Shown: positions 1-64,000 of the stretch, in pieces
How the letters are laid out: the number at the start of each line of letters is the position of its first letter
Position numbering within the stretch: the stretch's first letter is position 1
Assembly (NCBI GenBank): GCA_018435055.1
Contig: JAHDOA010000004.1
Coordinates: forward strand, 62,001 to 126,000
Source: Pelotomaculum sp.
Lineage (GTDB): Bacteria; Bacillota; Desulfotomaculia; Desulfotomaculales; Pelotomaculaceae
DNA: 64,000 nt
Reading direction: 5' to 3'
Translations under genes and position numbers: made by a program
The notes under the pieces: generated by a model
What the model was told of the DNA's origin: nothing
Databases searched by the model: none
What the model saw: the letters and a program-made list of their open reading frames with translations, nothing else

Positions 1-111
1 CGGCGCAACCTTTAAATCCCTCGCCATTTTCCTGGCTTCCGTGCAGGTGAGCCGGCCGTCCTTTGCCGCCTGCCTGACAGCGTCCAATACCTCCCGATTG
101 ATTTCAGACAT
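1..111 (-). CDS. Small hypothetical protein, 3' part beyond window
   Basis: Only the first 37 codons are visible, starting at an ATG at 111-109 and running off the left edge. The peptide begins MSEINREVLDAVRQAAKDG and is charged and helical, resembling a small helix-turn-helix or winged-helix fold, but I cannot assign a family. It lies about 80 bases downstream of mobB on the same strand, so it may be the last gene of the moaA-MOSC-mobB unit. Reading frame and start look genuine; the function is unknown. Confidence 0.5.
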   Translation of the reverse strand, partial: MSEINREVLDAVRQAAKDGRLTCTEARKMARDLKVAP

Positions 112-191
112 TGTCAACACTCCTTTCGATTGGGGAAATTACGAACGGGACATTCCATAGCATGCAGGAACGCATCCACGTTCATAAAGTT

Positions 192-698
192 TTATCTTAT
201 CTTTCTTAAAACCGCCTGTTCGATATGATCAGCCACTCCCGCCGCATCGTCTAGAGCAAAACGGGGGGCCGTGGTTAAATATGGCGCGTCACTGACCACA
301 GCCAGCAGCTCGTTTTCCGGAACATCAAGCCGCTCAGCAGTCCCAAGCCGGTAAAAAACCTCTATTTTTGGCCAATTTTCCTTCTTGTATCCCTCAACAA
401 TGATTAAATCCAGTTCACCAGCCATGGAGATTAAAACCCCCGGGCCCGGGTCACCATCAGTTTTCTTGAATAAGGAATAACCGCCCGGCGCCGCCAGGGC
501 CACAAAATCAGCGCCCGCCCGGGCGTGCCGCCAGGCGTCCTTGCCCGGTTGGTCGAATTCCACGTTATGGTGGGTATGCTTAATCACACCGATCCTGTAT
601 CCGCGGCCTTTTAGTTCAATAATCAGTTTCTCCAAAAACGTGGTTTTGCCGGCGCCGGAATAACCGGCCAGACCAACCACGGGAACCGGCTTCCCCAT
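192..698 (-). CDS. mobB: Molybdopterin-guanine dinucleotide biosynthesis protein MobB
   Basis: This 168-residue P-loop protein has the Walker A motif GYSGAGKTTFLEKL near residue 12, a basic IKHTHH segment and a central IIVEGYKKE motif, all typical of MobB. MobB is a GTP-binding accessory protein that assists MobA in converting molybdopterin to molybdopterin-guanine dinucleotide, the cofactor form used by the DMSO-reductase family. The gene directly abuts the MOSC gene (its start codon follows that gene's stop without a gap), so the two are surely co-transcribed with moaA. The length is normal for the family. A DMSO-reductase-family enzyme at 48338-50473 in this window is a plausible client. 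Confidence 0.92.
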   Translation of the reverse strand: MGKPVPVVGLAGYSGAGKTTFLEKLIIELKGRGYRIGVIKHTHHNVEFDQPGKDAWRHARAGADFVALAAPGGYSLFKKTDGDPGPGVLISMAGELDLIIVEGYKKENWPKIEVFYRLGTAERLDVPENELLAVVSDAPYLTTAPRFALDDAAGVADHIEQAVLRKIR

Positions 699-1136
699 TT
701 AAGCCTCCATTACCTCTATATGGTCACCAGTTTTAACCGGACCGCCCTCCAGGACCCTGATGAAGATCCCCTCCCTGGGCATGACACAATCCCCGGCCTG
801 GTAGTAAATGGCGCAGCGTTTGTGGCATTCCTTCCCAATCTGGGTCACCTCGCCTACTGCCTCAGGACCGATTTTCACACGTGTGCCGACAGGGAGGTTA
901 ACAAGATCTATTCCCTCTGTAGTGAGGTTTTCGGCAAAGTCACCGGGTCCCACGTCTAAACCCCTGGCTCGCATCTTTTCTATGCTCTCGACGGCGAGAA
1001 GGCTGACCTGGCGGTGCCAGGGGCCGGCATGCGCGTCATCTTTCAAGCCGTGTTCCTTGAGCAGCAGTCCTTCTCCGCTGTTTTTTTTCCGCATCCCTTT
1101 TCCAGGGCTTGTACACACTGCCTTTATTATACCCAT
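699..1136 (-). CDS. MOSC domain-containing protein
   Basis: The 145-residue protein is a stand-alone MOSC domain (molybdenum cofactor sulfurase C-terminal family). Features are the N-terminal VCTSPGKGMRK segment, the conserved GDFAENLTTEGID motif and a KECHKRCAIYY cysteine motif near residues 102-112. MOSC proteins are linked to molybdenum cofactor handling or sulfur transfer; small bacterial versions next to moaA and mobB are common but biochemically little studied. It sits 8 bases downstream of moaA and touches mobB, forming one unit. The exact reaction cannot be told from sequence. Confidence 0.88.
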   Translation of the reverse strand: MGIIKAVCTSPGKGMRKKNSGEGLLLKEHGLKDDAHAGPWHRQVSLLAVESIEKMRARGLDVGPGDFAENLTTEGIDLVNLPVGTRVKIGPEAVGEVTQIGKECHKRCAIYYQAGDCVMPREGIFIRVLEGGPVKTGDHIEVMEA

Positions 1137-1144
1137 TTGCTCAG

Positions 1145-2125
1145 TTACCCTCCTATTTGTGACATTACCCGTTTTCTGTCCGCCCAGCCCTCATGCATAT
1201 GATGCCGGTCAGGTTTCATGTCAATCGCGTCCATTATTAAATCAATTAGTTCCCTTTCTTCCGCTCCCCTGCGCAGTGGTGTTTTCAAGTCAATTTCCCT
1301 GCTGTCATAAAGGCATGGTCGCAGACCCCCGCTTGAGGTCAGGCGCAGACGATTGCAGTTTCCACAGAAATGATTGCTCATGGCGGTAATAAAGCCGACT
1401 GTTCCTTCAGCGCCTTCAAAACGGTAGTATTTGGCCGGTCCGTCACCCTCGATCGACCTGACGGGATGCAGTCTGCCGATCCTGCGGCTGATCTTCTCCA
1501 TTATTTCTTCAGCCGGCACAAAACGTCCCTCGGCCCACGAATTGCCGTCACCGATAGGCATTATTTCGATGAAACGGATGTGCAGGGGCCTTTTCAGGGA
1601 AAGGTGGGCCATGGCCTCCACCTCGTCATCATTAATACCACGGGTTACTACGGTATTTATCTTAACCGGGTGCAGCCCGGCGTCAAGGGCCGCCTGTATC
1701 CCTTTCCAGGCACACGCCAGGTCACCAATTCTGGTAATTTCCCGGTAACGTTCACTTTTTAAAGTATCCAGGCTGATATTTACCCTTTTTAATCCGGACT
1801 TCTTTAACGCCGCCGCATGGGAAGGCAGAAGAAGGCCGTTCGTAGTTAGTGTTATGTCATCAATACCCGGAATATTCGAAATATTACGGACCAGGTCATT
1901 GATCCCCTTGCGGACCAGGGGTTCCCCTCCGGTGAGGCGTATTTTCCGGATCCCTACTTTGGTTGCGGCCCGGATTACAGCCTCGATTTCTTCCGCACGC
2001 AAGATCTCATCATGAGGCAAAAACTCCACGCCTTCCGGCGGCATACAATATAGACAACGCAGATTACACTTGTCCGTCACCGAAACACGCAGGTAGTTTA
2101 TTTCTCTCCTATAAGCGTCACGCAT
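1145..2125 (-). CDS. moaA: GTP 3',8-cyclase MoaA
   Basis: This 326-residue radical SAM enzyme catalyses the first step of molybdenum cofactor synthesis, rearranging GTP to 3',8-cyclo-7,8-dihydro-GTP. The N-terminal SAM-binding cluster motif CNLRCLYC lies near residues 20-27, followed by the GGEPLVRKG motif. The C-terminal second 4Fe-4S motif CGNCNRLRLT continues to a third Cys in GLRPCLY. The length matches the family (about 320-330). It is the first gene of the moaA-MOSC-mobB unit. The other early genes (moaC, moaE, moeA) are not in the window. The roughly 60-base upstream segment is AT-rich with a TATAAT, but no clear -35 box was found. Confidence 0.95.
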   Translation of the reverse strand: MRDAYRREINYLRVSVTDKCNLRCLYCMPPEGVEFLPHDEILRAEEIEAVIRAATKVGIRKIRLTGGEPLVRKGINDLVRNISNIPGIDDITLTTNGLLLPSHAAALKKSGLKRVNISLDTLKSERYREITRIGDLACAWKGIQAALDAGLHPVKINTVVTRGINDDEVEAMAHLSLKRPLHIRFIEIMPIGDGNSWAEGRFVPAEEIMEKISRRIGRLHPVRSIEGDGPAKYYRFEGAEGTVGFITAMSNHFCGNCNRLRLTSSGGLRPCLYDSREIDLKTPLRRGAEERELIDLIMDAIDMKPDRHHMHEGWADRKRVMSQIGG

Positions 2126-2186
2126 ATCTTCACCCTTCTAAATTAGTTAGTTGCTAATACTATCAATTATACAATAAAGGCTCAAT

Positions 2187-2405
2187 TTATTGTTTGAAAA
2201 CTCCAACCAATTTCAGAAATTCTTTCTTAATAAAAATAAACTGCGAATTAACCTCCGCCACAGCTGGAAAAAGAGAAACCCGGTCGCCGTCAATAACTAT
2301 TGCCTTTATTGCACCTTTATTATAATGTAAAAACCGCGCCAGCAAGTAAAAAACTTCTTCTACGCCATGGGAGCTTATGTTTGCACCATCGATCAAAACG
2401 GTTAT
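2187..2405 (-). pseudogene. Possible truncated gene or remnant upstream of moaA
   Basis: A minus-strand frame reads VLIDGANISSHGVEEVFYLL and onward to a clean stop at 2187, with protein-like composition over about 70 residues. No ATG, GTG or ribosome binding site precedes it: the natural start position reads ATA (2405-2403), and the nearest usable start is TTG at 2396. The frame stays open further back, antisense to larC2, but that part looks like noise. I interpret it as a small gene that has lost its start, perhaps when larC2 was inverted. It could also be a chance open frame. I do not recognise the family. Confidence 0.35.
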
Positions 2406-2451
2406 GTTAAAATATACCGGGATGTTTGCTTTTGGAAGGGAGGAACAGGTA

Positions 2452-2919
2452 ATGATCGGCCGGGAGGAAACTATTCTTGTGCTTGAAACGGCCATAGATG
2501 ATATGAATCCTGAGATATACTCATACCTGCTTGACAAACTGGTTAAGGAAGGCGCGCTGGACACCTACCTGACCCCGGTGTATATGAAAAAGAACAGGCC
2601 CGCCAACCTCCTGTCGGTAATCTGCCGGAAAGAAAAACTAGAAAAACTGCTGGAAACAGTTTTCCGGGAGACGACCACGCTGGGTGTGCGCATCAAGGAA
2701 GAAAAGAGGAGGGTCTTGCCCAGGGGTTTTGCCGAAGTAAAAACCCCTTGGGGAGAAGTAAAGGTGAAAATTGGTTTTTTAGATGAGGACAAAAAAGAAA
2801 TACTGCAATTTGCTCCCGAATACGAGGAATGCCGGAGCATATCTGAAAGACACGGCGTCCCTCTAAAAAAGGTGTATGCTGCCGCCCTGCAGGCCTTTTC
2901 GCAGCTAAAGGGAAAATAA
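2452..2919 (+). CDS. larC2: LarC2: C-terminal part of nickel-pincer cofactor nickel insertase
   Basis: The 155-residue product matches only the C-terminal domain of LarC, the CTP-dependent enzyme that inserts nickel into the pyridinium bis-thiocarboxylate nucleotide. Conserved stretches are LETAIDDMNPEIYSYLLDKL at the start, then LTPVYMKKNRPANLLSV, FRETTTLGVR and APEYEECRSISERHGVPLK. I chose the ATG at 2452, which has an AGGGAGG ribosome binding site; the frame is open 25 codons upstream but that part has no site. In Lactobacillus plantarum LarC1 and LarC2 are joined by programmed frameshifting. Here LarC2 is on the opposite strand, convergent with larE, so it must be made as a separate polypeptide. 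Confidence 0.88.
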   Translation: MIGREETILVLETAIDDMNPEIYSYLLDKLVKEGALDTYLTPVYMKKNRPANLLSVICRKEKLEKLLETVFRETTTLGVRIKEEKRRVLPRGFAEVKTPWGEVKVKIGFLDEDKKEILQFAPEYEECRSISERHGVPLKKVYAAALQAFSQLKGK

Positions 2920-2940
2920 ATAAACGGGTCAAAAACCGGG

Positions 2941-3756
2941 CTAACTGGTTCCTTTCCTAATGGCCTCATCCATGCTGCCGCTGCGGAAACCCTTCAGGTC
3001 CAGCGCCGTATAGATATAACCTATTTCTTTAAATTTAGCGGCGATATCTACGGCCTTTTCCAGCAGTAATTTAAAGCATACCGGGGGGACCTCTATACGG
3101 GCCAGGGCGCCGTGGTGCCTTACCCTGAGCTGGCTTATCCCCAGGTTTTTTAAATATTTTTCCGCCTGGGACACCATCGCCAGGCTTTCCGGGGAGATTT
3201 CCGTGCCGTATGGAAACCTTGTGGCCAGGCAGGGGTTGGCCGGCTTCATTGCGGTAGGCAAGGCGAATCGCCGGGAGGCGGCATATATTTCCTGTTTCGT
3301 TAGCCCGGCCTCCTGCAGCGGCGATCTTATTCCCAGTTCCTTGCCGGCGCGTATACCAGGGCGGTATTCGGCGGCGTCGTCAGCGTTCACCCCGTCGATC
3401 ACGCAACTGACGCCATTTTCCCCGGCCACCCTGCGCAGCGCCGTGTAAATCTCTTTCTTGCAGTGATAGCACCTGTCGGGTGGGTTGCCCCTGAACGCAG
3501 CGCTTTTCAGTCCATTGGTCTTTAAAACAATATGCCTTGTACCGATAGCCCCTGCCAGCGCTTTGGCCTCGTCAACCTCACCAGGCGGATATATTTCCGA
3601 GGCCGCGGTGACGGCCAGCGCTTGCTCGCCCAATACATCGCGGGCGACCTTGAGCAGCAGGGTGCTGTCAACACCGCCGGAGAAGGCCACCAATGCTTTC
3701 CCGCAGTCTTTTAAAATATTTCTCAGCCGGTCCAGTTTCTGCTCCAGCTCTTTCAT
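2941..3756 (-). CDS. larE: LarE, ATP-dependent sacrificial sulfur transferase
   Basis: This 271-residue protein of the PP-loop ATP pyrophosphatase superfamily has the FSGGVDSTLLLKVA motif near residue 25. LarE converts the biscarboxylated pyridinium nucleotide from LarB into the bis-thiocarboxylate. A cysteine in PANPCLATRFPYG falls at residue 176, the position of the sacrificial cysteine known in L. plantarum LarE. Two further cysteines in RCYHCKKE (96 and 99) suggest the variant with three cysteines that can hold an iron-sulfur cluster, as described for some archaeal and Thermotoga enzymes; this is inference. It is downstream of larC1 on the same strand with a 55-base gap. Confidence 0.92.
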   Translation of the reverse strand: MKELEQKLDRLRNILKDCGKALVAFSGGVDSTLLLKVARDVLGEQALAVTAASEIYPPGEVDEAKALAGAIGTRHIVLKTNGLKSAAFRGNPPDRCYHCKKEIYTALRRVAGENGVSCVIDGVNADDAAEYRPGIRAGKELGIRSPLQEAGLTKQEIYAASRRFALPTAMKPANPCLATRFPYGTEISPESLAMVSQAEKYLKNLGISQLRVRHHGALARIEVPPVCFKLLLEKAVDIAAKFKEIGYIYTALDLKGFRSGSMDEAIRKGTS

Positions 3757-3811
3757 AGCAAAACCAACCTTATTAACACGACTTAAGTACTAGAGAAATC
3801 GATATGTCGTT

Positions 3812-4753
3812 TTATTGTTCGTTTTTTTCGTATGGAAGTCCGTGGCTGGACTGATGATCATGACTATGTTGGTACAGGCCGCCGCAATGATCAGGTCCGT
3901 ACCCGCGCTCGTGCTGGTGGCTGTGCTTATGTTCATGCATGCGTGTGTGCGCCATTTTGTAGTCGCGCGGGCGGACATGGTGGTGTTCCCGGTTATGATC
4001 GTCGTGGCGGGAGATAGAAAGCTGTGTTTCAGCCACGCAGCGTTCACCGACAATCAGCCTTAACAGGTTCGGGCGCTCCATCACTCTTTTGCCGGCGCCG
4101 TACCCTACTTTTTCCATGGTCATGGGCGGCAAATCGATAAAGGCGTCCGTCAGGACGGCAAGCAGGGCCGCCCCGGTGGGAGTCACCAGTTCACCAGCAA
4201 TACCTGTTCCATAGACAGGCACGTTGTGTAATATCTCCAGGGTAGCGGGAGCCGGTGAAGGAATCACGCCATGCTGGCATTTTATAAAACCCTTGCCCAT
4301 AGGCAGGGGAGAAGCATAAATCTGATCAACCTCAAGCAGGTGCAGACCCAGCACAGATCCTGCCACATCCACAATCGCGTCAACGGCGCCGACCTCATGA
4401 AAGTGAACTTGCTCCGGCGCCGTGTCATGGATGGCAGCCTCCGCCGCAGCCAGGCGAATAAACACATCCTTGCTTTTATTCTTTACTTCCGCCGGCAGGC
4501 CGCTGCCGTCAATAATCTGCAAAATATCAGCCAGGCGCCGCGCGGGTTGATCTTCTTCCAATAAATCCACAAAAACGTTGACGCAGGCTATGCCGTTTCT
4601 CTTTTCTTTTTCACAGCGCAAATCATAGCCTGTAACCGGCAGTTTAGCCAGTTCTTCTTTTAACAGAGCAAAGTCAACTCCGGCGCTGATCAGGGCGCCC
4701 AGGCACATATCCCCGCTTATGCCGGAAAAACAATCGAAATAGGCAATCCTCAT
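3812..4753 (-). CDS. larC1: LarC1: N-terminal part of nickel-pincer cofactor nickel insertase, His-rich tail
   Basis: The 313-residue protein begins MRIAYFDCFSGISGDMCLGA and continues with HFHEVGAVDAIVDV and VYGTGIAGELVTPTGAALL, all diagnostic of the LarC N-terminal domain. From about residue 248 to the end it is extremely His-rich (REHHHVRPRD, HEHKHSHQHE, QHSHDHQSSH), consistent with nickel binding or storage. The protein stops there, exactly where the LarC2 domain would begin in full-length relatives; LarC2 is found inverted at 2452-2919. The start codon overlaps the larB stop by four bases (ATGA), showing translational coupling. No LarC2 remnant was seen between this stop and larE. Confidence 0.92.
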   Translation of the reverse strand: MRIAYFDCFSGISGDMCLGALISAGVDFALLKEELAKLPVTGYDLRCEKEKRNGIACVNVFVDLLEEDQPARRLADILQIIDGSGLPAEVKNKSKDVFIRLAAAEAAIHDTAPEQVHFHEVGAVDAIVDVAGSVLGLHLLEVDQIYASPLPMGKGFIKCQHGVIPSPAPATLEILHNVPVYGTGIAGELVTPTGAALLAVLTDAFIDLPPMTMEKVGYGAGKRVMERPNLLRLIVGERCVAETQLSISRHDDHNREHHHVRPRDYKMAHTRMHEHKHSHQHERGYGPDHCGGLYQHSHDHQSSHGLPYEKNEQ

Positions 4754-5514
4754 GCCCGTTCCTCCTCAATCATCCTGGTTATGGCATTGGCCATAGCGGC
4801 GGCGCCAAAGCCGTTGTCGATGTTCACCACGCTTACGCCTGCGGCGCAGCTGGTGAGCATGCTGAGCAGGGCCGAGAGCCCGTTGAAACTGGCGCCGTAG
4901 CCTACGCTGGTTGGCACGGCGATGATCGGTTGATCGGCCAGGCCGCCTACCACACTGGCCAGGGCCCCCTCCATCCCCGCTACCACAATGATAACGTTAG
5001 CCCAGCGAATTAGCTCGAGCTTGTCCAGCAGCCGGTGGATCCCCGCTACACCCACATCATAAACCCGCCTGACCTCGTTCCCCATTACCGCCGCGGTAAC
5101 AGCCGCCTCTTCAGCCACAGGCAGGTCAGCGGTGCCGGCGCTCATCACCAGTACTTTGCCCCTGAAGACGGCTTGTTCACCCCGGTTGACCACGATAGTC
5201 CGGGCCAGCTCATTGTATATCGCATCCGGGTATATTTCTTTGACCCTGTCATAAGCTTCTTGTGCAGCCCTGGTGCCGATAATACTCCTGCGCCCGTCAC
5301 ACAGCTTATTAAAAATTTGGGCAATTTGCTCAGCAGTTTTACCCTGGCAAAAAATCACTTCAGGAAAACCCTTGCGCAAGGCGCGGTGGTGGTCAACCAG
5401 CGCAAACCCCAGGTCCTCGTAGGGCAGGTTTTTTAACCTGGCAAGCGCGTCTTCGACGGCTACTTGATTATTTTTAACATCCTCCAGCAATCTGCGCAGT
5501 TCATCTTTAACCAT
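4750..5514 (-). CDS. larB: LarB, pyridinium-3,5-biscarboxylic acid mononucleotide synthase
   Basis: This 254-residue protein carboxylates nicotinic acid adenine dinucleotide and hydrolyses the product, the first step of nickel-pincer nucleotide synthesis. Its C-terminal half resembles PurE (AIR carboxylase), with MSAGTADLPVAEEAA, VVAGMEGALASVVGGL and the VPTSVGYGASFNGLSALL loop. The N-terminal region contains ARLKNLPYEDLGFALVDHHR, typical for LarB. It overlaps larC1 by four bases and follows the formyltetrahydrofolate cyclo-ligase gene by 43 bases, so all may share one transcript. No lactate racemase (larA) is present in the window, so the nickel enzyme served is elsewhere. Confidence 0.93.
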   Translation of the reverse strand: MVKDELRRLLEDVKNNQVAVEDALARLKNLPYEDLGFALVDHHRALRKGFPEVIFCQGKTAEQIAQIFNKLCDGRRSIIGTRAAQEAYDRVKEIYPDAIYNELARTIVVNRGEQAVFRGKVLVMSAGTADLPVAEEAAVTAAVMGNEVRRVYDVGVAGIHRLLDKLELIRWANVIIVVAGMEGALASVVGGLADQPIIAVPTSVGYGASFNGLSALLSMLTSCAAGVSVVNIDNGFGAAAMANAITRMIEEERA

Positions 5515-5557
5515 GACTCTAAAGGCCCCTTTATGTACCCTTTTTTCGTATTTAAAA

Positions 5558-6163
5558 TTAGCCGGCCTGATGCAGCCTGATTAACCGTTTTTCAGTTAAA
5601 ATAATGTGGACAGGCATATCGTGCGCTTCCGGGAAAACATCAGGCAGTACTTGAAAATCGTAGGCCAGGCCGATGTAAATGGTCCCCTCTCCCGTACGGC
5701 GTAAAAAGCGGTCGTAGAAGCCGTAACCATAGCCAATACGGTAGCCGGCAATATCAAAGGCTACCCCTGGCGTAATGACCATGTCCAGCGCCGCGGGATC
5801 CAGCGGCCGCACGGCCTGTGGCCTGGGCTCGGGGATACCCCAGGCGCCGGGCTGCAGGTCGGCGGGAAAATTCACAATTAAAGATGGCGTCAATAAACGT
5901 TTAGCCTGATCAGTTACCGGCGCCGCCACGCTCTTTCCGTCAGCCAGCGCCCTGGTTACCAGGTCCGCTGTGCGCGCCTCGTTGCGGCAGTCCAGGTAAA
6001 CCATGATACTGCGCGCGCTGCGGTATTCATCCAGCGCCAAAAGCCTGCCGGTGATGAACGCGCTTTTTTCAGCCACCTGCCCGGGTGTTAGCGCATTTCT
6101 TTTCTTAATCAGGCTGCTTCTCAACTGCTTTTTCATCACTTTACGTTCCACAGGCATTTCCAT
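5558..6163 (-). CDS. 5-formyltetrahydrofolate cyclo-ligase
   Basis: The 201-residue protein matches the MTHFS family, which uses ATP to convert 5-formyltetrahydrofolate to 5,10-methenyltetrahydrofolate. Signatures are the early basic segment KKQLRSSLIKKRNALT, the IMVYLDCRNE strand and the strongly conserved VDP-like stretch ending RIGYGYGFYDRFL. The start at 6163 has an AAAGGG site; a second ATG nine codons on (MKKQLRSS) is also usable. It stands upstream of larBC1E on the same strand. The pairing with lar genes may be chance operon packing. Confidence 0.9.
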   Translation of the reverse strand: MEMPVERKVMKKQLRSSLIKKRNALTPGQVAEKSAFITGRLLALDEYRSARSIMVYLDCRNEARTADLVTRALADGKSVAAPVTDQAKRLLTPSLIVNFPADLQPGAWGIPEPRPQAVRPLDPAALDMVITPGVAFDIAGYRIGYGYGFYDRFLRRTGEGTIYIGLAYDFQVLPDVFPEAHDMPVHIILTEKRLIRLHQAG

Positions 6164-6298
6164 TCCCTTTTAACCCATTTGCGCTGCCCGCTAAAACATT
6201 TTTTACTGGATTAGCAGGATTTCAGGGATTTATTTTGAAAAGGCGGCTTTTAAAAGGCTTCCCCCCGCACTAATCAGTCGTTTTGTCATATTGAACAA

Positions 6299-6730
6299 CT
6301 AAAGCTGATAAACATCCTTGCCGGTCATAACACGGATGCCGTTTTCCTGGAGCTCTTTAACCGCTTCATCGAGCTGTTCTACCCGGAACACAACCAGGGC
6401 GGCATTGGACGCCTTCTGGACAAAGGCGTAAAGATATTCAATATTCACGCCTGCCCGGTCAAGCAGTTGAAGGACCCCGGCCAATCCGCCCGGAACGTCA
6501 GCCACTTCTACTGCTATTACATCAGTGAAAGCAACAGTAAGGCCCTCTTCCTTCAAAATCTGGTAAGCCCGATCAGGATCATTGACAATCAGCCTTAAAA
6601 TGCCAAAATCAGTAGTGTCGGCTATGGACAGAGCACGGATGTTAATGCTGTTTTTCCCCAGCAGCGCAGTTACCTGGGCCAGACGTCCCGACTTGTTTTC
6701 CAGGAAAACCGAGATTTGCTTGACCTTCAT
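6299..6730 (-). CDS. Tandem ACT-domain protein
   Basis: The 143-residue protein consists of two ACT domains and nothing else: MKVKQISVFLENKSGRLAQV begins the first, and IAVEVADVPGGLAGVLQLLD the second. ACT domains bind small ligands, usually amino acids. Stand-alone double-ACT proteins of this type often accompany phenylacetate-CoA ligase genes, but no such gene is next to it here. It is flanked by 135 and 123 bases without genes and is probably transcribed alone. The ligand is unknown. Confidence 0.88.
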   Translation of the reverse strand: MKVKQISVFLENKSGRLAQVTALLGKNSINIRALSIADTTDFGILRLIVNDPDRAYQILKEEGLTVAFTDVIAVEVADVPGGLAGVLQLLDRAGVNIEYLYAFVQKASNAALVVFRVEQLDEAVKELQENGIRVMTGKDVYQL

Positions 6731-6853
6731 AGATTAACCCCCTTTTTATTTGCATGAGAATGTACGCACAAAGAATTCAGATCACGATATCAATTACTCC
6801 TAAAATTTTTATTCAACGGTACTGGCAAGGTTACCTGCCCAATTTAAAATCAC

Positions 6854-8227
6854 TTATAAAATCTCTGCTTTAATTTGACAATCCCTTTCCAGTTCAAGAT
6901 AAGAACACCCGGTCAGGTCCCTGCCCCTGCTGTCAAAAGCCAGGCCGGGGAGCAGGATCAACCCGGGTTTTCTTCCTGATTTTTTACCAGGGTACTCAGC
7001 CAGAGAAAGCTTAAAATCATTTACCGTAAGCAGGCCGGCGGCGCCAATTGAGCCGCCGAAAAAACGATTTTTTACCGGCCTCGTTTTGACTTCTGCTTCT
7101 TCTTTTAAAAACCGCTGCAAACCCAAATTAATTACATCCGCCGCCAGTTCGGAAGTCAGCGCCACTGCCTCCTGTACTCCATGACGCCTGATCACCCGGC
7201 CAATCTCTTCAATCAACCTGGGGTCAATGTCGTAATCCATCACCAAACCAGATCGCCTGCCTGGTTTTTTCTCAAGCTTTGTTGAATAAGTATTATTTCC
7301 CCTGCTTACGGTTATTTTCGGGCTGCCGGATTTTAAAACCCTCCTGAAAGCTTCCACCCTGCTTAAAGCAGGCAGCCCGTTTACGGCCTGGATGACATCT
7401 CCGGCGCGCAATCCTGCCAGTGCGGCTGGAGAACCGGCAATCACACCGGCAATTATTGGTTCCAGGTCGTTTATCAGCGGGGGTTCGACTGTTAAAGGCG
7501 CCGCCGTTTTCCCCCGCAGCTGTGACACAAAGTCATTAATTTTCCCCCTGAGCGATTGCCCAAAGCGCAGGGCCGGATGCGCCAGCCTGGTATACCCGGG
7601 CAAAAATAAGCGTATGGTCTGGGCCCCTTGTTCGCCCAGGTATATTACTGTTTCTTCCAAATCAGCCCACCCGACCAGGTGCGGCAAGGCCAGCATACTG
7701 CCGTGATAGGGCAAGCCATACCTTTTCAGCAAACCGGCGCTTTGAATAGACCGGCCGGGATTGGCGTCTCCGGTCAAAAACGCCCGGCCACTTTCACTGG
7801 CGCTGTTTAAAGAAAGATAAACCACAACCTTCCCCAGTCTGATTAAAAAGTCAACCATCTTTTCATCAAGCAGGCTGCCGTTGGTAGTGATCTGGATCGG
7901 TGTCCGGGGAAAGGAATGGCGTACAAGACTTAAAATTTCCCTGATGGCGGGATGGGTTAACGGCTCTCCCTCAATAATCCGTGACGCTGACTCGCCGATA
8001 ACCACCGGCCTGCCCGGATTAATGAAGGGAAGCACTTCTCTTATTTCTTCCAGGGTGCAGGGTTTAATCCTGCTGACCATTACCCCGGGCGGGTTCTGGC
8101 TGTGGGAGCAAAAAACGCAACTGACATTACACCGGGATGTCACGGGCAAGATGTTTGCTTCAGCCGCCCCGTTCAATATAAAGGTTTCAGTGTAAGCGGC
8201 AGTCTGGCGCCCCGTTAATTCACCCAC
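6854..8227 (-). CDS. Radical SAM protein with internal PDZ domain
   Basis: The 457-residue protein has the radical SAM motif CNVSCVFC near residues 33-40 and a GESASRIIEGEPLTHP segment before ITTNGSLL. A PDZ-like domain occupies roughly residues 255-325 (GSPAALAGLRAGDVIQAVNG). The C-terminal 130 residues are not recognised but end with GLAFDSRGRDLTGCSYLELE. It recalls the DUF512 / radical SAM-PDZ family, in which the PDZ usually comes first; here it follows the SAM barrel. Substrate and reaction are unknown. Tandem DnaA boxes lie 36-53 bases upstream of its start. It is probably monocistronic. Confidence 0.75.
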   Translation of the reverse strand: MGELTGRQTAAYTETFILNGAAEANILPVTSRCNVSCVFCSHSQNPPGVMVSRIKPCTLEEIREVLPFINPGRPVVIGESASRIIEGEPLTHPAIREILSLVRHSFPRTPIQITTNGSLLDEKMVDFLIRLGKVVVYLSLNSASESGRAFLTGDANPGRSIQSAGLLKRYGLPYHGSMLALPHLVGWADLEETVIYLGEQGAQTIRLFLPGYTRLAHPALRFGQSLRGKINDFVSQLRGKTAAPLTVEPPLINDLEPIIAGVIAGSPAALAGLRAGDVIQAVNGLPALSRVEAFRRVLKSGSPKITVSRGNNTYSTKLEKKPGRRSGLVMDYDIDPRLIEEIGRVIRRHGVQEAVALTSELAADVINLGLQRFLKEEAEVKTRPVKNRFFGGSIGAAGLLTVNDFKLSLAEYPGKKSGRKPGLILLPGLAFDSRGRDLTGCSYLELERDCQIKAEIL

Positions 8228-8262
8228 AGGAAAACCCCTTGTTTTTTAAGTTATTAACAAGC

Positions 8263-8280
8263 TTATCCACATTATCCACA
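8263..8280 (+). promoter_or_regulatory. Two adjacent perfect DnaA boxes
   Basis: TTATCCACA occurs at 8263-8271 and again, without a spacer, at 8272-8280. A partial third match (TCCACAG) follows at 8291. The sites fall in the 128-base gap between the tsaD stop and the radical SAM gene start. Both copies match the consensus exactly and face the same way. They may bind DnaA to regulate the radical SAM gene or to titrate DnaA; no dnaA or dnaN is nearby, so an origin is unlikely. Confidence 0.6.
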
Positions 8281-8355
8281 GGTAAAATCGTCCACAGAAC
8301 CCATGTTTCCGACACTTGAGTACACAATTACCATTTTTATGTGTTATTCCGGGAT

Positions 8356-9405
8356 TTAAAAAACTATACGCCTGAAATTGCCCTCATACCTCTCTTCACC
8401 CAGTTTCAGGCCGGGCACCGCGTTAAGCGTCAGCGGCGCAAAAGCCTCCCGCAGAAATTTGTAGTAAGCGGCGCAGGCGACCATGGCCGCGTTGTCAGTA
8501 CAGAGTATCAGCGGGGGTACATTTACCTGCAGTGATTTTTGGCCGGCTCTCTCGGTTAAATCAGTCCTGAGCTTGATATTCGCAGCCACACCGCCGGCGA
8601 GCAGGATTGTGGACACACCGGTTTCAACCGCAGCCTCAATGGTTTTGTCAACCAGTACGTCTGCCACAGCTTGCTGGAAACCAGCGGCCAGGTCTGCCCT
8701 GTTCACTTCTTCATGCTTTTGCCCGGCCCGGTGCAGATAATTAATCACCGCAGACTTAAGTCCGCTGAAGCTGAAATCCAGGCTGCCCTTCTCCAGGTAG
8801 GCCCGCGGCAGCTTAATTGCGCCCGGGTCCCCCTCCCCCGCCAGGCGCTCGATCAGCGGACCGCCCGGATAGCCCAGGCCCAGGGTGCGGGCAACTTTGT
8901 CAAAAGCTTCACCCGCCGCATCATCCCTGGTTTTTCCCAGCACCCGGTAACTGCCGTGTTTTTCCATATAGACCAGGTCGGTATGGCCACCGGAAACCAC
9001 CAGGCAGATCAGGGGAAACTCCAGATCAGGCTCCACCGCGAAATTAGCGTAAATATGGCCTTCAATGTGGTTTACTCCCAGCAGTGGCAGATCCAAACCA
9101 TAAGCCAGCCCCTTGGCTGCGGAAACCCCCACCAGGAGCGCCCCCACCAGCCCGGGTCCATATGTTACGGCAACGGCGTCAAGGTCCCCAAATTCCAGGC
9201 CGGCCTCCTGCAAGGCCTCCTCCACCACATGGTTGAGCAGCTCCAGGTGCTTGCGGGAAGCCACTTCAGGAACTACGCCGCCGAATTTCTGGTGCACGTC
9301 TATCTGTGAGGATATTATATTAGAAAGTATTTTTGCGCCATCAGCGACAACAGCCGCCGCAGTTTCATCGCACGATGTCTCCAAAGCTAGAATATTGACA
9401 CTCAT
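8356..9405 (-). CDS. tsaD: tRNA N6-adenosine threonylcarbamoyltransferase TsaD
   Basis: TsaD transfers the threonylcarbamoyl group to A37 of ANN-decoding tRNAs. I start it at the ATG at 9405 ([20 protein letters not shown]), giving 349 residues, the normal length. The frame is open for another 189 codons upstream, but that part lacks conservation and is rejected. The metal-binding histidines are in NHIEGHIYA (113 and 117), followed by [12 protein letters not shown] and the C-terminal [12 protein letters not shown]. The start is preceded by a GGTGG site. TsaB, TsaC and TsaE are not seen here. Confidence 0.95.
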
Positions 9406-9739
9406 AACACAGCCACCTGTCAATCCGTCAATAATATTTAAAGAAGCCTCTTTAAATGGTTTCTGCCGGATCCGTTTCTCTGTATTATAACACAAAAAAG
9501 AGCTGCTATTACGCCTGCGGCAGGCCGGCAAGCCCGGGGAAGGTATCCCTCTTCCGGTATCAAATATTGGTAGAATATTGAAATGATTGTCCGATCTGCT
9601 AAAATCCTGGTGCGGCAAATTGGCATTAAGTGAATGAATCGAAAAGAACTCATAAAATTTGTTATAAAAACACATGATAAAGAATAAACAGGCGCCGGCG
9701 GGGGAAACTACCTGCAAATACCAAATGGGGGGATAATTC
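9406..9739. other. Intergenic region between divergent tsaD and DUF3243 gene
   Basis: This 334-base gap separates two divergently transcribed genes and should carry both promoters. I saw AT-rich stretches but no convincing -35/-10 pair. Open frames here are continuations of the tsaD frame and short, low-quality ORFs. No RNA gene or repeat was recognised. Confidence 0.5.
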
Positions 9740-9988
9740 ATGAAGAATGTGCTGAATAACTGGGATAACTGGAAAAGAATGCTGGGCCAGGCAGTAGAAT
9801 ACGCCCAGGAATTGGGAATTCCAAATAACCAGATCAGCTCCATGGCACAACAACTGGGAGATATCCTGGCCGAAAAGGTGCCCCCTGGCAACCCGGAACA
9901 ACATGCGGTGAAAGAACTCTGGGAAGTGGCCGATAACGACGAAAGAAAGGTCCTTGCCAATCTTATGACCAAACTGGTAAGCAGATAA
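9740..9988 (+). CDS. DUF3243 family protein
   Basis: The 82-residue protein ([20 protein letters not shown] at the start, [15 protein letters not shown] near the end) matches the small helical DUF3243 family of Firmicutes, which includes B. subtilis YmfJ. The role is unknown. It has a GGGGGG ribosome binding site and is followed at once by an intrinsic terminator, so it is a single-gene unit. Confidence 0.85.
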
Positions 9989-9989
9989 C

Positions 9990-10016
9990 CGGGGTGATTA
10001 AGCCCACCCCTTTTTT
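9990..10016 (+). terminator. Intrinsic terminator of the DUF3243 gene
   Basis: GGGGTG (9991-9996) pairs with CACCCC (10005-10010) and is followed by six T residues. The hairpin overlaps the stop codon of the convergent hydrolase gene at 9998. Confidence 0.85.
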
Positions 10017-10753
10017 ATTTCGTCTGCCAGTAAATTAAGCATTTTGTCATGGGAAAGGTATTCCCTGTGGCCTTTCACCGGGTCAATGTTTATTGTTAAC
10101 TCGATGTGTTTATCCAGACTGTCAATCAACCTTGGGACCATATGAGGAAAAGCGATATCCAGGATGCCGGCTATATTGGTAAAACGGCTTACCGCCGGCC
10201 TGGCGCCGAAGCCCGTCCTCTCCGCCACCCCGTGCTGAAACCAGAACAAAGGACTGCCCAGCATAATCAGGTGGGAAACCTTTTGGGCCGCTTCTTCATT
10301 TTGCTTTAGAGCGCAGTAACAGACTATTGAACCCAGGCTGTAGCCGATCAGGTGGACCTGTTCGCCGCTGTTATTGATAGCTTCATACAGACGGTTATTG
10401 ACTGCGTAGTGGGTTTTATCAAGGTAGAGATAGGTTATTATATCGCCAAAACTGTCAACTACATAATCCGCAAGTTTTTTAACCTGCTCCACCCCTTCAT
10501 TGAAGGAAAAACGTGATAAACTGATTTCCTGCAATGCCCGTTCCCGCAAAACATTTATTTGCAGCCTCAGGTCGTCAGACATGGTTCCTGCCGCCCTGGG
10601 GCCGGGCACCAGGTCGTAATAATACACACCGCCGAACTGTTCTTCCCGCAGGTCCAATCCAATACCGGCCAGGACCGCCCTGAGCGATCCAGCCCATCCT
10701 TTCCAGTAATACCTGTCGTCGCTGTGCCCCATGCCGTGTACAAATAAAATCAT
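9998..10753 (-). CDS. Alpha/beta hydrolase family protein
   Basis: The 251-residue product starts at the ATG at 10753 ([13 protein letters not shown]); a TTG eight codons upstream is possible but less likely. The first strand ends in [11 protein letters not shown], typical of the oxyanion-hole HG motif, and the nucleophile elbow is GYSLGS ([17 protein letters not shown]). A late histidine in the C-terminal third (such as [11 protein letters not shown]) could complete the triad. The fold suggests an esterase or lipase-like hydrolase; no substrate can be named. It converges on the DUF3243 gene. Confidence 0.75.
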
Positions 10754-10823
10754 CCCAAATCTTATACCCCCCGGCAATAATATATTTATACATATTATTC
10801 CGTGGCCGGGTATATGTTAAAGC

Positions 10824-10857
10824 GTGTCAAGAGAACCGTCCCCTTGACACGTTGACA
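10824..10857. repeat. REP-like palindromic element, copy 1
   Basis: GTGTCAAG (10824-10831) and CTTGACAC (10843-10850) form an inverted repeat around an AACCGTCCC core, followed by another TTGACAC. The same core (GTGTCA, CCCCGTCCCC, TGACAC) recurs at 29831, 50629, 55350, 55389 and 55652. This resembles REP elements linked to REP-associated tyrosine transposases in Peptococcaceae; no such transposase gene is in the window. It covers the 3' end of the zinc-ribbon gene. Confidence 0.7.
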
Positions 10858-11018
10858 CGGGATGAAATCGTACCCCGGTCGCATGCCACAAATTCTTCCC
10901 TAATATCACCGCAGTTTTTACAGACAACGGTCAGGACATCGCAGAGATCACTTTGCGACACATAAGTGTCAAATCCGCCCGGGTCCTGGTTGCCACAATC
11001 ACAGATAAATTTGATCAT
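10827..11018 (-). CDS. Small zinc-ribbon-like protein with REP-encoded tail
   Basis: The 63-residue protein starts at the ATG at 11018 (MIKFICDCGNQDPGG), with a GGGGTGAT ribosome binding site. It has two metal-binding cysteine pairs, CDC and CKNC, spaced like a zinc ribbon. The last residues (VNVSRGRFS) and the stop codon come from the REP-like element that overlaps the gene, so the native C-terminus has probably been replaced. The family is not recognised and the function is unknown. Confidence 0.6.
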   Translation of the reverse strand: MIKFICDCGNQDPGGFDTYVSQSDLCDVLTVVCKNCGDIREEFVACDRGTISSRVNVSRGRFS

Positions 11019-11077
11019 TTTATCACCCCTGTATGTCAATGAAAATTCGACAGAAGCAGGGGACGATCCTTTTCTGC

Positions 11078-11758
11078 TTAGTATCTAATATTTGCCTTTT
11101 CCGTGGCAAACAATTTCACCAGCAACATGCCGGCGACAAAACCGCCGATATGGGCCCAAAACGCCACGCTCTGGCCAGCCTGGCCGACGCCGGCAGTACC
11201 GCTGAGCAACTGGAGTACAAACCAAATACCCAGGAATACCAGGGCCGGGATATAGATAACCTGGATGAAAATAAAGATGAAAACCAGCGTCAACACCCTG
11301 GCCTGGGGGAAGAGGACCAGGTAAGCGCCCAGGACCCCCGCGATGGCGCCGCTGGCGCCGACTAAAGGAATTGTGGATTCGGGAAAGGAGAATATATGGG
11401 CAAAAGTAGCCAGATAGCCGGTTAAAAGATAAAAAACCAGGAATCTGAAATGTCCCATGCGGTCTTCCACATTGTCACCGAAAATCCAGAGGTAAAGCAT
11501 ATTGCTCAACAGATGAAGCCAGCCCCCGTGAAAAAACATGGTTGCCGTCATCTTTACGAACTGCCCCGCTGTAAAGCCTTCACTAACAACCTGAACCGGG
11601 ATTGCGGCATGTGTAAATATGTACTGGTCCAGGGATCTGCCCAATGACAGCTCAAAAGCAAAAACAGCCAGGTTAGCTGCGATTAAAATATAATTAACAA
11701 TCGGGAAGGTATTGGAAGGTATGTCATCCCTTAAGGGTATCACCCGGCGTCCCCCCAT
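11078..11758 (-). CDS. Rhomboid family intramembrane serine protease
   Basis: The 226-residue membrane protein has six or so hydrophobic segments and the rhomboid catalytic pair: serine in GASGAIAGVLGAYL (about residue 125) and histidine in WAHIGGFVAGMLL near the C-terminus. The HGGWLHLLSNMLYLWIFGD segment supplies the family's conserved His and Asn. It cleaves membrane-anchored substrates within the bilayer; the target here is unknown. It appears to be transcribed alone. Confidence 0.93.
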   Translation of the reverse strand: MGGRRVIPLRDDIPSNTFPIVNYILIAANLAVFAFELSLGRSLDQYIFTHAAIPVQVVSEGFTAGQFVKMTATMFFHGGWLHLLSNMLYLWIFGDNVEDRMGHFRFLVFYLLTGYLATFAHIFSFPESTIPLVGASGAIAGVLGAYLVLFPQARVLTLVFIFIFIQVIYIPALVFLGIWFVLQLLSGTAGVGQAGQSVAFWAHIGGFVAGMLLVKLFATEKANIRY

Positions 11759-11879
11759 ATCCTTACACAGGTAACTGATTCAATATATTCTATTGAGTCA
11801 GACACTTCTCCTGTCCAGTCAAACCTTTTATATTCTTTCCGGTTTTATTAAGCTTTAAGAAGGTCTATATTACCAATTA

Positions 11880-12626
11880 TTATATCTTTCCAAGGGCCGC
11901 CAGGACATCGGTCAGGACACGCCCCGCCATTTCATTGATCACTACGGCGGCCCGGTCATCCCACGGGGTGGGCTCTTTATTTACAATAGCCAGCTGAGCG
12001 GCCCTTTCCGGGAGCGCCGCCACCGGGTATACCGTAAGGCTGCTGCCTACCACTATCAGCAGACGGCATTTGTCCATGGCGTGCACTGCCCCGGTAAAAT
12101 CCTCTCCCAGCGGGTCTTCAAAGAGTACCACATCAAGCCTCAGCACACCGCCGCAATTCTCACAGAGGGGCGGGTTTGTCCCCTTATTAAACTGGTTAAC
12201 CAGGAAATCTAACGGGTAACGTTGCTCACAATCCATACAGCGGCAGGTTCTCAGGTGGCCATGCGCCTCCCAGAGTTGTTTTGTCCCTGCTTTACTGTGC
12301 AGGCCGTCAATATTTTGCGTGATTACACCCCTGAGCAGTCCTTCCCTCTCCAACCTGGCCAGAACATAGTGGGCGGCGTTGGGTTCGACCCCCGTAAACC
12401 GGGTCCAGCGATCCAGGTTAATTTCGTAAAAAGCAGCCGGATCCCGCTTCAGGGCTGATACGGTAGCCACCTTGACCGGGTCGAACTTTGTCCAGAGACC
12501 TGTACCGGGGCTGCGGAAATCGGGGATGCCGCTTTCGGTGCTTATACCAGCCCCCGTTAGGGCTAAAGTGTATGATGACTTTTTTATCAGGCCGGCCAGG
12601 TGGCTAATCTTTTCAGTGTAATCCAT
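11880..12626 (-). CDS. cobB: NAD-dependent protein deacetylase (sirtuin)
   Basis: The 248-residue Sir2-family enzyme removes acetyl groups from lysines using NAD. The NAD-binding motif TGAGISTESGIPDFRSPG is near residue 24, TQNIDGLHSKAG follows, and the catalytic histidine is in EAHGHL. Four zinc cysteines occur in two pairs (CRCMDCEQRY and CENCGG), then GSSLTVYPVAALP. The length is standard. It is not obviously part of an operon. Confidence 0.93.
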   Translation of the reverse strand: MDYTEKISHLAGLIKKSSYTLALTGAGISTESGIPDFRSPGTGLWTKFDPVKVATVSALKRDPAAFYEINLDRWTRFTGVEPNAAHYVLARLEREGLLRGVITQNIDGLHSKAGTKQLWEAHGHLRTCRCMDCEQRYPLDFLVNQFNKGTNPPLCENCGGVLRLDVVLFEDPLGEDFTGAVHAMDKCRLLIVVGSSLTVYPVAALPERAAQLAIVNKEPTPWDDRAAVVINEMAGRVLTDVLAALGKI

Positions 12627-12749
12627 ATTTCACACACCCCTATATTTTAATATGGTAACAGTTACCTGAATATAATCATAATAGCAGGCGCCGGCAAAAA
12701 CAAGACCATGCCACCCGGGCGGATGGTTGCACGCCATATATATCATATG

Positions 12750-13799
12750 TTATTTCTCGGGCTCCAGTCCTGCCAGGGGGTCTATTTGCTCCAGTGTTTT
12801 ACCGAATAGCAGGCTGCCTGCTCCCAGCAGGAGATTCAGGACAGCGAAAAAAAGGTAGATCAGGCTGAACGCGGCAGTTTCTTTTAATAATAGATACCCG
12901 CCGTAAAGCAGTAGCCCGCACCAAAAATAACTCTTTGTTTTTTTTCTGGAGCCAAAAGCCGAGTCAAGAAAGGCATCTATCCTCTTTTGCTTTCCTGCCT
13001 TTAATGTTCTGCCTGGCGTATCCGCATCCTTCCTGAAAGCTCCGATACCAGCCTGTCTGGCCAGATCAACCAACCCGTACCTGTTTACCAGCATGATTTT
13101 TATACCCGCGCGGGCCGCTTCCCTGGTAACCTGCGCCACGCCGGCAGCAAAATCTCCGTCGGTTATAAACAGGCCGTTCTTTAGCCCGGCGTCCCGCAGG
13201 GCGCTGAAAAAAGATCTGATTTCCTCCGGGGTTATCCGCTGTTCTTTTTCCTGGCGCAGGCATTTGATTCCCACTGGAATGCCCTTAAAAATACCCTTTA
13301 TATCGATCAGGCTGTCCCGTTTAGCCAGTTTCATCCGGTCCTTTCTTAGAGTCAACTCCAGGAAACCAGGCAGGTTGCTGAGCATAGCCATAATCAAAGG
13401 CGCAAACTCTTGCCGGGGACGCAACCTTATATCATCCATAAACCGCTGTCCCGCCAGCCAGAGACCCTGCTGGATTTTTCGCCTCCCGTCCAACTTTTCC
13501 AAAACCTTTTTCAGTATCACAGCCGCCGCTGCCAGTAACAGCAGTGAGACAGTTAACGAGGCAGCAGGTTTGCGAGTCAGATTAAGCAGTAAAAGAAAAC
13601 CAGCCAGCCATACCAGCAAAAGCCCGCCGATATAGTCAACGCTTTTACCGATTATTGTCCTGTCGTCTTCTTTTGGTTTCCGTATAAAATAACGCAGGAC
13701 AGCGCCCCGGTCACGTCTCTCTTTCCAGCGGGCGAGACTGAACTTGAAATGCCGGCCTCTGATTGCTAATAGTTTTCCGGCTTTAAATCTTTTCATCAT
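12750..13799 (-). CDS. Membrane protein with Mrr/restriction-endonuclease-like domain
   Basis: The 349-residue protein has an N-terminal basic region, two transmembrane segments near residues 55-95, a soluble domain and two more hydrophobic segments at about 295-340. The middle section reads DSLIDIKGIFKGIPVGIKCL and then ITPEEIRSFFSALRDAGLKNGLFITDGDF. This resembles the D-(D/E)xK core of Mrr-type endonuclease domains and their following helix and strand. A nuclease at the inner membrane surface would be unusual, and the fold could be inactive. The gene is divergent from thrC. Confidence 0.55.
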   Translation of the reverse strand: MMKRFKAGKLLAIRGRHFKFSLARWKERRDRGAVLRYFIRKPKEDDRTIIGKSVDYIGGLLLVWLAGFLLLLNLTRKPAASLTVSLLLLAAAAVILKKVLEKLDGRRKIQQGLWLAGQRFMDDIRLRPRQEFAPLIMAMLSNLPGFLELTLRKDRMKLAKRDSLIDIKGIFKGIPVGIKCLRQEKEQRITPEEIRSFFSALRDAGLKNGLFITDGDFAAGVAQVTREAARAGIKIMLVNRYGLVDLARQAGIGAFRKDADTPGRTLKAGKQKRIDAFLDSAFGSRKKTKSYFWCGLLLYGGYLLLKETAAFSLIYLFFAVLNLLLGAGSLLFGKTLEQIDPLAGLEPEK

Positions 13800-14024
13800 A
13801 ATAGATCCTCCAACTGCATCTTTATCATTATTTTGCCCATATTGCCGGGAAATGTTACTTGTAGCGCCTCTGTTAACTCTTCCATTTATGTACCGCCTAA
13901 TAAATGTATTTCTTTATGATAAAAGTGAAATCATCCTGATGCCTTTTGCTAATTGCTTCTTTACTAAGGCAAATTTATATAGTTTAATGTTAATGTCGCA
14001 ATTATTTGTCGGGAGGCAAGAGAA

Positions 14025-15524
14025 ATGCTTTACGAAAGCACCAGGGGTAACTACAGGGGAGTTACGTCGGCTGAGGCGATTAAGCTTGGCATAGCGCCTG
14101 ACGGCGGGCTGTTCGTCCCCTGTGACAGGGTAACAATCGACGGCCAAAAGCTGCAGGATATGATTAAGCTTGATTACCGGGAGCGGGCATTTTTAATTTT
14201 AAAAGAATTCCTTGATGATTATTCGGAAGGTGAAATCAGGGACTGCCTGAAACTGGCCTATAACACGGAAAATTTTGCCTCACCGGTAATTGCGCCGGCG
14301 CACAGGCTGCGTGACGGCCTGTACATACTTGAGCTGTGGCATGGCCCCACCTGCGCCTTCAAAGATATGGCCCTGCAGATCCTGCCCCACCTCTTAACCA
14401 GGGCGGCGTCTAAAACTGGGGAAAAATCTGCCATTGTAATACTGGTGGCCACATCCGGCGATACCGGCAAGGCCGCCCTGGAAGGTTTTAAGAATGTACC
14501 CGGCGCCAGGATCATCGTTTTTTACCCGGAACAGGGCGTTAGCGAGATCCAGAAACTGCAGATGCTTACCCAGGAAGGTAATAATGTCGCCGTAGTTGCG
14601 GTACGGGGTAATTTTGACGACGCCCAGTCCGGTGTGAAAAATATTTTTGCGGATGAGGCTTTCAACCTGGAGCTGCAAAAAGCCAATTACAGGCTTTCTT
14701 CTGCCAATTCGATCAACTGGGGCAGGCTGGCACCCCAGATAGTCTACTATTTTTCCGCCTATCTTGACCTGGCCGCGCAAAACGTGATCGCGCCGGGCGA
14801 AAAAATCAATTTTGTTGTGCCGACAGGAAACTTTGGCAACATCCTGGCGGCCTATTACGCCAGGGAAATGGGCCTGCCCGTGCACAGGCTGATCTGTGCG
14901 GCCAATACCAACAACGTGCTGACGGACTTTATCCGCACCGGGGTATACAACCGGAGCAGGCGTTTTGTCAAAACCATCTCCCCCTCCATGGACATTTTAA
15001 TCTCAAGCAACCTGGAACGCCTGCTTTATCATCTCACCGGTCGCGACCATAGCAGGGTGGCCCGGTGGATGGCCGACCTGCACAGGGCAGGGTCCTACCA
15101 GGTTGATGAGCATAGCAGAAACAAAATGCGGCAAATACTATGGTCCGATTATGCCGACGACAAGGAAACACTTGAGACCATAAGATCGGTTCACCAGCGT
15201 TACGGATATATAATGGATACTCATACTGCTGTAGGTATGAAGGTCTACGAAAAATATACCGGCGCCACAGGCGACGGCACAAAAACAATTGTTGCCTCTA
15301 CCGCCAGTCCGTTCAAGTTTAACGAAAGCGTTGTAAAAGCCATCCTGGGTGATCAGGCCGTGGCGGACAAGGACGAATTAGAGCTTTTACATGTGCTGTC
15401 AGAAACCAGTGGTTTGGATATTCCCGCGGGACTTAAGGACCTGGACCGAAAACCGGTCCTGCATAAAACGATTACAGACAGGGACAGCATGGCCGGGGTA
15501 GTAAAAGACACACTGCTGGGATAA
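14025..15524 (+). CDS. thrC: Threonine synthase
   Basis: The 499-residue pyridoxal-phosphate enzyme converts O-phosphohomoserine to threonine. It begins with the family's MLYESTRGNYRGVTSAEAI, then PDGGLFVP, and the PLP lysine sits in CAFKDMALQILPHL. ATSGDTGKAALEGF and VPTGNFGNILAAYYA bind the cofactor phosphate. The length fits the longer (class with N-terminal domain) form. The start has a GGGAGG site. No other threonine-pathway gene is adjacent, and no T-box was found upstream. Confidence 0.95.
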   Translation: MLYESTRGNYRGVTSAEAIKLGIAPDGGLFVPCDRVTIDGQKLQDMIKLDYRERAFLILKEFLDDYSEGEIRDCLKLAYNTENFASPVIAPAHRLRDGLYILELWHGPTCAFKDMALQILPHLLTRAASKTGEKSAIVILVATSGDTGKAALEGFKNVPGARIIVFYPEQGVSEIQKLQMLTQEGNNVAVVAVRGNFDDAQSGVKNIFADEAFNLELQKANYRLSSANSINWGRLAPQIVYYFSAYLDLAAQNVIAPGEKINFVVPTGNFGNILAAYYAREMGLPVHRLICAANTNNVLTDFIRTGVYNRSRRFVKTISPSMDILISSNLERLLYHLTGRDHSRVARWMADLHRAGSYQVDEHSRNKMRQILWSDYADDKETLETIRSVHQRYGYIMDTHTAVGMKVYEKYTGATGDGTKTIVASTASPFKFNESVVKAILGDQAVADKDELELLHVLSETSGLDIPAGLKDLDRKPVLHKTITDRDSMAGVVKDTLLG

Positions 15525-15551
15525 AATAACATTGATTACCATTTGAAGTAT

Positions 15552-15580
15552 TTGACTTATATAAGATCTCATGCTAGAAT
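15552..15580 (+). promoter_or_regulatory. Sigma-A-type promoter for the zinc-ribbon gene
   Basis: TTGACT (15552-15557) and TAGAAT (15575-15580) are separated by 17 bases, a good vegetative promoter match. Transcription would begin near 15587, giving a leader of about 110 bases before the start codon at 15700. Confidence 0.65.
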
Positions 15581-15594
15581 AATAAGGTTCTTAC

Positions 15595-15691
15595 GGTTAG
15601 GTCTGTGTGTTTCCCTCTCTCAGCCTCTTATGTTGGTTAGGGAACTTAAATGTACATCCTAATCCAATGGGGCTAAAACTAATAAGAGGGG
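15595..15691 (+). promoter_or_regulatory. Structured 5' leader that can pair with the ribosome binding site
   Basis: CCTCTTAT (15624-15631) can pair fully with ATAAGAGG (15682-15689), and that second arm contains the ribosome binding site GAGGGGG. Inside, GGTTAGG (15635-15641) can pair with CCTAATC (15658-15664). A second GGTTAGG (15595-15601) could compete for the same partner, and TTCCCT (15611-15616) can pair with AGGGAA (15639-15644). Alternative folds of this sort suggest translational control, for instance by temperature or a ligand. I do not recognise a known riboswitch class. Confidence 0.45.
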
Positions 15692-15699
15692 GTTTCTTA

Positions 15700-15996
15700 A
15701 TGTATCAAGACCGTTATCTGACATGTCGTGACTGTGGCAATGAATTTGTTTTCTCTGCTTCGGAGCAGGAATTCTTTGCCGAAAAGGGATTTACCAATGA
15801 TCCCGGACGTTGCCCGAGCTGCCGCGCAGCCCGGAAAAACGAGAGGCGGAATTCCGGCGGCGGCTTCCGCCAGAGGCGCCAGATGTACCCGGCGGTATGC
15901 GCCAGCTGCGGGAAAGACACCGAGGTTCCTTTCCAGCCGAGTGGAGACAGGCCGGTATACTGCAGTGATTGTTTCCGTCAAGTACAGAGCTACTAA
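15700..15996 (+). CDS. Zinc-ribbon (CxxC-x17-CxxC) protein
   Basis: The 98-residue protein starts at the ATG at 15700 behind a GAGGGGG site; the open frame upstream is part of the leader. Two zinc-binding modules are visible: CRDCGNEFVF with CPSCRAARK, and CASCGKDTEVPF with CSDCF at the end, separated by a Gly/Arg-rich stretch (NSGGGFRQRRQM). Such proteins are widespread and may bind nucleic acid, but the role is not established. The gene has its own promoter and terminator. Confidence 0.85.
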   Translation: MYQDRYLTCRDCGNEFVFSASEQEFFAEKGFTNDPGRCPSCRAARKNERRNSGGGFRQRRQMYPAVCASCGKDTEVPFQPSGDRPVYCSDCFRQVQSY

Positions 15997-16003
15997 ACTA
16001 ATC

Positions 16004-16035
16004 AAAAAAGAGGCAGTGCCAAACTGCCTCTTTTT
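16004..16035 (+). terminator. Intrinsic terminator of the zinc-ribbon gene
   Basis: GAGGCAGT (16010-16017) pairs with ACTGCCTC (16023-16030), extended by A/T pairs, with five T residues after it. It reaches the last bases of the convergent NUDIX gene and may serve both directions because A residues precede the stem. Confidence 0.9.
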
Positions 16036-16564
16036 ATTGCCAATTTTTATTAATAGCGGAAATCCCCCTGTTCTTAAGGCTGTCGATTACCAGTTTGTCA
16101 GTCGGGAAAGCCAGCTCGGGCGGCGCGGCCAGATCGAAATATCCCACCTCGTCCAGGTCGGCCTGCGCCTTCAATTCACCTCCGGTAACCTCAGCCATAA
16201 ACCAGATCCCGACCGTATGAGTTTCCGGGTTGTGAAAGTTTGACAGTACTGTATAAACCCCTTTGATCTTAACATCAAGGCCGGTTTCCTCTTTGAATTC
16301 CCGGGCAGCCGCATCAAAAACATCTTCGTCATATTCAACATAGCCGCAGGGTATGCACCATAAGCCTTTGTAGCTGCCGCTTCTCTTACCCAGAAGGATC
16401 CGCCCGTCTTTATTAAGTACAATGACCGCCACCCCGACAACCGGATTTTCATATAAGATATATTTACAGACTGAGCAGGTCAATCTTTTCCTTTCCTCGT
16501 AATTTCTGTATTCCAGGCTGCCGCCACATTTCGGGCAGTAAAAAAACCGCTGCTTCACCTGCAT
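16034..16564 (-). CDS. NUDIX hydrolase with N-terminal zinc ribbon
   Basis: The 176-residue protein has a zinc ribbon at residues 9-33 (CPKCGG and CSVCKY) followed by a NUDIX domain. The NUDIX box is GYVEYDEDVFDAAAREFKEE plus TGL, with all the catalytic glutamates. It resembles NudC-like or ADP-ribose/NADH-type pyrophosphatases in layout, although the exact substrate is not certain. It is convergent with the zinc-ribbon gene and has no downstream partner. Confidence 0.88.
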   Translation of the reverse strand: MQVKQRFFYCPKCGGSLEYRNYEERKRLTCSVCKYILYENPVVGVAVIVLNKDGRILLGKRSGSYKGLWCIPCGYVEYDEDVFDAAAREFKEETGLDVKIKGVYTVLSNFHNPETHTVGIWFMAEVTGGELKAQADLDEVGYFDLAAPPELAFPTDKLVIDSLKNRGISAINKNWQ

Positions 16565-16644
16565 GCACCCCTTTTACCGTTACCACAATTATTATATAAC
16601 TTAAAGCAGCATGAAAAACAGTCAAAACTTACAAAGAACCCGCA

Positions 16645-16971
16645 TTACTGCGGGCTATCTGTGTTTTGATTAAGGTCTACATATAATGCATTTTCTTTTT
16701 CGTCATATTTTGCCTGATATTTACCTTTGGCTGTTATGTAAAAATGATTAAAAAACCCTCTGCTGAAGACTTTTGTCTTCTTGATATTTTGGCCGTCCTC
16801 TGTAGCTTTTATTCTTATTACATTCTTTTCTTTGTCATAAGCCAACTCAACTTTTTCCGTATTCAATTTTTCGCGGGCATGTTTGTTTAATACAATTGAG
16901 TTCTTCGAAATAGTGATCAATGGTAGTTTAGGCACTCTTTCACCACGAGGTTTGTAAACTTCAAAGGCCAT
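16645..16971 (-). CDS. Conserved hypothetical protein
   Basis: I start this 108-residue protein at the ATG at 16971 (MAFEVYKPRGERVPKLPLIT) because GGGGGTG lies just upstream; a start five codons earlier is possible. The sequence is rich in beta-strand patterns (ITISKNSIVLNKHAREKL, VIRIKATEDGQ) and ends with a polar tail. It could bind DNA like small AbrB-type proteins, but this is a guess; I recognise no domain. Confidence 0.65.
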   Translation of the reverse strand: MAFEVYKPRGERVPKLPLITISKNSIVLNKHAREKLNTEKVELAYDKEKNVIRIKATEDGQNIKKTKVFSRGFFNHFYITAKGKYQAKYDEKENALYVDLNQNTDSPQ

Positions 16972-17324
16972 TCCCAACACCCCCATATTTTAGTATTATT
17001 AATAGATTATAAAAAAAAATCAAGCCTTTGTCAAACAGGCTAAGATATTTTATTACACAGAACCTAATTTAGATCTTTGTTAAACCAGAGGCTTTTAAAA
17101 AAGTAACAATGAATTTAAAACAAATAATGACCTTTTGCCTCAAAATATATTTATTTCAACATTATTTATCTTATTTCAACCTTGCCCCATATTAAATTTT
17201 TAATTTGTTTAATTCATTTGATAAATCTGAAAATTTAAATGCAACAGACGCGCCGTATAATAAAGGATTTTCCATCTAAGTCAAGAATAAAAAATAAATG
17301 TCTTCAACAAGGAGAATTATAGAT
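16972..17324. other. AT-rich intergenic region
   Basis: About 350 bases without a gene, strongly AT-rich from 16995 to 17260. It should contain promoters for the two divergent flanking genes. The only firm element is AAGGAG at 17309-17314, the ribosome binding site of the next gene. No hairpin-T-run, tRNA or repeat was recognised. Confidence 0.5.
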
Positions 17325-17639
17325 ATGGATTTTACAAAAATGAGTGTTAAAGAAAGAGCGGATTTTTGTGAAAATATTTACAATAACGAAGGGGACAAAG
17401 GGCGCCCCAAATGCGCAGATCATTTCTTGGACAACCAGGACTGCGGCGGCATATGCTGCGGCCACTGCCCGGATTACACCACCTGCGCCGGGGAAAAATG
17501 CCGCAAGGTTTGGATTAACCCCCGGCTAATCATGGATAACCCGGTCGGCAGGTTAATTTATGTGGAGCTGCCAACCGGCAAGCTGGTAACAGGTTCTGTG
17601 CCCTGCATAATTAGTGAAATGTATGATGATAATCAGTAA
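17325..17639 (+). CDS. Cysteine-rich hypothetical protein
   Basis: The 104-residue protein starts at the ATG at 17325 with an AAGGAG site. It holds nine cysteines in about 60 residues, including CGGICCGHCPDYTTC and GEKC, which suggests a metal or iron-sulfur binding site. Acidic and Asn-rich surroundings suggest a soluble protein. No family was recognised. The HD-GYP gene follows after 89 bases on the same strand. Confidence 0.6.
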   Translation: MDFTKMSVKERADFCENIYNNEGDKGRPKCADHFLDNQDCGGICCGHCPDYTTCAGEKCRKVWINPRLIMDNPVGRLIYVELPTGKLVTGSVPCIISEMYDDNQ

Positions 17640-17728
17640 ATTATAAAGCTTCGCCGTTTTATGACGAAACTTAGAACAGGAATAGAATTTATAGAATTAA
17701 CTATTAACTCATTTTTTGGAGTGGCGCT

Positions 17729-18805
17729 ATGAGAAGGATACCAGCTAATTCGCTTAAACCGGGCATGAGGGTTGGGCACAATATTTTCAACAGCCGGGGC
17801 GAGACTTTAATCAGCAGGGGTGTCGTCCTTAACAACGGTTACATTGAGAGTTTGAAACGGTTGGGCATCCCGGCTCTTTATATAATTGACGACAGCTTGC
17901 CGGATTTCTATGTCAGCGATGTTATCGAAGAAAAAAGCAGGCTGGACGCCATAAAACTGGCTAGAACCATTCTTAACGGGAATAAACCAGCCAAATCCCG
18001 TCTGGATAACGTTATAATAAATGAACTTAGATCCACTGTCAGCGGGATAATAGACCAGTTAATCGAGAATCACAACCTGATGGTGAACCTTGTAGACATC
18101 CGCAGTATCGATGACTATCTTTTCGGCCATTCGGTAAATGTCTGTGTGCTTTCTTTAATAACCGGCATATCTTTGGGATACAGCCGTAAAAAGCTAATGA
18201 TGCTCGGCATGGGCTCTTTGCTGCATGATATGGGCAAAACCCTGATCCCGGCCTGTATCCTTAATAAGCCCGGGCCGTTGAGCGGCGAGGAGTTAAACGT
18301 TATTAAACAACACCCCCAGTATGGATATGCTATTCTCGACGACAGTAAATCAGGTATTGAGGCGCTGGCAGCAATAATAGCGCTGCAGCATCATGAACGT
18401 TATAACGGTGAAGGCTATCCGAAAGGGCTGAGCGGCAACAACATTCATGAATTTTCGCAAATCGTGGGAATAACTGATGTTTTTGACGCCATGACCGCCG
18501 ATCGGGTCTACCGGAAAGCGCACCCGCCATTTGAAGTATACGAGATGCTGGCCGGTTCCGGCAACTATTTTTTTGACTACAAACTGGTGCTCGCTTTTCT
18601 TGGCAACATTGCCGCTTATCCAGCCGGTTCACTGGTCAGGCTAAGTTCTGATGAAATCGCGATAGTGGTTGAAACGCCAAAAGGTTTTTCCCTCTACCCC
18701 ATAGTTAAGATCCTGTACGACGCCGGCGGCAATAAGCTGGCGGAGCCGCTTGACATTGATCTGTCGCAGCAAAAAGAAAAAACCATTGTAAAGGTCCTCT
18801 CTTAA
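17729..18805 (+). CDS. HD-GYP domain phosphodiesterase-type protein
   Basis: The 358-residue protein has an N-terminal regulatory part (MRRIPANSLKPGMRVGHNIF) and an HD-GYP domain from about residue 120. The metal-binding motifs are GHSVNVCVLS, LLHDMGK (residues 165-170) and HHERYNGEGYPKGL (221-234), followed by GITDVFDAMTADRVYR. HD-GYP enzymes degrade cyclic di-GMP. All main residues are present, so it is likely active. Its stop codon overlaps that of the convergent NlpC/P60 gene. Confidence 0.9.
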   Translation: MRRIPANSLKPGMRVGHNIFNSRGETLISRGVVLNNGYIESLKRLGIPALYIIDDSLPDFYVSDVIEEKSRLDAIKLARTILNGNKPAKSRLDNVIINELRSTVSGIIDQLIENHNLMVNLVDIRSIDDYLFGHSVNVCVLSLITGISLGYSRKKLMMLGMGSLLHDMGKTLIPACILNKPGPLSGEELNVIKQHPQYGYAILDDSKSGIEALAAIIALQHHERYNGEGYPKGLSGNNIHEFSQIVGITDVFDAMTADRVYRKAHPPFEVYEMLAGSGNYFFDYKLVLAFLGNIAAYPAGSLVRLSSDEIAIVVETPKGFSLYPIVKILYDAGGNKLAEPLDIDLSQQKEKTIVKVLS

Positions 18806-19965
18806 CCGGTATAGCGCCTCGCTCCCCAGTATTCTTCCCCGTAAGATCCGCTGTCTACCGCCTGTATGGTTACAGCGGAGCTGCTGTTCGGGGAATGGAT
18901 CATCATCCCGTTGCCAATATACATACCCACATGATGGATCTGACCGAGGCCTCCCTTGGCCGCGAAGAAAACAAGATCACCGGGCAGCAGGTCCGCCCCG
19001 GTGACAGCGGCGCCCTCCATGGCCTGTTCATCGGCATCCCGGGGTATGGATATGCCTTGTGACTGATATAAACACATGGTAAAGCCTGAACAGTCAAACC
19101 CATACGATGACGTACCTGCCCAGATATAACGCAAACCAATGAATTTTTTTGCTTCCTCTACAATACCCGCCCTTGAGAAATACAAATCACCGGCTTTTTT
19201 TACGCTACTCCCGGACAGGTAGCCGGTATCCCCTCCCGGCAGCCGCACGGTTACCGCCTGTTCCCCCTCTTCCAGCAGGGGCAGCCTGGTCATATAACCG
19301 GCCTCCATCAGCAAGTCGGTGAGTCCTGGATTTTTAAATATCCCGGCGGTTTTATCAGCCACCACAACGTCAGGCAAGTTTTTCAGCTCATTAATGTAGA
19401 CGTCGCTGCTTACAACATGAGCGCCGGGTACCCAGCCAGGGTAACCGAGGACATTTAAACTCGTCCTATGCGATTCAGCGGCTACCTTTATCCATTCACC
19501 CCGCCGTTCCAGGATTACCACCGGCTCACCGAAAAGGGCCATCGTCTCCGCTTTACCCACCAGCCACAAACGCATATCAGTATCCATCCCGCCGGCCCAT
19601 GCGGCGGGGTCATTATCTTCCACTAATAATGATCTGTCGTAATCTCTGATCTGTCCGGGCTCATACCATAATACAGTAGCCGCTACCCTTATCGCCCCCC
19701 GGCCGGGGCTGTCGGCGCCGTCTGTGCTTTCCTGATCCGTCCCGGCGCTATCCGGGACGGCAGGAGCCGACCTCTTTCCGGGGTCCGGAGAAAGCTGATA
19801 TACCAGGTATACTAACGCCACCAGCAAAACAGCAAACAAAAGTCCTTTTGATGTTTTGTCCATGTCGTCTACCACCGTTAAGATAATTCTGTTTATAAGA
19901 TAACCTGAAAGGCAGGTTAATAATATTGTTTTGATAAGGTTTATTGAATTCATTGAAGCCGTCAC
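18802..19965 (-). CDS. NlpC/P60 family cell-wall peptidase, membrane-anchored
   Basis: The 387-residue protein begins with GTG at 19965 (GGGGAGG site). Hydrophobic segments near residues 10-30 and 40-60 anchor it, then comes a low-complexity linker and SH3-like regions (residues about 95-240). The C-terminal NlpC/P60 domain has the catalytic Cys in YGFDCSGFTMCLYQ and His in QIHHVGMYIGNGMMIHSP. Such enzymes cleave peptide bonds in peptidoglycan stems. Its final stop codon overlaps the stop of the convergent HD-GYP gene. Confidence 0.9.
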   Translation of the reverse strand: MTASMNSINLIKTILLTCLSGYLINRIILTVVDDMDKTSKGLLFAVLLVALVYLVYQLSPDPGKRSAPAVPDSAGTDQESTDGADSPGRGAIRVAATVLWYEPGQIRDYDRSLLVEDNDPAAWAGGMDTDMRLWLVGKAETMALFGEPVVILERRGEWIKVAAESHRTSLNVLGYPGWVPGAHVVSSDVYINELKNLPDVVVADKTAGIFKNPGLTDLLMEAGYMTRLPLLEEGEQAVTVRLPGGDTGYLSGSSVKKAGDLYFSRAGIVEEAKKFIGLRYIWAGTSSYGFDCSGFTMCLYQSQGISIPRDADEQAMEGAAVTGADLLPGDLVFFAAKGGLGQIHHVGMYIGNGMMIHSPNSSSAVTIQAVDSGSYGEEYWGARRYTG

Positions 19966-20104
19966 CTGGACAACCTCCCCGCTTATTAATGAAAAACTGA
20001 ATACTGTGCGGAATAAGCGTTAAGTCCCGGGCTTAGCGCTTTTTCTAAATAAATGTTTATATTGTATATTATTTTTTTATTCCTAAAGAAAATTTTTGAA
20101 TTGA

Positions 20105-20113
20105 TGGTATAAT
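20105..20113 (+). promoter_or_regulatory. Extended -10 promoter of carbonic anhydrase gene
   Basis: TGGTATAAT at 20105-20113 is an extended -10 element (TG then TATAAT). A matching -35 box is not evident, as expected for extended -10 promoters. The start codon lies 55 bases downstream. Confidence 0.55.
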
Positions 20114-20167
20114 TATAAAAGCCAGTGGGGGGTAAATTGGCAAAATTTTTTTTGAGAGGTGTTTTAG

Positions 20168-20758
20168 ATGGGCAATATTTCAGGTAATGAAGCGCTGCAG
20201 CTTCTAATTGAAGGCAACAAAAGATTCACCACAGGTAATCTAGCGGTTAAAGACACGGGGCCGGCCAGGCGGGATGAACTGGTCAGCAAAGGCCAAAAAC
20301 CTTTTGCTATTATCATTACTTGCTCTGATTCACGGGTGCCGCCGGAACTGATATTCGACCAGGCCCTCGGGGACCTTTTCGTAATCCGCACGGCGGGGAA
20401 CGTGGTAGATCCGATAGCCGTGGGCAGCGCCGAATACGCTGTGGAACACCTTGGCGCGCCGCTCCTGGTAGTTATGGGCCATGAAAAATGCGGCGCCGTG
20501 CAGGCCACCGTAGACGGCGGCGAAGCGCCGGGCAGCATCGCCGCTATTGTCGCCAAGATAGCGCCATCGGTTCAGAAAGCCAGGGACGCCGGAGCGGCGG
20601 GTAATGATCTTTATGAAGAATGCTGTCTTGAAAATATTAAGGCAACAATTAGTGAAATCATGGAAAGTCATATTGTAAAGCATTTTATAAAAGACGGGAA
20701 ACTGACTGTAATGGGGGCAAAATATTATCTGGGTTCCGGCGAAGTAGAATTTATTTAG
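20168..20758 (+). CDS. Beta-class carbonic anhydrase
   Basis: The 196-residue enzyme interconverts carbon dioxide and bicarbonate. Zinc ligands are visible as CSDSRVPPELIFDQALGDLF and GHEKCGAV, with IRTAGNVVDPIAVGSAEYA between them. The start is preceded by GAGAGGTG. The gene is monocistronic and followed by a repeat-rich region. Bicarbonate made here could feed carboxylations such as carbamoyl phosphate synthesis (carB at 29835), but there is no linkage. Confidence 0.94.
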   Translation: MGNISGNEALQLLIEGNKRFTTGNLAVKDTGPARRDELVSKGQKPFAIIITCSDSRVPPELIFDQALGDLFVIRTAGNVVDPIAVGSAEYAVEHLGAPLLVVMGHEKCGAVQATVDGGEAPGSIAAIVAKIAPSVQKARDAGAAGNDLYEECCLENIKATISEIMESHIVKHFIKDGKLTVMGAKYYLGSGEVEFI

Positions 20759-20789
20759 GCATCCATACCGCTGACGCGACGCCTGCTGT

Positions 20790-20936
20790 TTAGATGGGGG
20801 CATTCCCGGCGTCTTGATGGGGACATTCCTCTGTAACCAGAGATTACCTGTTTGGGCAGGTCGGGTTTTAACCCGCCATCCAGTCGGGGACATTCCTCGA
20901 CCCCAAAGGCATACCTGTTAGAGAGGTGTGTCCCCA
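20790..20936. repeat. Cluster of GGGGACATTCC-type short repeats
   Basis: GGGGACATTCCTC occurs at 20819-20831 and, with the same 13 bases, at 20886-20898. A near copy, GGGGGCATTCCCG, starts at 20796, and GTGTCCCCATA near 20928-20938 gives an inverted form. The 190-base gap between the carbonic anhydrase and receiver genes is almost wholly made of such units. The motif recalls REP-type sequences of Peptococcaceae but is a different family from the CCCCGTCCCC type elsewhere in this window. Confidence 0.6.
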
Positions 20937-20945
20937 TACCGTTTT

Positions 20946-21320
20946 TTAAATTTCTAAGATTTCCCTGGTCATTTTAAGGATCTCATCGGGATTGAAGGGC
21001 TTGGTGATGTATACGTCCGCTCCTACATCCATCCCCCGGCGCTTGTCAAAAACCTGCCCTTTTGCGGTGAGCATTACAATATACACTTCTTTCATCCCCA
21101 TAACGTGCTTTACGGCGCCGCACACCTCAAAGCCGTTCAAACCAGGCATCATCACATCGAGAAAGACCAGTTCAGGGCTTTCTTTAGTGATTGTTTCCAG
21201 GGCGTCCTCTCCGTTATCCGCAGTGAGCAGCAATACCCCTTCTTCCTCTATATCTTCAAGCGTATGCTTCAAAAGAAGCCTTATATGCAGCTCATCGTCA
21301 ACTATCATGATTTTCTTCAT
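20946..21320 (-). CDS. Single-domain response regulator (CheY-like receiver)
   Basis: The 124-residue protein is one receiver domain: acidic pair in IMIVDDELHIR, phospho-acceptor Asp in LVFLDVMMPGLNG, Thr in MLTAKGQ and Lys in ITKPFNPDEI. It has no output domain. Its start overlaps the stop of the upstream GAF/HD-GYP gene by four bases (ATGA), so it belongs to the operon with the hybrid kinase at 22715-24595 and could be its phosphorylation target. Confidence 0.93.
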   Translation of the reverse strand: MKKIMIVDDELHIRLLLKHTLEDIEEEGVLLLTADNGEDALETITKESPELVFLDVMMPGLNGFEVCGAVKHVMGMKEVYIVMLTAKGQVFDKRRGMDVGADVYITKPFNPDEILKMTREILEI

Positions 21321-22690
21321 ATTGACCCTGCCTTTCTATTTGCCTGCCTTTCTACTGGAATCCTGTTCTCGCTACAAGCAGTAAAAAACGCTTTGACCAC
21401 CCCGGGGTCAAACTGTGTGCCGGAATTTGCCCTGAGTTCTTCAAAAGCCTCAGCCAGTTCCATCCTTTCCCGGTACGGCCGGTCGGTAGTCATGGCGTCG
21501 AAAGCGTCAGCCACAGAGATTATCCTCGCAATAATATCTATATCGTTACCCTTCAGCCCCTCAGGGTAACCGCTGCCGTCGTACCGTTCATGATGGTGCT
21601 TAACGCCTGGAATAATCCCCTTGAGGTGTTTGATATGATCAAGGATTTCTTCGGCATAGATGGGGTGCATCTTGATCTCCGCAAACTCATCAACGGTCAG
21701 TTTTCCCTTTTTCAGGAGCACACAGTCCCTTATGCCAATCTTGCCGATATCGTGCAGGACTGCCGCCAGTTCAAGGTGTTCCATCTCCGACTCGGTAAGC
21801 CCCAGTTCTTTGCCGACAGCCATACTGTAATTCATCACTCTTTTTATGTGACCCCCCGTGTAGGGGTCCCTTTTTTCAATAGTCTCAGCAAGGATATGGA
21901 CTGTTGTAAGAAATGTTTCTTTCAGGCTGTCATAAAGCCTCGCGTTTTCAATATCGGCCGCCGCCTGGAAAGCGAGGGCTGACAAAAGCTTTAAGTCTTC
22001 AGCCGTATAATGCGCCCGTTCTTCACTGCTGACATATATAACACCGATAACCCTGTCTTTTATTTTCAGGGGAGCGCACATCAGGGAGCTAACCCTGACA
22101 GCCCCGCTGACATATCTATCATCAGATGATATATCGTTTACTATTTCAGCCCTGCCGCTATGGAAAACACCTCCAGCGATGCCTATCCCTATCTTCAGCC
22201 CCTCCCCGGGGTGTAGCTCCCTGCCTGAAGACGCTAATAATTCAAACACGCCGCTTTCTTCATTTTTCAACATTACTGAGATGTTATCCGCCTTAATCAG
22301 CATCTTCGCCACATCAACCACCAGCTGGGCGGCTTCTTTGGGGTCCAGGCTGGCTGTCAGCTTTTCGGCGATGTCATAAAGCAGGGTGATTTCCCTGTAC
22401 TTTTTAAGCGCTTCCCGGCCAAGCGCCTTTTTTTCCAGTTCAAGGTTGGCCAGGCATTACAGCAGGAAGGCCAAAACCGACGCCTTTTCACCCCCGTAAA
22501 CCATACCAATTGCCCTGTTTTCCAGGGCGATTGGATACTCACAGGACAGTCCTTCGTCCATTTCCCCGATAATTTTTTTCCCTTTACTATCCATAATACA
22601 TACAGGGGAGTTGATCAGGTTGATCATTTGGCGGATAACGCTGTGGATTTCGTCTTTTAAAAAAAGCCGCCTGAGATCTATTTGGATCAT
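21317..22690 (-). pseudogene. GAF and HD-GYP regulator interrupted by an in-frame TAA
   Basis: From an ATG at 22690 (GAGGGAG site) the frame encodes 77 residues of an N-terminal sensor-like region, then a TAA at 22459-22457. It continues in the same frame without any shift through a linker (ANLELEKKALGREALKKYRE), a GAF domain and a complete HD-GYP domain (VLHDIGKIGIRD, HHHERYDGSGYPEGL). The join reads AFLL-stop-CLANLELEKK and looks like a single nonsense change. A shorter product could start at GTG 22321, keeping most of GAF and all of HD-GYP. The gene lies between the hybrid kinase and the receiver gene. It may be a pseudogene, a split gene, or a sequencing error. Confidence 0.75.
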
Positions 22691-22714
22691 GTGGCCGGTC
22701 TCCCTCATTAATTT

Positions 22715-24595
22715 TTATACATTGGCTTGATCAATACTAATTTTGCCGTTTTGCTTGCCCAGAATCAGCATAAAGATATTTTCAAACCCTTTTTCAAACC
22801 GCAGGGCCTTGAGCTGGTCATAGCCATCGTTATCTGAAAACAGGGAATCAACAATAATCATGTCCGGCTTTGATTCTCTGGCGTTTTTGATGCACCCTTC
22901 CAGATCGTTTACCACCACGACTGTAAAGCCCTTGGTTTCCAGCACCTCAGCCAGGGTTTTTGACGCAGACTCATCTACATCGACTACTATCACTCTCTTT
23001 TTGGAATTCCCCCTTGAAACGAGTGTGCCTATCTCTTTAAGCAGTTGTTCTGTCCTGACTGGTTTTGTAAAATAGCTGTCGATGCCGATGCGGAAACCCC
23101 TGTCCATGTCTTCCATAATGGAAAGAATAATAATGGGGATATTCATGGTATCAGGATCACTTCTCAGCACAGCTGCCGCATCAAATCCGTTCATTTTAGG
23201 CATCATCACATCAAGGATAACCAGGTCAGGCTTCAGTTCTTTCACCCTGGCGATCGCCTGCAAGCCGTCTTTTGCCTCAGCCACACTGTAACCGTCCGCT
23301 TCCAACTCCTGCCTTAGCAGCGCCCTTATGTTGGTGTCGTCGTCTACTACCAGTATTTGCTTCCTTCCCGCAGAATGATCTTTACTTACAGTAACCACGT
23401 GTTCTCGCAGCTGTCTTACCAGGTTGTCCACATCGATCGGCCTGCCTGCCGCACCTGAATTTCCAACAGGCAAAGTAAATGAAAAGTTGCTTCCCTTGCC
23501 GGGCTCGCTTTCCACCCATATCTTACCGCCGTGATAATCTATGATCTGCTTGCAGATAGCCAGGCCCAATCCGGTTCCCCGTGGTTTTTCCGTAAGGGTG
23601 TCGCCGACCTGTTTAAATTTATCAAATACCTTTCGCAGGTCAATACTGCTTATCCCAACACCGGTATCGATAACGCTGATTATTACTTCTTCTCCAGTCG
23701 TCCTGGCCCTGAAGGTTATCGACCCTTCGCTGGTAAACTTTACAGCGTTTGAAATTAAATTGATGAACACCTGGATAAGCCTGTCCTCATCACCGGCCAG
23801 ACCGGGCAAGTCTTCCTCTATATCCTTGATCAGCGCAATATTCTTCTGTGCAAAAAGGGATGTTGTGGCCGCAATTGCTCTTTCAATAATACCGGCAACG
23901 GAGATCCTTTTCATTTTCCATTCGATCCTCCCCGCCTCCAGCTTCGCTATATCCAGCACATCGTTGATTAGATCGGTCAGTCTTTCTCCTTCGGCAATGG
24001 TGATGCCAATATTTTCCCTTACCTGCCTTATGGCATTATCGGCTTTTTTGTTACCGGGTTCTACCCGGGGAAAAATTACTTCATCTAATTTCTTCTGGGT
24101 AATACGGGCAAAACCGAGCACAGATGTAAGCGGGGTACGAAGCTCGTGTGACACTGTGGATAAAAAATCTGTTTTAAGCTGATCAAGCTCCTTTAGCTTG
24201 TCGTTGATTTCCCGGAGAGCCTCTTCCGCTTTTTTTCGTTCAATAATCTCTGATTGCAGTTTCTTATTTGTTTCTACCAGTTCTTCAAAGAGGTGCATCA
24301 TTAACTTTGCTACCTGGGCGTCTACCACCTCTACACCGGAAGGGCAGTTTATGTGCACCAATTTCTTTACGGCGTCGCTGCCTGTAACCTCAAAGACCAG
24401 TTCAAGTCCGTCCTCTCTGAGCAGTTTACGAAAGTCAGTAAACACGGGTGTTTTTAATTCACCGGCTAAAGATATACCGGGAGCATCCGGCTTTATGTCA
24501 CAGATGCCTATCACCTCGGCCTCTTTTAAGGAAGAGAGGGCGTCCAGGATCGATACCCCGCCATTGCCTGCTCCGATAATGCCTACCTTGATCAT
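22715..24595 (-). CDS. Hybrid histidine kinase with N-terminal dinucleotide-binding-like domain
   Basis: The 626-residue protein starts with a Rossmann-like domain (residues 1-95, [16 protein letters not shown]) similar to NAD(P)-binding dehydrogenase folds. A coiled linker (about 100-140) and a kinase core follow: phospho-His 150 in [10 protein letters not shown]-box [11 protein letters not shown] near 281, and DTGVGIS and GTGLGLAIC. Two receiver domains follow: the first has Asp 462 in [11 protein letters not shown] and Lys in FTKPVRTEQ; the second (about 533-626) has Asp 583 but ends early without the usual Lys. It seems to be soluble. The Rossmann domain suggests redox or metabolite sensing, which is inference. 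It heads an operon with the interrupted HD-GYP and receiver genes. Confidence 0.88.
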
Positions 24596-24779
24596 TTTAT
24601 TAACACCTTTCTGTTTGAGGATGCGGAACCATGTATTATATTTATCGGATCAGATCAGGACTTAATTAAGTTCCCCGCCGCATAAACTATAAAAATATGC
24701 TGGTTAAAATATCTCATTTGCAGGAAGCGTCATTTTGCGCAATAATTCTAATACCCCATTTGCGGATTTGCAGTTTTAA

Positions 24780-25100
24780 TTAACACTGGGCCTGCTGGCG
24801 GTCTTCCACCACAGGTTCTTTATCCGTATTGTTGTTCTCTATCTTTTTCTTTAACTCTCTTAATTCAGCCTCCAACAAGTGTATATACCTGATTTTCTTA
24901 TACGACCACATAAATCCCAGGCACAACATAACCAGAGCGCCGGATGCTGTTGAAGCCAGGATGACAATAACTTGTGAAACCTCTTTGGCCTGCCAGAATA
25001 AAAAGTAAATGGTCATTTTTTCAGTATTTTGCACCGTGAATATTGCCACGATTAAAGCAAAAATTGTTGCCGCGCTGAGGTAAAACTGGGCCTTACTCAT
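24780..25100 (-). CDS. LapA-domain membrane protein
   Basis: The 106-residue protein has two transmembrane segments (residues about 7-25 and 44-65), an intervening QNTEKMTIYFLFWQAKEV segment typical of the lipopolysaccharide assembly protein A (DUF1049) family, and a C-terminal coiled-coil tail (LLEAELRELKKKIENN). In Firmicutes the role of this family is unknown. It follows mscL on the same strand with a 25-base gap. Confidence 0.82.
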   Translation of the reverse strand: MSKAQFYLSAATIFALIVAIFTVQNTEKMTIYFLFWQAKEVSQVIVILASTASGALVMLCLGFMWSYKKIRYIHLLEAELRELKKKIENNNTDKEPVVEDRQQAQC

Positions 25101-25125
25101 TACAGCTCACCCGCCTTAGTTGGTT

Positions 25126-25569
25126 TTATCCGGCTGCCTGTATTTCGGCGGTACAGTGGGGGCATCGCGTAGCCCTGACCGGTATAGCCATAAAACAATA
25201 CGGACAGTCCTTTGTATTGGGCGCCGCCGGGACTTCCTTGCGCTTCAAGCGGTTAATCTGCCTGATAATAAGAAAGATCACAAAAGCAACGATGAGAAAA
25301 TCTATCACCGTATTCAAAAAAACTCCGTAATTTATGGTCGCCGCCCCGGCAGCCTTGGCCTCGGTCAGCGAGCTATAAGGCACACCGCCACCCAGAGTTA
25401 TAAACAGATTGGAAAAATCAACTTTGCCCAGTAAAAGGCCAATAGGCGGCATGATTACGTCATTAACCAACGAAGTGACAATTTTGCCGAAAGCAGCGCC
25501 GATAATAATACCGACGGCCAAATCAACCATATTCCCTCGCATCGCGAATTCCTTGAATTCCTTGAACAT
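25126..25569 (-). CDS. mscL: Large-conductance mechanosensitive channel with zinc-ribbon tail
   Basis: I start this at the ATG at 25569 ([20 protein letters not shown]) behind AGGAGG, giving 147 residues. The first 105 residues are a standard MscL with two transmembrane helices and the pore-lining [20 protein letters not shown]. The last part, [17 protein letters not shown] and PHC, is a four-cysteine zinc-ribbon-like module that ordinary MscL lacks. MscL releases solutes under hypo-osmotic shock. The tail would lie in the cytoplasm and could regulate or assemble the pentamer. Confidence 0.93.
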
Positions 25570-25721
25570 CACACTCCTCCTTTTTTTAAAATTTTGAACC
25601 CACATATAGATTAAAAAATAACATGCCTATTTACAATAGCCGATTTATAAATTATTTTCAAACACATTATGCTTATATTAATTTGCGCAAATACCCTCCA
25701 CATCAACATTACCTGTTTTAA

Positions 25722-25746
25722 GAAAAACACCCACCATACAGGTGGG
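25722..25746 (-). terminator. Intrinsic terminator of the DUF3298-type gene
   Basis: Read on the minus strand, CCCACC (25746-25741) and GGTGGG (25735-25730) form a stem with a five-base loop, and a run of T residues follows (five A at 25723-25727 on the plus strand). It lies 32 bases downstream of the gene end at 25779. Confidence 0.75.
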
Positions 25747-25778
25747 GCGGACTGTTGACAAAGCTATATTCTGCAAAT

Positions 25779-26387
25779 TTACATTTTGATAAACCTGGCT
25801 ATGGGCCCATCCACTCTAATCAGGTTTTTTATTTGCGAGTAAGGGATAGGAAACTCGGGAATCCCGACATAATGGGGGGTAAACTCTATTTCCTGAAAAT
25901 ATATGACCAGGGCGTTTTCAGTCAGGTAATAATTTTCGAAGTCATCAATGCCGCTGAATTCTTTTATTAAAGGTATATTTCGCTCCTCAATCTGTTTTCG
26001 AATAATATTTGAAATTACAGTTTTATAGTCACTGTTCCTTTTAAATAAATCATATAGCCGGTATTCCTTCCCTGTTTCCAAATTTACCGTCAGCGACCTC
26101 TGTTCATCAATGCCGTTAGCGGCATGTATCCTGATACTGTAAACATTAAGTTTTAAGCTCAGGATACCCCGGTCATTCAGCGTTACTTCATAAACACCTT
26201 TGATTTCCTGGTAAACACCGCAGCCTTCTTTTGGAATCATAGCCAGCGCCCGTTCTTGTATCATACGGTTAATCTTATCCTCGACCGCATCGTCAGGCAG
26301 GCCTGAAACCCGGGGGTAAACCACGTCTGTACATTCGTTCCTTATTTGAATATCGGTTATTGCCGCGCTAAGGTCTTTATACGACAT
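25779..26387 (-). CDS. DUF3298/DUF4163-type protein
   Basis: The 202-residue protein fits the DUF3298 family (RsiV-like C-terminal domain): early VVYPRVSGLPDDAVEDKINR, a middle RSLTVNLETGKEYRLYDLFK, and late YFQEIEFTPHYVGIPEFPIP. RsiV binds lysozyme, but family members vary. No signal peptide or transmembrane helix is seen, so this one may be cytoplasmic. It is transcribed alone and ends in a terminator. Confidence 0.75.
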   Translation of the reverse strand: MSYKDLSAAITDIQIRNECTDVVYPRVSGLPDDAVEDKINRMIQERALAMIPKEGCGVYQEIKGVYEVTLNDRGILSLKLNVYSIRIHAANGIDEQRSLTVNLETGKEYRLYDLFKRNSDYKTVISNIIRKQIEERNIPLIKEFSGIDDFENYYLTENALVIYFQEIEFTPHYVGIPEFPIPYSQIKNLIRVDGPIARFIKM

Positions 26388-26575
26388 TTTTCACCGCCTC
26401 CTTTCGTTTATGATATTCACTTTCAAACCGTGATGTTCAAAAACAATTAAAGGGCGGGTGTCCGCTACTTTATGAAAAAGGTGAAGCCATATCTTAATTG
26501 ACACTGATATGAACAACTGCATATTTCTTTTCATCCCGCTAATAATACTTGAAAAGTGAAAATGAGGTGTGTCAT

Positions 26576-26890
26576 ATGACTGTACTCGGAAACCCCTTTG
26601 TGGCAAATGTGCCGCGGCAGCTGTCCGCCGATGAACTGGTGCAGGCGCTGCGTGTTGACATGGCGGGTGAACTGGAGGCTATAATCGGCTATGAGGCCCA
26701 CGCGATGGCAACGACAGATGAAAGGGTAAGAAAAGTTCTCTACCACATCGCCGACGAGGAAAGGCAGCATGTGGGCGAGCTGCAACAGCTTATTTATATG
26801 TTAAACCCGAACGAGCAGAAGCAGGTGGAAAAGGGCAAACAGGAGGTAGTCCAGCAGCAGTCGCAGGGGTTCCAGACCCCCATGCAGTGA
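26576..26890 (+). CDS. Ferritin-like (rubrerythrin-type) di-iron protein
   Basis: The 104-residue protein, started at the ATG at 26576 (GAGGTG site), has a two-helix ferritin-like core: MAGELEAIIGYEAHAMATTD and then VLYHIADEERQHVGELQQLI. The Glu residues and the E-x-x-H pair are placed as di-iron ligands. The C-terminus is a Gln-rich tail (KQEVVQQQSQGFQTPMQ). Short two-helix members form dimers or higher assemblies and may be packed in encapsulins; no encapsulin gene is nearby. The role is probably in iron or oxygen stress handling. Confidence 0.75.
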   Translation: MTVLGNPFVANVPRQLSADELVQALRVDMAGELEAIIGYEAHAMATTDERVRKVLYHIADEERQHVGELQQLIYMLNPNEQKQVEKGKQEVVQQQSQGFQTPMQ

Positions 26891-26895
26891 GAAAA

Positions 26896-26920
26896 CGGAC
26901 CGGGGGAATCCCCCGGCCCG
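26896..26920. terminator. Hairpin between convergent ferritin-like and proA genes
   Basis: CGGACCGGGGG (26896-26906) pairs with CCCCCGGCCCG (26910-26920) with one mismatch. On the minus strand it is followed by GTTTTC, and on the plus strand by CTTAATTT, so T-runs are short; it probably works in both directions. Confidence 0.6.
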
Positions 26921-26929
26921 CTTAATTTA

Positions 26930-28225
26930 CTATATACTATAAGTTTTGACCATTTTCCTATGCTTGAAGGTCTTATCCCTGTCGGCGTATTCCGCCACGG
27001 TCTGTCCATTTCCGAGCAGTATATACTTGTAAATAACCAACCCGTCAAGACCGACCGGCCCCCGGGCGTGGATTTTACTCGTGCTTATCCCCACTTCCGC
27101 CCCCAGCCCGTAGCGAAAGCCGTCGCTGAACCGCGTGGAACAGTTCCAGAACACATTCCCCGAGTCAACCAGGGAGATAAATCGCGCCGCTTTATCCCGG
27201 CTGGACGTTATAATACTGTCCGTATGGCCTGAGCCGTAATGGTTGATATGGCTGATCGCCCCATCAAGATCACTGACCACCCGGACAGATAGCTTGTAAT
27301 CCAGATATTCGGTTTTCCAGTCCGCTTCAGTAGCGGGAGACACGGAGATAATCTCCCGGGTTTTGGCACAGCCGGCTATTTCCACCTGTTTTTGGTCCAG
27401 GGCTTCCTTCAGTACAGGCAAATAGCGGGCGGCCGCTCCTTCATGAACCAGCAGGGTTTCTGTGGCGTTACACACGGCGACATACTGGGTCTTGGAATCC
27501 ACCACGATTTTTACCGCCATGTCCAAATCAAATTCTTCATCGACATAACAGTGGCATATGCCGTCCGCATGCCCCATCACCGGTATCCTTGAATTGTCCA
27601 TGATATATCTGACAAATTCATTAGATCCCCTGGGGATGATCAGGTCGATGTATTCGTCCAGCTTCAGCATTTCACTGACCTCTGCCCTGGTCTCCATAAG
27701 TTTTATCCAATTGGCGGGAACTCCCGCTTTTTCTGTGGCCCTGATAATGACATCAGCCAGGATGCGGTTGGTTTCCATGGCTTCGGAGCCGCCTTTCAGC
27801 AACACGCCGTTGCCGCTTTTCAGGCATAGAGTGGAAATCTGCACCAGGGCATCGGGCCTTGATTCAAATATCACGCCAATGACCCCGATGGGGCAGGTTA
27901 CTCTATACAGTTCCAGATCATCATCCAGCTCTGTGGCCAGGAGCGTCCTGCCGACCGGGTCCTCCAACCCGATCAGGCTTTGTATTCCCTCAACCACATC
28001 CGCTATTTTGGTTTCGTCGAACTTCAGCCTTTTCAAGAGTGGCTCCGCCAGGTTTTCACTCTCGCTCCTGGCCAAATCTTCCCGGTTGGCTTTGATTATT
28101 TCCGCCTGTCGTTCAACTAAAGATATGGCGATTTGCTGCAAGGCCTTGTTTTTTCGCTCCGCGCTCATGGCTGCCAGTTCGATAGAAGCGTCCTTCACCT
28201 GGAGTGCAAATTCGTTTATACCCAT
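26930..28225 (-). CDS. proA: Glutamate-5-semialdehyde dehydrogenase ProA
   Basis: ProA reduces glutamyl-5-phosphate to glutamate semialdehyde in proline synthesis. I start it at the ATG at 28225 (MGINEFALQVKDAS), giving 431 residues; one two codons upstream is possible. Characteristic stretches are IGVIFESRPDALVQISTLCL, LKGGSEA, and the catalytic Cys in VAVCNATETLLVH. The C-terminal FSDGFRYGLGAEVGIST is fully conserved. proB is not adjacent, which is unusual because the two often form an operon. Confidence 0.95.
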   Translation of the reverse strand: MGINEFALQVKDASIELAAMSAERKNKALQQIAISLVERQAEIIKANREDLARSESENLAEPLLKRLKFDETKIADVVEGIQSLIGLEDPVGRTLLATELDDDLELYRVTCPIGVIGVIFESRPDALVQISTLCLKSGNGVLLKGGSEAMETNRILADVIIRATEKAGVPANWIKLMETRAEVSEMLKLDEYIDLIIPRGSNEFVRYIMDNSRIPVMGHADGICHCYVDEEFDLDMAVKIVVDSKTQYVAVCNATETLLVHEGAAARYLPVLKEALDQKQVEIAGCAKTREIISVSPATEADWKTEYLDYKLSVRVVSDLDGAISHINHYGSGHTDSIITSSRDKAARFISLVDSGNVFWNCSTRFSDGFRYGLGAEVGISTSKIHARGPVGLDGLVIYKYILLGNGQTVAEYADRDKTFKHRKMVKTYSI

Positions 28226-28410
28226 GCGCATCTCCGTCCTTCCGTAATTTTCAACATGCAATAAAATGGTCCCCCGGTTTATTTACATATATTATATTCT
28301 AAGCCCCGGGAACTTAAATTTCAACCTCCGGTTACGCCCGATCCTTATACCCGCTGGTTGGCGTTTTTTGCGAATTTGACAGGCGGTTTGCCGTTCCAGA
28401 CGGAAATCTG

Positions 28411-29598
28411 TTAAGGCTTGGTCTCGCAGCCGCCAGGGCAAACAGGGCTTGTTTTGCCGGAAGGCAGGCCCAGGAGGTAAACAAGGAGGCCGCCCAGAGG
28501 CGCCAGGGAAGCTGTAATAAACAAAAGACCGAAACCAAAATATTGTCCTATAGCCCCCATTATTACCGGCCCGAGGAACTGGCCGCCGTCCACCGAAGTT
28601 GAGAATATGCCGAGGGCGGTAGACCTGTTTTCCGGCAGGGCTCTCTCCACTACTGTGGCGTTTAGGGTTGGATAGAGCAAACCAAAGCCCGCCCCATAAA
28701 AGAAGGCGCATAAAACCAGGCCTGCCGGAGCGCGAACCAGGGACAGAAAAGCCGTGCCCAGAGCAGTTATGATCAGGCAGGGCACAATTACGGCCCTCCT
28801 GCCGCATGAATCAGACAGACCGCCGCCGACAAATCTTACAGCGACTATGGTCGCCGCAGAAACAAAAAAGTACAGTCCGGAGTTATGGTATCCCCAGGTC
28901 AGGGTTTGCAGGGGCAGAAAAGCGTTGATGGCGCCGCTGACAAAGGTGCAGGAGGCGAATACAATAGTCGGCGCCAGCACATTCCGGTCTTTTAAAACAG
29001 TTAAAAAAGGTTTTGGCTGAAGAAGTGCTGTTTTCCGGGGCTGCTCATCTATGTTTATTAATAAAATAATTACTGCCAGAGCAGCCGCCGCCAAAAAAAT
29101 CATCTGCTCGGAAAAGCTGAAATACCTTCCCGCTGTTGTCCCGATCAGGGGCGCTATGGCAAGGGCGGCGTTGGCGGAGGTAAAATATACGCCTGTCGCA
29201 TGGGCCAGCCTTTCCCTGGGAACCGTTTCTGATACCATGATTACAGCAGAAGTCATAAAAGCCGCCACGCCCATGCCGTGAAATACCCTGATCGCAGTCA
29301 GCAGGATATCCGCAGTAGTAGTAAGATAAAGAGCGGGAGCTATGGCAAAAACACCTGCGCCAAGTATCATCAGTTTTTTTCCGGAAAAGCTTTTTATTAC
29401 CACACCAACCGCTGGCCGCAGGATGATGGAAGACGCAAAAAACGCCCCGATAATAATACCGATTTCTGATTTATTTTTTCCTAATCCGGCAAGATAGACG
29501 GGCATAACCGGGATCAAGTAATTAAAAGAAAAACTGAAAATAAATGTGCTGATGAAGCATATTATGAAATTTTTTGTATAGATGCTCTTTTTGCTCAT
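28411..29598 (-). CDS. MFS transporter
   Basis: The 395-residue protein has 12 predicted transmembrane helices and the MFS loop motif around GLGKNKSEIGIIIGAFFASS and LRPAVGVVIKSFSGKKL. It resembles multidrug or sugar-type exporters of the major facilitator superfamily, but nothing shows the substrate. A second conserved loop reads GGGLSDSCGRRAVIVP. The C-terminus is Cys-rich (CPGGCETKP). It seems to be transcribed alone. Confidence 0.85.
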   Translation of the reverse strand: MSKKSIYTKNFIICFISTFIFSFSFNYLIPVMPVYLAGLGKNKSEIGIIIGAFFASSIILRPAVGVVIKSFSGKKLMILGAGVFAIAPALYLTTTADILLTAIRVFHGMGVAAFMTSAVIMVSETVPRERLAHATGVYFTSANAALAIAPLIGTTAGRYFSFSEQMIFLAAAALAVIILLINIDEQPRKTALLQPKPFLTVLKDRNVLAPTIVFASCTFVSGAINAFLPLQTLTWGYHNSGLYFFVSAATIVAVRFVGGGLSDSCGRRAVIVPCLIITALGTAFLSLVRAPAGLVLCAFFYGAGFGLLYPTLNATVVERALPENRSTALGIFSTSVDGGQFLGPVIMGAIGQYFGFGLLFITASLAPLGGLLVYLLGLPSGKTSPVCPGGCETKP

Positions 29599-29830
29599 TA
29601 TCAGTGTCCGGTAAATGATATAAAAATAGTAATAAAAACCAGTACAGGTTATATCCTATACTGGCTTATTGGATCAGAGGGAATCTGGAACAATCTTCGC
29701 CGTCATGAAAAATGATCTGCTTGCTTATGCCCCTCATCATTATATGATCAATACCGCTGGCATTTTTCTCACTAGCTTGTCAAGGTAAACGCTCACGACA
29801 CTGGATTCAAGGTTAACTTGTATTGGAAAA

Positions 29831-29868
29831 GTTGTCAACAACCCCGTCCCCCTGACACCCCTTGACAC
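29831..29868. repeat. REP-like element, copy 2 (overlaps the end of carB)
   Basis: The element has GTTGTCAACA, CCCCGTCCCC and TGACACC, then CTTGACAC, on the plus strand. It overlaps the 3' end of carB from 29835, so its minus-strand reading supplies the last residues (GVSGGRGC) and the TGA stop of CarB. Confidence 0.75.
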
Positions 29869-32800
29869 TCCCTGGCAATATCCGCGTGATACTCCTGCAG
29901 GGATTTTACTTCCCTGTAACTATTTTCCTTGTAGGCCGCTATTCCTCTGGCGCTGGCCAGGGCCGCCGCCAGGGTGGTGATGTACGGTACCTTGTTTCTT
30001 ATTGCTGTCTTGCGTATATAAGAGTCGTCATACTGGCTGCGTTTCCCCGACGGGGTGTTGATCACCAGGTTGATTTCATTGTTGGTAATGCCGTCTACTA
30101 TATTTGGGCGGCCTTCATACAATTTTTTAATCTCTTCGGATGCCACCCCGTGTTCTTTCAGGAAACTGTGCGTCCCGGCCGTCGCCTTTATTTTAAAATC
30201 GAGCCTGGCAAATTCCCTGGCGATTTCCAGCACGGCCGGCTTATCCTGATCGGGCACGCTGAGCAGGACTGTGCCGGATGTGGGCAGGGAAGTCTGGGTG
30301 GCTTCCTGCGCCTTGTAATAGGCCAGGCCAAAGCAACCGGCAATCCCCAGCACTTCACCGGTGGAGCGCATCTCCGGACCCAGCACCGGGTCTACCTCCT
30401 GGAACATATTAAACGGGAAGACCGCCTCTTTGACCCCGTAATGGGGGATTTTTTTTGTAGCCAGACTTTTGACGGAGAAATTTTTACCGGTTTCCGCCGC
30501 CAGCATGATTTCCGTGGCAATCCTGGCCATCGAAACACTGCAGACTTTTGAAACCAGGGGGACCGTCCTTGAGGCCCGGGGGTTGGCTTCCAGCACGTAA
30601 ACCCGGTCGCCGGTAATAGCGTACTGCATATTCATCAGGCCCACCACGTTCAGTTCCCTGGCTATTTTCTTGGTATATTCTACAATGGTCTCAATGTGCC
30701 GGTCAGGGATGCTGATCGGCGGGATCACGCAGGCCGAGTCCCCGGAATGGATGCCCGCCAGTTCGATATGCTCCATAACCGCCGGCACAAAAGCGTCAGA
30801 CCCGTCGGCGATGGCGTCAGCCTCCGCTTCTATGGCGTCTGTCAGAAACCGGTCGATCAAGATCGGCCTTTCCGGTGTCACCCCTACCGCGGCAGCCACG
30901 TACCGGCGGAGAGTCTCCTCGTCGTACACCACTTCCATGCCGCGGCCGCCCAGGACATATGAGGGGCGGACCATCAAGGGGTAGCCGATGCGGTTGGCGA
31001 TAGCCAGGGCTTCTTCAATATCAATCGCCATACCGGACTCCGGCATGGGGATGCCGAGCCGGTCCATGATCCGGCGAAACCGGTCGCGGTCCTCGGCCAG
31101 GTCAATGGTTTCCGGTGTGGTGCCAAGGATCCGCACGCCGGCTTTTTCCAGCTCAGCGGCGATATTCAAGGGTGTCTGCCCGCCAAACTGGACGATTACC
31201 CCCAGCGGCTTTTCTTTTTCGTAAATGCTGAGGACATCTTCCACCGTCAGCGGTTCAAAATAAAGCTTGTCTGATGTGTCATAGTCGGTGGAAACAGTCT
31301 CCGGATTGCAGTTGACCATAATGGTCTCGTAGCCCAGGTCGCGCAGGGCGAAAGCCGTATGCACGCAGCAGTAGTCAAACTCAATGCCCTGGCCGATCCG
31401 GTTCGGGCCCCCGCCCAGGATCATTACTTTTTGCTTATCGCTGGATACAGTCCGGTCCGGCGCGTTGTAGGTGGAAAAATAATAGGCCGCGTTTTCCACA
31501 CCGCTGACCGGAACGGCTTCCCATCCTTCAACCGCCCCTATGGCAATCCGGCGCCGGCGAATTTCTGTTTCCGGCAGGTTTAAAAGCATCGCTAAATAGC
31601 GGTCGGCAAAACCGTCTTTTTTCGCCTGCAACAGCAGTTCATCCGGCAGGCGTTTATTCTTAAATTTTATAATCTCTTCTTCCAGGAGTACAAGCTCTTT
31701 CATCTGCTGAATAAACCAGGGCTTGATATGAGTCAGGCGGTGCAGGCGCTCAATACTGGCTCCTTTACGCAGCGCCTCGTACATGATAAACTGGCGTTCA
31801 CTTGAAGGCTCCGCCAGCATCGCCAGCAGTTCATCCAGAGAGCGGCGGTTAAAGTCTTTGGCAAACCCCAGACCGTAACGGTTAATCTCCAGGGAGCGGA
31901 TGGCTTTCTGCAATGCCTCTTTATAGTTTTTGCCGATGCTCATCACTTCACCGACAGCGCGCATCTGTGTTCCCAGTTTGTCCAAAGAGCCGGGGAATTT
32001 TTCAAAAGCCCAGCGGGCAAACTTAATGACGACATAATCACCGTTAGGGGTATATTTATCAAGGGTCCCCTCCCGCCAGTAGGGGATTTCGTCCAGGGTC
32101 AAACCCGCAGCCAGCATGGCGGAGATCAGGGCGATGGGAAAACCGGTAGCCTTGGAAGCCAGGGCCGATGAACGGGATGTGCGCGGGTTAATTTCAACAA
32201 TCACTACCCGGCCTGTTTCAGGGTCGTGAGCGAACTGAATATTGGTTCCGCCAATAACATCAATGGCCTCCACAATGTCGTAGGCATATTTTTGCAGCCG
32301 CTGCTGCAGTTCGGGGGAAATCGTCAGCATCGGAGCCGAGCAAAAGGAATCGCCGGTGTGCACACCCATGGCGTCAATATTTTCAATAAAACAAACGGTA
32401 ATCATCTGGTTTTTGGCGTCCCGCACCACTTCCAGCTCCAGCTCCTCCCAACCCAGGACCGATTCCTCAATCAGGATCTGTCCCACCAGGCTGGCGGCAA
32501 TACCGCGGCTGGCGACATTCCTCAACTCTTCAACATTATAAACCAGCCCGCCTCCGGTTCCTCCCATGGTATAGGCGGGGCGGATAACCACCGGGTAGCC
32601 GAGCTCAAGAGCGATATTTTCAGCTTCCGCCACGCTGTAAGCCGGTTTGCTCAGGGGCATTTCAATACCCAGCCGGCTCATGGTCTCTTTGAAGACGATA
32701 CGGTCTTCACCGCGCTCAATGGCGTCGATTTGCACACCAATAACCTCAACACCGTATTTATCAAGGATACCGGCCTTGTATAGCTCCGCGCTCAAATTAA

Positions 32801-33086
32801 GACCTGACTGGCCGCCTAAATTCGGTAGCAGCGCGTCAGGCCTCTCTTTAGCTATTATTTTGGACAGGCTCTTTAGATTTAGTGGTTCAATGTAGGTTAC
32901 ATCCGCGATGCCCGGGTCTGTCATAATCGTAGCCGGATTGGAATTGACCAGGACTATCCGGTATCCAAGCTTGCGGAGGGCTTTGCAGGCCTGGGTGCCG
33001 GAATAGTCAAATTCACAAGCCTGCCCGATTATGATTGGCCCTGAACCAATGATCAGGATCTTGTTGATGTCGGTTCTTTTTGGCAT
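29835..33086 (-). CDS. carB: Carbamoyl phosphate synthase large subunit
   Basis: CarB makes carbamoyl phosphate from bicarbonate, ammonia and ATP. I start at the ATG at 33086 (MPKRTDINKILIIGSGPIII), six bases after AGGAGG, giving 1083 residues. Two ATP-grasp halves are evident, the second beginning near residue 545 with KVMILGGGPNRIGQGIEFDY, plus a C-terminal MGS-like regulatory domain (LEIAREFARLDFKIKATAGT). The last eight residues (GVSGGRGC) and the stop come from a REP-like element, so the native C-terminus has been changed. carA and other pyrimidine or arginine genes are not adjacent. Confidence 0.95.
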   Translation of the reverse strand: MPKRTDINKILIIGSGPIIIGQACEFDYSGTQACKALRKLGYRIVLVNSNPATIMTDPGIADVTYIEPLNLKSLSKIIAKERPDALLPNLGGQSGLNLSAELYKAGILDKYGVEVIGVQIDAIERGEDRIVFKETMSRLGIEMPLSKPAYSVAEAENIALELGYPVVIRPAYTMGGTGGGLVYNVEELRNVASRGIAASLVGQILIEESVLGWEELELEVVRDAKNQMITVCFIENIDAMGVHTGDSFCSAPMLTISPELQQRLQKYAYDIVEAIDVIGGTNIQFAHDPETGRVVIVEINPRTSRSSALASKATGFPIALISAMLAAGLTLDEIPYWREGTLDKYTPNGDYVVIKFARWAFEKFPGSLDKLGTQMRAVGEVMSIGKNYKEALQKAIRSLEINRYGLGFAKDFNRRSLDELLAMLAEPSSERQFIMYEALRKGASIERLHRLTHIKPWFIQQMKELVLLEEEIIKFKNKRLPDELLLQAKKDGFADRYLAMLLNLPETEIRRRRIAIGAVEGWEAVPVSGVENAAYYFSTYNAPDRTVSSDKQKVMILGGGPNRIGQGIEFDYCCVHTAFALRDLGYETIMVNCNPETVSTDYDTSDKLYFEPLTVEDVLSIYEKEKPLGVIVQFGGQTPLNIAAELEKAGVRILGTTPETIDLAEDRDRFRRIMDRLGIPMPESGMAIDIEEALAIANRIGYPLMVRPSYVLGGRGMEVVYDEETLRRYVAAAVGVTPERPILIDRFLTDAIEAEADAIADGSDAFVPAVMEHIELAGIHSGDSACVIPPISIPDRHIETIVEYTKKIARELNVVGLMNMQYAITGDRVYVLEANPRASRTVPLVSKVCSVSMARIATEIMLAAETGKNFSVKSLATKKIPHYGVKEAVFPFNMFQEVDPVLGPEMRSTGEVLGIAGCFGLAYYKAQEATQTSLPTSGTVLLSVPDQDKPAVLEIAREFARLDFKIKATAGTHSFLKEHGVASEEIKKLYEGRPNIVDGITNNEINLVINTPSGKRSQYDDSYIRKTAIRNKVPYITTLAAALASARGIAAYKENSYREVKSLQEYHADIARECQGVSGGRGC

Positions 33087-33221
33087 ATCCATCCTCCTAA
33101 TATACACAAACTAAACTCATGTCTACTTGAAAGGTTTTATCAAGCGTATATTATATCAAAAAAACTATAAGTTAGTAAGATGCATAATCAGGATTATACC
33201 CTGCAGTAAGGGATACCGTTT

Positions 33222-34454
33222 TTAGATGTATTCCGGGACCTTGTGTCTTCGTTTTTCTTTTAAACCAGGCCACTGGAATATACGGCCGAAGTTGACATAA
33301 ACCCACCTGGATTCCTTTGTCAGCAACGGACCTAGAACTGCCAGGATTAGCACATAAAGCGCGGTAAAAGATTGCAGGATCGGCAATAACCCCCCGGCCA
33401 GAGCTAGTTTTGCCAGAATAATTGAGAACTCACCGCGGGATGTTATTGTCAGGCCAATATTGTTTGAAGCATAGTGAGAATACCCGGACATGCGTCCTGC
33501 AACCATCCCGGCGACATAGTTGCCGGTTAATGTCAGCGCTACCGCCGCTAAAGCGGGCCAGACGGCGCCACTAAGAGACAGGGGATCAATGCTCAGCCCG
33601 AAACTAAAGAAAAACATGGCCCCGAACAAGTCTCGAAAAGGGACTAAAATTTTCTCTATCCGTTCCCTGTGCTCAGTCTCAGCGAGCACCAGCCCCACCA
33701 ATAAAGCCCCGATCGCTTCCGCCACATGGATAGCTTCCGATAATCCAGCTACTATTGTAAGGATAGCAAATAACAAAAGCATAAATACTTCGTCCGAAGG
33801 GATATCCAATAGTCTATTTAATTGGGGAAGAAACCTGCGGCCCAGGAAGAGCAGTCCCAGCATAAAACCAAGGGCCAGGCCGGCAGACAGCAATACTCCC
33901 AGGGTTGAAGTTTTACCGGTTAATACCAGTCCCGATACAACCGCCAGATAAATAGCTACAAAAATATCCTGAAACATCATCAGGCCGAGTATCATTTCCG
34001 TCTCCGGTCTAACTGACCGTTTTAAGTCAACGATCATTTTGGCTACTATAGCGCTTGATGAAATAGTAGTGACCCCGGCCACAATCAATATTTCCTTCAA
34101 CGGCCATCCCAGCAAAACCGGTAAAAGCAAACCGAGCGCCAGGTTTATGGCCATATATACAGTCCCGCCCCGGGTAATGGAGCGTCCCGCCTTCATTAAC
34201 CGGCCGACAGAAAACTCCAGCCCCAGGTGAAACAGCAGGAAGAGGATACCCAAACTGCCCATGAAATTAATTAATTGGGCACTTTCTATAAAACGCAGAT
34301 CTAAAACTCCTATATGTGGCATATGAGGACCTATAACCATCCCCGCCAATATCAACAGCGGCACAATGGAAAACCGCAAACGGCAGGATAACAGGCCGGC
34401 CAGTGCGATAATGCCCAGGGCAAACCCGACTTGCAGGAGAATATTCTGTTCCAT
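33222..34454 (-). CDS. khtU: Cation/proton antiporter, KhtU/KefB type
   Basis: The 410-residue membrane protein has about 12 hydrophobic segments and belongs to the CPA2 antiporter family (MGSLGILFLLFHLGLEFSV, GVTTISSSAIVAKMI, SRGEFSIILAKLAL). It would exchange potassium for protons. The adjacent gene upstream encodes a KhtT-type cytoplasmic subunit, matching the B. subtilis KhtTU pair. The gap between the two is three bases. The gene symbol is by analogy. Confidence 0.85.
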   Translation of the reverse strand: MEQNILLQVGFALGIIALAGLLSCRLRFSIVPLLILAGMVIGPHMPHIGVLDLRFIESAQLINFMGSLGILFLLFHLGLEFSVGRLMKAGRSITRGGTVYMAINLALGLLLPVLLGWPLKEILIVAGVTTISSSAIVAKMIVDLKRSVRPETEMILGLMMFQDIFVAIYLAVVSGLVLTGKTSTLGVLLSAGLALGFMLGLLFLGRRFLPQLNRLLDIPSDEVFMLLLFAILTIVAGLSEAIHVAEAIGALLVGLVLAETEHRERIEKILVPFRDLFGAMFFFSFGLSIDPLSLSGAVWPALAAVALTLTGNYVAGMVAGRMSGYSHYASNNIGLTITSRGEFSIILAKLALAGGLLPILQSFTALYVLILAVLGPLLTKESRWVYVNFGRIFQWPGLKEKRRHKVPEYI

Positions 34455-34457
34455 AGG

Positions 34458-34961
34458 CTAAATGTTTCCTTGCTGAATTAGTTGTATGCCCGCTTTTACC
34501 TTGGCCCTCTCACCCAACATCACCAGGGTAGCCCCTTCCCTGATCATTTGCTCGGGCCCGGGGTTGACTACCTTCATCCGGTCACGTTTTACAACAGCAA
34601 TGATTGTAGCGCCTGTCCTTTTGCGAATACCCAGTTCGCCAATTGTCTTGCCGGCTGATTTTGCGCCGGGTTCTACTTTGTACCATTCGATATACATTTC
34701 TTCAAAAGCTACGTCCACCGATTCCAACGCCCTCGGCATATACGACATGCCGCCAAGAATACCGCCTACCCGGCGCGCCTCGGCATCATCAAGTGTAACC
34801 ATTGATATGCTTTCCTCGGGGTCGTCTTCATCAAAATGATGTATTTCACGTCTTCCATCATCGTGGACAATAATTACGAGCTTATCCCCGCTACGTGTAT
34901 CAATTTGAAATTTTCGACCGATGCCGGGAAGGTCGGACTCCCGAATTAAAGTCATAACCAT
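34458..34961 (-). CDS. khtT: TrkA-C domain regulatory subunit, KhtT type
   Basis: The 167-residue soluble protein has an N-terminal half (TLIRESDLPGIGRKFQIDT, VIIVHDDGRREIHHFDEDDP) and a C-terminal TrkA-C domain (KTIGELGIRKRTGATIIAVV then GATLVMLGERAKVKAGIQLI). In B. subtilis KhtT gates KhtU and binds c-di-AMP through its TrkA-C (RCK_C) domain; the same is inferred here. It is translated first in the two-gene operon, just before the antiporter gene. Confidence 0.85.
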   Translation of the reverse strand: MVMTLIRESDLPGIGRKFQIDTRSGDKLVIIVHDDGRREIHHFDEDDPEESISMVTLDDAEARRVGGILGGMSYMPRALESVDVAFEEMYIEWYKVEPGAKSAGKTIGELGIRKRTGATIIAVVKRDRMKVVNPGPEQMIREGATLVMLGERAKVKAGIQLIQQGNI

Positions 34962-35087
34962 CCTCCTGTTTTTCCGATATGTTTTATTAGAATTATAGTA
35001 AAACTTTTAGTAAAAAAACACAAGAAAATATGACAGGCACAAGTGTCTTTAGGCTGGGATACAGGATGTAATTTTATAAAAGGGTAT

Positions 35088-35121
35088 AAAAAAAACCCCT
35101 GGGAGATCTTACTCCCACGGG
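35088..35121 (-). terminator. Intrinsic terminator of the gatCAB operon
   Basis: On the minus strand CCCGTGGGAG (35121-35112) pairs with CTCCCAGGGG (35105-35096) around a six-base loop, followed by eight T residues (35095-35088). It lies 25 bases beyond the gatB stop. Confidence 0.9.
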
Positions 35122-35145
35122 CTATTATCACTATCGGTAAGAACA

Positions 35146-36588
35146 TTATTCAGCCAGCTTTTCCCGCAGCATGGCATTGACCACGCCGGGATTGGCCTGG
35201 CCTCTGGTGGCCTTCATTACCTGGCCGACTAAAAAGCCGATGGCCTGCTCTTTGCCGGACTGAAAATCTGCCACTGACTTTGGATTCTTGTCGATAACTT
35301 CAGCAATAATCTGAGTCAACTGGCCTTCATCGGATATCTGGGACAGGCCCTTTTCTTTTACTATTTGTGCCGGCTCTTTACCCTCTTGGAACATGGCCTC
35401 AAACACCTCTTTGCCGATCTTATTGCTGATGGAGCCTTTCTCAATCAACTTCAGCAGGGAAGCCAGGCCGGCAGGAGTAATCTTAGATTCGCCCAGTTCC
35501 ATGCCGCGGGCATTCAGCAGCCGTAAAAGTTCACCCATAATCCAGTTGCTGATTTTTTTAGCATCCGGGAACTTTTCCAGGGTGGCGTCAAAGAACTCTG
35601 CCAGGGATAGAGAACTGGTTATTACCCCGGCATCGTAAGCGGGCAGGCCATGCTCCGCCACCAGGCGCTTCCTGCGGGCGTCAGGCAATTCCGGGATGGT
35701 CACCCGCAAATCTTCAATCCACTCATCTGATAACTCAATGGGGGAGACTTCCTGCTCGATAAAACACCTGTAATCCGGGTTTTCCTTACTGCGCATGGAC
35801 ATAGTGATACCCTTATTTTCATCCCAGGCGCGGGTCTCCTGGACAACCCGGTCCCCGTCCTCCAGGACATCGATTTGCCTGTCCACTTCATACTCAATGG
35901 CCCGCTGTACGGCACGGAAGGAGTTCATGTTTTTTATTTCTGTTTTAGTGCCCAGGGCAGCAGTACCTGCCGGGCGCACTGAAACGTTGGCGTCACAGCG
36001 CAGGGAACCCTGCTCCATTTTTACATCGGAAACACCAGTGTATTCAAGAATAGCCTTCAGTTTCTCCAGGTAAGCTTTAGCCTCCGCGCCTGAGCGCAGC
36101 TCAGGTTCCGATACAATTTCTATGAGGGGCATGCCGGACCGGTTATAGTCTACAAATGAAGAACTGGAAGTCATAATGGAGCCGCTGGAGTGGACCAGTT
36201 TTCCCGGATCTTCTTCGATATGAGCCCGGGTGATGTTAATTCGTTTATCCCGGCCGTCTACTTCTATATCCAGATACCCCTGATAGGCGATGGGCCGAAA
36301 AACCTGGGAGATCTGAAATCCCTTGGGCAGGTCGGGATAATAATAATTTTTTCTGTCAAACCAGGTATAGGCGCCAATTTTACAATTTAAAGCCAGGCCG
36401 GCCCTGGCAGCCAACTCCACAACTTTTTTATTTAAGACGCCTGTACTGCCCGGCAGTCCCAGGCAGACGGGGCACACCTGGGTATTAGGCGCCTGGCCGA
36501 ATTCCGTGGAACAGCCGCAAAATAGTTTCGTCTCCGTCTTCAACTCCACGTGCACCTCTAAGCCGATAACCGCTTCGTATCTACTCAT
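35146..36588 (-). CDS. gatB: Aspartyl/glutamyl-tRNA amidotransferase subunit B
   Basis: GatB is the kinase and tRNA-binding subunit that converts Glu-tRNA(Gln) and Asp-tRNA(Asn) to Gln- and Asn-tRNA. The 480 residues begin [20 protein letters not shown]; the zinc motif FCGCS then CPVCLGLPG follows, and [30 protein letters not shown] and the C-terminal YqeY-like tail ([14 protein letters not shown]) are all present. It is the last gene of gatC-gatA-gatB, before a terminator. Confidence 0.97.
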
Positions 36589-36611
36589 CTTGACCCCCTA
36601 TAGATGTATTA

Positions 36612-38066
36612 TTAACAGGCCAAGCCGGGTTTTAGCCTGGTTTGATCTGTATTCTGCTGCAAAGTATAGCCTACCCTCAGCAGGATCTCCTCGCCAAAAT
36701 GCCGGGTGATGAACTGCAGCCCCACAGGCAGGCCCTCCACCATGCCAAAAGGCAGGGACAAGGCCGGCACACCGGCCAGGTTAACCGGTACGCTGCAGGT
36801 TTTGGACAAACGCGCCGCCAGCGGATCAGCGGTTTCTTTTCCTTTCCGGTGGGCTATTGCGGGGCTGGCCGGCGTTATAAGACAGTCAAATTTCTCAAAA
36901 GCCCGGTCAAAATCCTGCCGGACCAGCGTGCGGGCCTGCAGGGCCTTAACATAATAATCATTGTAATTAGCGGCGCCCAGTACATAGGTACCCAGCATAA
37001 TCAGTGTTTTTACCTCTTCCCCGAAACCCCGGCTGCGGGTTTTGCTGAACATGCCGAGTACATCACCGGCATCCACCCTTAAGCCATACCTGACGCCGTC
37101 ATAACGGGCCAGGTTGGAACTGGCCTCAGCGGAGGAAATGATGTAATGGGCCGGCAGGGCGTATGCGGTATGGGGCATGGATACCTCTTCACAAACAGCC
37201 CCCAGCTCCTCCAGTTTGCCGGCCGCCTCCCGCACCCTGGCCGCCACCCCGGGCTCCGCGCCGGCCAAATATTCTTTAGGCAGGCCAATTTTCAACCCTT
37301 TGACGTCATTGATCAGGCTCTTATTGAAATCGGGCACAGCAACAGCAGCTGATGTTGAATCTTTGGCGTCGCGGCCGCAGATAATATTTAAAACCAGGGC
37401 CAGGTCCGTCATATCCCGGGTAAAAGGCCCGATTTGATCAAGGGAAGAAGCATAGGATATCAAACCATAGCGGGAAACACGACCGTAAGTGGGCTTAAAT
37501 CCAATGACCCCGCAAAAAGCCGCCGGCCGGCGGAGCGAACCTGCTGTGTCTGAACCCAAAGTAAAAGCAGCTTCCCCCGCGGCAACCGCAGCTGCGCCCC
37601 CGCTGGGACCGCCAGGCGCCGCTTCAGGGGCAAAAGGGTTTCTGGCGCTGAAAAATCCGGATTTCTCTTCAGCGGGGCCGATAGAGAACTCATCCATACT
37701 GCATTTACCCATAAGTACGGCGCCGGCTCTTTTTAACCTTGCCGCCGCGTCCGCGTCATAGGGGGGGACAAAATTGTACAGCATCCGGGAAGCGCAGGTG
37801 GTCTTTACCCCCTCTGTACAAATATTGTCTGTAATCGCCATCGGGATTCCCGCCAGGGGGGAGATTTCCTCCCCCCTCGCCCGTTTCTCATCAACAGCTC
37901 TGGCCTGAGCTAAAGCCGCTTCTTCTGTAACCGTCACCAGGGCTTTGATTTCATCTTCAACCCGGCTGATATGTTCCAGGTAGTTTCTGACTAACTCCTC
38001 ACTGCTGAACTCTTTCCTTTCCATCAGTTCGCCCAGGCGGTGGACTGGTAATGTATGTAACCTCAT
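36612..38066 (-). CDS. gatA: Aspartyl/glutamyl-tRNA amidotransferase subunit A
   Basis: GatA is the amidase that frees ammonia from glutamine for GatB. I start it at the ATG at 38066 (MRLHTLPVHRLGELMERKEF) behind AGGAGG, giving 484 residues. The amidase signature GPSGGAAAVAAGEAAFTLGS, with the Ser-cisSer-Lys triad (Lys in MAITDNIC-type region replaced context; Ser in SDTAGSLRRPAAF), is evident. The VCPL-like C-terminal NLAGVPALSLPFG is conserved. In the usual family the region near residue 75 reads KDN; here it reads ITDN (AIPMAITDNICTEG), so the catalytic Lys is apparently Thr, which deserves a check. Confidence 0.93.
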   Translation of the reverse strand: MRLHTLPVHRLGELMERKEFSSEELVRNYLEHISRVEDEIKALVTVTEEAALAQARAVDEKRARGEEISPLAGIPMAITDNICTEGVKTTCASRMLYNFVPPYDADAAARLKRAGAVLMGKCSMDEFSIGPAEEKSGFFSARNPFAPEAAPGGPSGGAAAVAAGEAAFTLGSDTAGSLRRPAAFCGVIGFKPTYGRVSRYGLISYASSLDQIGPFTRDMTDLALVLNIICGRDAKDSTSAAVAVPDFNKSLINDVKGLKIGLPKEYLAGAEPGVAARVREAAGKLEELGAVCEEVSMPHTAYALPAHYIISSAEASSNLARYDGVRYGLRVDAGDVLGMFSKTRSRGFGEEVKTLIMLGTYVLGAANYNDYYVKALQARTLVRQDFDRAFEKFDCLITPASPAIAHRKGKETADPLAARLSKTCSVPVNLAGVPALSLPFGMVEGLPVGLQFITRHFGEEILLRVGYTLQQNTDQTRLKPGLAC

Positions 38067-38079
38067 ATGGCGCCTCCTG

Positions 38080-38364
38080 TTAAACAATTCGGGGCACAAC
38101 AAAAGCCCCTTCTTCTACTTCCGGCGCGTTAGCCAGAGCCAGTTCCCGTTCCAGACCTTGCCGCAGGCTGTCTTCTCTAAAGACATTCTTTACCGGCAGA
38201 ACATGGGCGGCGGGCTCTACTGCGCCGGTATCCAATTCCTTCAGCATGGCCAGGTAATCCAGTATGGTGTTGAGAGATTTTGTATAAGCTGCTTTATCTT
38301 CCGCAGTCAAATCAAGGCGGCTAAAAAAAGCTAATTGCTCGACGTCTTTCTCGCTTACTGTCAT
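38080..38364 (-). CDS. gatC: Aspartyl/glutamyl-tRNA amidotransferase subunit C
   Basis: GatC (94 residues from the ATG at 38364, MTVSEKDVEQLAFFSRLDLT) stabilises GatA and GatB. It has the family's LNTILDYLAMLKELDTGAVEP and VLPVKNVFREDSL segments. It is the first gene of the operon, with a 13-base gap to gatA. Confidence 0.95.
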   Translation of the reverse strand: MTVSEKDVEQLAFFSRLDLTAEDKAAYTKSLNTILDYLAMLKELDTGAVEPAAHVLPVKNVFREDSLRQGLERELALANAPEVEEGAFVVPRIV

Positions 38365-38500
38365 GGCATACACATCCTTCTTTGTCCAGTTATCTGCGGT
38401 TTTCTACAATTGTACAATCTTCATTATAATAAAAATTATGCAGCTTGACAATTATCACCAAAACCTATCGTTAAACATATGCTGTCAACTCTTTTAATAG

Positions 38501-38529
38501 TTGTTTGGCGTCGATAATTAATGTATAAT
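38501..38529 (+). promoter_or_regulatory. Sigma-A-type promoter upstream of the liv operon
   Basis: TTGTTT (38501-38506) and TATAAT (38524-38529) are spaced by 17 bases. This would start transcription near 38536, about 275 bases before livK, giving a long leader. Confidence 0.6.
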
Positions 38530-38580
38530 ATGACATTATGAAAACATTTTTGCGCTCTACTAGATAACTAACGAATAACC

Positions 38581-38610
38581 AAGCCCTTGTGACACGCAAA
38601 GGCTTATTTT
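38581..38610 (+). terminator. Terminator-like hairpin in the liv leader
   Basis: AAGCCCTTGTG (38581-38591) pairs with CGCAAAGGCTT (38595-38605) with one mismatch and one wobble, around a three-base loop, and is followed by ATTTTC. Lying between the putative promoter and livK, it could act as an attenuator. The rest of the leader (38611-38809) shows no further structure I can support except the AAGGAGG site before livK. Confidence 0.5.
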
Positions 38611-38809
38611 CTTGTAATGGCGCAGGATGTTTCTGCTGAATTTTTTTAAATCTTTTGAATTCCAGGATGTCTAAATGACTGAATAGTAGTACAATATTTA
38701 CAAGTGAAAATTGCTAATCGCGTGTAGAGCCTTCCGGATGAGGACAATTAAATCAGGACTTGTGACCGGCTTACGGTTATTAAGATCACAAAAATAAGGA
38801 GGAAGATGG

Positions 38810-39994
38810 ATGAGGATTGGTAAAAAAATAGCCATGCTGGTTCTTGCGCTGTTTGTGTTCAGCATTGCAGCCGGCTGTGGCGGGGGTGGCGGGGCGACGC
38901 CGACAGGCGACAAGGCCGGAGACGCTATTAATGTAGGTATTAACGTTGAGCTATCCGGCGGTGTAGCCAGCTATGGCACTAATGCCAGAGACGGCGCGAT
39001 ACTGGCAATCGAACAAATTAACAAGGCTGGCGGCGTGCTGGGCAAACAGCTCAAGCCTATTGAAAGGGACTGCAAGTCCATTGCTGACGAAGCTATGAGC
39101 ATCAGCGCCGCACTGGTTGGCGAGAAAATAGTAGCGCAGATTGGACCGCTTACCAGCGGCGATGTGGCCGGCAGCACTCCCGTGATGATGGAGAACAAGG
39201 TTCCCCTGATTGCTCCAGCGGCCACAGCAGCCAATGTAACTGTGGACGACAAAACTGGTAAAACCAGAGATTATATTTTCCGGGTTTGCTTTATTGACCC
39301 GTTCCAGGGAACCCTGATGGCCCAATTTGCCTCAAATGATCTTAACGCGAAAAAAGCTGTTATTTATTGTGACAACTCCAGTGACTATGGTAAAGGACTG
39401 GCGCAATACTTTGAAAAAACCTTTACGGCAAATGGTGGAACCATCCTGGCCCAGGAAGGTTTTGTAAAAGATGACCGTGACTTTAGAGCCGCATTGACCA
39501 AAATTAAGGGGTTAAACCCGGACTTTATTTATGTGCCCGGCTATTACCAGGAAGTGGCCCCTTTGATTAAACAGGCCAGGGAACTGGGAATTACTGCCCC
39601 TATAGGTGGCTGCGATGGTTGGGACTCTCCTGACATGGTCAGCGTGGCCGGCAACGACGCCTTGAACAACACATTTTTTACCAACCACTATTCTTCACAG
39701 GACAAGGATCCCCAGGTTGTGGAGTTTGTAGGAGCGTTCAAAGCCAAGTATAATAAAGAACCGGATGCATTTGCCGCATTGGGTTATGACTCGGTGCAAA
39801 TTATGGTACAGGGCCTGAAAGACGCCGGCGAGGCTAATCCAGTCAAATTGACGGAAGCACTGGCGAAGATTAAGGACTTTAACGGTATCACCGGTAAAAT
39901 GAGCATTGACGATCAACATAACCCGGTTAAAGCCGGTGTCATACTTGAATTCAAAGATGGTCAGCAGGTAATGAAAACCCGGATTCAACCATAG
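38810..39994 (+). CDS. livK: Branched-chain amino acid ABC transporter, substrate-binding lipoprotein
   Basis: The 394-residue protein has a lipoprotein signal peptide with lipobox IAAGC (Cys at residue 23), a Gly-rich linker and a periplasmic-binding-protein type 1 domain starting INVGINVELSGGVASYG. Further motifs are AAGGVLGKQLKPIERD-like and FVKDDRDFRAALTKIKGLNP. It would capture leucine, isoleucine, valine or related ligands at the membrane. It is the first of five liv genes and is separated from livH by a perfect 12-bp stem-loop. Confidence 0.92.
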   Translation: MRIGKKIAMLVLALFVFSIAAGCGGGGGATPTGDKAGDAINVGINVELSGGVASYGTNARDGAILAIEQINKAGGVLGKQLKPIERDCKSIADEAMSISAALVGEKIVAQIGPLTSGDVAGSTPVMMENKVPLIAPAATAANVTVDDKTGKTRDYIFRVCFIDPFQGTLMAQFASNDLNAKKAVIYCDNSSDYGKGLAQYFEKTFTANGGTILAQEGFVKDDRDFRAALTKIKGLNPDFIYVPGYYQEVAPLIKQARELGITAPIGGCDGWDSPDMVSVAGNDALNNTFFTNHYSSQDKDPQVVEFVGAFKAKYNKEPDAFAALGYDSVQIMVQGLKDAGEANPVKLTEALAKIKDFNGITGKMSIDDQHNPVKAGVILEFKDGQQVMKTRIQP

Positions 39995-40014
39995 GATACT
40001 GCACAGATATTTCA

Positions 40015-40042
40015 GGGAAGAGAGGATAACTCCTCTCTTCCC
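40015..40042 (+). terminator. Perfect 12-bp stem-loop between livK and livH
   Basis: GGGAAGAGAGGA (40015-40026) pairs perfectly with TCCTCTCTTCCC (40031-40042) around TAAC. No T-run follows, so it is probably a partial terminator or a 3' mRNA stabiliser that makes livK expression higher than that of the membrane genes. Confidence 0.7.
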
Positions 40043-40069
40043 GCTCTTCCCGTTTAAACATGGAGGGAT

Positions 40070-40960
40070 GTGGCAGGTTTGCTGGAATTTGCACAACAAA
40101 TAGTCAACGGATTATCCCTTGGCGCCATATATGCGTTAATTGCCCTGGGCTACACCATGGTCTACGGCATTATCAAATTAATCAACTTTGCCCACGGGGA
40201 TATCATGATGGTCGGCGCCCTGGTGGGTTATTTCTCACTGACACTTTTGGGGACCAACATTTTTGTGGCTATGCTGGCGGCTATGATCGCCTGTGCTGTA
40301 TTTGGGGTTTTAATTGAAAAAATTGCCTACCGCCCCCTGCGCAACTCAACCCGCATCGCGGCGCTGATTACAGCCATAGGCGTATCGCTGTTCTTAGAGT
40401 ATTTTACTATCTTCTTGTTTGGTCCGGCCCAGAAAGTTTTTCCCGAGACGGCTTTCCCCATCAAAGCATATGCCGTGGGTGGATTATCTATTTTAAACAA
40501 GGACGTCTTCGTATTTGTTTCCGCAGTAGTCCTGATGCTCATCCTGCAATATATAATTAAATGGACGAAAACCGGCAAAGCCATGCGGGCCGTATCCCTG
40601 GATCGGGAGGCGGCGGTCCTGATGGGTATTAGCGTTGACAAAACAATCTCCATTACCTTTGCCATCTGCTCGGCCCTGGCTGCGGCGGCAGGTGTAATGT
40701 TAGGTGTTTATTATAATACAGTTAACCCGTTGATGGGCATTATCCCGGGACTTAAAGCCTTCGTGGCGGCTGTACTGGGCGGCATCGGCATTATCCCCGG
40801 CGCAATGGTCGGCGGTTTTGTAATGGGTCTTCTGGAAACTATGGTCAGTGGTTATGGCAATAGCCTTTACCGGGACGCGGTTGCGTTCGGCGTATTAATA
40901 TTTATTCTGTTAATCAAGCCCAGCGGTATTTTTGGTGAAGACACCGGCGAAAAAGTGTAG
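40070..40960 (+). CDS. livH: Branched-chain amino acid ABC transporter permease LivH
   Basis: The 296-residue membrane protein has the LivH features: NGLSLGAIYALIALGYTMVY at the start, INFAHGDIMMVGALVGYF, and the conserved GLKAFVAAVLGGIGIIPGAM loop. The listed start is GTG at 40070, only two bases after GGAGGG; a TTG three codons on may be used instead. It forms the channel with LivM and lies ten bases before livM. Confidence 0.92.
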   Translation: MAGLLEFAQQIVNGLSLGAIYALIALGYTMVYGIIKLINFAHGDIMMVGALVGYFSLTLLGTNIFVAMLAAMIACAVFGVLIEKIAYRPLRNSTRIAALITAIGVSLFLEYFTIFLFGPAQKVFPETAFPIKAYAVGGLSILNKDVFVFVSAVVLMLILQYIIKWTKTGKAMRAVSLDREAAVLMGISVDKTISITFAICSALAAAAGVMLGVYYNTVNPLMGIIPGLKAFVAAVLGGIGIIPGAMVGGFVMGLLETMVSGYGNSLYRDAVAFGVLIFILLIKPSGIFGEDTGEKV

Positions 40961-40969
40961 GTGAGTTAA

Positions 40970-41920
40970 ATGCAGAAGGTAAATAACAAATGGATAAAAC
41001 TTGGCGTCGAGGTACTGATCCTGGCAGCGTTATTTACACTGGTACAATATTTGATCACGGCCGGCCTGCTTAAACAGTATTATCAGATTAGTTTGGCTTC
41101 CATGTGTATTAACGTTATTCTGGCAGTCAGCCTGAGCTTAATCAACGGTTTTACCGGGCAACTGTCCCTGGGCCATGCCGGGTTTATGGCAGTGGGCGCC
41201 TATATTGCAGCAATAATGACCAACATGCTGGACCTGCCTTTTATTACCGGGATAGTGGCCGCCTGCCTGGGCGCCGGGCTCGCCGGATTTATCATCGGCG
41301 TGCCGACATTGAGACTGAAAGGGGATTATCTGGCCATTGCCACCCTGGCTTTTGGTGAGATTATCCGGGTAACCCTGCAGAATATAGATTATGTAAATGG
41401 TCCGGCCGGGATCATGGGGATCTCCAAACTGTCTACCTGGTCGTGGCTGTTTGGCGGGGCTATAATAACCATTGTAGTGATAGTCAACCTGGTAAATTCC
41501 AGTTATGGACGGGCTATAATATCAATTCGCGAGGACGAAATAGCGTCGGAACTGATGGGGATTAATACTACTAAATATAAGGTCCTGGCTTTTGTTGTCG
41601 GGGCCGGGTTTGCCGGCCTGGCCGGGGCTCTATACGCACACTACTTTTATATTATCAAACCCGAGACGTTCAACTTCCTGAAATCATTCGACATACTGGT
41701 CATGGTAGTGCTGGGCGGGCTGGGCAGCACAACCGGGGCGATCATAGCCGCGCTGTTTATCACCGCCTTGACCGCGGCCCTGCAGTCCTTCCCGGCCATC
41801 AGGATGGTTTTATACGCCTTAATCCTGATTATCGTGATGATCTATCGTCCACAGGGATTGATGGGAAACAAGGAACTGAGTATGAAGATATTTGGCAGGA
41901 TTTGGGGTGGACGAAATTAA
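40970..41920 (+). CDS. livM: Branched-chain amino acid ABC transporter permease LivM
   Basis: The 316-residue membrane protein has LivM motifs: NGFTGQLSLGHAGFMAVGAY, TLRLKGDYLAIATLAFGEII and RAIISIREDEIASELMGINT, which contacts the ATPase. VVLGGLGSTTGAIIAALFIT follows near the C-terminus. It pairs with LivH in the membrane. Its end is close to the livG start (four bases between). Confidence 0.93.
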   Translation: MQKVNNKWIKLGVEVLILAALFTLVQYLITAGLLKQYYQISLASMCINVILAVSLSLINGFTGQLSLGHAGFMAVGAYIAAIMTNMLDLPFITGIVAACLGAGLAGFIIGVPTLRLKGDYLAIATLAFGEIIRVTLQNIDYVNGPAGIMGISKLSTWSWLFGGAIITIVVIVNLVNSSYGRAIISIREDEIASELMGINTTKYKVLAFVVGAGFAGLAGALYAHYFYIIKPETFNFLKSFDILVMVVLGGLGSTTGAIIAALFITALTAALQSFPAIRMVLYALILIIVMIYRPQGLMGNKELSMKIFGRIWGGRN

Positions 41921-41924
41921 CCTG

Positions 41925-42683
41925 ATGGAAATTAGCAAATTGGATAAATCATTTGGCGGCCTGAGCGCTGTTCAGGACTTCAATTTCCAGATAGACGAAA
42001 ATGAGCTGGTGGGATTGATCGGCCCCAACGGCGCAGGTAAAACCACAGTTTTTAATTTAATTACCGGCGTGTACAAACCGGATAATGGCTGTATTATGTT
42101 TAAAGGGGAGAACCTGGTGGGAATGGCGCCCTATACCATCTGCGCCAAAGGTGTGGCCAGGACCTTTCAGAATATACGTCTATTCAATGATCTTAGTGTC
42201 CTGGACAATGTAAAAATAGCAACCCATAAAAATGTGCCCTACGGATTAATGAGCGCCATTTTACGAACCCCCGGCTTTTACCGGGGGGAAGAAGAAATAG
42301 AGACAGAAGCTCTGAAATACCTGGAGATATTTAATCTGAAAAATAAAAAGGACGAGCTGGCTAAAAACCTGCCTTATGGGGAGCAGCGGCGTATCGAAAT
42401 TGTTCGCGCCCTGGCTACCAGGCCGCTGCTGTTAATTCTGGACGAACCGGCGGCGGGCATGAACCCGCAGGAAACCCAGGAACTGATGGAGTTAATTCGC
42501 TATATCCGGCATGAATTCAATTTGACCATTCTGCTAATCGAACATGACATGTCGCTGGTAATGGGCGTATGTGAGCGTCTGTATGTGCTGGATTATGGTC
42601 AAATAATCGCTGAAGGGACCCCGTCAGAGATTCGCAGCAACAAAAGAGTAATTGAAGCATATCTGGGAGAGGATGTTGGATAA
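41925..42683 (+). CDS. livG: Branched-chain amino acid ABC transporter ATP-binding protein LivG
   Basis: This 252-residue ATPase (ATG at 41925, MEISKLDKSFGGLSAVQDF) has Walker A GPNGAGKTTVFN, a signature region LPYGEQRRIEIVRALA and Walker B LLILDEPAAGMNP. The long insert with FQNIRLFNDLSVLDNVKIA is typical of LivG. A GTG upstream (giving VDEINLMEIS) within the livM coding end is an alternative start because GGGGTGG lies farther from the ATG. It powers import with LivF. Confidence 0.93.
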   Translation: MEISKLDKSFGGLSAVQDFNFQIDENELVGLIGPNGAGKTTVFNLITGVYKPDNGCIMFKGENLVGMAPYTICAKGVARTFQNIRLFNDLSVLDNVKIATHKNVPYGLMSAILRTPGFYRGEEEIETEALKYLEIFNLKNKKDELAKNLPYGEQRRIEIVRALATRPLLLILDEPAAGMNPQETQELMELIRYIRHEFNLTILLIEHDMSLVMGVCERLYVLDYGQIIAEGTPSEIRSNKRVIEAYLGEDVG

Positions 42684-42686
42684 ACC

Positions 42687-43391
42687 ATGCTCGCTGTGAA
42701 AGATATAGATGTGTATTACGGGGCGATCCATGCCTTAAAAAAGTTATCTATAAACGTCGAACAGGGCTCTATAGTTACCCTAATCGGCGCCAATGGCGCA
42801 GGCAAGTCGACCACACTAAAAACTGTTTCGGGGATCACCAGGCCCAAATCAGGCAGTATTATTTTTAAAGACGAGGATATCACCAGGGTCCTGCCCGAAA
42901 AAATTGTCGGTCGCGGCATTTCACAGGTGCCGGAGGGCAGGCGGATATTTGCCGCTATGTCCGTAATAGAAAACCTGGAAATGGGCGCTTTCCTGCGCAA
43001 AAAAAAGTCTGAGATTGACGAAGATATTGAAATGGTCTTTACCCGTTTTCCCCGTCTGAAGGAAAGGCGCAAGCAAACGGCGGGTACCTTGAGCGGCGGA
43101 GAGCAGCAGATGCTGGCTATCGGCAGGGCCCTGATGGCCAAGCCGGAGCTGATGCTTATGGATGAACCCTCGATGGGCCTGGCCCCTCTGCTGGTTAAGG
43201 AAATCTTTGATATCATTAAAGACATAAACAGCCAGGGAACTACTATTTTACTGGTAGAACAAAATGCCAACATGGCCTTATCAATTGCCGACTATGCATA
43301 CGTCATAGAGACGGGTGAGATTGTCCTGCAGGGTAACGCCAAAGAATTGATGCACAGTGAAGAAGTGAAAAAAGCCTACCTCGGCGGATAA
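42687..43391 (+). CDS. livF: Branched-chain amino acid ABC transporter ATP-binding protein LivF
   Basis: The 234-residue ATPase has Walker A GANGAGKSTTLKTVSG, the signature TLSGGEQQMLAIGRALM and Walker B LMLMDEPSMGLAP. The GISQVPEGRRIFAAMSVIEN stretch is characteristic of LivF. It is the last gene of the liv operon. No clear terminator was found in the next 100 bases. Confidence 0.94.
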   Translation: MLAVKDIDVYYGAIHALKKLSINVEQGSIVTLIGANGAGKSTTLKTVSGITRPKSGSIIFKDEDITRVLPEKIVGRGISQVPEGRRIFAAMSVIENLEMGAFLRKKKSEIDEDIEMVFTRFPRLKERRKQTAGTLSGGEQQMLAIGRALMAKPELMLMDEPSMGLAPLLVKEIFDIIKDINSQGTTILLVEQNANMALSIADYAYVIETGEIVLQGNAKELMHSEEVKKAYLGG

Positions 43392-43439
43392 AAAAGGCCG
43401 TGTCAACGCAGCCTCTTTCCTCTTCCTCTCGCCCGCCGG

Positions 43440-43472
43440 GGTCAGGCTTGAATTATTGAATTAATCTTCACC
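43440..43472 (+). repeat. Direct repeat, copy 1
   Basis: The first 17 bases, GGTCAGGCTTGAATTAT, are identical to 48287-48303, and the next 16 show 12 matches. At 48287 this segment is the end of an EamA gene and its trailer; here it is non-coding. It may be the remnant of a duplication spanning 43.4-48.3 kb. Confidence 0.5.
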
Positions 43473-43495
43473 AAATCAAATAATGAGTAAACATT

Positions 43496-44392
43496 TCAAT
43501 CCCGCCCCCCGGCACTCTCGCGGCGGGGGTATACGGCCAGCAGCATACTGGTGAATACCAGAACGGAACCGGTTAATTCTGGCGGAGTTAAGCTTTCTCT
43601 CAAAATAATAAAAGCTAACAGCAGGCAAAAAACCGGCTCAGCTGTACTGATTAAGGAAGCGCGTGAAGCGCCGATTTTTTGCACACCTTTCAGGAAAAAC
43701 AGAACTGCCAGGAGTGTATTAAAAACTGCCATAGCTAAAGTTACCAGGATTTGCTGCCCTGTCAAATGCTGAATAAAGCCTAATTCACTATGATAAACCG
43801 GAATTAATAATATCACCGCCATCAAGGATAGAGTAGCCGTAATTGACAGAGGTTCATGGTCTGCAAGAGTCTTCTGGCCGATCAGGCTGTAGAAAGTATA
43901 ACAGAGACAAGCCAGCAGGACCCAAACAATCCCGCGTCCGGACAAAGCCTGCTCCCCGCCCGGCAGGCCAGATATCAGCGATATCCCCCCCAGGGCCAGA
44001 GCCAGCCCCACAAACAACCGGGGAGCAAACTTCTCCTTAAAAACAAATAAAGATAATATTGCCACTATAACTGGATGGGTAAAGAAAATTACCGTAGCCA
44101 GGCCGGCGGGTAAGGTTTCCAGGGCAAAAAAATAAAAAAGGCCGGAGCCAACCAGGCATATTCCCTGGGCAATCACCAGAGGCGATAAGGATAATAACCT
44201 GCCATGCCTGAACAACTTGATAAATCCACCTAATAGGATAAAAGAAAAAAGATAGCGCAGAAGCAGTGTATTGCCGGGTCCTAAACCGGCGGAGTAGGCA
44301 ATCTTTACCAGGATGGGGAGAGTAGCGTACATGAGCGCCGAGAATAAAATATAAGCAGATCCCTGTAAGTTATCGGAACCATTTCTAAACAT
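43496..44392 (-). CDS. EamA/DMT family transporter
   Basis: The 298-residue protein has ten hydrophobic segments forming two EamA repeats (ALMYATLPILVKIAYSAG and GIVWVLLACLCYTFYSLIGQ). The second repeat ends GASRASLISTAEPVFCLLLA, the usual signature. Family members export amino acids or metabolites; the substrate is unknown. It follows the 172-residue unknown protein by five bases. Confidence 0.85.
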   Translation of the reverse strand: MFRNGSDNLQGSAYILFSALMYATLPILVKIAYSAGLGPGNTLLLRYLFSFILLGGFIKLFRHGRLLSLSPLVIAQGICLVGSGLFYFFALETLPAGLATVIFFTHPVIVAILSLFVFKEKFAPRLFVGLALALGGISLISGLPGGEQALSGRGIVWVLLACLCYTFYSLIGQKTLADHEPLSITATLSLMAVILLIPVYHSELGFIQHLTGQQILVTLAMAVFNTLLAVLFFLKGVQKIGASRASLISTAEPVFCLLLAFIILRESLTPPELTGSVLVFTSMLLAVYPRRESAGGRD

Positions 44393-44397
44393 ATAAA

Positions 44398-44916
44398 TCA
44401 GAGTGTATCTGCCTGTATTCTTATTGCTTCATCAAGCAGGTATTTCAGCATTTTCAAAAATTCCCCTTCGTTTTCCAGTATCTCCCGTTTAATGGTGATG
44501 GTTGCCATTCCATCTTCAAAGTTCAAAACCTCATAGCCCCGGGCAGCTAATATCTGCCGGGTGCGCTCCTCAATAGCCTTGACGTCCGCCGGCGCCTTCT
44601 TCTCATGGTAATAAATAGAGTGGACAACAAAATCACAATAGATATATTCATCCGAAAGCGGCAGTTGGTCACCGAAATATTCGTATAGTCCTAAAAGCTC
44701 CTTTTCGCGGCAGCGGATCGGTATGTTTATAAAAGGGAAAACCTGGCCCCGCACGTAGGAGTTTTTCAGTGAGGTTGCGCAAAGCGAACTGCAGGTTTTA
44801 ATATCCACATTGTCATAGCTGCGAATAAATCCTTTTACCTGGTTAAAAATACCCGTTACCCACGCCTCCCGCTGGCTTATGCTGCGCCCGCAGCAGTCCG
44901 GCCCGTTTACATTCAT
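44398..44916 (-). CDS. Hypothetical protein of unknown family
   Basis: The 172-residue soluble protein starts MNVNGPDCCGRSISQREAWV behind AGGAGGGG. It has six cysteines, including CC at residues 8-9, TCSSLCATS, and IPIRCREKE. The C-terminal half (AIEERTRQILAARGYEVLNF) looks helix-strand. I do not recognise it. It is co-oriented with the EamA transporter that follows, five bases away, and 33 bases after the glnQ-like stop (in the other order on the map). Confidence 0.6.
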   Translation of the reverse strand: MNVNGPDCCGRSISQREAWVTGIFNQVKGFIRSYDNVDIKTCSSLCATSLKNSYVRGQVFPFINIPIRCREKELLGLYEYFGDQLPLSDEYIYCDFVVHSIYYHEKKAPADVKAIEERTRQILAARGYEVLNFEDGMATITIKREILENEGEFLKMLKYLLDEAIRIQADTL

Positions 44917-44949
44917 TGGTTCCCCTCCTAACTGATTTATTGTATTTAA

Positions 44950-45672
44950 CTAAATCACCTTGCTCAAAAAAGATTGTGTCCTGGCATTATGCGGATTGTC
45001 AAATATCTGCGCCGGTGTTCCCTCTTCCATTATGATACCTTCATCCATGAAGAGGACCCGGTGTCCTACTTCACGGGCAAAACCCATTTCATGCGTGACC
45101 ACCATCATGGTCATGCCTTCGTGGGCCAGATCTTTCATTACCTCAAGCACTTCACCCACCATTTCGGGGTCCAAAGCCGAGGTTGGTTCATCGAAAAGCA
45201 TCACCTTGGGCCGCATGGCCAGGGCGCGGGCGATGGCCACCCGCTGTTTCTGGCCGCCGGATAATTGGCTGGGATAAACATTGGACTTATCCGTTAAACC
45301 TACCTTGCGCAGCAGTTCGTTGGCCACCTGGTCAGCTTCTTCCCTGGAAAGCCCCTTGATCTTAACCGGAGCCAGGGTAATGTTTTCCAGGGTGGTTTTA
45401 TGAGGGAAAAGATTGAACAGTTGGAACACCATGCCCACCTGCTGTCTAATCTTATTGATATCCGTTTTGGGTGAGGTAATTTCCTCCCCGTCTATAAATA
45501 TCTGCCCCTTATTGGCTTGTTCCAGTTGATTGACACAGCGCAGCAGGGTACTTTTGCCCGATCCGCTGGGACCGATGACGCATACCACTTCCCGGGGGGC
45601 GATGCGACAGTTTACGCCTTTTAAAACCTCCAGTTTGCCGAAGCTTTTATGCAGATCAATGACCTGGATCAT
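44950..45672 (-). CDS. Polar amino acid ABC transporter ATP-binding protein
   Basis: I start this 240-residue GlnQ-type ATPase at the ATG at 45672 ([20 protein letters not shown]), overlapping the permease stop by four bases. Walker A is [19 protein letters not shown], the signature [17 protein letters not shown] and Walker [16 protein letters not shown]. It energises uptake of a polar amino acid such as glutamine, histidine or arginine; the ligand cannot be told. Confidence 0.92.
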
Positions 45673-46346
45673 TCTGTGGCCATCCTCCTTTCTATGAAAT
45701 CGCCCAATATGGCCAGCAGCTTGGTCATGATAAAATAAATTACGGCCACTGTGCCCCATATCCAGGCGGCCTCGAAATAGGTGGAATATAACAATTTACC
45801 ACGCATAGTTAATTCTTCGGCAGATATTACCGCCACCAGCGAGGTATCTTTCAGCACGGCAATGAACTCGTTAAGCAGTGGAGGAATAACGATCTTGTAG
45901 GCCTGCGGCAATATTACATGGGTCATGGCCTGGCGGGTATTCATGCCCAGCGAGCGGGCGGCTTCCATCTGCCCCCTGTCCACCGCCTGGATGCCGGCCC
46001 GGACAATTTCTGCGGTATAAGCCCCGCAGTTCAGGGAACAGGCGATTACCGCGGCGACAAATGGGTTGTCAGTATTTATAATTAAAGGCAAAATCCCAAA
46101 ATATAATAGCAAAATCTGGACAAAAAGCGGAGTTCCCCGAAAAAAATCTATATATGCAGTTGCGATAAAGAATAACACCCGGTTTTTCGCTAACTTGAAC
46201 AACCCGGCTATGAGGCCCAAAATCATGCCGAATATTACCGACAATACTGTAATTTTTAAAGTCAGCACAGCCCCTTCGAGTAAATAGGGAAAATTTTTAA
46301 TCACTACCTGCAGCCCGTTTATAGCAAGCAAGGACTCTAGCGACAT
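45669..46346 (-). CDS. Polar amino acid ABC transporter permease
   Basis: The 225-residue His/Glu/Gln/Arg-type permease has [20 protein letters not shown] at the N-terminus and the EAA-like loop [23 protein letters not shown] region that contacts the ATPase. Four or five transmembrane helices are visible. It lies between the binding protein gene and the ATPase gene. A strong stem-loop precedes it. Confidence 0.9.
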
Positions 46347-46370
46347 ATACTGGCTCCCCCCTTAGTCAAA

Positions 46371-46412
46371 CAAGCTAAAAGCGCGAGATATTAAGCCCGC
46401 GCTTTTAGCTTG
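46371..46412 (-). terminator. 15-bp stem-loop between binding-protein and permease genes
   Basis: CAAGCTAAAAGCGCG (46371-46385) and its complement at 46398-46412 form a perfect 15-bp stem around a 12-base loop, with only TTTG following on the minus strand. As in the liv operon it probably sets different levels for the binding protein and the membrane components. Confidence 0.75.
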
Positions 46413-46423
46413 AACCTTCATTA

Positions 46424-47230
46424 CTATTCTTCGCCAAACCATTTTTTATTAATTTTGTCATATTCGCCGCTGTCTTTTACCTTTTTCAGACCGGAGTTAA
46501 TCTTTTTCAGCAGCTCGGTATTGCCTTTCTTAACGCCGATACCATACTGATCATCAGCTGCAAAAACCTCGCCTACCATTTTAACCTTATCCTTGCCTGT
46601 GGTCTTGATATAGTAGGCGGTAATTGGCATATCATTTATAACCGCGTCCACGCTGCCTTTCTCCAGTTCCATAAAGGCTTCTCCGACAGAGTCAAAAACT
46701 TTTATGGATGTTTTGGGATCCTCTTCCTTTATTTTATTGGACGCAGCCAGCCCGGTGGTGCCGACTTCGGCGGCCAGCCTTTTCCCTTTCAGGTCATCCA
46801 GAGTGCTGATGCCCTCTCTATCCTTGCCGACAGCAATGATTAAACCTGCCGTATAGTACGGGTCACTGAAGTCAATGGCCTCAGCCCGTTTTTCAGTAAT
46901 GGTCATTGATGATATGCAGCAGTCTGCGGTGCCGACCTGCACAGCCGGGATTAAAGCGTCAAAGCCGAGGGAAGTAATCTTGACATCAAATCCTTCCGCA
47001 GCTCCGATAGCCTTGATCAAGTCCATATCAAAACCAACATATTCACCACCTTCAGTGAATTCCATGGGAGGATATGTAGTTTCCGAAGCCACATTCAACA
47101 CCGGCTTGGCGCCACCAGCAGGAGTCTTATTCTCCGCTGCCTTATCGCCGCACCCGATGGCCGAGAAAGCCAGTCCCAAAACCAACATGCCCGCAACCAA
47201 CAACTTGACAAATTTCCTCAACAATCCCAC
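46424..47230 (-). CDS. Polar amino acid ABC transporter substrate-binding lipoprotein
   Basis: The 268-residue protein has a lipoprotein signal (lipobox FSAIGC, Cys about residue 27) and a type 2 periplasmic binding fold: VASETTYPPMEFTEGGEYVG, GFDMDLIKAIGAAEG, and FDALIPAVQVGTADCCISSM. The listed start is GTG at 47230, right after AAGGAGC; TTG codons three and four positions on have better spacing. It is the first gene of the three-gene import system. Confidence 0.9.
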   Translation of the reverse strand: MGLLRKFVKLLVAGMLVLGLAFSAIGCGDKAAENKTPAGGAKPVLNVASETTYPPMEFTEGGEYVGFDMDLIKAIGAAEGFDVKITSLGFDALIPAVQVGTADCCISSMTITEKRAEAIDFSDPYYTAGLIIAVGKDREGISTLDDLKGKRLAAEVGTTGLAASNKIKEEDPKTSIKVFDSVGEAFMELEKGSVDAVINDMPITAYYIKTTGKDKVKMVGEVFAADDQYGIGVKKGNTELLKKINSGLKKVKDSGEYDKINKKWFGEE

Positions 47231-47425
47231 GCTCCTTTTTCGATCATTTCAATAAGGTAATTATACCTTTCAACACAAAAATGAACAACATCTTTCTCCT
47301 GGCAATAAATATTTATACCGGCGCAAACTATGTATCGCCCGTGGTAATCCTCTTGAAATTTAGTCATTTTCCTGTTAATGTTATGTAGTTGCCGGATTAA
47401 TAATATAAAAAAAGAGGTTTTTCTG

Positions 47426-48298
47426 ATGGTGGGGAAAATCAGCCGCACGTGGGCGGATCTGAGCATGGTATTCGTTGCCTGCATCTGGGGTGTTGCTTTT
47501 GTTGTCGTTAAAAATGCACTGGCGGATATCGGCCCTTTTCTGTTTGTTGGGCTGAGGTTTCTTCTGGCTTTTTTAGTTTTGGCGGCCATATCTTATAAAG
47601 ACATCTTAAAAATACGTTTTTCCACTCTGGCTACCGGCTCACTGTTGGGCTTTTTTTTATGTATCGGTTATTCGTTTCAAACCCTGGGTTTAAAATATAC
47701 CTCCTCATCTAACGCTGGTTTTATAACTGGAGTATCAGTAGTTTTAGTGCCGATTATCTATGCGCTGATGAATAAAAAAAAGCCTGGTTTAATCACCAGC
47801 CTGACGATAATTATGGCTGCCACAGGCTTATTCCTTATATCCGTTCCGCCCGGCTCCTTTACCCTCAGCTATGGGGATCTGCTGGTTTTAGTAGGAGCTT
47901 TTGGATTTGCCATGCACATTATTTATGTTGACCTTTATTCCCATAAGTTTAGCGCCATAGCCATTACTGCGGTGCAAATCTTTTTTGTCGGTCTGGCCTG
48001 CGCTATTACCGGCCTGATTATGGAGCCCATCCCTCCCTATCTTTCCTACAATGCTCTATTCGCCGTTGTCATTACCGCAATCTTTGCCACGGCTCTGGCT
48101 TTTTTGCTGCAGAATTACATGCAAAAATTCAGCACCCCTACCAGGTTTGCGGTTGTTTTGACCGCCGAGCCGGTATTTGCGGCGCTGGCCGGTTATTTGT
48201 GGGCGGACGAGCTTTTAGGCCGCCTGGGCCTGACCGGCGCGGGCATGATCCTTGTGGCCATGCTTATTTCCACCATATTTAACCGTGGTCAGGCTTGA
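47426..48298 (+). CDS. EamA/DMT family transporter
   Basis: I start this 290-residue membrane protein at the ATG at 47426 (MVGKISRTWADLSMVFVACI) with an AGAGGT site. Two EamA repeats are seen (WGVAFVVVKNALADIGPFLF and FATALAFLLQNYMQKFSTPT), and the late VLTAEPVFAALAGYLWADEL motif is typical. It resembles RhaT/YdcZ-type exporters; the substrate is unknown. It is the second EamA gene within 5 kb but is not closely similar to the first. Confidence 0.85.
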   Translation: MVGKISRTWADLSMVFVACIWGVAFVVVKNALADIGPFLFVGLRFLLAFLVLAAISYKDILKIRFSTLATGSLLGFFLCIGYSFQTLGLKYTSSSNAGFITGVSVVLVPIIYALMNKKKPGLITSLTIIMAATGLFLISVPPGSFTLSYGDLLVLVGAFGFAMHIIYVDLYSHKFSAIAITAVQIFFVGLACAITGLIMEPIPPYLSYNALFAVVITAIFATALAFLLQNYMQKFSTPTRFAVVLTAEPVFAALAGYLWADELLGRLGLTGAGMILVAMLISTIFNRGQA

Positions 48299-48319
48299 AT
48301 TATCTAATTATTCCTCACC
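48287..48319 (+). repeat. Direct repeat, copy 2
   Basis: This segment contains the last codons of the EamA gene and the following bases, and its first 17 bases are identical to 43440-43456. See copy 1. Confidence 0.5.
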
Positions 48320-48337
48320 TGGATATAAGTAAATATT

Positions 48338-50473
48338 TTAAGACTGACTCCATTTTTCCACCTGGCACAGCAGCGCTTTGTACACGGGGAAGCCTGAAAT
48401 ATAATCCCGGTTCCCGGCGTCCGTCAGGTAATTGACGTTTGCCTGCCGCCAGGCCTCAACCTGCGCCGGGTTGCCGCCGCCCATATTGACCTCTACCTGC
48501 CCCGGCAAAACGTTGTCCGTGACGTCGGCATAAAAAACAACCTGTCCCCTGCGGGTGCTGACAATAACCGGATCTCCGCCCTTGATGCCGCGTTCTGCCG
48601 CATCCCCGGGATTAATCAATACCAGGGGCTTATCTTGAATTTTGACCAGGCCGGGGACGTGCAAATGCTGGGAACGGAAGGTGGACTGCATTCTCGCCCC
48701 GCTATTGAGCACCAGCGGGAATTCCCGGCAGATCTCCGGCGCCCGCAAAGGGCCCTCCTCAGGTTCAATATAGACGGGCAGGGCCTCGTAGCCATGTTTG
48801 GCCATCAGGTTGGAGGTTATTTCAAATTTGCCGGAGGGGGTTTCAAACCCGGGCTGCCTGTCCTTTCTTAACAAACCAAGTTCATATTTTTTATAGGTAG
48901 GTTCCGGGACCGGTACGGGGACCCCGTCCACACTGCTTTTCAGGCGCTCCAATAATTCCGGGGCCCGGGCAAAGGCTTTTTCTATGAGTTCCTCCTCGCT
49001 TTGCGGGTATAAATGGCCGTATCCCAGCCGCCTGGCCAGTTCAGCCAAAATCATCAAGCTGTTGCGCGCCTGCCTCACGGGTTCAATCACCCGCCTGCGC
49101 AGGCGGGCATAACCCGGGTAGCGCATGTATGAATTTGTTTCATAATACGTGGCTGCGGGTAAGACGACGTCTGCGAACAACGCGTCCCTGGTCATCACCA
49201 GATCGATTACCAGCATAAAATCCAGCCGGCGGTAGGCCTCTGCAAAAATCTCCGGCTGCGGGTAGGCGGTCAAGGTCGAGGAACCGTTAATCAACAACCC
49301 TTTTACCGGATAAGGGGTTTCTGTTAAAACGGCCCGGGGAAATTCCATGTACTGGGCGCAGCCCGTCAATTCATAAAATAACGGGTACTCACGGGCGCCA
49401 ATGGCAGGAACATCAAATGATGTAGTGAAGTCCTCCTTTTGCAGGGGCGGCCTGGCCGGGTTGTTAATATACAGGCCCCCCGGGGTATCGAAATGCCCCG
49501 TTATAGCCCAGAGGATATACACAGCCCTGATATTCTGCACTCCGCTGTTGGTGTATTCCAGGCCGGTGTATGTGTGCAGGCAGGCCCGGGCTGTGGTGGC
49601 GATTTCCCTGGCCAGCGCCCTGAGCGTTTGCGCTGGCACAAGGGTTATTTGCTCAACTTTTTCAGGGGTAAATTCCTGTACGTAGGCGCGCAGTTCCGCA
49701 AAACCTGCAGTCCAATTCTCCACAAATTCCCGATCATATAATTTTTCATTAATGACCACGTTCAACATGCCTAGTGCGAGCGCCCCGTCCGTTCCCGAAC
49801 GGACCGCCACCCACCGGTCTGCCCGGCGGGCCATGTCGGTGCGCATATGATCGATAGCGATAACCTTTGCCTTGTTTTTCTGCGCTGCGATAATTTTTTT
49901 AAAGTGGGTGGGCGGAGAATCCGTTACCGGATTGGTGCCCCACACCACGATCAGGTCACTATTTTCAGTATCCGGCATTAGCCTGAAGCCGGGGACGCCA
50001 AAGGTAGTCAGCGGGGCCAGGGCGCCGTATGAAGCGTAACATATCGAGCTGACGCCGGTGATGTTGGGGGAACCAAAAGGCAGCAGCAGCTTGGAGGCCA
50101 CGCCGTCCCGCGCATTGCCGAATTCCACCATAGACCTCTCGAAAGCGCCCCGGCCGGAGTGGCTGACAATCGCCTGGGGCCCGTGTTTTTCTTTTATTTC
50201 CGTCATTTTTTGGACTGTAAAGTCCAGTGCTTCGTCCCAGCCGGCTTCCCTGAATTTGCCTTCGCCCCGTTCACCCGTGCGGATCAGCGGGGTTTTTAAG
50301 CGGTGTGGTGAATATACAATCTCAGGCGCGTGCTTGCCACGCACGCAAAGATGGCTGTACGGCGCGTCTTTTAAAGGCGCAACGCCGGTTAAACGGCCGT
50401 CTTCCAGCGTAACCTCCACCGCGCAGCCTCCTTCGCATATACCGCAGATAGCAGGCTTTTTTTCAATCACCAA
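48338..50473 (-). CDS. Molybdopterin-dependent oxidoreductase, DMSO reductase family
   Basis: The 711-residue protein has a 4Fe-4S motif at Cys10, Cys13, Cys17 and Cys43 (CGICEGGC then LCVRGKHAPE). The likely Mo/W ligand is Cys145 in GVSSICYASYG. IVVWGTNPVTDSPPTHFKKI binds the pterin, and the C-terminal molydopterin dinucleotide-binding domain has LVLNSGARMQSTFRSQHLH and NPGDAAERGIKGGDPVIVS. No Tat signal is seen, so it is probably cytoplasmic. No electron-transfer or membrane subunit is adjacent. The reaction is unknown; relatives include thiosulfate/polysulfide reductases and acetylene hydratase. Confidence 0.88.
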   Translation of the reverse strand: MVIEKKPAICGICEGGCAVEVTLEDGRLTGVAPLKDAPYSHLCVRGKHAPEIVYSPHRLKTPLIRTGERGEGKFREAGWDEALDFTVQKMTEIKEKHGPQAIVSHSGRGAFERSMVEFGNARDGVASKLLLPFGSPNITGVSSICYASYGALAPLTTFGVPGFRLMPDTENSDLIVVWGTNPVTDSPPTHFKKIIAAQKNKAKVIAIDHMRTDMARRADRWVAVRSGTDGALALGMLNVVINEKLYDREFVENWTAGFAELRAYVQEFTPEKVEQITLVPAQTLRALAREIATTARACLHTYTGLEYTNSGVQNIRAVYILWAITGHFDTPGGLYINNPARPPLQKEDFTTSFDVPAIGAREYPLFYELTGCAQYMEFPRAVLTETPYPVKGLLINGSSTLTAYPQPEIFAEAYRRLDFMLVIDLVMTRDALFADVVLPAATYYETNSYMRYPGYARLRRRVIEPVRQARNSLMILAELARRLGYGHLYPQSEEELIEKAFARAPELLERLKSSVDGVPVPVPEPTYKKYELGLLRKDRQPGFETPSGKFEITSNLMAKHGYEALPVYIEPEEGPLRAPEICREFPLVLNSGARMQSTFRSQHLHVPGLVKIQDKPLVLINPGDAAERGIKGGDPVIVSTRRGQVVFYADVTDNVLPGQVEVNMGGGNPAQVEAWRQANVNYLTDAGNRDYISGFPVYKALLCQVEKWSQS

Positions 50474-50628
50474 CTTACAAACCCCCTGTAATGATCAAAT
50501 ATTGTGACAAAATTATTATAGCATAGCGCAATTGGGGTCGGCCTATTAAAATGTTTTGCTCAAGTGCAACCTAATATGACATTGCTCTGATTTACTAGAC
50601 GACTCGGATGATGGCCAGGGGGACAAAA

Positions 50629-50678
50629 GGTGTCAACAACCCCGTCCCCCTGACACCTCCCCCTGACACCTCTGACAC
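50629..50678. repeat. REP-like element, copy 3
   Basis: GGTGTCAACAACCCCGTCCC leads into CCTGACACC, then two further TGACACC/TGACAC units. It ends three bases before the chemoreceptor stop codon (50681), in the trailer of that gene. Confidence 0.8.
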
Positions 50679-50680
50679 TA

Positions 50681-53600
50681 TTAGAATTTGCCGTAATCTT
50701 CGTCGTCCAGTGAGATAACGCTCTTCGGGTTTGCCGGCGACGTCGCGGCCACTTCCGGCATAGCGTTGTGCGCCGCTCTTGACGCGGCGCCCGTGGACCG
50801 CCTCTGACCCCCTGCATGCTGCATATGGGGAGCGATGCCGCCCGGTGAATTTGCCGCTAAAGCACTGCCGAAAACTGACCGCTTGAGCTTGAATTTGCCC
50901 AGTGCCTGCTTGACCATCTCAGCCTGGCTGTTCATCTCCTGGCTGGCGGCGGCCAATTCCTCGGAACTGGCCGAGTTCTGCTGGGTGACCTGGTCTACCT
51001 GGTTCAGTCCTTCGTTGATCTGGCCGATGCCCGCGGCCTGCTCCTTGGAAGCGGAGGCGATCTCGCTGATCAGGTCGGTTACCTTGGCCGACTCTATCAC
51101 GATCTCTTCCAGCGCTTTGGAGGTTTCTTCCGCAATTCTGGTCCCGACCTCAGTCTTCTTAATCGAGCCTTCGATCATCTCGGCTGTCTCCTTGGCTGCC
51201 TTGGCGCTGCGCTGGGCCAGGTTCCTCACTTCTTCGGCTACCACAGTGAATCCTTTGCCGTGTTTGCCGGCCCGGGCGGCTTCAACTGCCGCGTTTAAGG
51301 CTAAAAGGTTGGTCTGGAAGGCTATTTCGTCGATGGCTTTAATAATATTGGATATGTTGGCGGCGGATTCGTTGATATCACTCATGGCTTTTAGCATCTG
51401 CCCCATTTGCTCGTTGCCTTTTTCGGCAAAGCCTCTGGACTGGGCTGCCAGCTGGTTGGCCTGGGTAGCGTTTTCAGCGTTCTGCCTCGTCTGGGCGTTC
51501 ATCTGCTGCATGGAGGAAGTAATCTCCGCCATCGTGCTGGCCGATTCAGCCGCCCCCTGTGACAGGGCCTGGCTGGAGTCGGAAACCTGCTGGGCGCCGG
51601 TGCTTACCTGTTCGATGGCCACGGAGACCTGGCCCAATATTTCGTTAAGGTCGTTGATGGTGGTGTTGAGCGCGTTTTTGATGATGGCGTAGTCGCCTTT
51701 ATAGTCGCCGGTGACCGCCACGTCCAGGTTGCCTTTAGCTATTTCCTGCAGGCAGCCGACGGCCTCTTTTTTGATAATGTCGTTTAAAGCGTCGAGCGTG
51801 GTGTTCAAAGCGTTCTTGATCATGGCGTGATCACCCTTGTAGTCACCGGTGACTCTTACGTCCAGGTTGCCTTCAGCCATCGCTTTCAGGCAGTAGGCTG
51901 CTTCTCTAATCGGGTCGACTATGGCGTCCATCATTTTGTTGACGCCTTCGACGACCTTGCGGTACTCGCCTTCGTGCCCGGCAGCGTCGGCGCGGGTATC
52001 GAGCTTTCCTTCCACGGCCGCCCCGGCCAGCATGTTGGCGTCTTCCGCCAGCCTGCCGATGGCCTCGATCATCCGGATAAAGCCGGGTACCAGCTCGTCG
52101 TTTTCGCTTCGCCGGCCGATCTTCTTATAGTCGTCCAGGTCGATCAGGCTGCCGTTACTGACATTGACAATGGTATCGCGTATTTTTGTCAGCCGCGCGT
52201 TGACATTGTTGGTAGCGTCTTTAAGATCGTTCCAGATACCGGCGTATTCTTTATCCATCTTTTTAGTGAGATCGTTATCCGCCATCCGGCCCAGAATGTC
52301 AATCAATTCACCTACTGGCTCAGCCACGGCTGCCATCAGGCCGTTCATGCCGCCCACCAGCTTGCCCCAGTCGCCGGCAAAGGCGCCTGCGTCGCCGCGT
52401 TCACCCAATCTGCCTTCCTGCACGGCCAGGATCAGGCCGTCGGCTTCTTTGAGCAAGCCGTTCACGGCGTCTATACAGCCGTTCAGGTTGTTCTTGAGTT
52501 CGTTGAAGTCGCCGTGGTAGGTATCGGTGATCCGGGGCGGGATATCGCCCTTGCTGATCCTGTCCACGTACTCGGCCGCCACGTTTAAAGGCCCGATTAT
52601 GGCGTCCAGGGTCTTGTTAACCCCTTCGATAACCTTGCGGTAGTCACCATTATGCCTGGTAGCGTCGGCGCGGGTATCAAGTTTTCCTTCCACTGCCGCC
52701 GCAGCGAGCATCCCGGCGTCTCCCACCAGGTTTTGAATGGCTCCCATCATCCGGATAAAGGCAGGGATCAATTCGTCTTGGTCGCATCTGCGCCCGATTT
52801 TCTTTAAGCTGTCCAGGTCGGTGAGGTTGCCGTTGCTGATATTATTAACCACTTCCAGAATTCTGACATTATGATCATTAACCACGTTGACGGCATTATT
52901 GAGGTCGCCCCACGCTCCGGTGTATTCTTTTACTACTCTCTGGCTGTAATCATTTACCGCCAGCCGGCCCATAACCGCTATTAGTTCATCAACCGGCTCT
53001 GCCACGGCTGCCATCAGGCCGTTCATGCCGCCCACCAGCTTGCCCCAGTCGCCGGTAAAGGCGCCTGCGTTACCGCGTTCATCCAGCCGGCCCTCCCGCA
53101 CGGCCAGGATTAGTCCGTCGGTTTCTTTGAGCAATCCGTTCACGGCGTCGATGCAGCCGTTCAGGTTGTTTTTAATCTCGTTAAAGTCGCCCTGATAGGT
53201 ATCGGTAATCTTGGGTGGGATGTCGCCTTTGCTGATCCGATCCACGTACTCGGCCGCCACGTTCAAAGGCCCAATCACGGCGTCCAGGGTATCGTTCATG
53301 CCCTGGATGATTCCCTGGAATTCGAAATCAACTTTTTCCACATCCCCGCGGATGTCCAGCTTGCCTTCTTTGGCGGCCTCAATCAGCCGCCTGCTTTCGG
53401 CGAGCAGCGCGCTGATAATTTTCTGCACAGATCTGGCGATTAAAAGGCTCAGGCCGATGCCGAGCAGGAGCATTATAATGCTGAGAATGATGGTGATATA
53501 ATCCAATTTTGCCACGCTGGCGTTCGAAGATTGTATGCTTTCGTTAAATATATTTTCGTTGCCGGCGATTAGTGTGTCGATAATGTCGGTCAACTGGCCG

Positions 53601-54073
53601 GTAATCGGCACCAACCCGCCGGCAATGCTAGCGACATCTTGCTGGAGCGTTTGCATACTCTGCCGGTCTGTCGCTTTGAACTGCTTTTCTGTGGCCGGGA
53701 TCAAGTCATTCGTGATGCCCCTGTGGTAGCTGGCGGTTAAGTCAATCAGTTTCTGCACATCGTTTTTTTTATCCTGAGGGGCAATCTCCAGGAGTCTATT
53801 TTCCAGATCGGCAGTCTGGCTCAACGCTGTGTTGTAATCATCCCTGAAATTATCCTTGCCGTATGCTATATAGCCGCGAATGCCGCTCACGCCTTCGTCG
53901 AAGTGACTTTGAATGCTATTTAACAGCATTAGCCTTTCTTTTGCTGTTTCAACGTCCTTCATGTCTTTTTTGATGGAATTTGTCAAAACAAATGATGTTG
54001 CGCCCATGATCACCAGCAAAAGTAGTATAACTGTAAAACCCATAACTATTTTTGAACCAATTTTTAGCTTCAT
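50681..54073 (-). CDS. Methyl-accepting chemotaxis protein with tandemly repeated HAMP-like region
   Basis: The 1130-residue receptor has a transmembrane helix at residues 8-31, a four-helix-bundle-type extracellular sensor (about 32-190), a second helix (193-213) and a very long HAMP-rich region (215-815). The signalling domain follows, with the highly conserved hairpin tip [20 protein letters not shown] near residue 916. Residues 262-487 and 488-713 are a tandem duplication of 226 residues, and a third partial unit starts at 714. The Gln/Ser-rich end reads [10 protein letters not shown]. Such long poly-HAMP arrays are rare. Ligand unknown; cheR-like gene is nearby upstream. Confidence 0.93.
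51935..52612 (-). repeat. Chemoreceptor internal repeat unit 2
   Basis: This codes residues 488-713, starting [20 protein letters not shown], and is the second 678-base unit of a tandem duplication within the chemoreceptor gene. Confidence 0.85.
52613..53290 (-). repeat. Chemoreceptor internal repeat unit 1
   Basis: This codes residues 262-487, starting [20 protein letters not shown]. Protein identity to unit 2 is very high in its first half (such as [20 protein letters not shown] in both) and lower in the second. Confidence 0.85.
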
Positions 54074-54100
54074 TTCTACCCCCCAAAAACATTAAATATT

Positions 54101-54697
54101 TTAAGTGATCAGGCTTTTTCTGACATTAGCAAGTGTATTCCTGATCATTTCCCCTGCATTTTCGGTAACAGGGCTGTCGTGGCCGGAATAAATTATATCT
54201 ATCTTTTTTCCAGCCAATTTTTTTAGTGACTTTACAAACACCTCCTGGTATGATCCGCCCGGCATTCTAATATTGAGCGGGGTGTCGCCGGAAAACAGCG
54301 TTTTTTCCCTGGCGCAATACAGGCAAATGGAGTCGTTTGAGTGACCGGGCGTGTGCATCACTTCGAAATCGCGGTCTCCTATACGCAGGATCTGGCCGTC
54401 GGCAACAACCCTGTCAACACCGGCAATTTTCGCATAGGCGTACACCTCGGGGTTATATCTGTCTATAATAGCCGCCAGGCCGCCGGCGTGGTCAAAATGT
54501 CCGTGAGTTAGGACTACCCGCTCCACGGGCCGTTTGCCTACCCCCGTGGATATCCTGCCAATCTCATCGATAATGTAACCGTCGGCGCCGGTGTCCACCA
54601 GGGTATTGACGTCCTCCAGGCGGTTCCAACTTCCCAGAATCAGGTAGGCGTTGCAGCAATAAGATTTGCTATTGCCCTTTAAGCTGATGACCTTCAT
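54101..54697 (-). CDS. MBL-fold metallo-hydrolase
   Basis: The 198-residue protein has the metallo-beta-lactamase signature LTHGHFDHAGGLAAI (residues about 63-77), HTPGHSNDSICLYCA and FSGDTPLN, and a late YSGHDSPV. These bind two metals. It resembles glyoxalase II-like hydrolases, but the substrate is unknown. Its start lies inside the end of the CheR-type gene (29-base overlap), so they are translationally linked. Confidence 0.9.
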   Translation of the reverse strand: MKVISLKGNSKSYCCNAYLILGSWNRLEDVNTLVDTGADGYIIDEIGRISTGVGKRPVERVVLTHGHFDHAGGLAAIIDRYNPEVYAYAKIAGVDRVVADGQILRIGDRDFEVMHTPGHSNDSICLYCAREKTLFSGDTPLNIRMPGGSYQEVFVKSLKKLAGKKIDIIYSGHDSPVTENAGEMIRNTLANVRKSLIT

Positions 54698-55307
54698 TAG
54701 CGCCTCCCAGTTTTCGGAACAACTGCGCGTCCGCCGCTACCTGCTCAAACAATCCGGCGAGCTCGCGCGGCAGCTTTTGTGTCTGCTCTGTGGCAAAATA
54801 GCCGCCCGGCGCCAGCGCGCCGTGAAACATCTTCATTACTTCTACCCGTTCAGCCGGCTGGAAATGCAGCAGCACGTTCTTGCACAGCACCAGGTTATAT
54901 GAGGCGCCTGCCGGTTGCAAAGAAAGCAAGTCGTGCTTGCGAAAAAATATCTTGCTTCTAATAGCGTCGTCTATCCTGAAACAGCCTGTTTTCTTGTCCG
55001 GGTAAAAATATTTTTTGAACAACTCGCGCGGGATCCGCTTCAGATCTTCTTCCGGATATATCCCTGCGGCAATGATATTCCCAAAAAGGTTGCTGCCGTC
55101 TATATCCGTGGCGTCTATGCGCAGATTGCGGAAAGCGAAGCGCCCCATATTCTCGGCAAACATAATGGCCAGTGAATACGGCTCCGGACCCATGGCGCAT
55201 CCGGCGTCCCACACGCGCACCTTGCTGTAGCCCGCCACAGATGGGATAACGTGTTTGACAATTAATTCAAGTGTGTGCATATCCCGAAAAAAATAAGTAA
55301 ACGCCAT
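54669..55307 (-). CDS. CheR-type methyltransferase lacking the N-terminal domain
   Basis: The 212-residue protein covers the SAM-binding half of CheR: TYFFRDMHTLELIVKHVIPS, the SAM motif VWDAGCAMGPEPYSLAIMF, DIDGSNLFGNIIAAGIYPEE, and LVLCKNVLLHFQPAERVEVM. Full CheR proteins have about 260-280 residues with an N-terminal helical domain, absent here. CheR methylates glutamates on chemoreceptors. It lies upstream of the MBL gene and the giant receptor, so the receptor may be its target. Confidence 0.85.
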   Translation of the reverse strand: MAFTYFFRDMHTLELIVKHVIPSVAGYSKVRVWDAGCAMGPEPYSLAIMFAENMGRFAFRNLRIDATDIDGSNLFGNIIAAGIYPEEDLKRIPRELFKKYFYPDKKTGCFRIDDAIRSKIFFRKHDLLSLQPAGASYNLVLCKNVLLHFQPAERVEVMKMFHGALAPGGYFATEQTQKLPRELAGLFEQVAADAQLFRKLGGANEGHQLKGQ

Positions 55308-55349
55308 TAACTCTCCCCTGACTCTCTTCTAGGATAATAGGTACAAACA

Positions 55350-55415
55350 GGTCAACATCCCCGTCCCCTTGACACCGGTACCAAAAAGGTGTCAACAACC
55401 CCGTCCCCCTGACAC
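55350..55415. repeat. Two REP-like elements (copies 4 and 5)
   Basis: Copy 4 (55350-55376) has GGTCAACATCCCCGTCCCCT followed by TGACACC; copy 5 (55389-55415) has GGTGTCAACAACCCCGTCCC and then CCTGACAC. Both lie upstream of the CheR-type gene. Together with the next palindrome and copy 6 they fill most of the 374-base gap. Confidence 0.8.
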
Positions 55416-55517
55416 TCCCCCAGAATACATTTGCCCAATTATTTTTCGACATAATTAAAAAAAACTTGACAATCCTTTGGCATTTAGTTTTCTCTTTCAA
55501 TACCAAAACGCGGCAAG

Positions 55518-55550
55518 AAGGGGTAATCTATATAGATTACCCCTTTTTTA
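55518..55550 (+). terminator. Perfect 28-bp palindrome followed by T-run
   Basis: AAGGGGTAATCTAT (55518-55531) is followed by its exact complement to 55545, then T residues to 55550. On the plus strand this is a good intrinsic terminator, but no plus-strand gene precedes it. On the minus strand there is no T-run; it could still stop readthrough from 55682, or be a binding site. Confidence 0.65.
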
Positions 55551-55651
55551 AACAGACGTATAATTATGTTGGTTTCAACAAACCGGAGCAACATTGCTAT
55601 TTCATCTGATGACAGCGCCGCGCTGGCCGCCTGGATGTCTAATGGCCAAAA

Positions 55652-55680
55652 GGTGTCAACAACCCCGTCCCCCTGACACC
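55652..55680. repeat. REP-like element, copy 6
   Basis: GGTGTCAACAACCCCGTCCC runs into CCTGACACC and stops one base before the GLUG-repeat gene's stop codon at 55682. Its 5' flank (AATGGCCAAA) resembles that of copy 3. Confidence 0.8.
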
Positions 55681-55681
55681 A

Positions 55682-58600
55682 CTATTTGATGATGATGTTT
55701 TCGACGGACCTGGCTCTTGCCGTGCCGCTTCCATCGTGGAGAGATAGCACAAAACGGTAGGTCCCTTTGGGGGCGCCCGCCGGCAGGCGCAAGGTTGCCT
55801 GGCCTCCGGTGATGGTTACCGGCTGATCTATCTGTCCCTCCATATCCAGATAACTCATGGCGTATTTTTGCTGCAGGGTTGCTTTAACACTGCCCGGGCC
55901 TAAAGTTTGAATAGAAAAGACCACAGGAATAGAAGATGATGACGATTGGTCAAATACCCTGTTTTCAGCATTTGCCTTGATCGCATAGGCAACAGGCGCG
56001 GTCAGGTTAATATCGGTCGAACCGCCCGCCAGTAGATAACCGCTGCGCGGGTTTAAAATATCCGCGCAGGAATAGGCCCTGGCCTGCAAGGTGTATTTCC
56101 CTGCAGCAAGGGGGGCGGCGCATTCCGACATATCCAGGGATACAGTGGCCGTATGATCGAAGTCAAGGGGCAGAAAAGCATAGGGCAGGACAGCTGAGAC
56201 AAAAGTTCCGTTGATTTTAGCGCCTGCAGGTAAAGGCGCTATTTCTGTTCCACCCGCCCCTTCCTTTTCCAGATAAAATTCGCAGGCAAATGCTTTCCCA
56301 TCGGTCTTATAGTCGTAGCCGGCAACAGGGGTTTTACTAACGCTGACTTCAAATATATTATTAGCAGTACTGTCTACAGAAAGATTATATTCATTCTTGC
56401 CGGCGACCGTAACTGCCGGTAGTGCGCCGGTATAACCTCCATCAGGGTGGGACAGTTCAATAGTATAGGGATTGGCCGGGATTTGACTCTCTATGGCAGT
56501 TTTGGAAAAATCAAAGATAAACAGGTACTCCGCTGTGTCATCTTTTGTTGCCGCCGCAGGGCTGTAGCGCTGGTCTGCGCTTCCCATTTTTATAAATTCA
56601 CCCAATGTGATCGCCGGTACCGGCTGTGTCAAGTTAATATAATAGTAGGCGTCCCCGGCCAGCATGATGACTGAGGTACCGGCAGGCAGCTGCGTTGCCG
56701 CATTGTCGTTTTTCAGTTTTAGAGTTTGTTCTTCCGGCGCACAGTTCACTTTGTATTTGAGCCCAAAGGCCACCGTAAAAACACTTTCCGCAGTTACCGC
56801 AGCCGCAGCGCCGGTTTCCAACTGCGCCGCGGTATAATATTTACCTTCTTTGATCACCGCATTAACTATTTTAAACACCGCACTGGACTCAGTACCCTCG
56901 CTCGGCTTTGGCACTCCGTCGTCATCCAAATCCTGGTTCCAAATATGATCACCGGCGTCATTATCCTCATTCAATAAATCCTGAACTTCCTCCCAGGTCA
57001 TATCACCGACAGGAACGGCGCCGTCGTCGTCAAGGATGTCACCAGTTGTTGTGCCCCCCGGCGCGCCGGTATAATCATAATAATAGTTATTCCAGGCATT
57101 ATCTTCATCAATCACATTACCGATCACGCACCCCACATATTGAGGGCCGTCAACTGTTCCTTTATTTAAGTTATGATGGACGACCGTTTCCGGGCTGACA
57201 TAGCCGACGATACCACCGATGCCCCCTTGTCCGCCGCCAGCGACTGCTCCCGAGTTAAAGCTATTGCTTACAGTGCTGTTGTTACCGGTCTCTCCGGCCA
57301 CACCTCCTATATGGCCGTCACTCCCGTTCACGTTACCCGTATTAATGCAGATTTTAATCACGCCGTCCGTGGAACCGGCGATGCCACCCACCTGGCCGAT
57401 CCCTGTTATATTACCGGAAGAGGAGGAGTTGCTTATTTCACTACCGGTATTGGCGCGTCCCACTACTCCACCAACGTGATGCTGGCCATTTCCGGTCACA
57501 GAGCATTCGGCGCTGCAGCGGGTGACCATGCCGTCTGATATACCTGCCACACCTCCCACATAACCCTGTCCCGCATTGGCCGTTACTGTTCCCGAAATAC
57601 TACAATCGCTGATGACGCTGCCACTCCCGTGAGAATATCCTGCCACACCACCGATGTAACTATTGGGCGCCGAAACGGCCACGTTGACGACGCAACCTTT
57701 AATCTCACCGTCCGTCCTGCCGGCCACGCCGCCCGCGTATGCCGCTCCCCCTGTTGCTGAAACAGTTGCCGTAACAGTACAATTGATTATTTTGCTGCCG
57801 GCGCCGGCGGCATAACCCGCTACGCCTCCGACATAACTATTTTTTGATGTTATAACGGCATTGACGGCGCACCCGGTGATCAGCCCGTCTGTTTGGCCGG
57901 CTATTCCTCCCGTATAAAAGTTATTGACATCCAGGACGGTTCCGGAAAAACTGCAATTGCTGATTTCAGCGCCAGTTCCAGCGGCATAACCGGCTATCCC
58001 TCCCACTTTCTTAACCCCAGTTATCGTCTTGTCACTATTGCATTCTGTAATCTTACCCTCTGTGTAGCCGGCTATCCCCCCCACACATTCACTTCCCTCT
58101 ATCGTCCCGGAAGCATTGCAGTTGCTTATGATACTGTTAACACCGGCATAACCGGCTATGCCGCCATGGTAATGTGTCCAGGCGATAGTCACCGGACAGT
58201 TCACTTCACACCCGCTGATCAACCCGTTGGTGTAGCCGGCCACAGCTCCGGATTTATTTCCCCCGGCAATACTGCCCGATATCTTCAAATTCTTGATCTC
58301 GCTGCCGGTGTCGGCATAGCCAAATAGCCCCTGGTATTCAACATAGCTGATATCGATATACAAGCCGATTATTTCAAATCCATTACCGTCAAAGATCCCC
58401 TTGAATGGTTTGCCGGCGCTGCCGATACTGGTAAATTTCTTCCTGTTATATGGCTGAGAAACAAAGGTACCATCGGCATTCATACTGTTTAACAGGATAT
58501 CCTGGGTAAGCCTTATATATTTGCCTTCATAGGTGACGTTGCCACTGGCCTTGTTAACCTGCTGGGATAAATAGGCCAGCTGTTCCCCGGTGCTGATTAA

Positions 58601-58804
58601 ATAAGGGTCAGACTCCGTCCCCGTCCCTCCGGCAAAACTTGTGGCAGCGGAGCCGTTCCATTCATTGCTTACCCCATAAACGGCAGTCGTACCAATATGG
58701 AATAAAGACATCATAATAGCAAAAGCAATTATGATTAATAAGCCGGGTATATAGCGGCTTTTAAATTTATTCTTTTTGTGGACAATATTTTGATCCATAA
58801 TCAT
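55682..58804 (-). CDS. Large surface protein with GLUG repeats
   Basis: The 1040-residue protein has a basic N-terminus and a hydrophobic segment at residues 17-38, then a signal-peptide-like end (HIGTTAVYGVSNEW). Residues about 130-600 contain about 16 GLUG-type repeats of 20-25 residues (GGIAGYTEGKITECNSDKTI-like), expected to form a beta-helix. Ig-like beta-rich domains follow to the end (TLKLKNDNAATQLPAGTSVI). No LPXTG or S-layer motif is seen. GLUG proteins are adhesins or extracellular matrix components. It is the last gene of the riboswitch-controlled unit. Confidence 0.85.
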   Translation of the reverse strand: MIMDQNIVHKKNKFKSRYIPGLLIIIAFAIMMSLFHIGTTAVYGVSNEWNGSAATSFAGGTGTESDPYLISTGEQLAYLSQQVNKASGNVTYEGKYIRLTQDILLNSMNADGTFVSQPYNRKKFTSIGSAGKPFKGIFDGNGFEIIGLYIDISYVEYQGLFGYADTGSEIKNLKISGSIAGGNKSGAVAGYTNGLISGCEVNCPVTIAWTHYHGGIAGYAGVNSIISNCNASGTIEGSECVGGIAGYTEGKITECNSDKTITGVKKVGGIAGYAAGTGAEISNCSFSGTVLDVNNFYTGGIAGQTDGLITGCAVNAVITSKNSYVGGVAGYAAGAGSKIINCTVTATVSATGGAAYAGGVAGRTDGEIKGCVVNVAVSAPNSYIGGVAGYSHGSGSVISDCSISGTVTANAGQGYVGGVAGISDGMVTRCSAECSVTGNGQHHVGGVVGRANTGSEISNSSSSGNITGIGQVGGIAGSTDGVIKICINTGNVNGSDGHIGGVAGETGNNSTVSNSFNSGAVAGGGQGGIGGIVGYVSPETVVHHNLNKGTVDGPQYVGCVIGNVIDEDNAWNNYYYDYTGAPGGTTTGDILDDDGAVPVGDMTWEEVQDLLNEDNDAGDHIWNQDLDDDGVPKPSEGTESSAVFKIVNAVIKEGKYYTAAQLETGAAAAVTAESVFTVAFGLKYKVNCAPEEQTLKLKNDNAATQLPAGTSVIMLAGDAYYYINLTQPVPAITLGEFIKMGSADQRYSPAAATKDDTAEYLFIFDFSKTAIESQIPANPYTIELSHPDGGYTGALPAVTVAGKNEYNLSVDSTANNIFEVSVSKTPVAGYDYKTDGKAFACEFYLEKEGAGGTEIAPLPAGAKINGTFVSAVLPYAFLPLDFDHTATVSLDMSECAAPLAAGKYTLQARAYSCADILNPRSGYLLAGGSTDINLTAPVAYAIKANAENRVFDQSSSSSIPVVFSIQTLGPGSVKATLQQKYAMSYLDMEGQIDQPVTITGGQATLRLPAGAPKGTYRFVLSLHDGSGTARARSVENIIIK

Positions 58805-58809
58805 TCTCC

Positions 58810-59610
58810 TTAAGACCCGGTCACCGTGACACCTGTATAATCACTCTCGCCCAGGTCCTTGAAAAAAACCAGTTCGTAGACGGCGGCTGTATTCAGGGAT
58901 GTGGTCAAAGTCCTATTTGTTAAATCGATGGTTTCCGCGTCAGTTGCGGCTATGACAAGCGGGTTGGTCATGTCCGGAGCGGCGCCTGCCGGCCAGGATA
59001 TGATCACATCCCTGGCAGGTTCCATGCTTTGCGCCAGGGTAATCGTGAGGACGGCAACCGGGGAAGCCGCGTTTTCCGCCATCTGATAGGAAATGGCCGG
59101 GGTAATGACAAATTTACCCCGCAGGGTTTTACTGTAGGGTGAGGTAGTAGTGGCCGTTACCGTAACTACCAAAGGCCTCACCGGATCAGGTTTAGTGACG
59201 CTAAGATTAATGGTTTCCTTGTTTCCCCCGGATCCCCCGGCGGCGATTGTCCCACTGGCGGTATCCCCCGCCGGCCCGGCTGCTACGGTATATTTAACCT
59301 CATAGGCAATTTCACAACTTGAGATGTTTAAAGGATTTTCATAATTTCTCAAATCAAAGCTAATAGTGGCCGTATTGCTCGCTTGCCAGTCATGGGTTAT
59401 TTGATAATTGGGGATCGATTGATGATCAGTCAACAGATTGCTGGTAAAATAAAAATCCTCCACAGCAGTGGCAAAATAGGTATTGAGATTGGCCTTATGA
59501 ATATAACTGGCCAAAACCACCGTGGAAAATATAACCATTATAATCAGGATCATGACGAATTTAACGGTAAGTTTTGGCCCTTTAGTTTTTGGAAGGCTTA
59601 AAAATCCCAT
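58810..59610 (-). CDS. Anchored extracellular protein of the surface cluster
   Basis: The 266-residue protein has an N-terminal membrane segment (residues about 18-37, KFVMILIIMVIFSTVVLASY) and an extracellular beta-rich part with Thr/Ser-rich strands (TVTATTTSPYSKTLRGKFVI). It resembles no named family I can recall, although TasA-like neighbours suggest a matrix role. It starts 4-5 bases behind the GLUG gene stop region in transcription order, so they are co-transcribed. Confidence in the reading frame is high, in the role low. Confidence 0.7.
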   Translation of the reverse strand: MGFLSLPKTKGPKLTVKFVMILIIMVIFSTVVLASYIHKANLNTYFATAVEDFYFTSNLLTDHQSIPNYQITHDWQASNTATISFDLRNYENPLNISSCEIAYEVKYTVAAGPAGDTASGTIAAGGSGGNKETINLSVTKPDPVRPLVVTVTATTTSPYSKTLRGKFVITPAISYQMAENAASPVAVLTITLAQSMEPARDVIISWPAGAAPDMTNPLVIAATDAETIDLTNRTLTTSLNTAAVYELVFFKDLGESDYTGVTVTGS

Positions 59611-59696
59611 CGTTTCCTCCCTTGCGCCGGGCGCTGAATACTTCCTCAGTTACTTAACAATGGTTCAATAATTGCGTTCGTCAACCAGCCAATTAT

Positions 59697-60308
59697 CTAT
59701 CCAACCGGGTTATCGGGCTGGGACTGTTCTTCCTGGGATTGTTCTTCCTGGGATTGTTCCCCCTGGGACTGCACTGCTTTTATTCCCAGTACAAGATAAT
59801 CGATCTCATGTCTGTACTGCTCGCTCTTTATCCCCCCCGGCCAGGTCACCGTCAGGGTAAATTCCCTTTTCCCCTCATTATTAGCCTCAAACGTGCGGCT
59901 GGCGCTGAGATAGTGATAAGAATCAACGCGGGAAAAAGATACTGTTTCTTCAATACCTTCGCCGGTCTTTTCCTTTAGAGTAAACGCCAGGGGGAGGTTC
60001 CCGGTAGTTTCCAGTTCCAGGTTGAAGCTCTGGTTATAACTGCTTATTCTTTTTACGTCTCCCCCATATTCTTTCCAATTCTGCACCCAAATGTTAATAG
60101 TCTTGCCGGCGCCCGGTACCATATCTTTTAAAGAAACTGGTAGCGCCCTGTAATCCATAACCCAGGTGGAAAACTCTATATCCGGCGGTGTGGTATTTTC
60201 CGCCCCGCTGTTGGTTAAGGTAGCGCTGAAACGGGAAAATGAAACGCCCATAGCAATCGCTGACACTATCAGAAGATAGAATAAAACATGTCTCAGTTTG
60301 ATGTTCAT
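59697..60308 (-). CDS. TasA/camelysin-like SipW-type secreted protein
   Basis: The 203-residue protein has a signal sequence ending with AMGVSFSRFSATLTNSG, similar to SipW-dependent TasA/CalY signals. A beta-rich domain with LALPVSLKDMVPGAGKTINI and LPLAFTLKEKTGEGIEET follows, and a C-terminal tandem repeat of SQEEQ units (residues about 180-197). It is the first gene after the tandem c-di-GMP riboswitches, with an AAAGGTGG site. A fibre or matrix role is inferred from the family. Confidence 0.75.
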   Translation of the reverse strand: MNIKLRHVLFYLLIVSAIAMGVSFSRFSATLTNSGAENTTPPDIEFSTWVMDYRALPVSLKDMVPGAGKTINIWVQNWKEYGGDVKRISSYNQSFNLELETTGNLPLAFTLKEKTGEGIEETVSFSRVDSYHYLSASRTFEANNEGKREFTLTVTWPGGIKSEQYRHEIDYLVLGIKAVQSQGEQSQEEQSQEEQSQPDNPVG

Positions 60309-60332
60309 TTTCCCACCACCTTTCAGCTAAAT

Positions 60333-60368
60333 AAAAAAAGGCTGCGCGAAATAATAATTTCGGCAGCC
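60333..60368 (-). terminator. Intrinsic terminator of riboswitch copy 1 (proximal)
   Basis: On the minus strand GGCTGCCGAAAT (60368-60357) pairs with ATTTCGCGCAGCC (60352-60340) with one bulged C, then seven T residues follow. The left arm overlaps the 3' strand of the aptamer. Confidence 0.9.
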
Positions 60369-60440
60369 GGACGATCATATCACCCAGGGTGATTTAGACT
60401 CCTGACTTTGCGCCCCGGCCTTTCAGCCGGTTTGCCTTTA
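60361..60440 (-). promoter_or_regulatory. c-di-GMP-I (GEMM) riboswitch aptamer, copy 1 (proximal)
   Basis: On the minus strand the aptamer reads GGCAAACC (60436-60429), a GAAA-capped stem, GGGGCGCAAAG, GGAGTCTAAATCACCC, TATGATCGTCCGG, and CTGCCG to about 60361. These match the GEMM-I consensus (GGCAAACC, GAAA loop, GGACGCAAAGCC, UAA, UAUGAUAGCCGGGUUGCCG). It overlaps terminator 1 at its 3' end. It is about 96 bp identical to copy 2. Binding of c-di-GMP should stabilise the closing stem and disfavour the terminator (ON switch), by inference. Confidence 0.88.
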
Positions 60441-60557
60441 AACGAAACCGGTATATAATTTTGCATAAATCCAATAACTTAAACTTTATTGACAAAACTC
60501 TCTTAGATAAGATTCTCTTAGACAAAGTTCTTCATATAAAATTCCCCTGTGTAAAGC

Positions 60558-60591
60558 AAAAAAGCTGCGCGAAATAATAATTTCGGCAGCC
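60558..60591 (-). terminator. Intrinsic terminator of riboswitch copy 2 (distal)
   Basis: The same stem as terminator 1 (with one G-T pair at its base) is followed by six T residues on the minus strand. It is 223 bases from terminator 1. Confidence 0.85.
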
Positions 60592-60663
60592 GGACGATCA
60601 TATCACCCAGGGTGATTTAGACTCCTGACTTTGCGCCCCGGCCTTTCAGCCGGTTTGCCCCTT
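60584..60663 (-). promoter_or_regulatory. c-di-GMP-I (GEMM) riboswitch aptamer, copy 2 (distal)
   Basis: The aptamer is identical to copy 1 over 60564-60659 versus 60341-60436. Upstream flanks differ slightly (copy 2 has GGGGCAAACC, copy 1 has AAGGCAAACC). It is the first to be transcribed from the promoter at 60708-60737. Confidence 0.87.
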
Positions 60664-60707
60664 AACGAAGTCAGTATTTTAAATTTTCAGCAAAAATCAC
60701 TGTTTAC

Positions 60708-60737
60708 AGAATACACCAAGGCCAGGCATTTTGTCAA
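60708..60737 (-). promoter_or_regulatory. Promoter of the riboswitch-controlled surface operon
   Basis: On the minus strand TTGACA (60737-60732) and TATTCT (60713-60708) are separated by 18 bases. Transcription would begin near 60700, about 40 bases before aptamer copy 2. Confidence 0.75.
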
Positions 60738-60755
60738 GATAGATTTACAGGTGTT

Positions 60756-60916
60756 CCATTTGCCCCCTTACCAGGACAATCCTTCCGCCAGCAAATTTTA
60801 CGCAGGGGGTGATCAATAAGTCCTGCACTGTGGTGGGGATTCAAGCAGCACATTTTGCCCCGGCGCCATCTACTCCCTTACCCTGGCTGATCCACCGGAG
60901 GCAAATCTTACTCAGG
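60756..60916. repeat. Decayed direct repeats beyond the stop of the 60908 gene
   Basis: Segments 60756-60806 and 60866-60916 are about two-thirds identical and 110 bases apart. The minus-strand string AGATGGCGCCGGGGCAAAA near 60869-60851 also occurs inside the coding repeat of the neighbouring gene. This suggests the coding repeat once ran further and decayed. Confidence 0.5.
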
Positions 60917-62215
60917 AGGCGCCTGCCCCCCTGCCGGAACCGATCCGGGGACTGGTCCCGCCGGCGGCGAATCCTGTCCCGGGGCCATTTGCTCCCCTGC
61001 AGGGGCCGCTCCTGCCGGCGGCGATTTTTGCCCCGGCGCCATCTGGTCTCCTCTAATACGGAAAATAACTTTCACCGATTCCTTTGCCACCAGGGCATCC
61101 GCGGCCAGGGTATCGTAGTCGTCATAAGCTGCCATTAATGAAGTCTCGCAGGCTTCAATGGCATCTTGCTCCAACCCAATCAGGTGATTGTACTGCGCAA
61201 AATGATCTTCCGGACAAAGGAAACTATGGGGCGCCCAGATAATACCAGTTTCTTCGTCAATACTTCCCCCGTGTAATGCCAGGTAACCGCCTTGCTCCTC
61301 CGGACCCAGCGAGTTATATATCTGTTCATGCTCGCCACCGGTTAACACGCAGTACACGTAGTGGGTCCAGGCGCCGTCGCTCGACGGGCTGCCGTGCTCG
61401 ATCAGGTAATCTTCGACCGCCCTGGCCGCGGCTTTTCTCTGCTCATCCAGGCCCCCCTCGCCGTAATACTGATCATACGCCGCCTGGTAATAAGGCAAAT
61501 AATCACCGGTTATTTCCGTGGAGGTGTCCGGAACCACCGGCTGTTCCGGCTCTACAACTGCCGCGATTCCGGTGTCATTGATGAAACAGGAGGTATTCCA
61601 CTGCCAGTAAACGGTAACCGTGACCTGGTCTGTACTCCCCGTGGAAAAAAAGGGATCCCCGTCTATATGTTTGAAGATACTGAAAAACCCGTCATCGTCT
61701 GTTTCGATATCCCCCGGCCTGAACCATACGTCATCATCATCAACAACACCCGGGGGAGAAAAAACTACAGGCGGGTCATCCGTGGCCCCCTCGTTCATTG
61801 CCACGGTAATTTTAAAAATAAAGGGGGCGTAAACATCCACATCAGGGGTTTTGGCCACAGTACCTCTGGCCAGCCCTAACAAATCTGTGCCGGTGGGCGC
61901 CTCGAACAAATCCCGGACGTTCATCTCCACGTCATAGACAATCCCCACATCGGAACCGCCCCCGGTAAAAGTGAAGCTCTTCACACCGTAATCCATGGGT
62001 TCCACAGTTTTGGCGTTAAATAAATCGAAGGTAAACCCTTTATTATAAAACACACCCTCAATATCTTCCTCTCCCCGGGCGCCGAAATTCCATTTGGCCA
62101 CCAGGGCGACGTCAGAGCCGGTATATTCATCGGTAAACCTGGCCAGGGTCGACAAAAAAGCGGTACTGGCCAGCGCCAGAATGATCAGTATTAATAGAAT
62201 CTTCCCCTGTTTCAT
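60908..62215 (-). CDS. Surface protein with camelysin-like N-terminus and PAG-rich repeat tail
   Basis: The 435-residue protein has a hydrophobic signal (residues 5-20) then ARFTDEYTGSDVALVAKWNF, resembling TasA/camelysin proteins exported by SipW. A beta-rich domain reaches about residue 225 (VTVTVYWQWNTSCFINDTGI), then a predicted helical region with acidic and Tyr-rich parts. The end has repeats QMAPGQKSPPAGAAPAGE and QMAPGQDSPPAGPVPGSVPA, which look like a flexible extension. It directly follows sipW (11-base gap) on the same strand. Confidence 0.8.
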   Translation of the reverse strand: MKQGKILLILIILALASTAFLSTLARFTDEYTGSDVALVAKWNFGARGEEDIEGVFYNKGFTFDLFNAKTVEPMDYGVKSFTFTGGGSDVGIVYDVEMNVRDLFEAPTGTDLLGLARGTVAKTPDVDVYAPFIFKITVAMNEGATDDPPVVFSPPGVVDDDDVWFRPGDIETDDDGFFSIFKHIDGDPFFSTGSTDQVTVTVYWQWNTSCFINDTGIAAVVEPEQPVVPDTSTEITGDYLPYYQAAYDQYYGEGGLDEQRKAAARAVEDYLIEHGSPSSDGAWTHYVYCVLTGGEHEQIYNSLGPEEQGGYLALHGGSIDEETGIIWAPHSFLCPEDHFAQYNHLIGLEQDAIEACETSLMAAYDDYDTLAADALVAKESVKVIFRIRGDQMAPGQKSPPAGAAPAGEQMAPGQDSPPAGPVPGSVPAGGQAPPE

Positions 62216-62226
62216 TTGTCACCACC

Positions 62227-62763
62227 TCATTTGCCGTCCTCCCGGCGCCGCGCCTTCTTCACCTTTACACAAATATTCCCGCCATAAATATAAAGGAGAA
62301 CCAGCAGGGCTAGAAACGCCATGCCGGCTGGCCTTTTTAAAAACACCATGGCCACACCGACCCTGGGGATAGTCAATAACACCTTTCCTACAAACTGTTC
62401 CGGCCTGACCGTGTCGTCCGCGGTATTGTTATTGTCGCCCTTTAAAACAAACATGCCGTTTTCCTCGCCGACAATACGGTGGGTAAAAATCGTCCGCCCA
62501 TCCAAATATGAGGCGACGTCGCCAATCTTATATTTTTCCGCCGCCTGTTCGCGGATGATCACCACGTCACCGGGGTAGATGGCCGGCTCCATGGAGCCGG
62601 AGAGCACAATCAACGGGGCAAAGCCCCACACTTTGGGTACCGGGTTGTGGGTGACGGCTTTGTTAATCCCCAGGTAGAAGTTTATTATAATCAGTAAGGT
62701 TAAAAAGCCCAGCGGCACATAAATAAGCAGCGCGATCAGCGTTTTTTTTCGTTTTTCATTCAA
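62227..62763 (-). CDS. sipW: Signal peptidase I, SipW/ER type
   Basis: The 178-residue enzyme has a N-terminal transmembrane segment (residues 9-30), the nucleophile Ser57 in LSGSMEPAI, a His95 in FTHRIVGE in place of the usual Lys (ER/SipW type), LKGDNNNTADDTV, and a C-terminal transmembrane helix (about 146-165). SipW-type enzymes cleave TasA-like matrix proteins. Its position among such proteins supports this. It follows the 62784 gene by 20 bases on the same strand. Confidence 0.93.
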   Translation of the reverse strand: MNEKRKKTLIALLIYVPLGFLTLLIIINFYLGINKAVTHNPVPKVWGFAPLIVLSGSMEPAIYPGDVVIIREQAAEKYKIGDVASYLDGRTIFTHRIVGEENGMFVLKGDNNNTADDTVRPEQFVGKVLLTIPRVGVAMVFLKRPAGMAFLALLVLLYIYGGNICVKVKKARRREDGK

Positions 62764-62783
62764 TGATTTTTACAGCCCCTCTA

Positions 62784-64000
62784 TCAACTTTGCGCCTTGA
62801 CCTTGATGATTAAGCTGTAGGAGTAACCGGAGTTATCCGCAAAACGGGCATAGTCATTATCCCTTTCTCCCTCCGGCCAATACCAGTCCAGGGTATACTT
62901 CACGTCTTCCCCTCCGGCCAGCGTCGCGTCCTGATTTAGCTCTTGCACAGTACACCAGTCGCTATCGTTTCCTGCCACATAAAAGCCTTGCGCTTTGAGC
63001 CGGTAGACCATGGGGATCTTATTAGTGGCGGGCAGGGTATCGAATGCTGTAAAAGAGACATTATAACTGGTGGGATGATCATTCCTACTGTTATCCACCG
63101 TGAATTGGTAGCTGCCCCGCATGCCCGGGGCAATGCGCTTTTTGGCCCCGAAAATATTCACATTTACCGCGCTCTCCCGGCCATAGCGCACCGTGGTCGC
63201 CGTGTCAAAAACGCCAAAATTATCCGGCGGAGACGGAGGGTTAGGACCGTCCGGCGGCTCTTCCGGTTCCTCCGGGGGAACCGGGGGTACGGGAGGTTCT
63301 TCCGGCTCTGCCGGGGGAACCGGCGGCGCCGGAGGATTTGGCGGCAAGGGCTCTTCCGCCTTTTCAGGTTCCAGGCCCAATTCCACTTTTTCCAGGCCGA
63401 TCACTTTGCCGTCCCCATCTGTTCTCAGGACAAGGGTAACCACTTCCAGCACCTTGACGTCCACTGCCACTTGAAAAACGAGCGTCCCATCGGAGAGGCG
63501 GACTAATTCAACGTCTTTTACCTCTAAGGTCCGTTCAATTTCAATATCACATTTGGCTAGCACATTTCCGTCCTTGTCCAGAACACCGACGATATGCGCG
63601 CCCTCCTCCACGTCCAAAAAGATAAAATACCCTTCGGCGTCAGTCCAGGTATAGCGCGGCGCGCTTTGTAGCTTAATCATCCCATGCGCGTAAGGGGTTT
63701 TGTCCGTATAAACAACCCTGCCTTTTAAGTCAATGCGCCGCAGGACCGGCACGGGCACCTCTTTGGCGGGAAAGAGAAAATCATGGATCCTCTCCAATAT
63801 GCCGGGGCCTGGCCTGTTCATGCGCGCATCGGGCAGGGGTGAATCCAGAACAAACACCGCTTCCCCCGGGCCCACCGTATCGCGGATCATGCCATAAGTA
63901 GGTACGGCAATGTAGGCGATGATCATGGTCAGGATTAGAACCAGCACAAAAGTCTTGAATTTGTTCCCGTAATTTTTTTTTAAGATAGCCTGACCCAGAA
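62784..64000 (-). CDS. Surface protein with proline-rich linker, 5' end beyond window
   Basis: The frame is open to the right edge; a GTG at 63947 is possible, but basic residues and a run of LKKNYGNKFKTF upstream suggest the true start is outside. A membrane segment (VLVLILTMIIAYIAVPTYG) leads to a carboxypeptidase-regulatory-like beta domain (LKGRVVYTDKTPYAHGMIKL), then a long Pro/Glu linker (PPAPPVPPAEPEEPP), and a C-terminal beta domain with a Trp/Tyr-rich end. It is probably a cell-surface protein of the SipW cluster. Confidence 0.75.
   Translation of the reverse strand, partial: LGQAILKKNYGNKFKTFVLVLILTMIIAYIAVPTYGMIRDTVGPGEAVFVLDSPLPDARMNRPGPGILERIHDFLFPAKEVPVPVLRRIDLKGRVVYTDKTPYAHGMIKLQSAPRYTWTDAEGYFIFLDVEEGAHIVGVLDKDGNVLAKCDIEIERTLEVKDVELVRLSDGTLVFQVAVDVKVLEVVTLVLRTDGDGKVIGLEKVELGLEPEKAEEPLPPNPPAPPVPPAEPEEPPVPPVPPEEPEEPPDGPNPPSPPDNFGVFDTATTVRYGRESAVNVNIFGAKKRIAPGMRGSYQFTVDNSRNDHPTSYNVSFTAFDTLPATNKIPMVYRLKAQGFYVAGNDSDWCTVQELNQDATLAGGEDVKYTLDWYWPEGERDNDYARFADNSGYSYSLIIKVKAQS

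What the first reader, a model, noticed from the sequence alone, without database searches (positions are those of the whole stretch)
22715..24595. Hybrid histidine kinase with an N-terminal Rossmann-type domain
Residues 1-95 look like a dinucleotide-binding domain (GIIGAGNGG) fused to a kinase with two receivers, with no transmembrane helix. This suggests direct sensing of NAD(H), NADP(H) or a related metabolite. The second receiver ends early.
Basis: partly seen in the sequence, partly recalled or inferred. Interest (0 to 1): 0.5.

Follow-up and report, generated by a model that had tools for sequence, protein, structure and literature searches.

The report
Kinase with NAD-type Rossmann sensor domain
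A cell-internal bacterial sensor kinase begins with the cofactor-binding half of a metabolic enzyme, a sensing module that also recurs in chemotaxis-type receptors and gene activators of related bacteria, so these proteins may read the cell's redox state directly.

Summary
ORF 22715-24595 (-) is a soluble 626-aa hybrid kinase: residues 1-93 form a Rossmann domain, then one long helix, HisKA, HATPase_c, an intact receiver and a second receiver that matches only 76 of 111 profile positions. A model of residues 1-135 (pLDDT 85.6) matches NAD-bound Gfo/Idh/MocA dehydrogenases (Z up to 13.5); no catalytic domain follows. The domain recurs: 62 of 113 genomes of the class have a match. Among 124 distinct copies collected (not a random sample), 66 precede sigma-54 activators, 49 MCP signalling domains, 4 PAS-HTH, 1 HD-GYP and 3 histidine kinases. 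In the 52 kinase and receptor copies GxGxxG is invariant and position 33 acidic (51 Asp, 1 Glu); 11 of 66 sigma-54 copies have lost that acid. The kinase domains nest in the receptor group. All three kinase genes share an operon with a GAF-HD-GYP gene and a single receiver. Sigma-54 versions stand beside a methylmalonyl-CoA operon (7 chosen loci) and, at the BkdR position, before a bkd-type operon (6 chosen loci). Best reading: an NAD(H)-responsive cytosolic input driving a phosphorelay with c-di-GMP output. Fold and pocket residues are shown; ligand, response and output are inferred. The papers searched do not describe this module.

The parts
22715..24595 (-). hybrid histidine kinase gene, 626 aa, stop included
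   Evidence: Pfam; orthologues
24317..24595 (-). Rossmann input domain, residues 1-93; G8, G10, G13, D33, T71
24176..24319 (-). long helix from residue 93 towards HisKA (about residues 93-140)
   Evidence: helix 93-134; draws helix 93-177, low-confidence model
23930..24175 (-). HisKA, residues 141-222, H-box SHELRTPL with His150
23465..23794 (-). HATPase_c, residues 268-377
23030..23356 (-). first receiver, residues 414-522, complete
22718..22993 (-). second receiver, residues 535-626, profile positions 1-76 of 111 only; no match to the last strand and helix
   Evidence: translation
22457..22708 (-). 83-aa ORF: N-terminal part of the operon's GAF-HD-GYP gene, ended by an in-frame TAA
21317..22321 (-). 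rest of that gene as an ORF: GAF and HD-GYP domains, 334 aa
20946..21320 (-). single-domain receiver, 124 aa
   Evidence: orthologues

Best explanation
The gene encodes a cytosolic hybrid histidine kinase whose only recognisable input is a stand-alone Rossmann domain of the Gfo/Idh/MocA-type dehydrogenase fold without its catalytic half. Most likely the domain binds NAD(H), and binding, or the oxidised versus reduced state, changes how the two subunits' N-terminal domains pack. That strain travels down the continuous helix from residue 93 into the HisKA bundle and sets autophosphorylation. Phosphate passes to the first receiver and onward to the single receiver and/or the GAF-HD-GYP protein of the same operon, changing c-di-GMP breakdown. 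The truncated second receiver probably serves docking or regulation. Shown: architecture, fold, conserved cofactor-site residues, conserved operon, shared module. Inferred: ligand, redox response, dimer mechanism, phosphotransfer route, c-di-GMP output.
For: Rossmann families over Pfam cut-offs on the whole protein; confident model closest to NAD(P) dehydrogenases, many NAD-bound. In 124 distinct copies the most conserved positions are G8, G13, G10, I6, T71, D33 (122, 119, 115, 112, 111, 108); in the 52 kinase and MCP copies G8, G10, G13 and T71 are 52 of 52, and D33 is 51 Asp and 1 Glu. The same domain fronts MCP, sigma-54, PAS-HTH and HD-GYP outputs, as expected of an input module. Kinase motifs and first receiver are intact. 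The kinase, GAF-HD-GYP and receiver genes stand together in all three kinase genomes.
Against: No binding or activity data exist. Isolated, the window's domain falls just below both Pfam cut-offs, and several other members also do (L002, L097; L087 has no Rossmann hit at E<=0.01). In the sigma-54 group 11 of 66 copies have neither Asp nor Glu at position 33 and 9 of 66 lack G10, so not every member need bind a dinucleotide. Both other kinase genomes also hold a Rex gene. The HD-GYP gene of the window is interrupted by a stop codon, so the output may be weakened in this very genome. A two-sequence model of residues 1-381 was poor in the Rossmann part (pLDDT 31-43). NAD+ sensing by another soluble kinase, KinA, was claimed and then contested (PMC5552956, passages).
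Confidence: 0.52

Rival explanations
1. The Rossmann domain binds a different ligand (an acyl-CoA, an adenine nucleotide, or a catabolic intermediate), or binds NAD only as a permanent structural cofactor while another metabolite is the signal.
For: Sigma-54 versions stand beside methylmalonyl-CoA and bkd-type (acyl-CoA) operons. Nearest solved folds include acylating acetaldehyde dehydrogenases. Some members lose the Asp33 signature. L077 shows a weak, sub-threshold CoA_binding hit (17.5 bits).
Against: The kinase and short MCP members have no other recognised sensory domain in the Pfam scans made, and their dinucleotide signature is almost invariant.
Confidence: 0.28
2. The domain has lost ligand binding and serves as a dimerisation or docking platform; the kinase is controlled by a partner protein.
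For: The catalytic half and, by aligned range, the catalytic lysine are gone. Part of the sigma-54 group has lost cofactor residues.
Against: Five cofactor-site positions are conserved in 51 to 52 of 52 kinase and receptor copies; a mere platform would not need them.
Confidence: 0.15
3. The fusion is incidental: an enzyme domain recently joined to a kinase, or a remnant with residual dehydrogenase activity and no signalling role.
For: Sequence and fold are of the kind found in NAD-dependent dehydrogenases.
Against: Three orthologues at 68-73% identity to the window's domain or its equals keep the same architecture and operon, with no substrate domain.
Confidence: 0.03

Closest known systems
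Gfo/Idh/MocA dehydrogenases, NAD-binding half (e.g. GenD2 6nor; B. subtilis myo-inositol dehydrogenase 3nt2)
   Same: Rossmann fold (Z 13.5 and 11.9), GxGxxG, acid at the end of the second strand
   Different: No catalytic domain; the lysine position (by aligned range) is Gln or Arg in the three kinases; the last helix runs on towards HisKA
Rex, redox-sensing repressor
   Same: A Rossmann domain used to read NADH/NAD+ (PMC8063818, passages); works-like only
   Different: Rex has an N-terminal winged helix and binds DNA; here the Rossmann domain comes first and the output is a kinase. Only a weak Rex match on the N-terminus (14.2 bits, cut-off 198)
BkdR-position sigma-54 activators (Bacillus-type bkd operon)
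   Same: Same Rossmann domain at the N-terminus (L097-L101, L114)
   Different: PAS-PAS-AAA+-Fis output instead of a kinase; papers describe BkdR by two PAS domains (PMC4428206; PMC3734008)
Sigma-54 activator beside the methylmalonyl-CoA (mmc) operon of Pelotomaculum relatives
   Same: Same Rossmann domain; a copy lies in the window's own genome (L002/L102)
   Different: PAS-AAA+-Fis output; one-component regulator
Soluble MCP of P. thermopropionicum-like genome G015 (L021)
   Same: Nearest relative of the kinase's domain in the tree (99/88), 54% identical
   Different: MCP signalling domain instead of a kinase
KinA of B. subtilis
   Same: A soluble histidine kinase proposed to respond to NAD+ (PMC5552956, passages)
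   Different: PAS domains, no Rossmann domain mentioned in the passages seen; the cited work argues against NAD+ as its ligand

Membership tests
Hybrid histidine kinase | HisKA with phospho-acceptor histidine and HATPase_c with N and G boxes | tested here: met
   ([32 protein letters not shown])
Hybrid histidine kinase | C-terminal receiver with acidic pocket, phospho-acceptor Asp and Lys | tested here: met
   first receiver 96.2 bits, positions 1-110 of 111; motifs [17 protein letters not shown]
Hybrid histidine kinase | autophosphorylation and phosphotransfer | not testable with these tools
   needs protein
Second receiver as an ordinary receiver | complete fold with last strand, its Lys and last helix | tested here: not met
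   profile positions 1-76 of 111 only
NAD(P)-binding Rossmann domain of the Gfo/Idh/MocA and NAD_binding_3 kind | curated Pfam score | tested here: inconclusive
   27.8 and 24.1 against 24 on the whole protein; 20.1 and 23.4 on the isolated segment
NAD(P)-binding Rossmann domain of the Gfo/Idh/MocA and NAD_binding_3 kind | fold and GxGxxG, acid after the second strand | tested here: met
NAD(P)-binding Rossmann domain of the Gfo/Idh/MocA and NAD_binding_3 kind | bound dinucleotide | not testable with these tools
   needs protein and ligand
Gfo/Idh/MocA oxidoreductase (enzyme) | C-terminal substrate and catalytic domain | tested here: not met
   HisKA starts at residue 141
Rex repressor | N-terminal winged helix-turn-helix followed by a Rossmann domain | tested here: not met
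   the Rossmann domain starts at residue 1; no DNA-binding family among the Pfam hits at E<=0.1
Rossmann input module shared with MCP and sigma-54 proteins | homology to the domain at the N-terminus of those proteins | tested here: met
   tree

The most novel reading that the evidence does not exclude
A so far unnamed cytosolic input module, an NAD(H)-reading Rossmann domain without a catalytic half, is used widely in the window's phylum to feed redox state into several kinds of output: chemotaxis-type signalling, sigma-54 transcription (the propionate-operon regulator and the BkdR-position regulator included), an HD-GYP phosphodiesterase and, in Pelotomaculum relatives, a histidine phosphorelay. 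In syntrophs it would let the cell read the electron back-pressure set by its methanogenic partner.
Probability: 0.4. Interest if true: 0.78.

Novelty: new variant of a known kind. Interest (0 to 1): 0.58.

Why it matters
In the passages I could read, BkdR and related activators are described by PAS domains and no ligand is named for them. Placing one conserved Rossmann domain at the front of these activators, of soluble chemoreceptor-like proteins and of this kinase gives one testable ligand hypothesis for all of them, with well-placed residues (G10, D33, T71) to mutate. It could also provide a direct NAD(H)-to-phosphorelay link, something that was claimed and then disputed for KinA.

Tried and rejected
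Chance or artefact: rejected; orthologues share architecture and operon. Local error behind the short second receiver: rejected; both orthologues are short too. Phage or mobile origin: two viral-contig scans gave no relatives. Other phyla: genome contigs returned 11 loci; only L027 has this architecture, and by reading the translations the other ten look like ordinary dehydrogenases. A sample of another phylum was not possible, so the range outside the window's phylum is unknown. Further kinase fusions: none in 20 more regions, most picked for odd frame lengths, but not every listed match was fetched. Structure of residues 1-381 from two sequences: poor (mean pLDDT 57.2, pTM 0.39). MAFFT misplaces the fourth strand of the Gfo/Idh rows in A2 and A3 (judged by eye); the prediction used A3 all the same.

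Limits of the counts: one search kept 126 distinct domain sequences (merged if the first 60 letters agree). One search dropped L023 and L024 (L025 was on the drop list but was not among the rows), leaving 124. L024 reads as an oxidoreductase. The L023 row stood for the receptor shared by G020 and G021, so that receptor is missing from tree and counts by my mistake. The 124 are not a random sample: they are best matches plus regions I chose. The tallies 62 of 113 and 114 of 398 include enzymes: four of the 20 regions (L178, L179, L195, L196) look like enzymes, and for G349 (L178) that was its only match. Output labels rest on short sequence motifs plus relabelling by motif and by name; eight Rossmann-bearing proteins were checked with Pfam, besides the window's. 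Neighbourhood loci were chosen, not sampled. The Rex search used one family model only (NF003995); that this model is a Rex model is recalled from its PRK05472 name, which one search gives as Rex.

Full report
WHAT IS THERE. The ORF at 22715-24595 on the minus strand is a 626-aa protein. Pfam finds a Rossmann-type N-terminus (NAD_binding_3 27.8 bits, GFO_IDH_MocA 24.1, cut-off 24 for both), HisKA, HATPase_c and two receiver stretches. The kinase motifs are intact and no 19-residue stretch exceeds a hydropathy mean of 1.39. The first receiver is complete; the second matches only profile positions 1-76 of 111. In the two orthologues, L104 (genome G015) and L105/L027 (P. propionicicum), the protein ends at a similar point, and the next gene starts about 60 and 77 bases after the stop (from coordinates); in the window the next listed ORF starts 6 bases after it. 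The truncation is therefore shared by all three.

THE N-TERMINAL DOMAIN. Pfam is borderline: the isolated first 100 residues fall just below the cut-offs. Foldseek found 48 chains at E<=0.001, chiefly NAD(P)-dependent dehydrogenases; VIA-align gave Z 13.5 to NAD-bound GenD2 over 93 residues and about 11 to 13 to myo-inositol dehydrogenases and aldehyde dehydrogenases. By the aligned ranges Asp33 corresponds to Asp35 of B. subtilis myo-inositol dehydrogenase, one of the residues changed in the A12K/D35S mutant crystallised with NADP, and residue 94 to its Lys97 (entry titles). That an acid at this place favours NAD(H), and that Lys97 is catalytic, is recalled. Position 94 is Gln, Gln and Arg in the three kinases, and HisKA, not a catalytic domain, follows. 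A larger model from two sequences was poor in this domain (pLDDT 31-43) but again drew one long helix, 93-177, into HisKA.

IT IS A SHARED MODULE. The window's genome holds a second copy at the front of a PAS-AAA+-Fis sigma-54 activator. With the 13-row profile A1, 62 of 113 genomes of the class match at E<=1e-8 and 114 of 398 sampled genomes of the phylum at E<=1e-10; some of these matches are enzymes. Of 124 distinct copies collected, by motif labels, 66 precede AAA+ activators, 49 MCP signalling domains, 4 a PAS-HTH protein without AAA+, 3 a histidine kinase, 1 HD-GYP, and 1 reads as a short protein of its own. Eight Rossmann-bearing representatives were checked with Pfam: a Rossmann family passes its cut-off in L021, L077, L165 and L009, falls below it in L002, L097 and L091, and none appears at E<=0.01 in L087, whose membership rests on the A1 profile score of 66 bits. 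Only the window genome, G015 and G016 have the kinase fusion among all copies looked at.

CONSERVATION. The six most conserved positions in the 124 copies are G8, G13, G10, I6, T71 and D33 (122, 119, 115, 112, 111, 108). In the 52 kinase and receptor copies G8, G10, G13 and T71 are 52 of 52, and position 33 is 51 Asp and 1 Glu. Against the reading: 11 of 66 sigma-54 copies and 1 of 4 PAS-HTH copies have neither Asp nor Glu at 33, and 9 of 66 sigma-54 copies lack G10. Those lineages may have left dinucleotide binding.

ORIGIN. In a tree of the 124 domains (119 columns; many forks open, bootstrap not fully settled) the three kinase domains are one clade (100/99) inside the receptor group, sister to the short MCP of G015 (99/88) and then another MCP (96/91). 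The kinase most simply acquired its input from a soluble chemoreceptor-like protein. The receptor shared by G020 and G021 was dropped by mistake and is not in this tree.

NEIGHBOURHOODS. Kinase, GAF-HD-GYP and single receiver stand in that order in the window, L104 and L105 (domains). In G021 a remnant of the kinase start (28 residues, 79% identical), a piece of the GAF-HD-GYP gene and a Rossmann-MCP remain. The sigma-54 version stands beside a methylmalonyl-CoA operon in 7 chosen loci (L102, L103, L108, L109, L110, L112, L113; by similarity to L102); in L102 the two mutase domain proteins, succinate-CoA ligase beta and fumarate hydratase pass NCBIfam cut-offs. In 6 chosen loci (L097-L101, L114) the activator precedes genes which, by order, length and N-terminal letters, form a bkd-type operon; in L097 phosphate butyryltransferase and butyrate kinase pass cut-offs, while the dehydrogenase and E1-alpha genes hit related models below cut-off. 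A B. thuringiensis paper lists the same order next to BkdR (PMC4428206, passages). The regulator at the BkdR position therefore carries this domain; I did not see a named BkdR sequence.

LITERATURE. The survey of Clostridiales sigma-54 activators lists PAS, GAF, HPr, PrpR_N, ACT, CBS, ferredoxin-type, V4R and receiver domains, not a Rossmann domain (PMC6615313, passages). BkdR is described by two PAS domains (PMC4428206; PMC3734008; passages). A redox-sensor review gives Rex as its NAD+/NADH reader (PMC8063818, passages). KinA's claimed NAD+ response was contested (PMC5552956, passages). Expression of c-di-GMP genes changes with aggregation state in co-cultures of another syntroph (PMC10787695, passages). 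The listings of searches showed nothing I recognised as describing this module. The library lacks most subscription papers; two papers I asked for, one on P. thermopropionicum transcription and one on BkdR, were not held.

REX. With one family model, no Rex over cut-off was found in the window genome or in the five other genomes of its genus (0 of 6), against 15 of the other 19 family genomes. This is suggestive for the window's genus, but both other kinase genomes hold one.

MECHANISM AND CONFIDENCE. Fold, conserved cofactor residues, lack of a catalytic half, shared module and operon are shown. NAD(H) as ligand, redox response, relay order and c-di-GMP output are inferred. I give 0.52 to the NAD(H) reading, 0.28 to another ligand or a fixed NAD cofactor, 0.15 to a ligand-free platform, 0.03 to an incidental fusion.

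Noticed in passing
window 21317-22708 (-): The operon's GAF-HD-GYP gene is interrupted by one in-frame TAA at 22457-22459; homologues align across it in one frame (71% over 448 residues to L105's protein), so the gene is freshly broken, misread, or translated from an internal start.
   Followed up: partly
L107 (G021), about 5950-7810: Decayed version of the kinase locus: remnant of the kinase start, a piece of the GAF-HD-GYP gene, then a Rossmann-MCP gene.
   Followed up: partly
L165, L169, L171, L172: About 300-aa Rossmann-PAS-Fis-HTH proteins without any AAA+ domain; one clade (100/98), possibly antagonists of the full sigma-54 activators (for L165).
   Followed up: no
L087 (G210) 2530-4869: By profile score, the Rossmann domain at the front of a PAS-GAF-PAS-HD-GYP protein: a possible direct link to c-di-GMP breakdown.
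   Followed up: no
L077, L078, L079, L190-L192 and L177: MCP-type proteins of about 490-520 aa with a further, unnamed middle region between the Rossmann and MCP domains.
   Followed up: no
L181 (G231), L183 (G382): Rossmann module encoded as short proteins of about 135 aa with no output domain.
   Followed up: no
window 17729-18805 (+): A further HD-GYP-like gene near the operon, by its sequence and similarity to the operon's HD-GYP proteins; the stretch with an NlpC/P60-like and a carbonic-anhydrase-like gene (named by eye) is syntenic with L105.
   Followed up: no
window genome G000 and genus g1: No Rex gene over cut-off in 6 of 6 genomes of the genus, against 15 of 19 others of the family.
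   Followed up: partly

Follow-up and report, generated by a model that had tools for sequence, protein, structure and literature searches.

The stretch of Pelotomaculum sp. DNA analysed here, 64,000 nucleotides in length and referred to below as the window, carries on its reverse strand the gene for a chemoreceptor in which a long chain of HAMP modules lies between two transmembrane segments and a methyl-accepting (MCP) signalling domain. The receptor gene and its two neighbours are laid out as follows.

54669..55307, reverse strand: CheR', a CheR-like methyltransferase of 212 residues with no CheR_N match (Pfam)
54101..54697, reverse strand: metallo-beta-lactamase fold protein between CheR' and the receptor, with HxHxDH seen by eye (Pfam)
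50681-54073, reverse strand: poly-HAMP chemoreceptor gene, 1130 residues (open reading frame and profile matches)
53984..54040, reverse strand: first transmembrane segment (TM1), residues 12-30 (hydropathy scan)
53435..53491, reverse strand: second transmembrane segment (TM2), residues 195-213 (hydropathy scan)
53270..53407, reverse strand: H0, the first HAMP after TM2, residues 223-268 (HMM of this analysis)
52613..53290, reverse strand: unit 1 as first cut, residues 262-487 (repeat search and alignment)
51935..52612, reverse strand: unit 2 as first cut, residues 488-713 (repeat search and alignment)
52718..52861, reverse strand: D-type HAMP H4, residues 405-452 (module HMMs)
52040..52186, reverse strand: D-type HAMP H9, residues 630-678 (module HMMs)
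51629..51913, reverse strand: cap di-HAMP H11-H12, residues 721-815 (HMM of this analysis and comparison with the units)
50984..51454, reverse strand: MCP signalling domain PF00015, residues 874-1030 (Pfam)
50684..50698, reverse strand: C-terminal DYGKF, which fits xZxxZ (motif check)

An earlier sequence-only reading had described the product as a chemoreceptor of 1130 residues built around a chain of HAMP-like modules, and both parts of that description hold: the open reading frame has this length, MCPsignal (PF00015) matches at 170.3 bits against a cut-off of 34.6, and the HAMP-specific check, run with Pfam HAMP_2 (PF18947), gives 408 bits in six stretches against a cut-off of 24.3. An HMM made for this analysis, with modules hand-cut from the window receptor as its seed, counts 13 contiguous and directly fused HAMP modules, H0 to H12. 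Neither a kinase domain nor a PAS domain appears among the Pfam matches to the receptor at E up to 1. Residues 844-1064 align to residues 5-225 of Tsr (1qu7), 221 on 221 residues, and the signalling hairpin is assigned to class 36H by this equal length to Tsr, not by a direct count of heptads.

The tandem duplication that had been proposed for residues 262-487 and 488-713 (678 bases each, window 51935-53290) is borne out by a gap-free alignment in which 165 of 226 residues and 520 of 678 bases are identical, the 158 mismatches falling 40/34/84 by codon position; 2000 shuffles of unit 2 reached at most 30 identical residues, with a mean of 17. Comparison of the array with itself gives 58.5% identity at lag 226, whereas lags 30-439 average 7.4% (sd 3.3). 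The repeat search returned the duplication as two families at a spacing of 678 (79% over 300 nt and 74% over 279 nt), and it is missing from the output of TRF because the longest period of that program is 500. In the register of the modules the units run from residue 269 to 494 (H1-H5) and from 495 to 720 (H6-H10), seven residues after the earlier cut, and each reads P-N-P-D-N, where P, N and D are type names coined for this analysis; a unit thus consists of a 91-residue di-HAMP and a 135-residue tri-HAMP. Alternation of module types, as first suggested, is found in the di-HAMP parts but is broken once per unit by the type D module. Similarly, a third unit had been placed at residue 714, where a diverged two-HAMP cap is indeed present, but it is not a third copy: the stretch of about 98 residues is identical to unit 1 at 25 of 98 positions and to unit 2 at 26 of 98.

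The longest exact run common to the two units is 55 nt, and over their whole length dS is 0.73 and dN 0.18. The two halves differ in this respect, with dS 0.47 and dN 0.046 in the first 98 residues (the di-HAMP half) and dS 1.02 and dN 0.30 in the remaining 128 (the tri-HAMP half), corresponding to dN/dS of about 0.1 and 0.3 and to 91% and 59% identity in the di-block and the tri-block, respectively. For a wider comparison, nine cores of 12 HAMPs from eight genomes, chosen for having the same module order (the window receptor, its C21 paralogue, and seven proteins from seven other genomes), were aligned; there are 0 gaps in 554 columns, and the other cores are 65-75% identical to that of the window. 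The same core occurs in other assemblies, including the record of Pelotomaculum propionicicum strain MGP. A tree of the tri-HAMP halves (128 residues) places the nine first and the nine second copies on opposite sides of one branch with support of 98/96, and a tree that pairs the window's own two copies is rejected (p 9e-5). Because the tri-HAMP halves sort by position across genomes, the duplication is old; it predates the divergence of the related receptors, and a recent duplication is rejected by the same tree. In the tree of the di-HAMP halves (98 residues), the copies are not sorted by position in the best topology, the window's two copies are adjacent with weak support (81/78), and a topology constrained to unite the nine first copies is not clearly rejected (p 0.056). 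The di-HAMP half thus seems to have been homogenised later between the units.

Across the family, the arrays are made up of blocks of nearly fixed length. Over 23 arrays, and counting spacings under 240 residues, 109 of 128 P-to-P spacings are exactly 91 (56) or exactly 135 (53), counts that are not independent, since the rows are related and the HMMs used for the spacings were built from an alignment of the family itself. The remaining 19 comprise five of 214, five of 181, three of 92, three of 130, two of 46 and one of 67; the spacing HMMs call the final N of the window array P. Ten distinct genes of the family have 11 or more contiguous modules; the lag peak lies at 226 in nine of them and at 317, which is 226+91, in the tenth (L059). 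Among the 19 arrays that reach the C-terminus, ten have the two-unit core at the C-terminal end and nine have other block orders, whereas the order P-D-N-P, with or without one more module, ends 18 of the 19. The number of D modules in these arrays ranges from one to four, and a parity rule, by which an odd five-HAMP unit needs a second copy to restore the sign, is rejected on this account. Free variation in the copy number of the unit is likewise not a simple description, as ten arrays keep exactly two at the output end and nine differ.

Family arrays span 8 to 35 module calls. The upper figure comes from an open-ended frame of 1791 residues (L059:380-5755) that runs off a 5754-base contig and gives 31 calls by a broader model; it belongs to a draft bin, and its exact module number is uncertain. 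The term giant, applied to the window receptor by the sequence-only reading, therefore holds only in a relative sense, since 1130 residues and 13 HAMPs are ordinary in a family with complete members of up to 1560 residues. A 4610-base contig of genome G008 ends within poly-HAMP receptor genes, and, as the G008 contigs of L060 and L066 end inside such genes, short-read assemblies may undercount these receptors. One G008 relative (C35:71039-72570) has an in-frame stop and is probably a pseudogene.

Long HAMP arrays also occur outside the family. A set of 72 such arrays with at least eight modules was drawn from the best 80 matches of one scan and is not a census; it leaves out arrays of under eight modules, as well as loci L074-L081 and L142, which count as family. 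The lag comparison was restricted to arrays with at least 11 contiguous modules. In 34 such arrays from outside the family, the lag peak is at 91 in 25, at 182, 273 or 455 in eight, and at 270 in one, which makes 33 of 34 with 91 or one of its multiples as the main period, as against 226 in the window receptor. D calls are absent from 41 of the 72 arrays and number one in 24, two in four and three in three; a P-D end with up to three further modules is found in 17 of the 56 that reach the C-terminus. Mixed P-D blocks are present outside the family, for example in L149, L119, L112 and L116, and mixed module codes thus exist elsewhere, though they are uncommon among the best 80 matches of that scan. 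The array of a 1738-residue MCP from a Nitrospiraceae bin (L127:4963-10179), with 28-29 HAMP modules, is nearly all di-HAMP.

On the sensory side, about 160 residues separate TM1 from TM2 in the window receptor by the hydropathy scan, and residues 2-79 resemble 4HB_MCP_1, below the cut-off (23.1 versus 27 bits). An sCache_3_3 domain is present in the 1560-residue paralogue, which also matches PAS_9. In eight of 21 family rows, the window receptor being among the 21, only 65-85 residues precede the first HAMP, and a periplasmic sensor is therefore not general. By the threshold used here, two hydrophobic segments are found in six of those eight rows and one in two, and the same scan gave no hydrophobic segment in two further rows (L051:7968-11978 and L058). 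Pfam returned no sensor domain for L017 or L049:8059-12735, two of the eight rows with a short N-terminus. Inspection of H0 (residues 223-268) by eye did not show the DExG motif, stated in PMC3570549 to be critical for the response to extracellular ligand; the first HAMP of the C21 paralogue has DDEIG, also by eye.

Sixty genomes, 59 of them from relatives and one the window's own, were searched with the whole protein, and at least 53 gave a match, many only to the signalling or the N-terminal part. Relatives that carry a name include Pelotomaculum, Candidatus Syntrophopropionicum and further bins of Desulfotomaculaceae or Peptococcaceae. Five MCP matches were obtained in the window's genome, of which three are poly-HAMP receptors of 965, 1130 and 1560 residues. 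This genome has one CheA and, apart from the CheW domain within CheA, one CheW; their genes directly adjoin that of the 1560-residue receptor, together with those of a two-domain CheR and CheB. In ten genomes, the dimerisation domain of CheA was found once in eight, twice in G012, and not at all in G005, which is 90% complete. Genome G008 combines receptors of 757 to 1455 residues, with 8 to 21 module calls, with one CheA. The window's genome has FlhA, which was not found in G012, a genome with such a receptor, and a non-flagellar output is therefore possible there. In L016, a rubrerythrin gene (12385-12876) lies directly upstream of the cheA-cheW-receptor-cheR-cheB cluster.

CheR', at the head of the window cassette, matches PF01739 at 132.6 bits, and PF03705 is not listed for it at E up to 1, while the C21 CheR carries both. 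The CheR' gene overlaps the next by 29 nt. Relatives of CheR' adjoin poly-HAMP receptors in L049, L050, L053, L056, L065 and L066, and in L066 a relative of the metallo-beta-lactamase fold protein occupies the same position. Identity of the latter with the ODP oxygen sensor was considered and is not claimed, as PF19583 gives 21 bits, below its cut-off of 27.2. A dispersed 21-base repeat, GGTGTCAACANCCCCGTCCCC, is found at window positions 29831, 50629, 55348, 55388 and 55652 and flanks the cassette of CheR', lactamase and receptor genes on both sides; the genome has 87 copies with at most two mismatches, and the reversed control has 0. In the copies that were read, a TGACACC-like end follows, giving a palindromic look. 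Upstream of the receptor cassette, window 55682-58804 encodes a protein of 1040 residues with eight GLUG motif stretches.

The C-terminal DYGKF of the window receptor fits the pentapeptide motif as defined in PMC7390727, namely a C-terminal xZxxZ in which Z is F, W or Y. The published survey, in the portion drawn on here, puts receptors with a pentapeptide at about 1% of those of Firmicutes (PMC7390727). With rows open at the 3' end left out, the motif fits 26 of 26 C-termini in the family and the nearby G047 and G059 (two of the rows are one gene), and 31 of 63 MCP rows outside the family. The C21 CheR has three residues fewer than Salmonella CheR (1bc5) in the beta-subdomain loop, aligning to P. 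aeruginosa CheR1 without that gap. CheR' is two residues shorter in the same loop, by a count made here on the printed strings. The beta-subdomain loop tells pentapeptide-dependent from pentapeptide-independent CheRs. Published accounts, as far as they were drawn on, describe features of this subdomain as making the same distinction. Taken at face value, the shorter loops of the C21 CheR and CheR' would argue against tethering of CheR; DYGKF itself presumably functions as a pentapeptide.

Matches to the receptor or its array among PDB sequences are 9trk/9trj, Aer2 (3vol), HAMP-Tsr (3zx6) and Tsr (1qu7). An AlphaFold model of one unit, with a mean pLDDT of 58.2, draws, with low confidence, helices separated by five non-helical connectors (27-31 residues for the inner ones) and a short helix within the D connector. 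A model of the 554-residue core (pLDDT 44.9) shows helix in place of the third connector in each unit; the two models disagree on this connector and are too weak for claims about the fold. A Foldseek search with the one-unit model gave nothing that reached E 0.001, Aer2 (3lnr) ranking fourth at E 1.9.

The explanation that best accounts for these observations, to which a probability of about 0.72 is given, is that the protein is a transmembrane, Aer2-like 36H receptor whose HAMP array acts as a relay rod. The receptor would most likely be a parallel dimer, in which a small periplasmic helical domain produces a change in TM2; 13 HAMP bundles, fused directly to one another and each acting as a two-state relay, would hand this change on to the 36H hairpin, and from there to the genome's one CheA/CheW pair and probably to flagellar rotation. 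Work on Aer2 describes HAMP1 and HAMP2 conformers that send opposite signals (in the part of PMC3570549 relied on), and by analogy with that system the earlier suggestion that such an array could transmit or tune a signal over an unusually long distance is reasonable. The array is assembled from blocks of fixed length, di-HAMPs of 91 and tri-HAMPs of 135 residues. Because the second helix of each HAMP continues as the first helix of the next, it would be mostly whole blocks that are gained or lost, with helix register kept. The last modules ahead of the signalling domain, P-D-N-P, are nearly constant, and variable upstream blocks would set reach and bias.

The length of such a rod can be estimated. 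In F7 arrays, about 17.5 nm separate the baseplate from the boundary between the signalling domain and the first HAMP (according to PMC7184735), and adding 13 HAMPs at 2.6 nm each, a value from geometry worked out here, would put the membrane about 51 nm above the baseplate; with 3.5 nm per HAMP, the figure taken from PMC6628036, it would be about 63 nm. The tallest membrane-to-baseplate distance given in the consulted part of PMC7184735 is 38.4 nm, for an Aer2-like array, versus 25 nm for ordinary arrays, both in V. cholerae. The 2019 geometric study covers, in the part drawn on, 0 to 2 HAMPs per receptor and a longest receptor of 545 Angstrom (PMC6628036).

Some of the same observations bear on other accounts of the array. 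That the repeat is an artefact of assembly, which the sequence-only reading had itself named as the finding that would undo it, or a very recent duplication, has a probability close to nil: repeats do break assemblies in this family, as the 4610-base contig of G008 illustrates, but the units differ at 158 of 678 bases, share no exact run above 55 nt, have a dS of 0.73, and recur in the same arrangement in related genomes and other assemblies. A less easily dismissed possibility is that the 226-residue period has no function, having arisen by neutral unequal crossing-over, with the constraints of the HAMP fold alone keeping its length. The arrays do differ between paralogues, and the contrast between a di-block that is 91% identical and unsorted by position in the best tree and a tri-block that is 59% identical is in keeping with such a process; on the other side stand the sorting of the tri-blocks by position across genomes (98/96), the two-unit core in ten of 19 arrays that reach the C-terminus and the P-D-N-P end in 18 of 19, and the neutral account is considered unlikely, at perhaps one chance in five.

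Two further accounts concern what the array does. It is possible that the HAMP stack itself senses an osmotic, membrane or cytoplasmic state, a role considered for the fungal group III kinases, and that the N-terminus is only an anchor. The eight of 21 rows with 65-85 residues before the first HAMP are too short there for a sensor domain, none was returned by Pfam for L017 and L049:8059-12735, and group III kinases are described as being without transmembrane regions and tied to osmoregulation and fungicide sensitivity (in the parts of PMC7643160 and PMC3418262 that were drawn on). The window receptor, however, has about 160 residues between TM1 and TM2 with a weak 4HB_MCP_1 match, and the 1560-residue paralogue bears sCache_3_3 and PAS_9, and for the window receptor this account is judged quite unlikely. 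Alternatively, the array may act chiefly as a passive spacer and determine how tall the receptor lattice is, in which case its modules need not switch. Block lengths are mostly kept to the residue, and Aer2-like arrays of V. cholerae are indeed taller than ordinary ones (38.4 versus 25 nm, by the account in PMC7184735); yet receptors of 965, 1130 and 1560 residues on one CheA, and of 757 to 1455 residues in G008, keep no common height, and three module types would be needless in a spacer, so that this reading is improbable. For the relay reading itself, receptors with 8 to 21 module calls on the one CheA of G008 imply that no single lattice height serves without bending.

A broader proposal, tentative and rated at rather less than even odds, treats the family as a quantised code in which HAMP blocks of 91 and 135 residues are added, swapped and homogenised almost only as wholes, giving receptors of 8 to more than 20 HAMPs, some without room for a sensor, on one CheA. 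Lattices would then be multi-height or tolerant of mismatch, and in the sensorless receptors the HAMP stack would be the sensor. The family bears on how far a signal can reach through stacked HAMP bundles and on how receptors of unequal length are accommodated in one kinase lattice, as it provides a natural length series that runs from 8 to 35 module calls and uses two interchangeable blocks, and a single CheA is present in eight of the ten genomes examined. In the literature searched, with queries not worded exactly for these points, no description was found of the five-HAMP repeat, the 91/135 code or an unequal-length set on one CheA, and part of this may be in print; similarly, no paper was found joining methyl-accepting chemotaxis, HAMP domains and Pelotomaculum, and the family may still be published.

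The window receptor belongs with the poly-HAMP receptors that are already known, long examples of which turn up in many organisms. Its closest likeness is to Aer2/McpB of Pseudomonas and Vibrio (F7), in which directly fused, divergent HAMPs are likewise combined with a 36H domain (as set out in PMC3570549 and PMC7184735), and McpB/Aer2 of P. aeruginosa also ends in a C-terminal pentapeptide (PMC7698151, in the part drawn on). The best NCBIfam match of the window receptor is the Aer2 model NF041847, at 447.4 bits, short of its cut-off of 1200. The P. aeruginosa Aer2 is described as soluble, with five HAMPs and one haem PAS (PMC3570549, PMC7184735), whereas the window receptor has two transmembrane segments, 13 HAMPs and no PAS match. 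Chains of HAMPs are also found in the group III poly-HAMP histidine kinases (NIK1, Bos1, AskA/B), and the best PDB sequence matches to the window array, 9trk/9trj, are named histidine kinase fusions; the output of those proteins is a histidine kinase, and that of the window receptor an MCP domain. E. coli Tsr has one HAMP. The 36H hairpin is shared by Tsr and the window receptor, with 221 residues aligned on 221 (1qu7). Finally, the poly-HAMP MCPs of Geomonas, Methanolobus, Nitrospiraceae and Bacteroidetes bins, with up to 28-29 HAMPs, resemble the window receptor in ending in an MCP domain and differ from it in period, which is 91 or a multiple of 91 in 33 of the 34 long arrays from outside the family and 226 in the window receptor.
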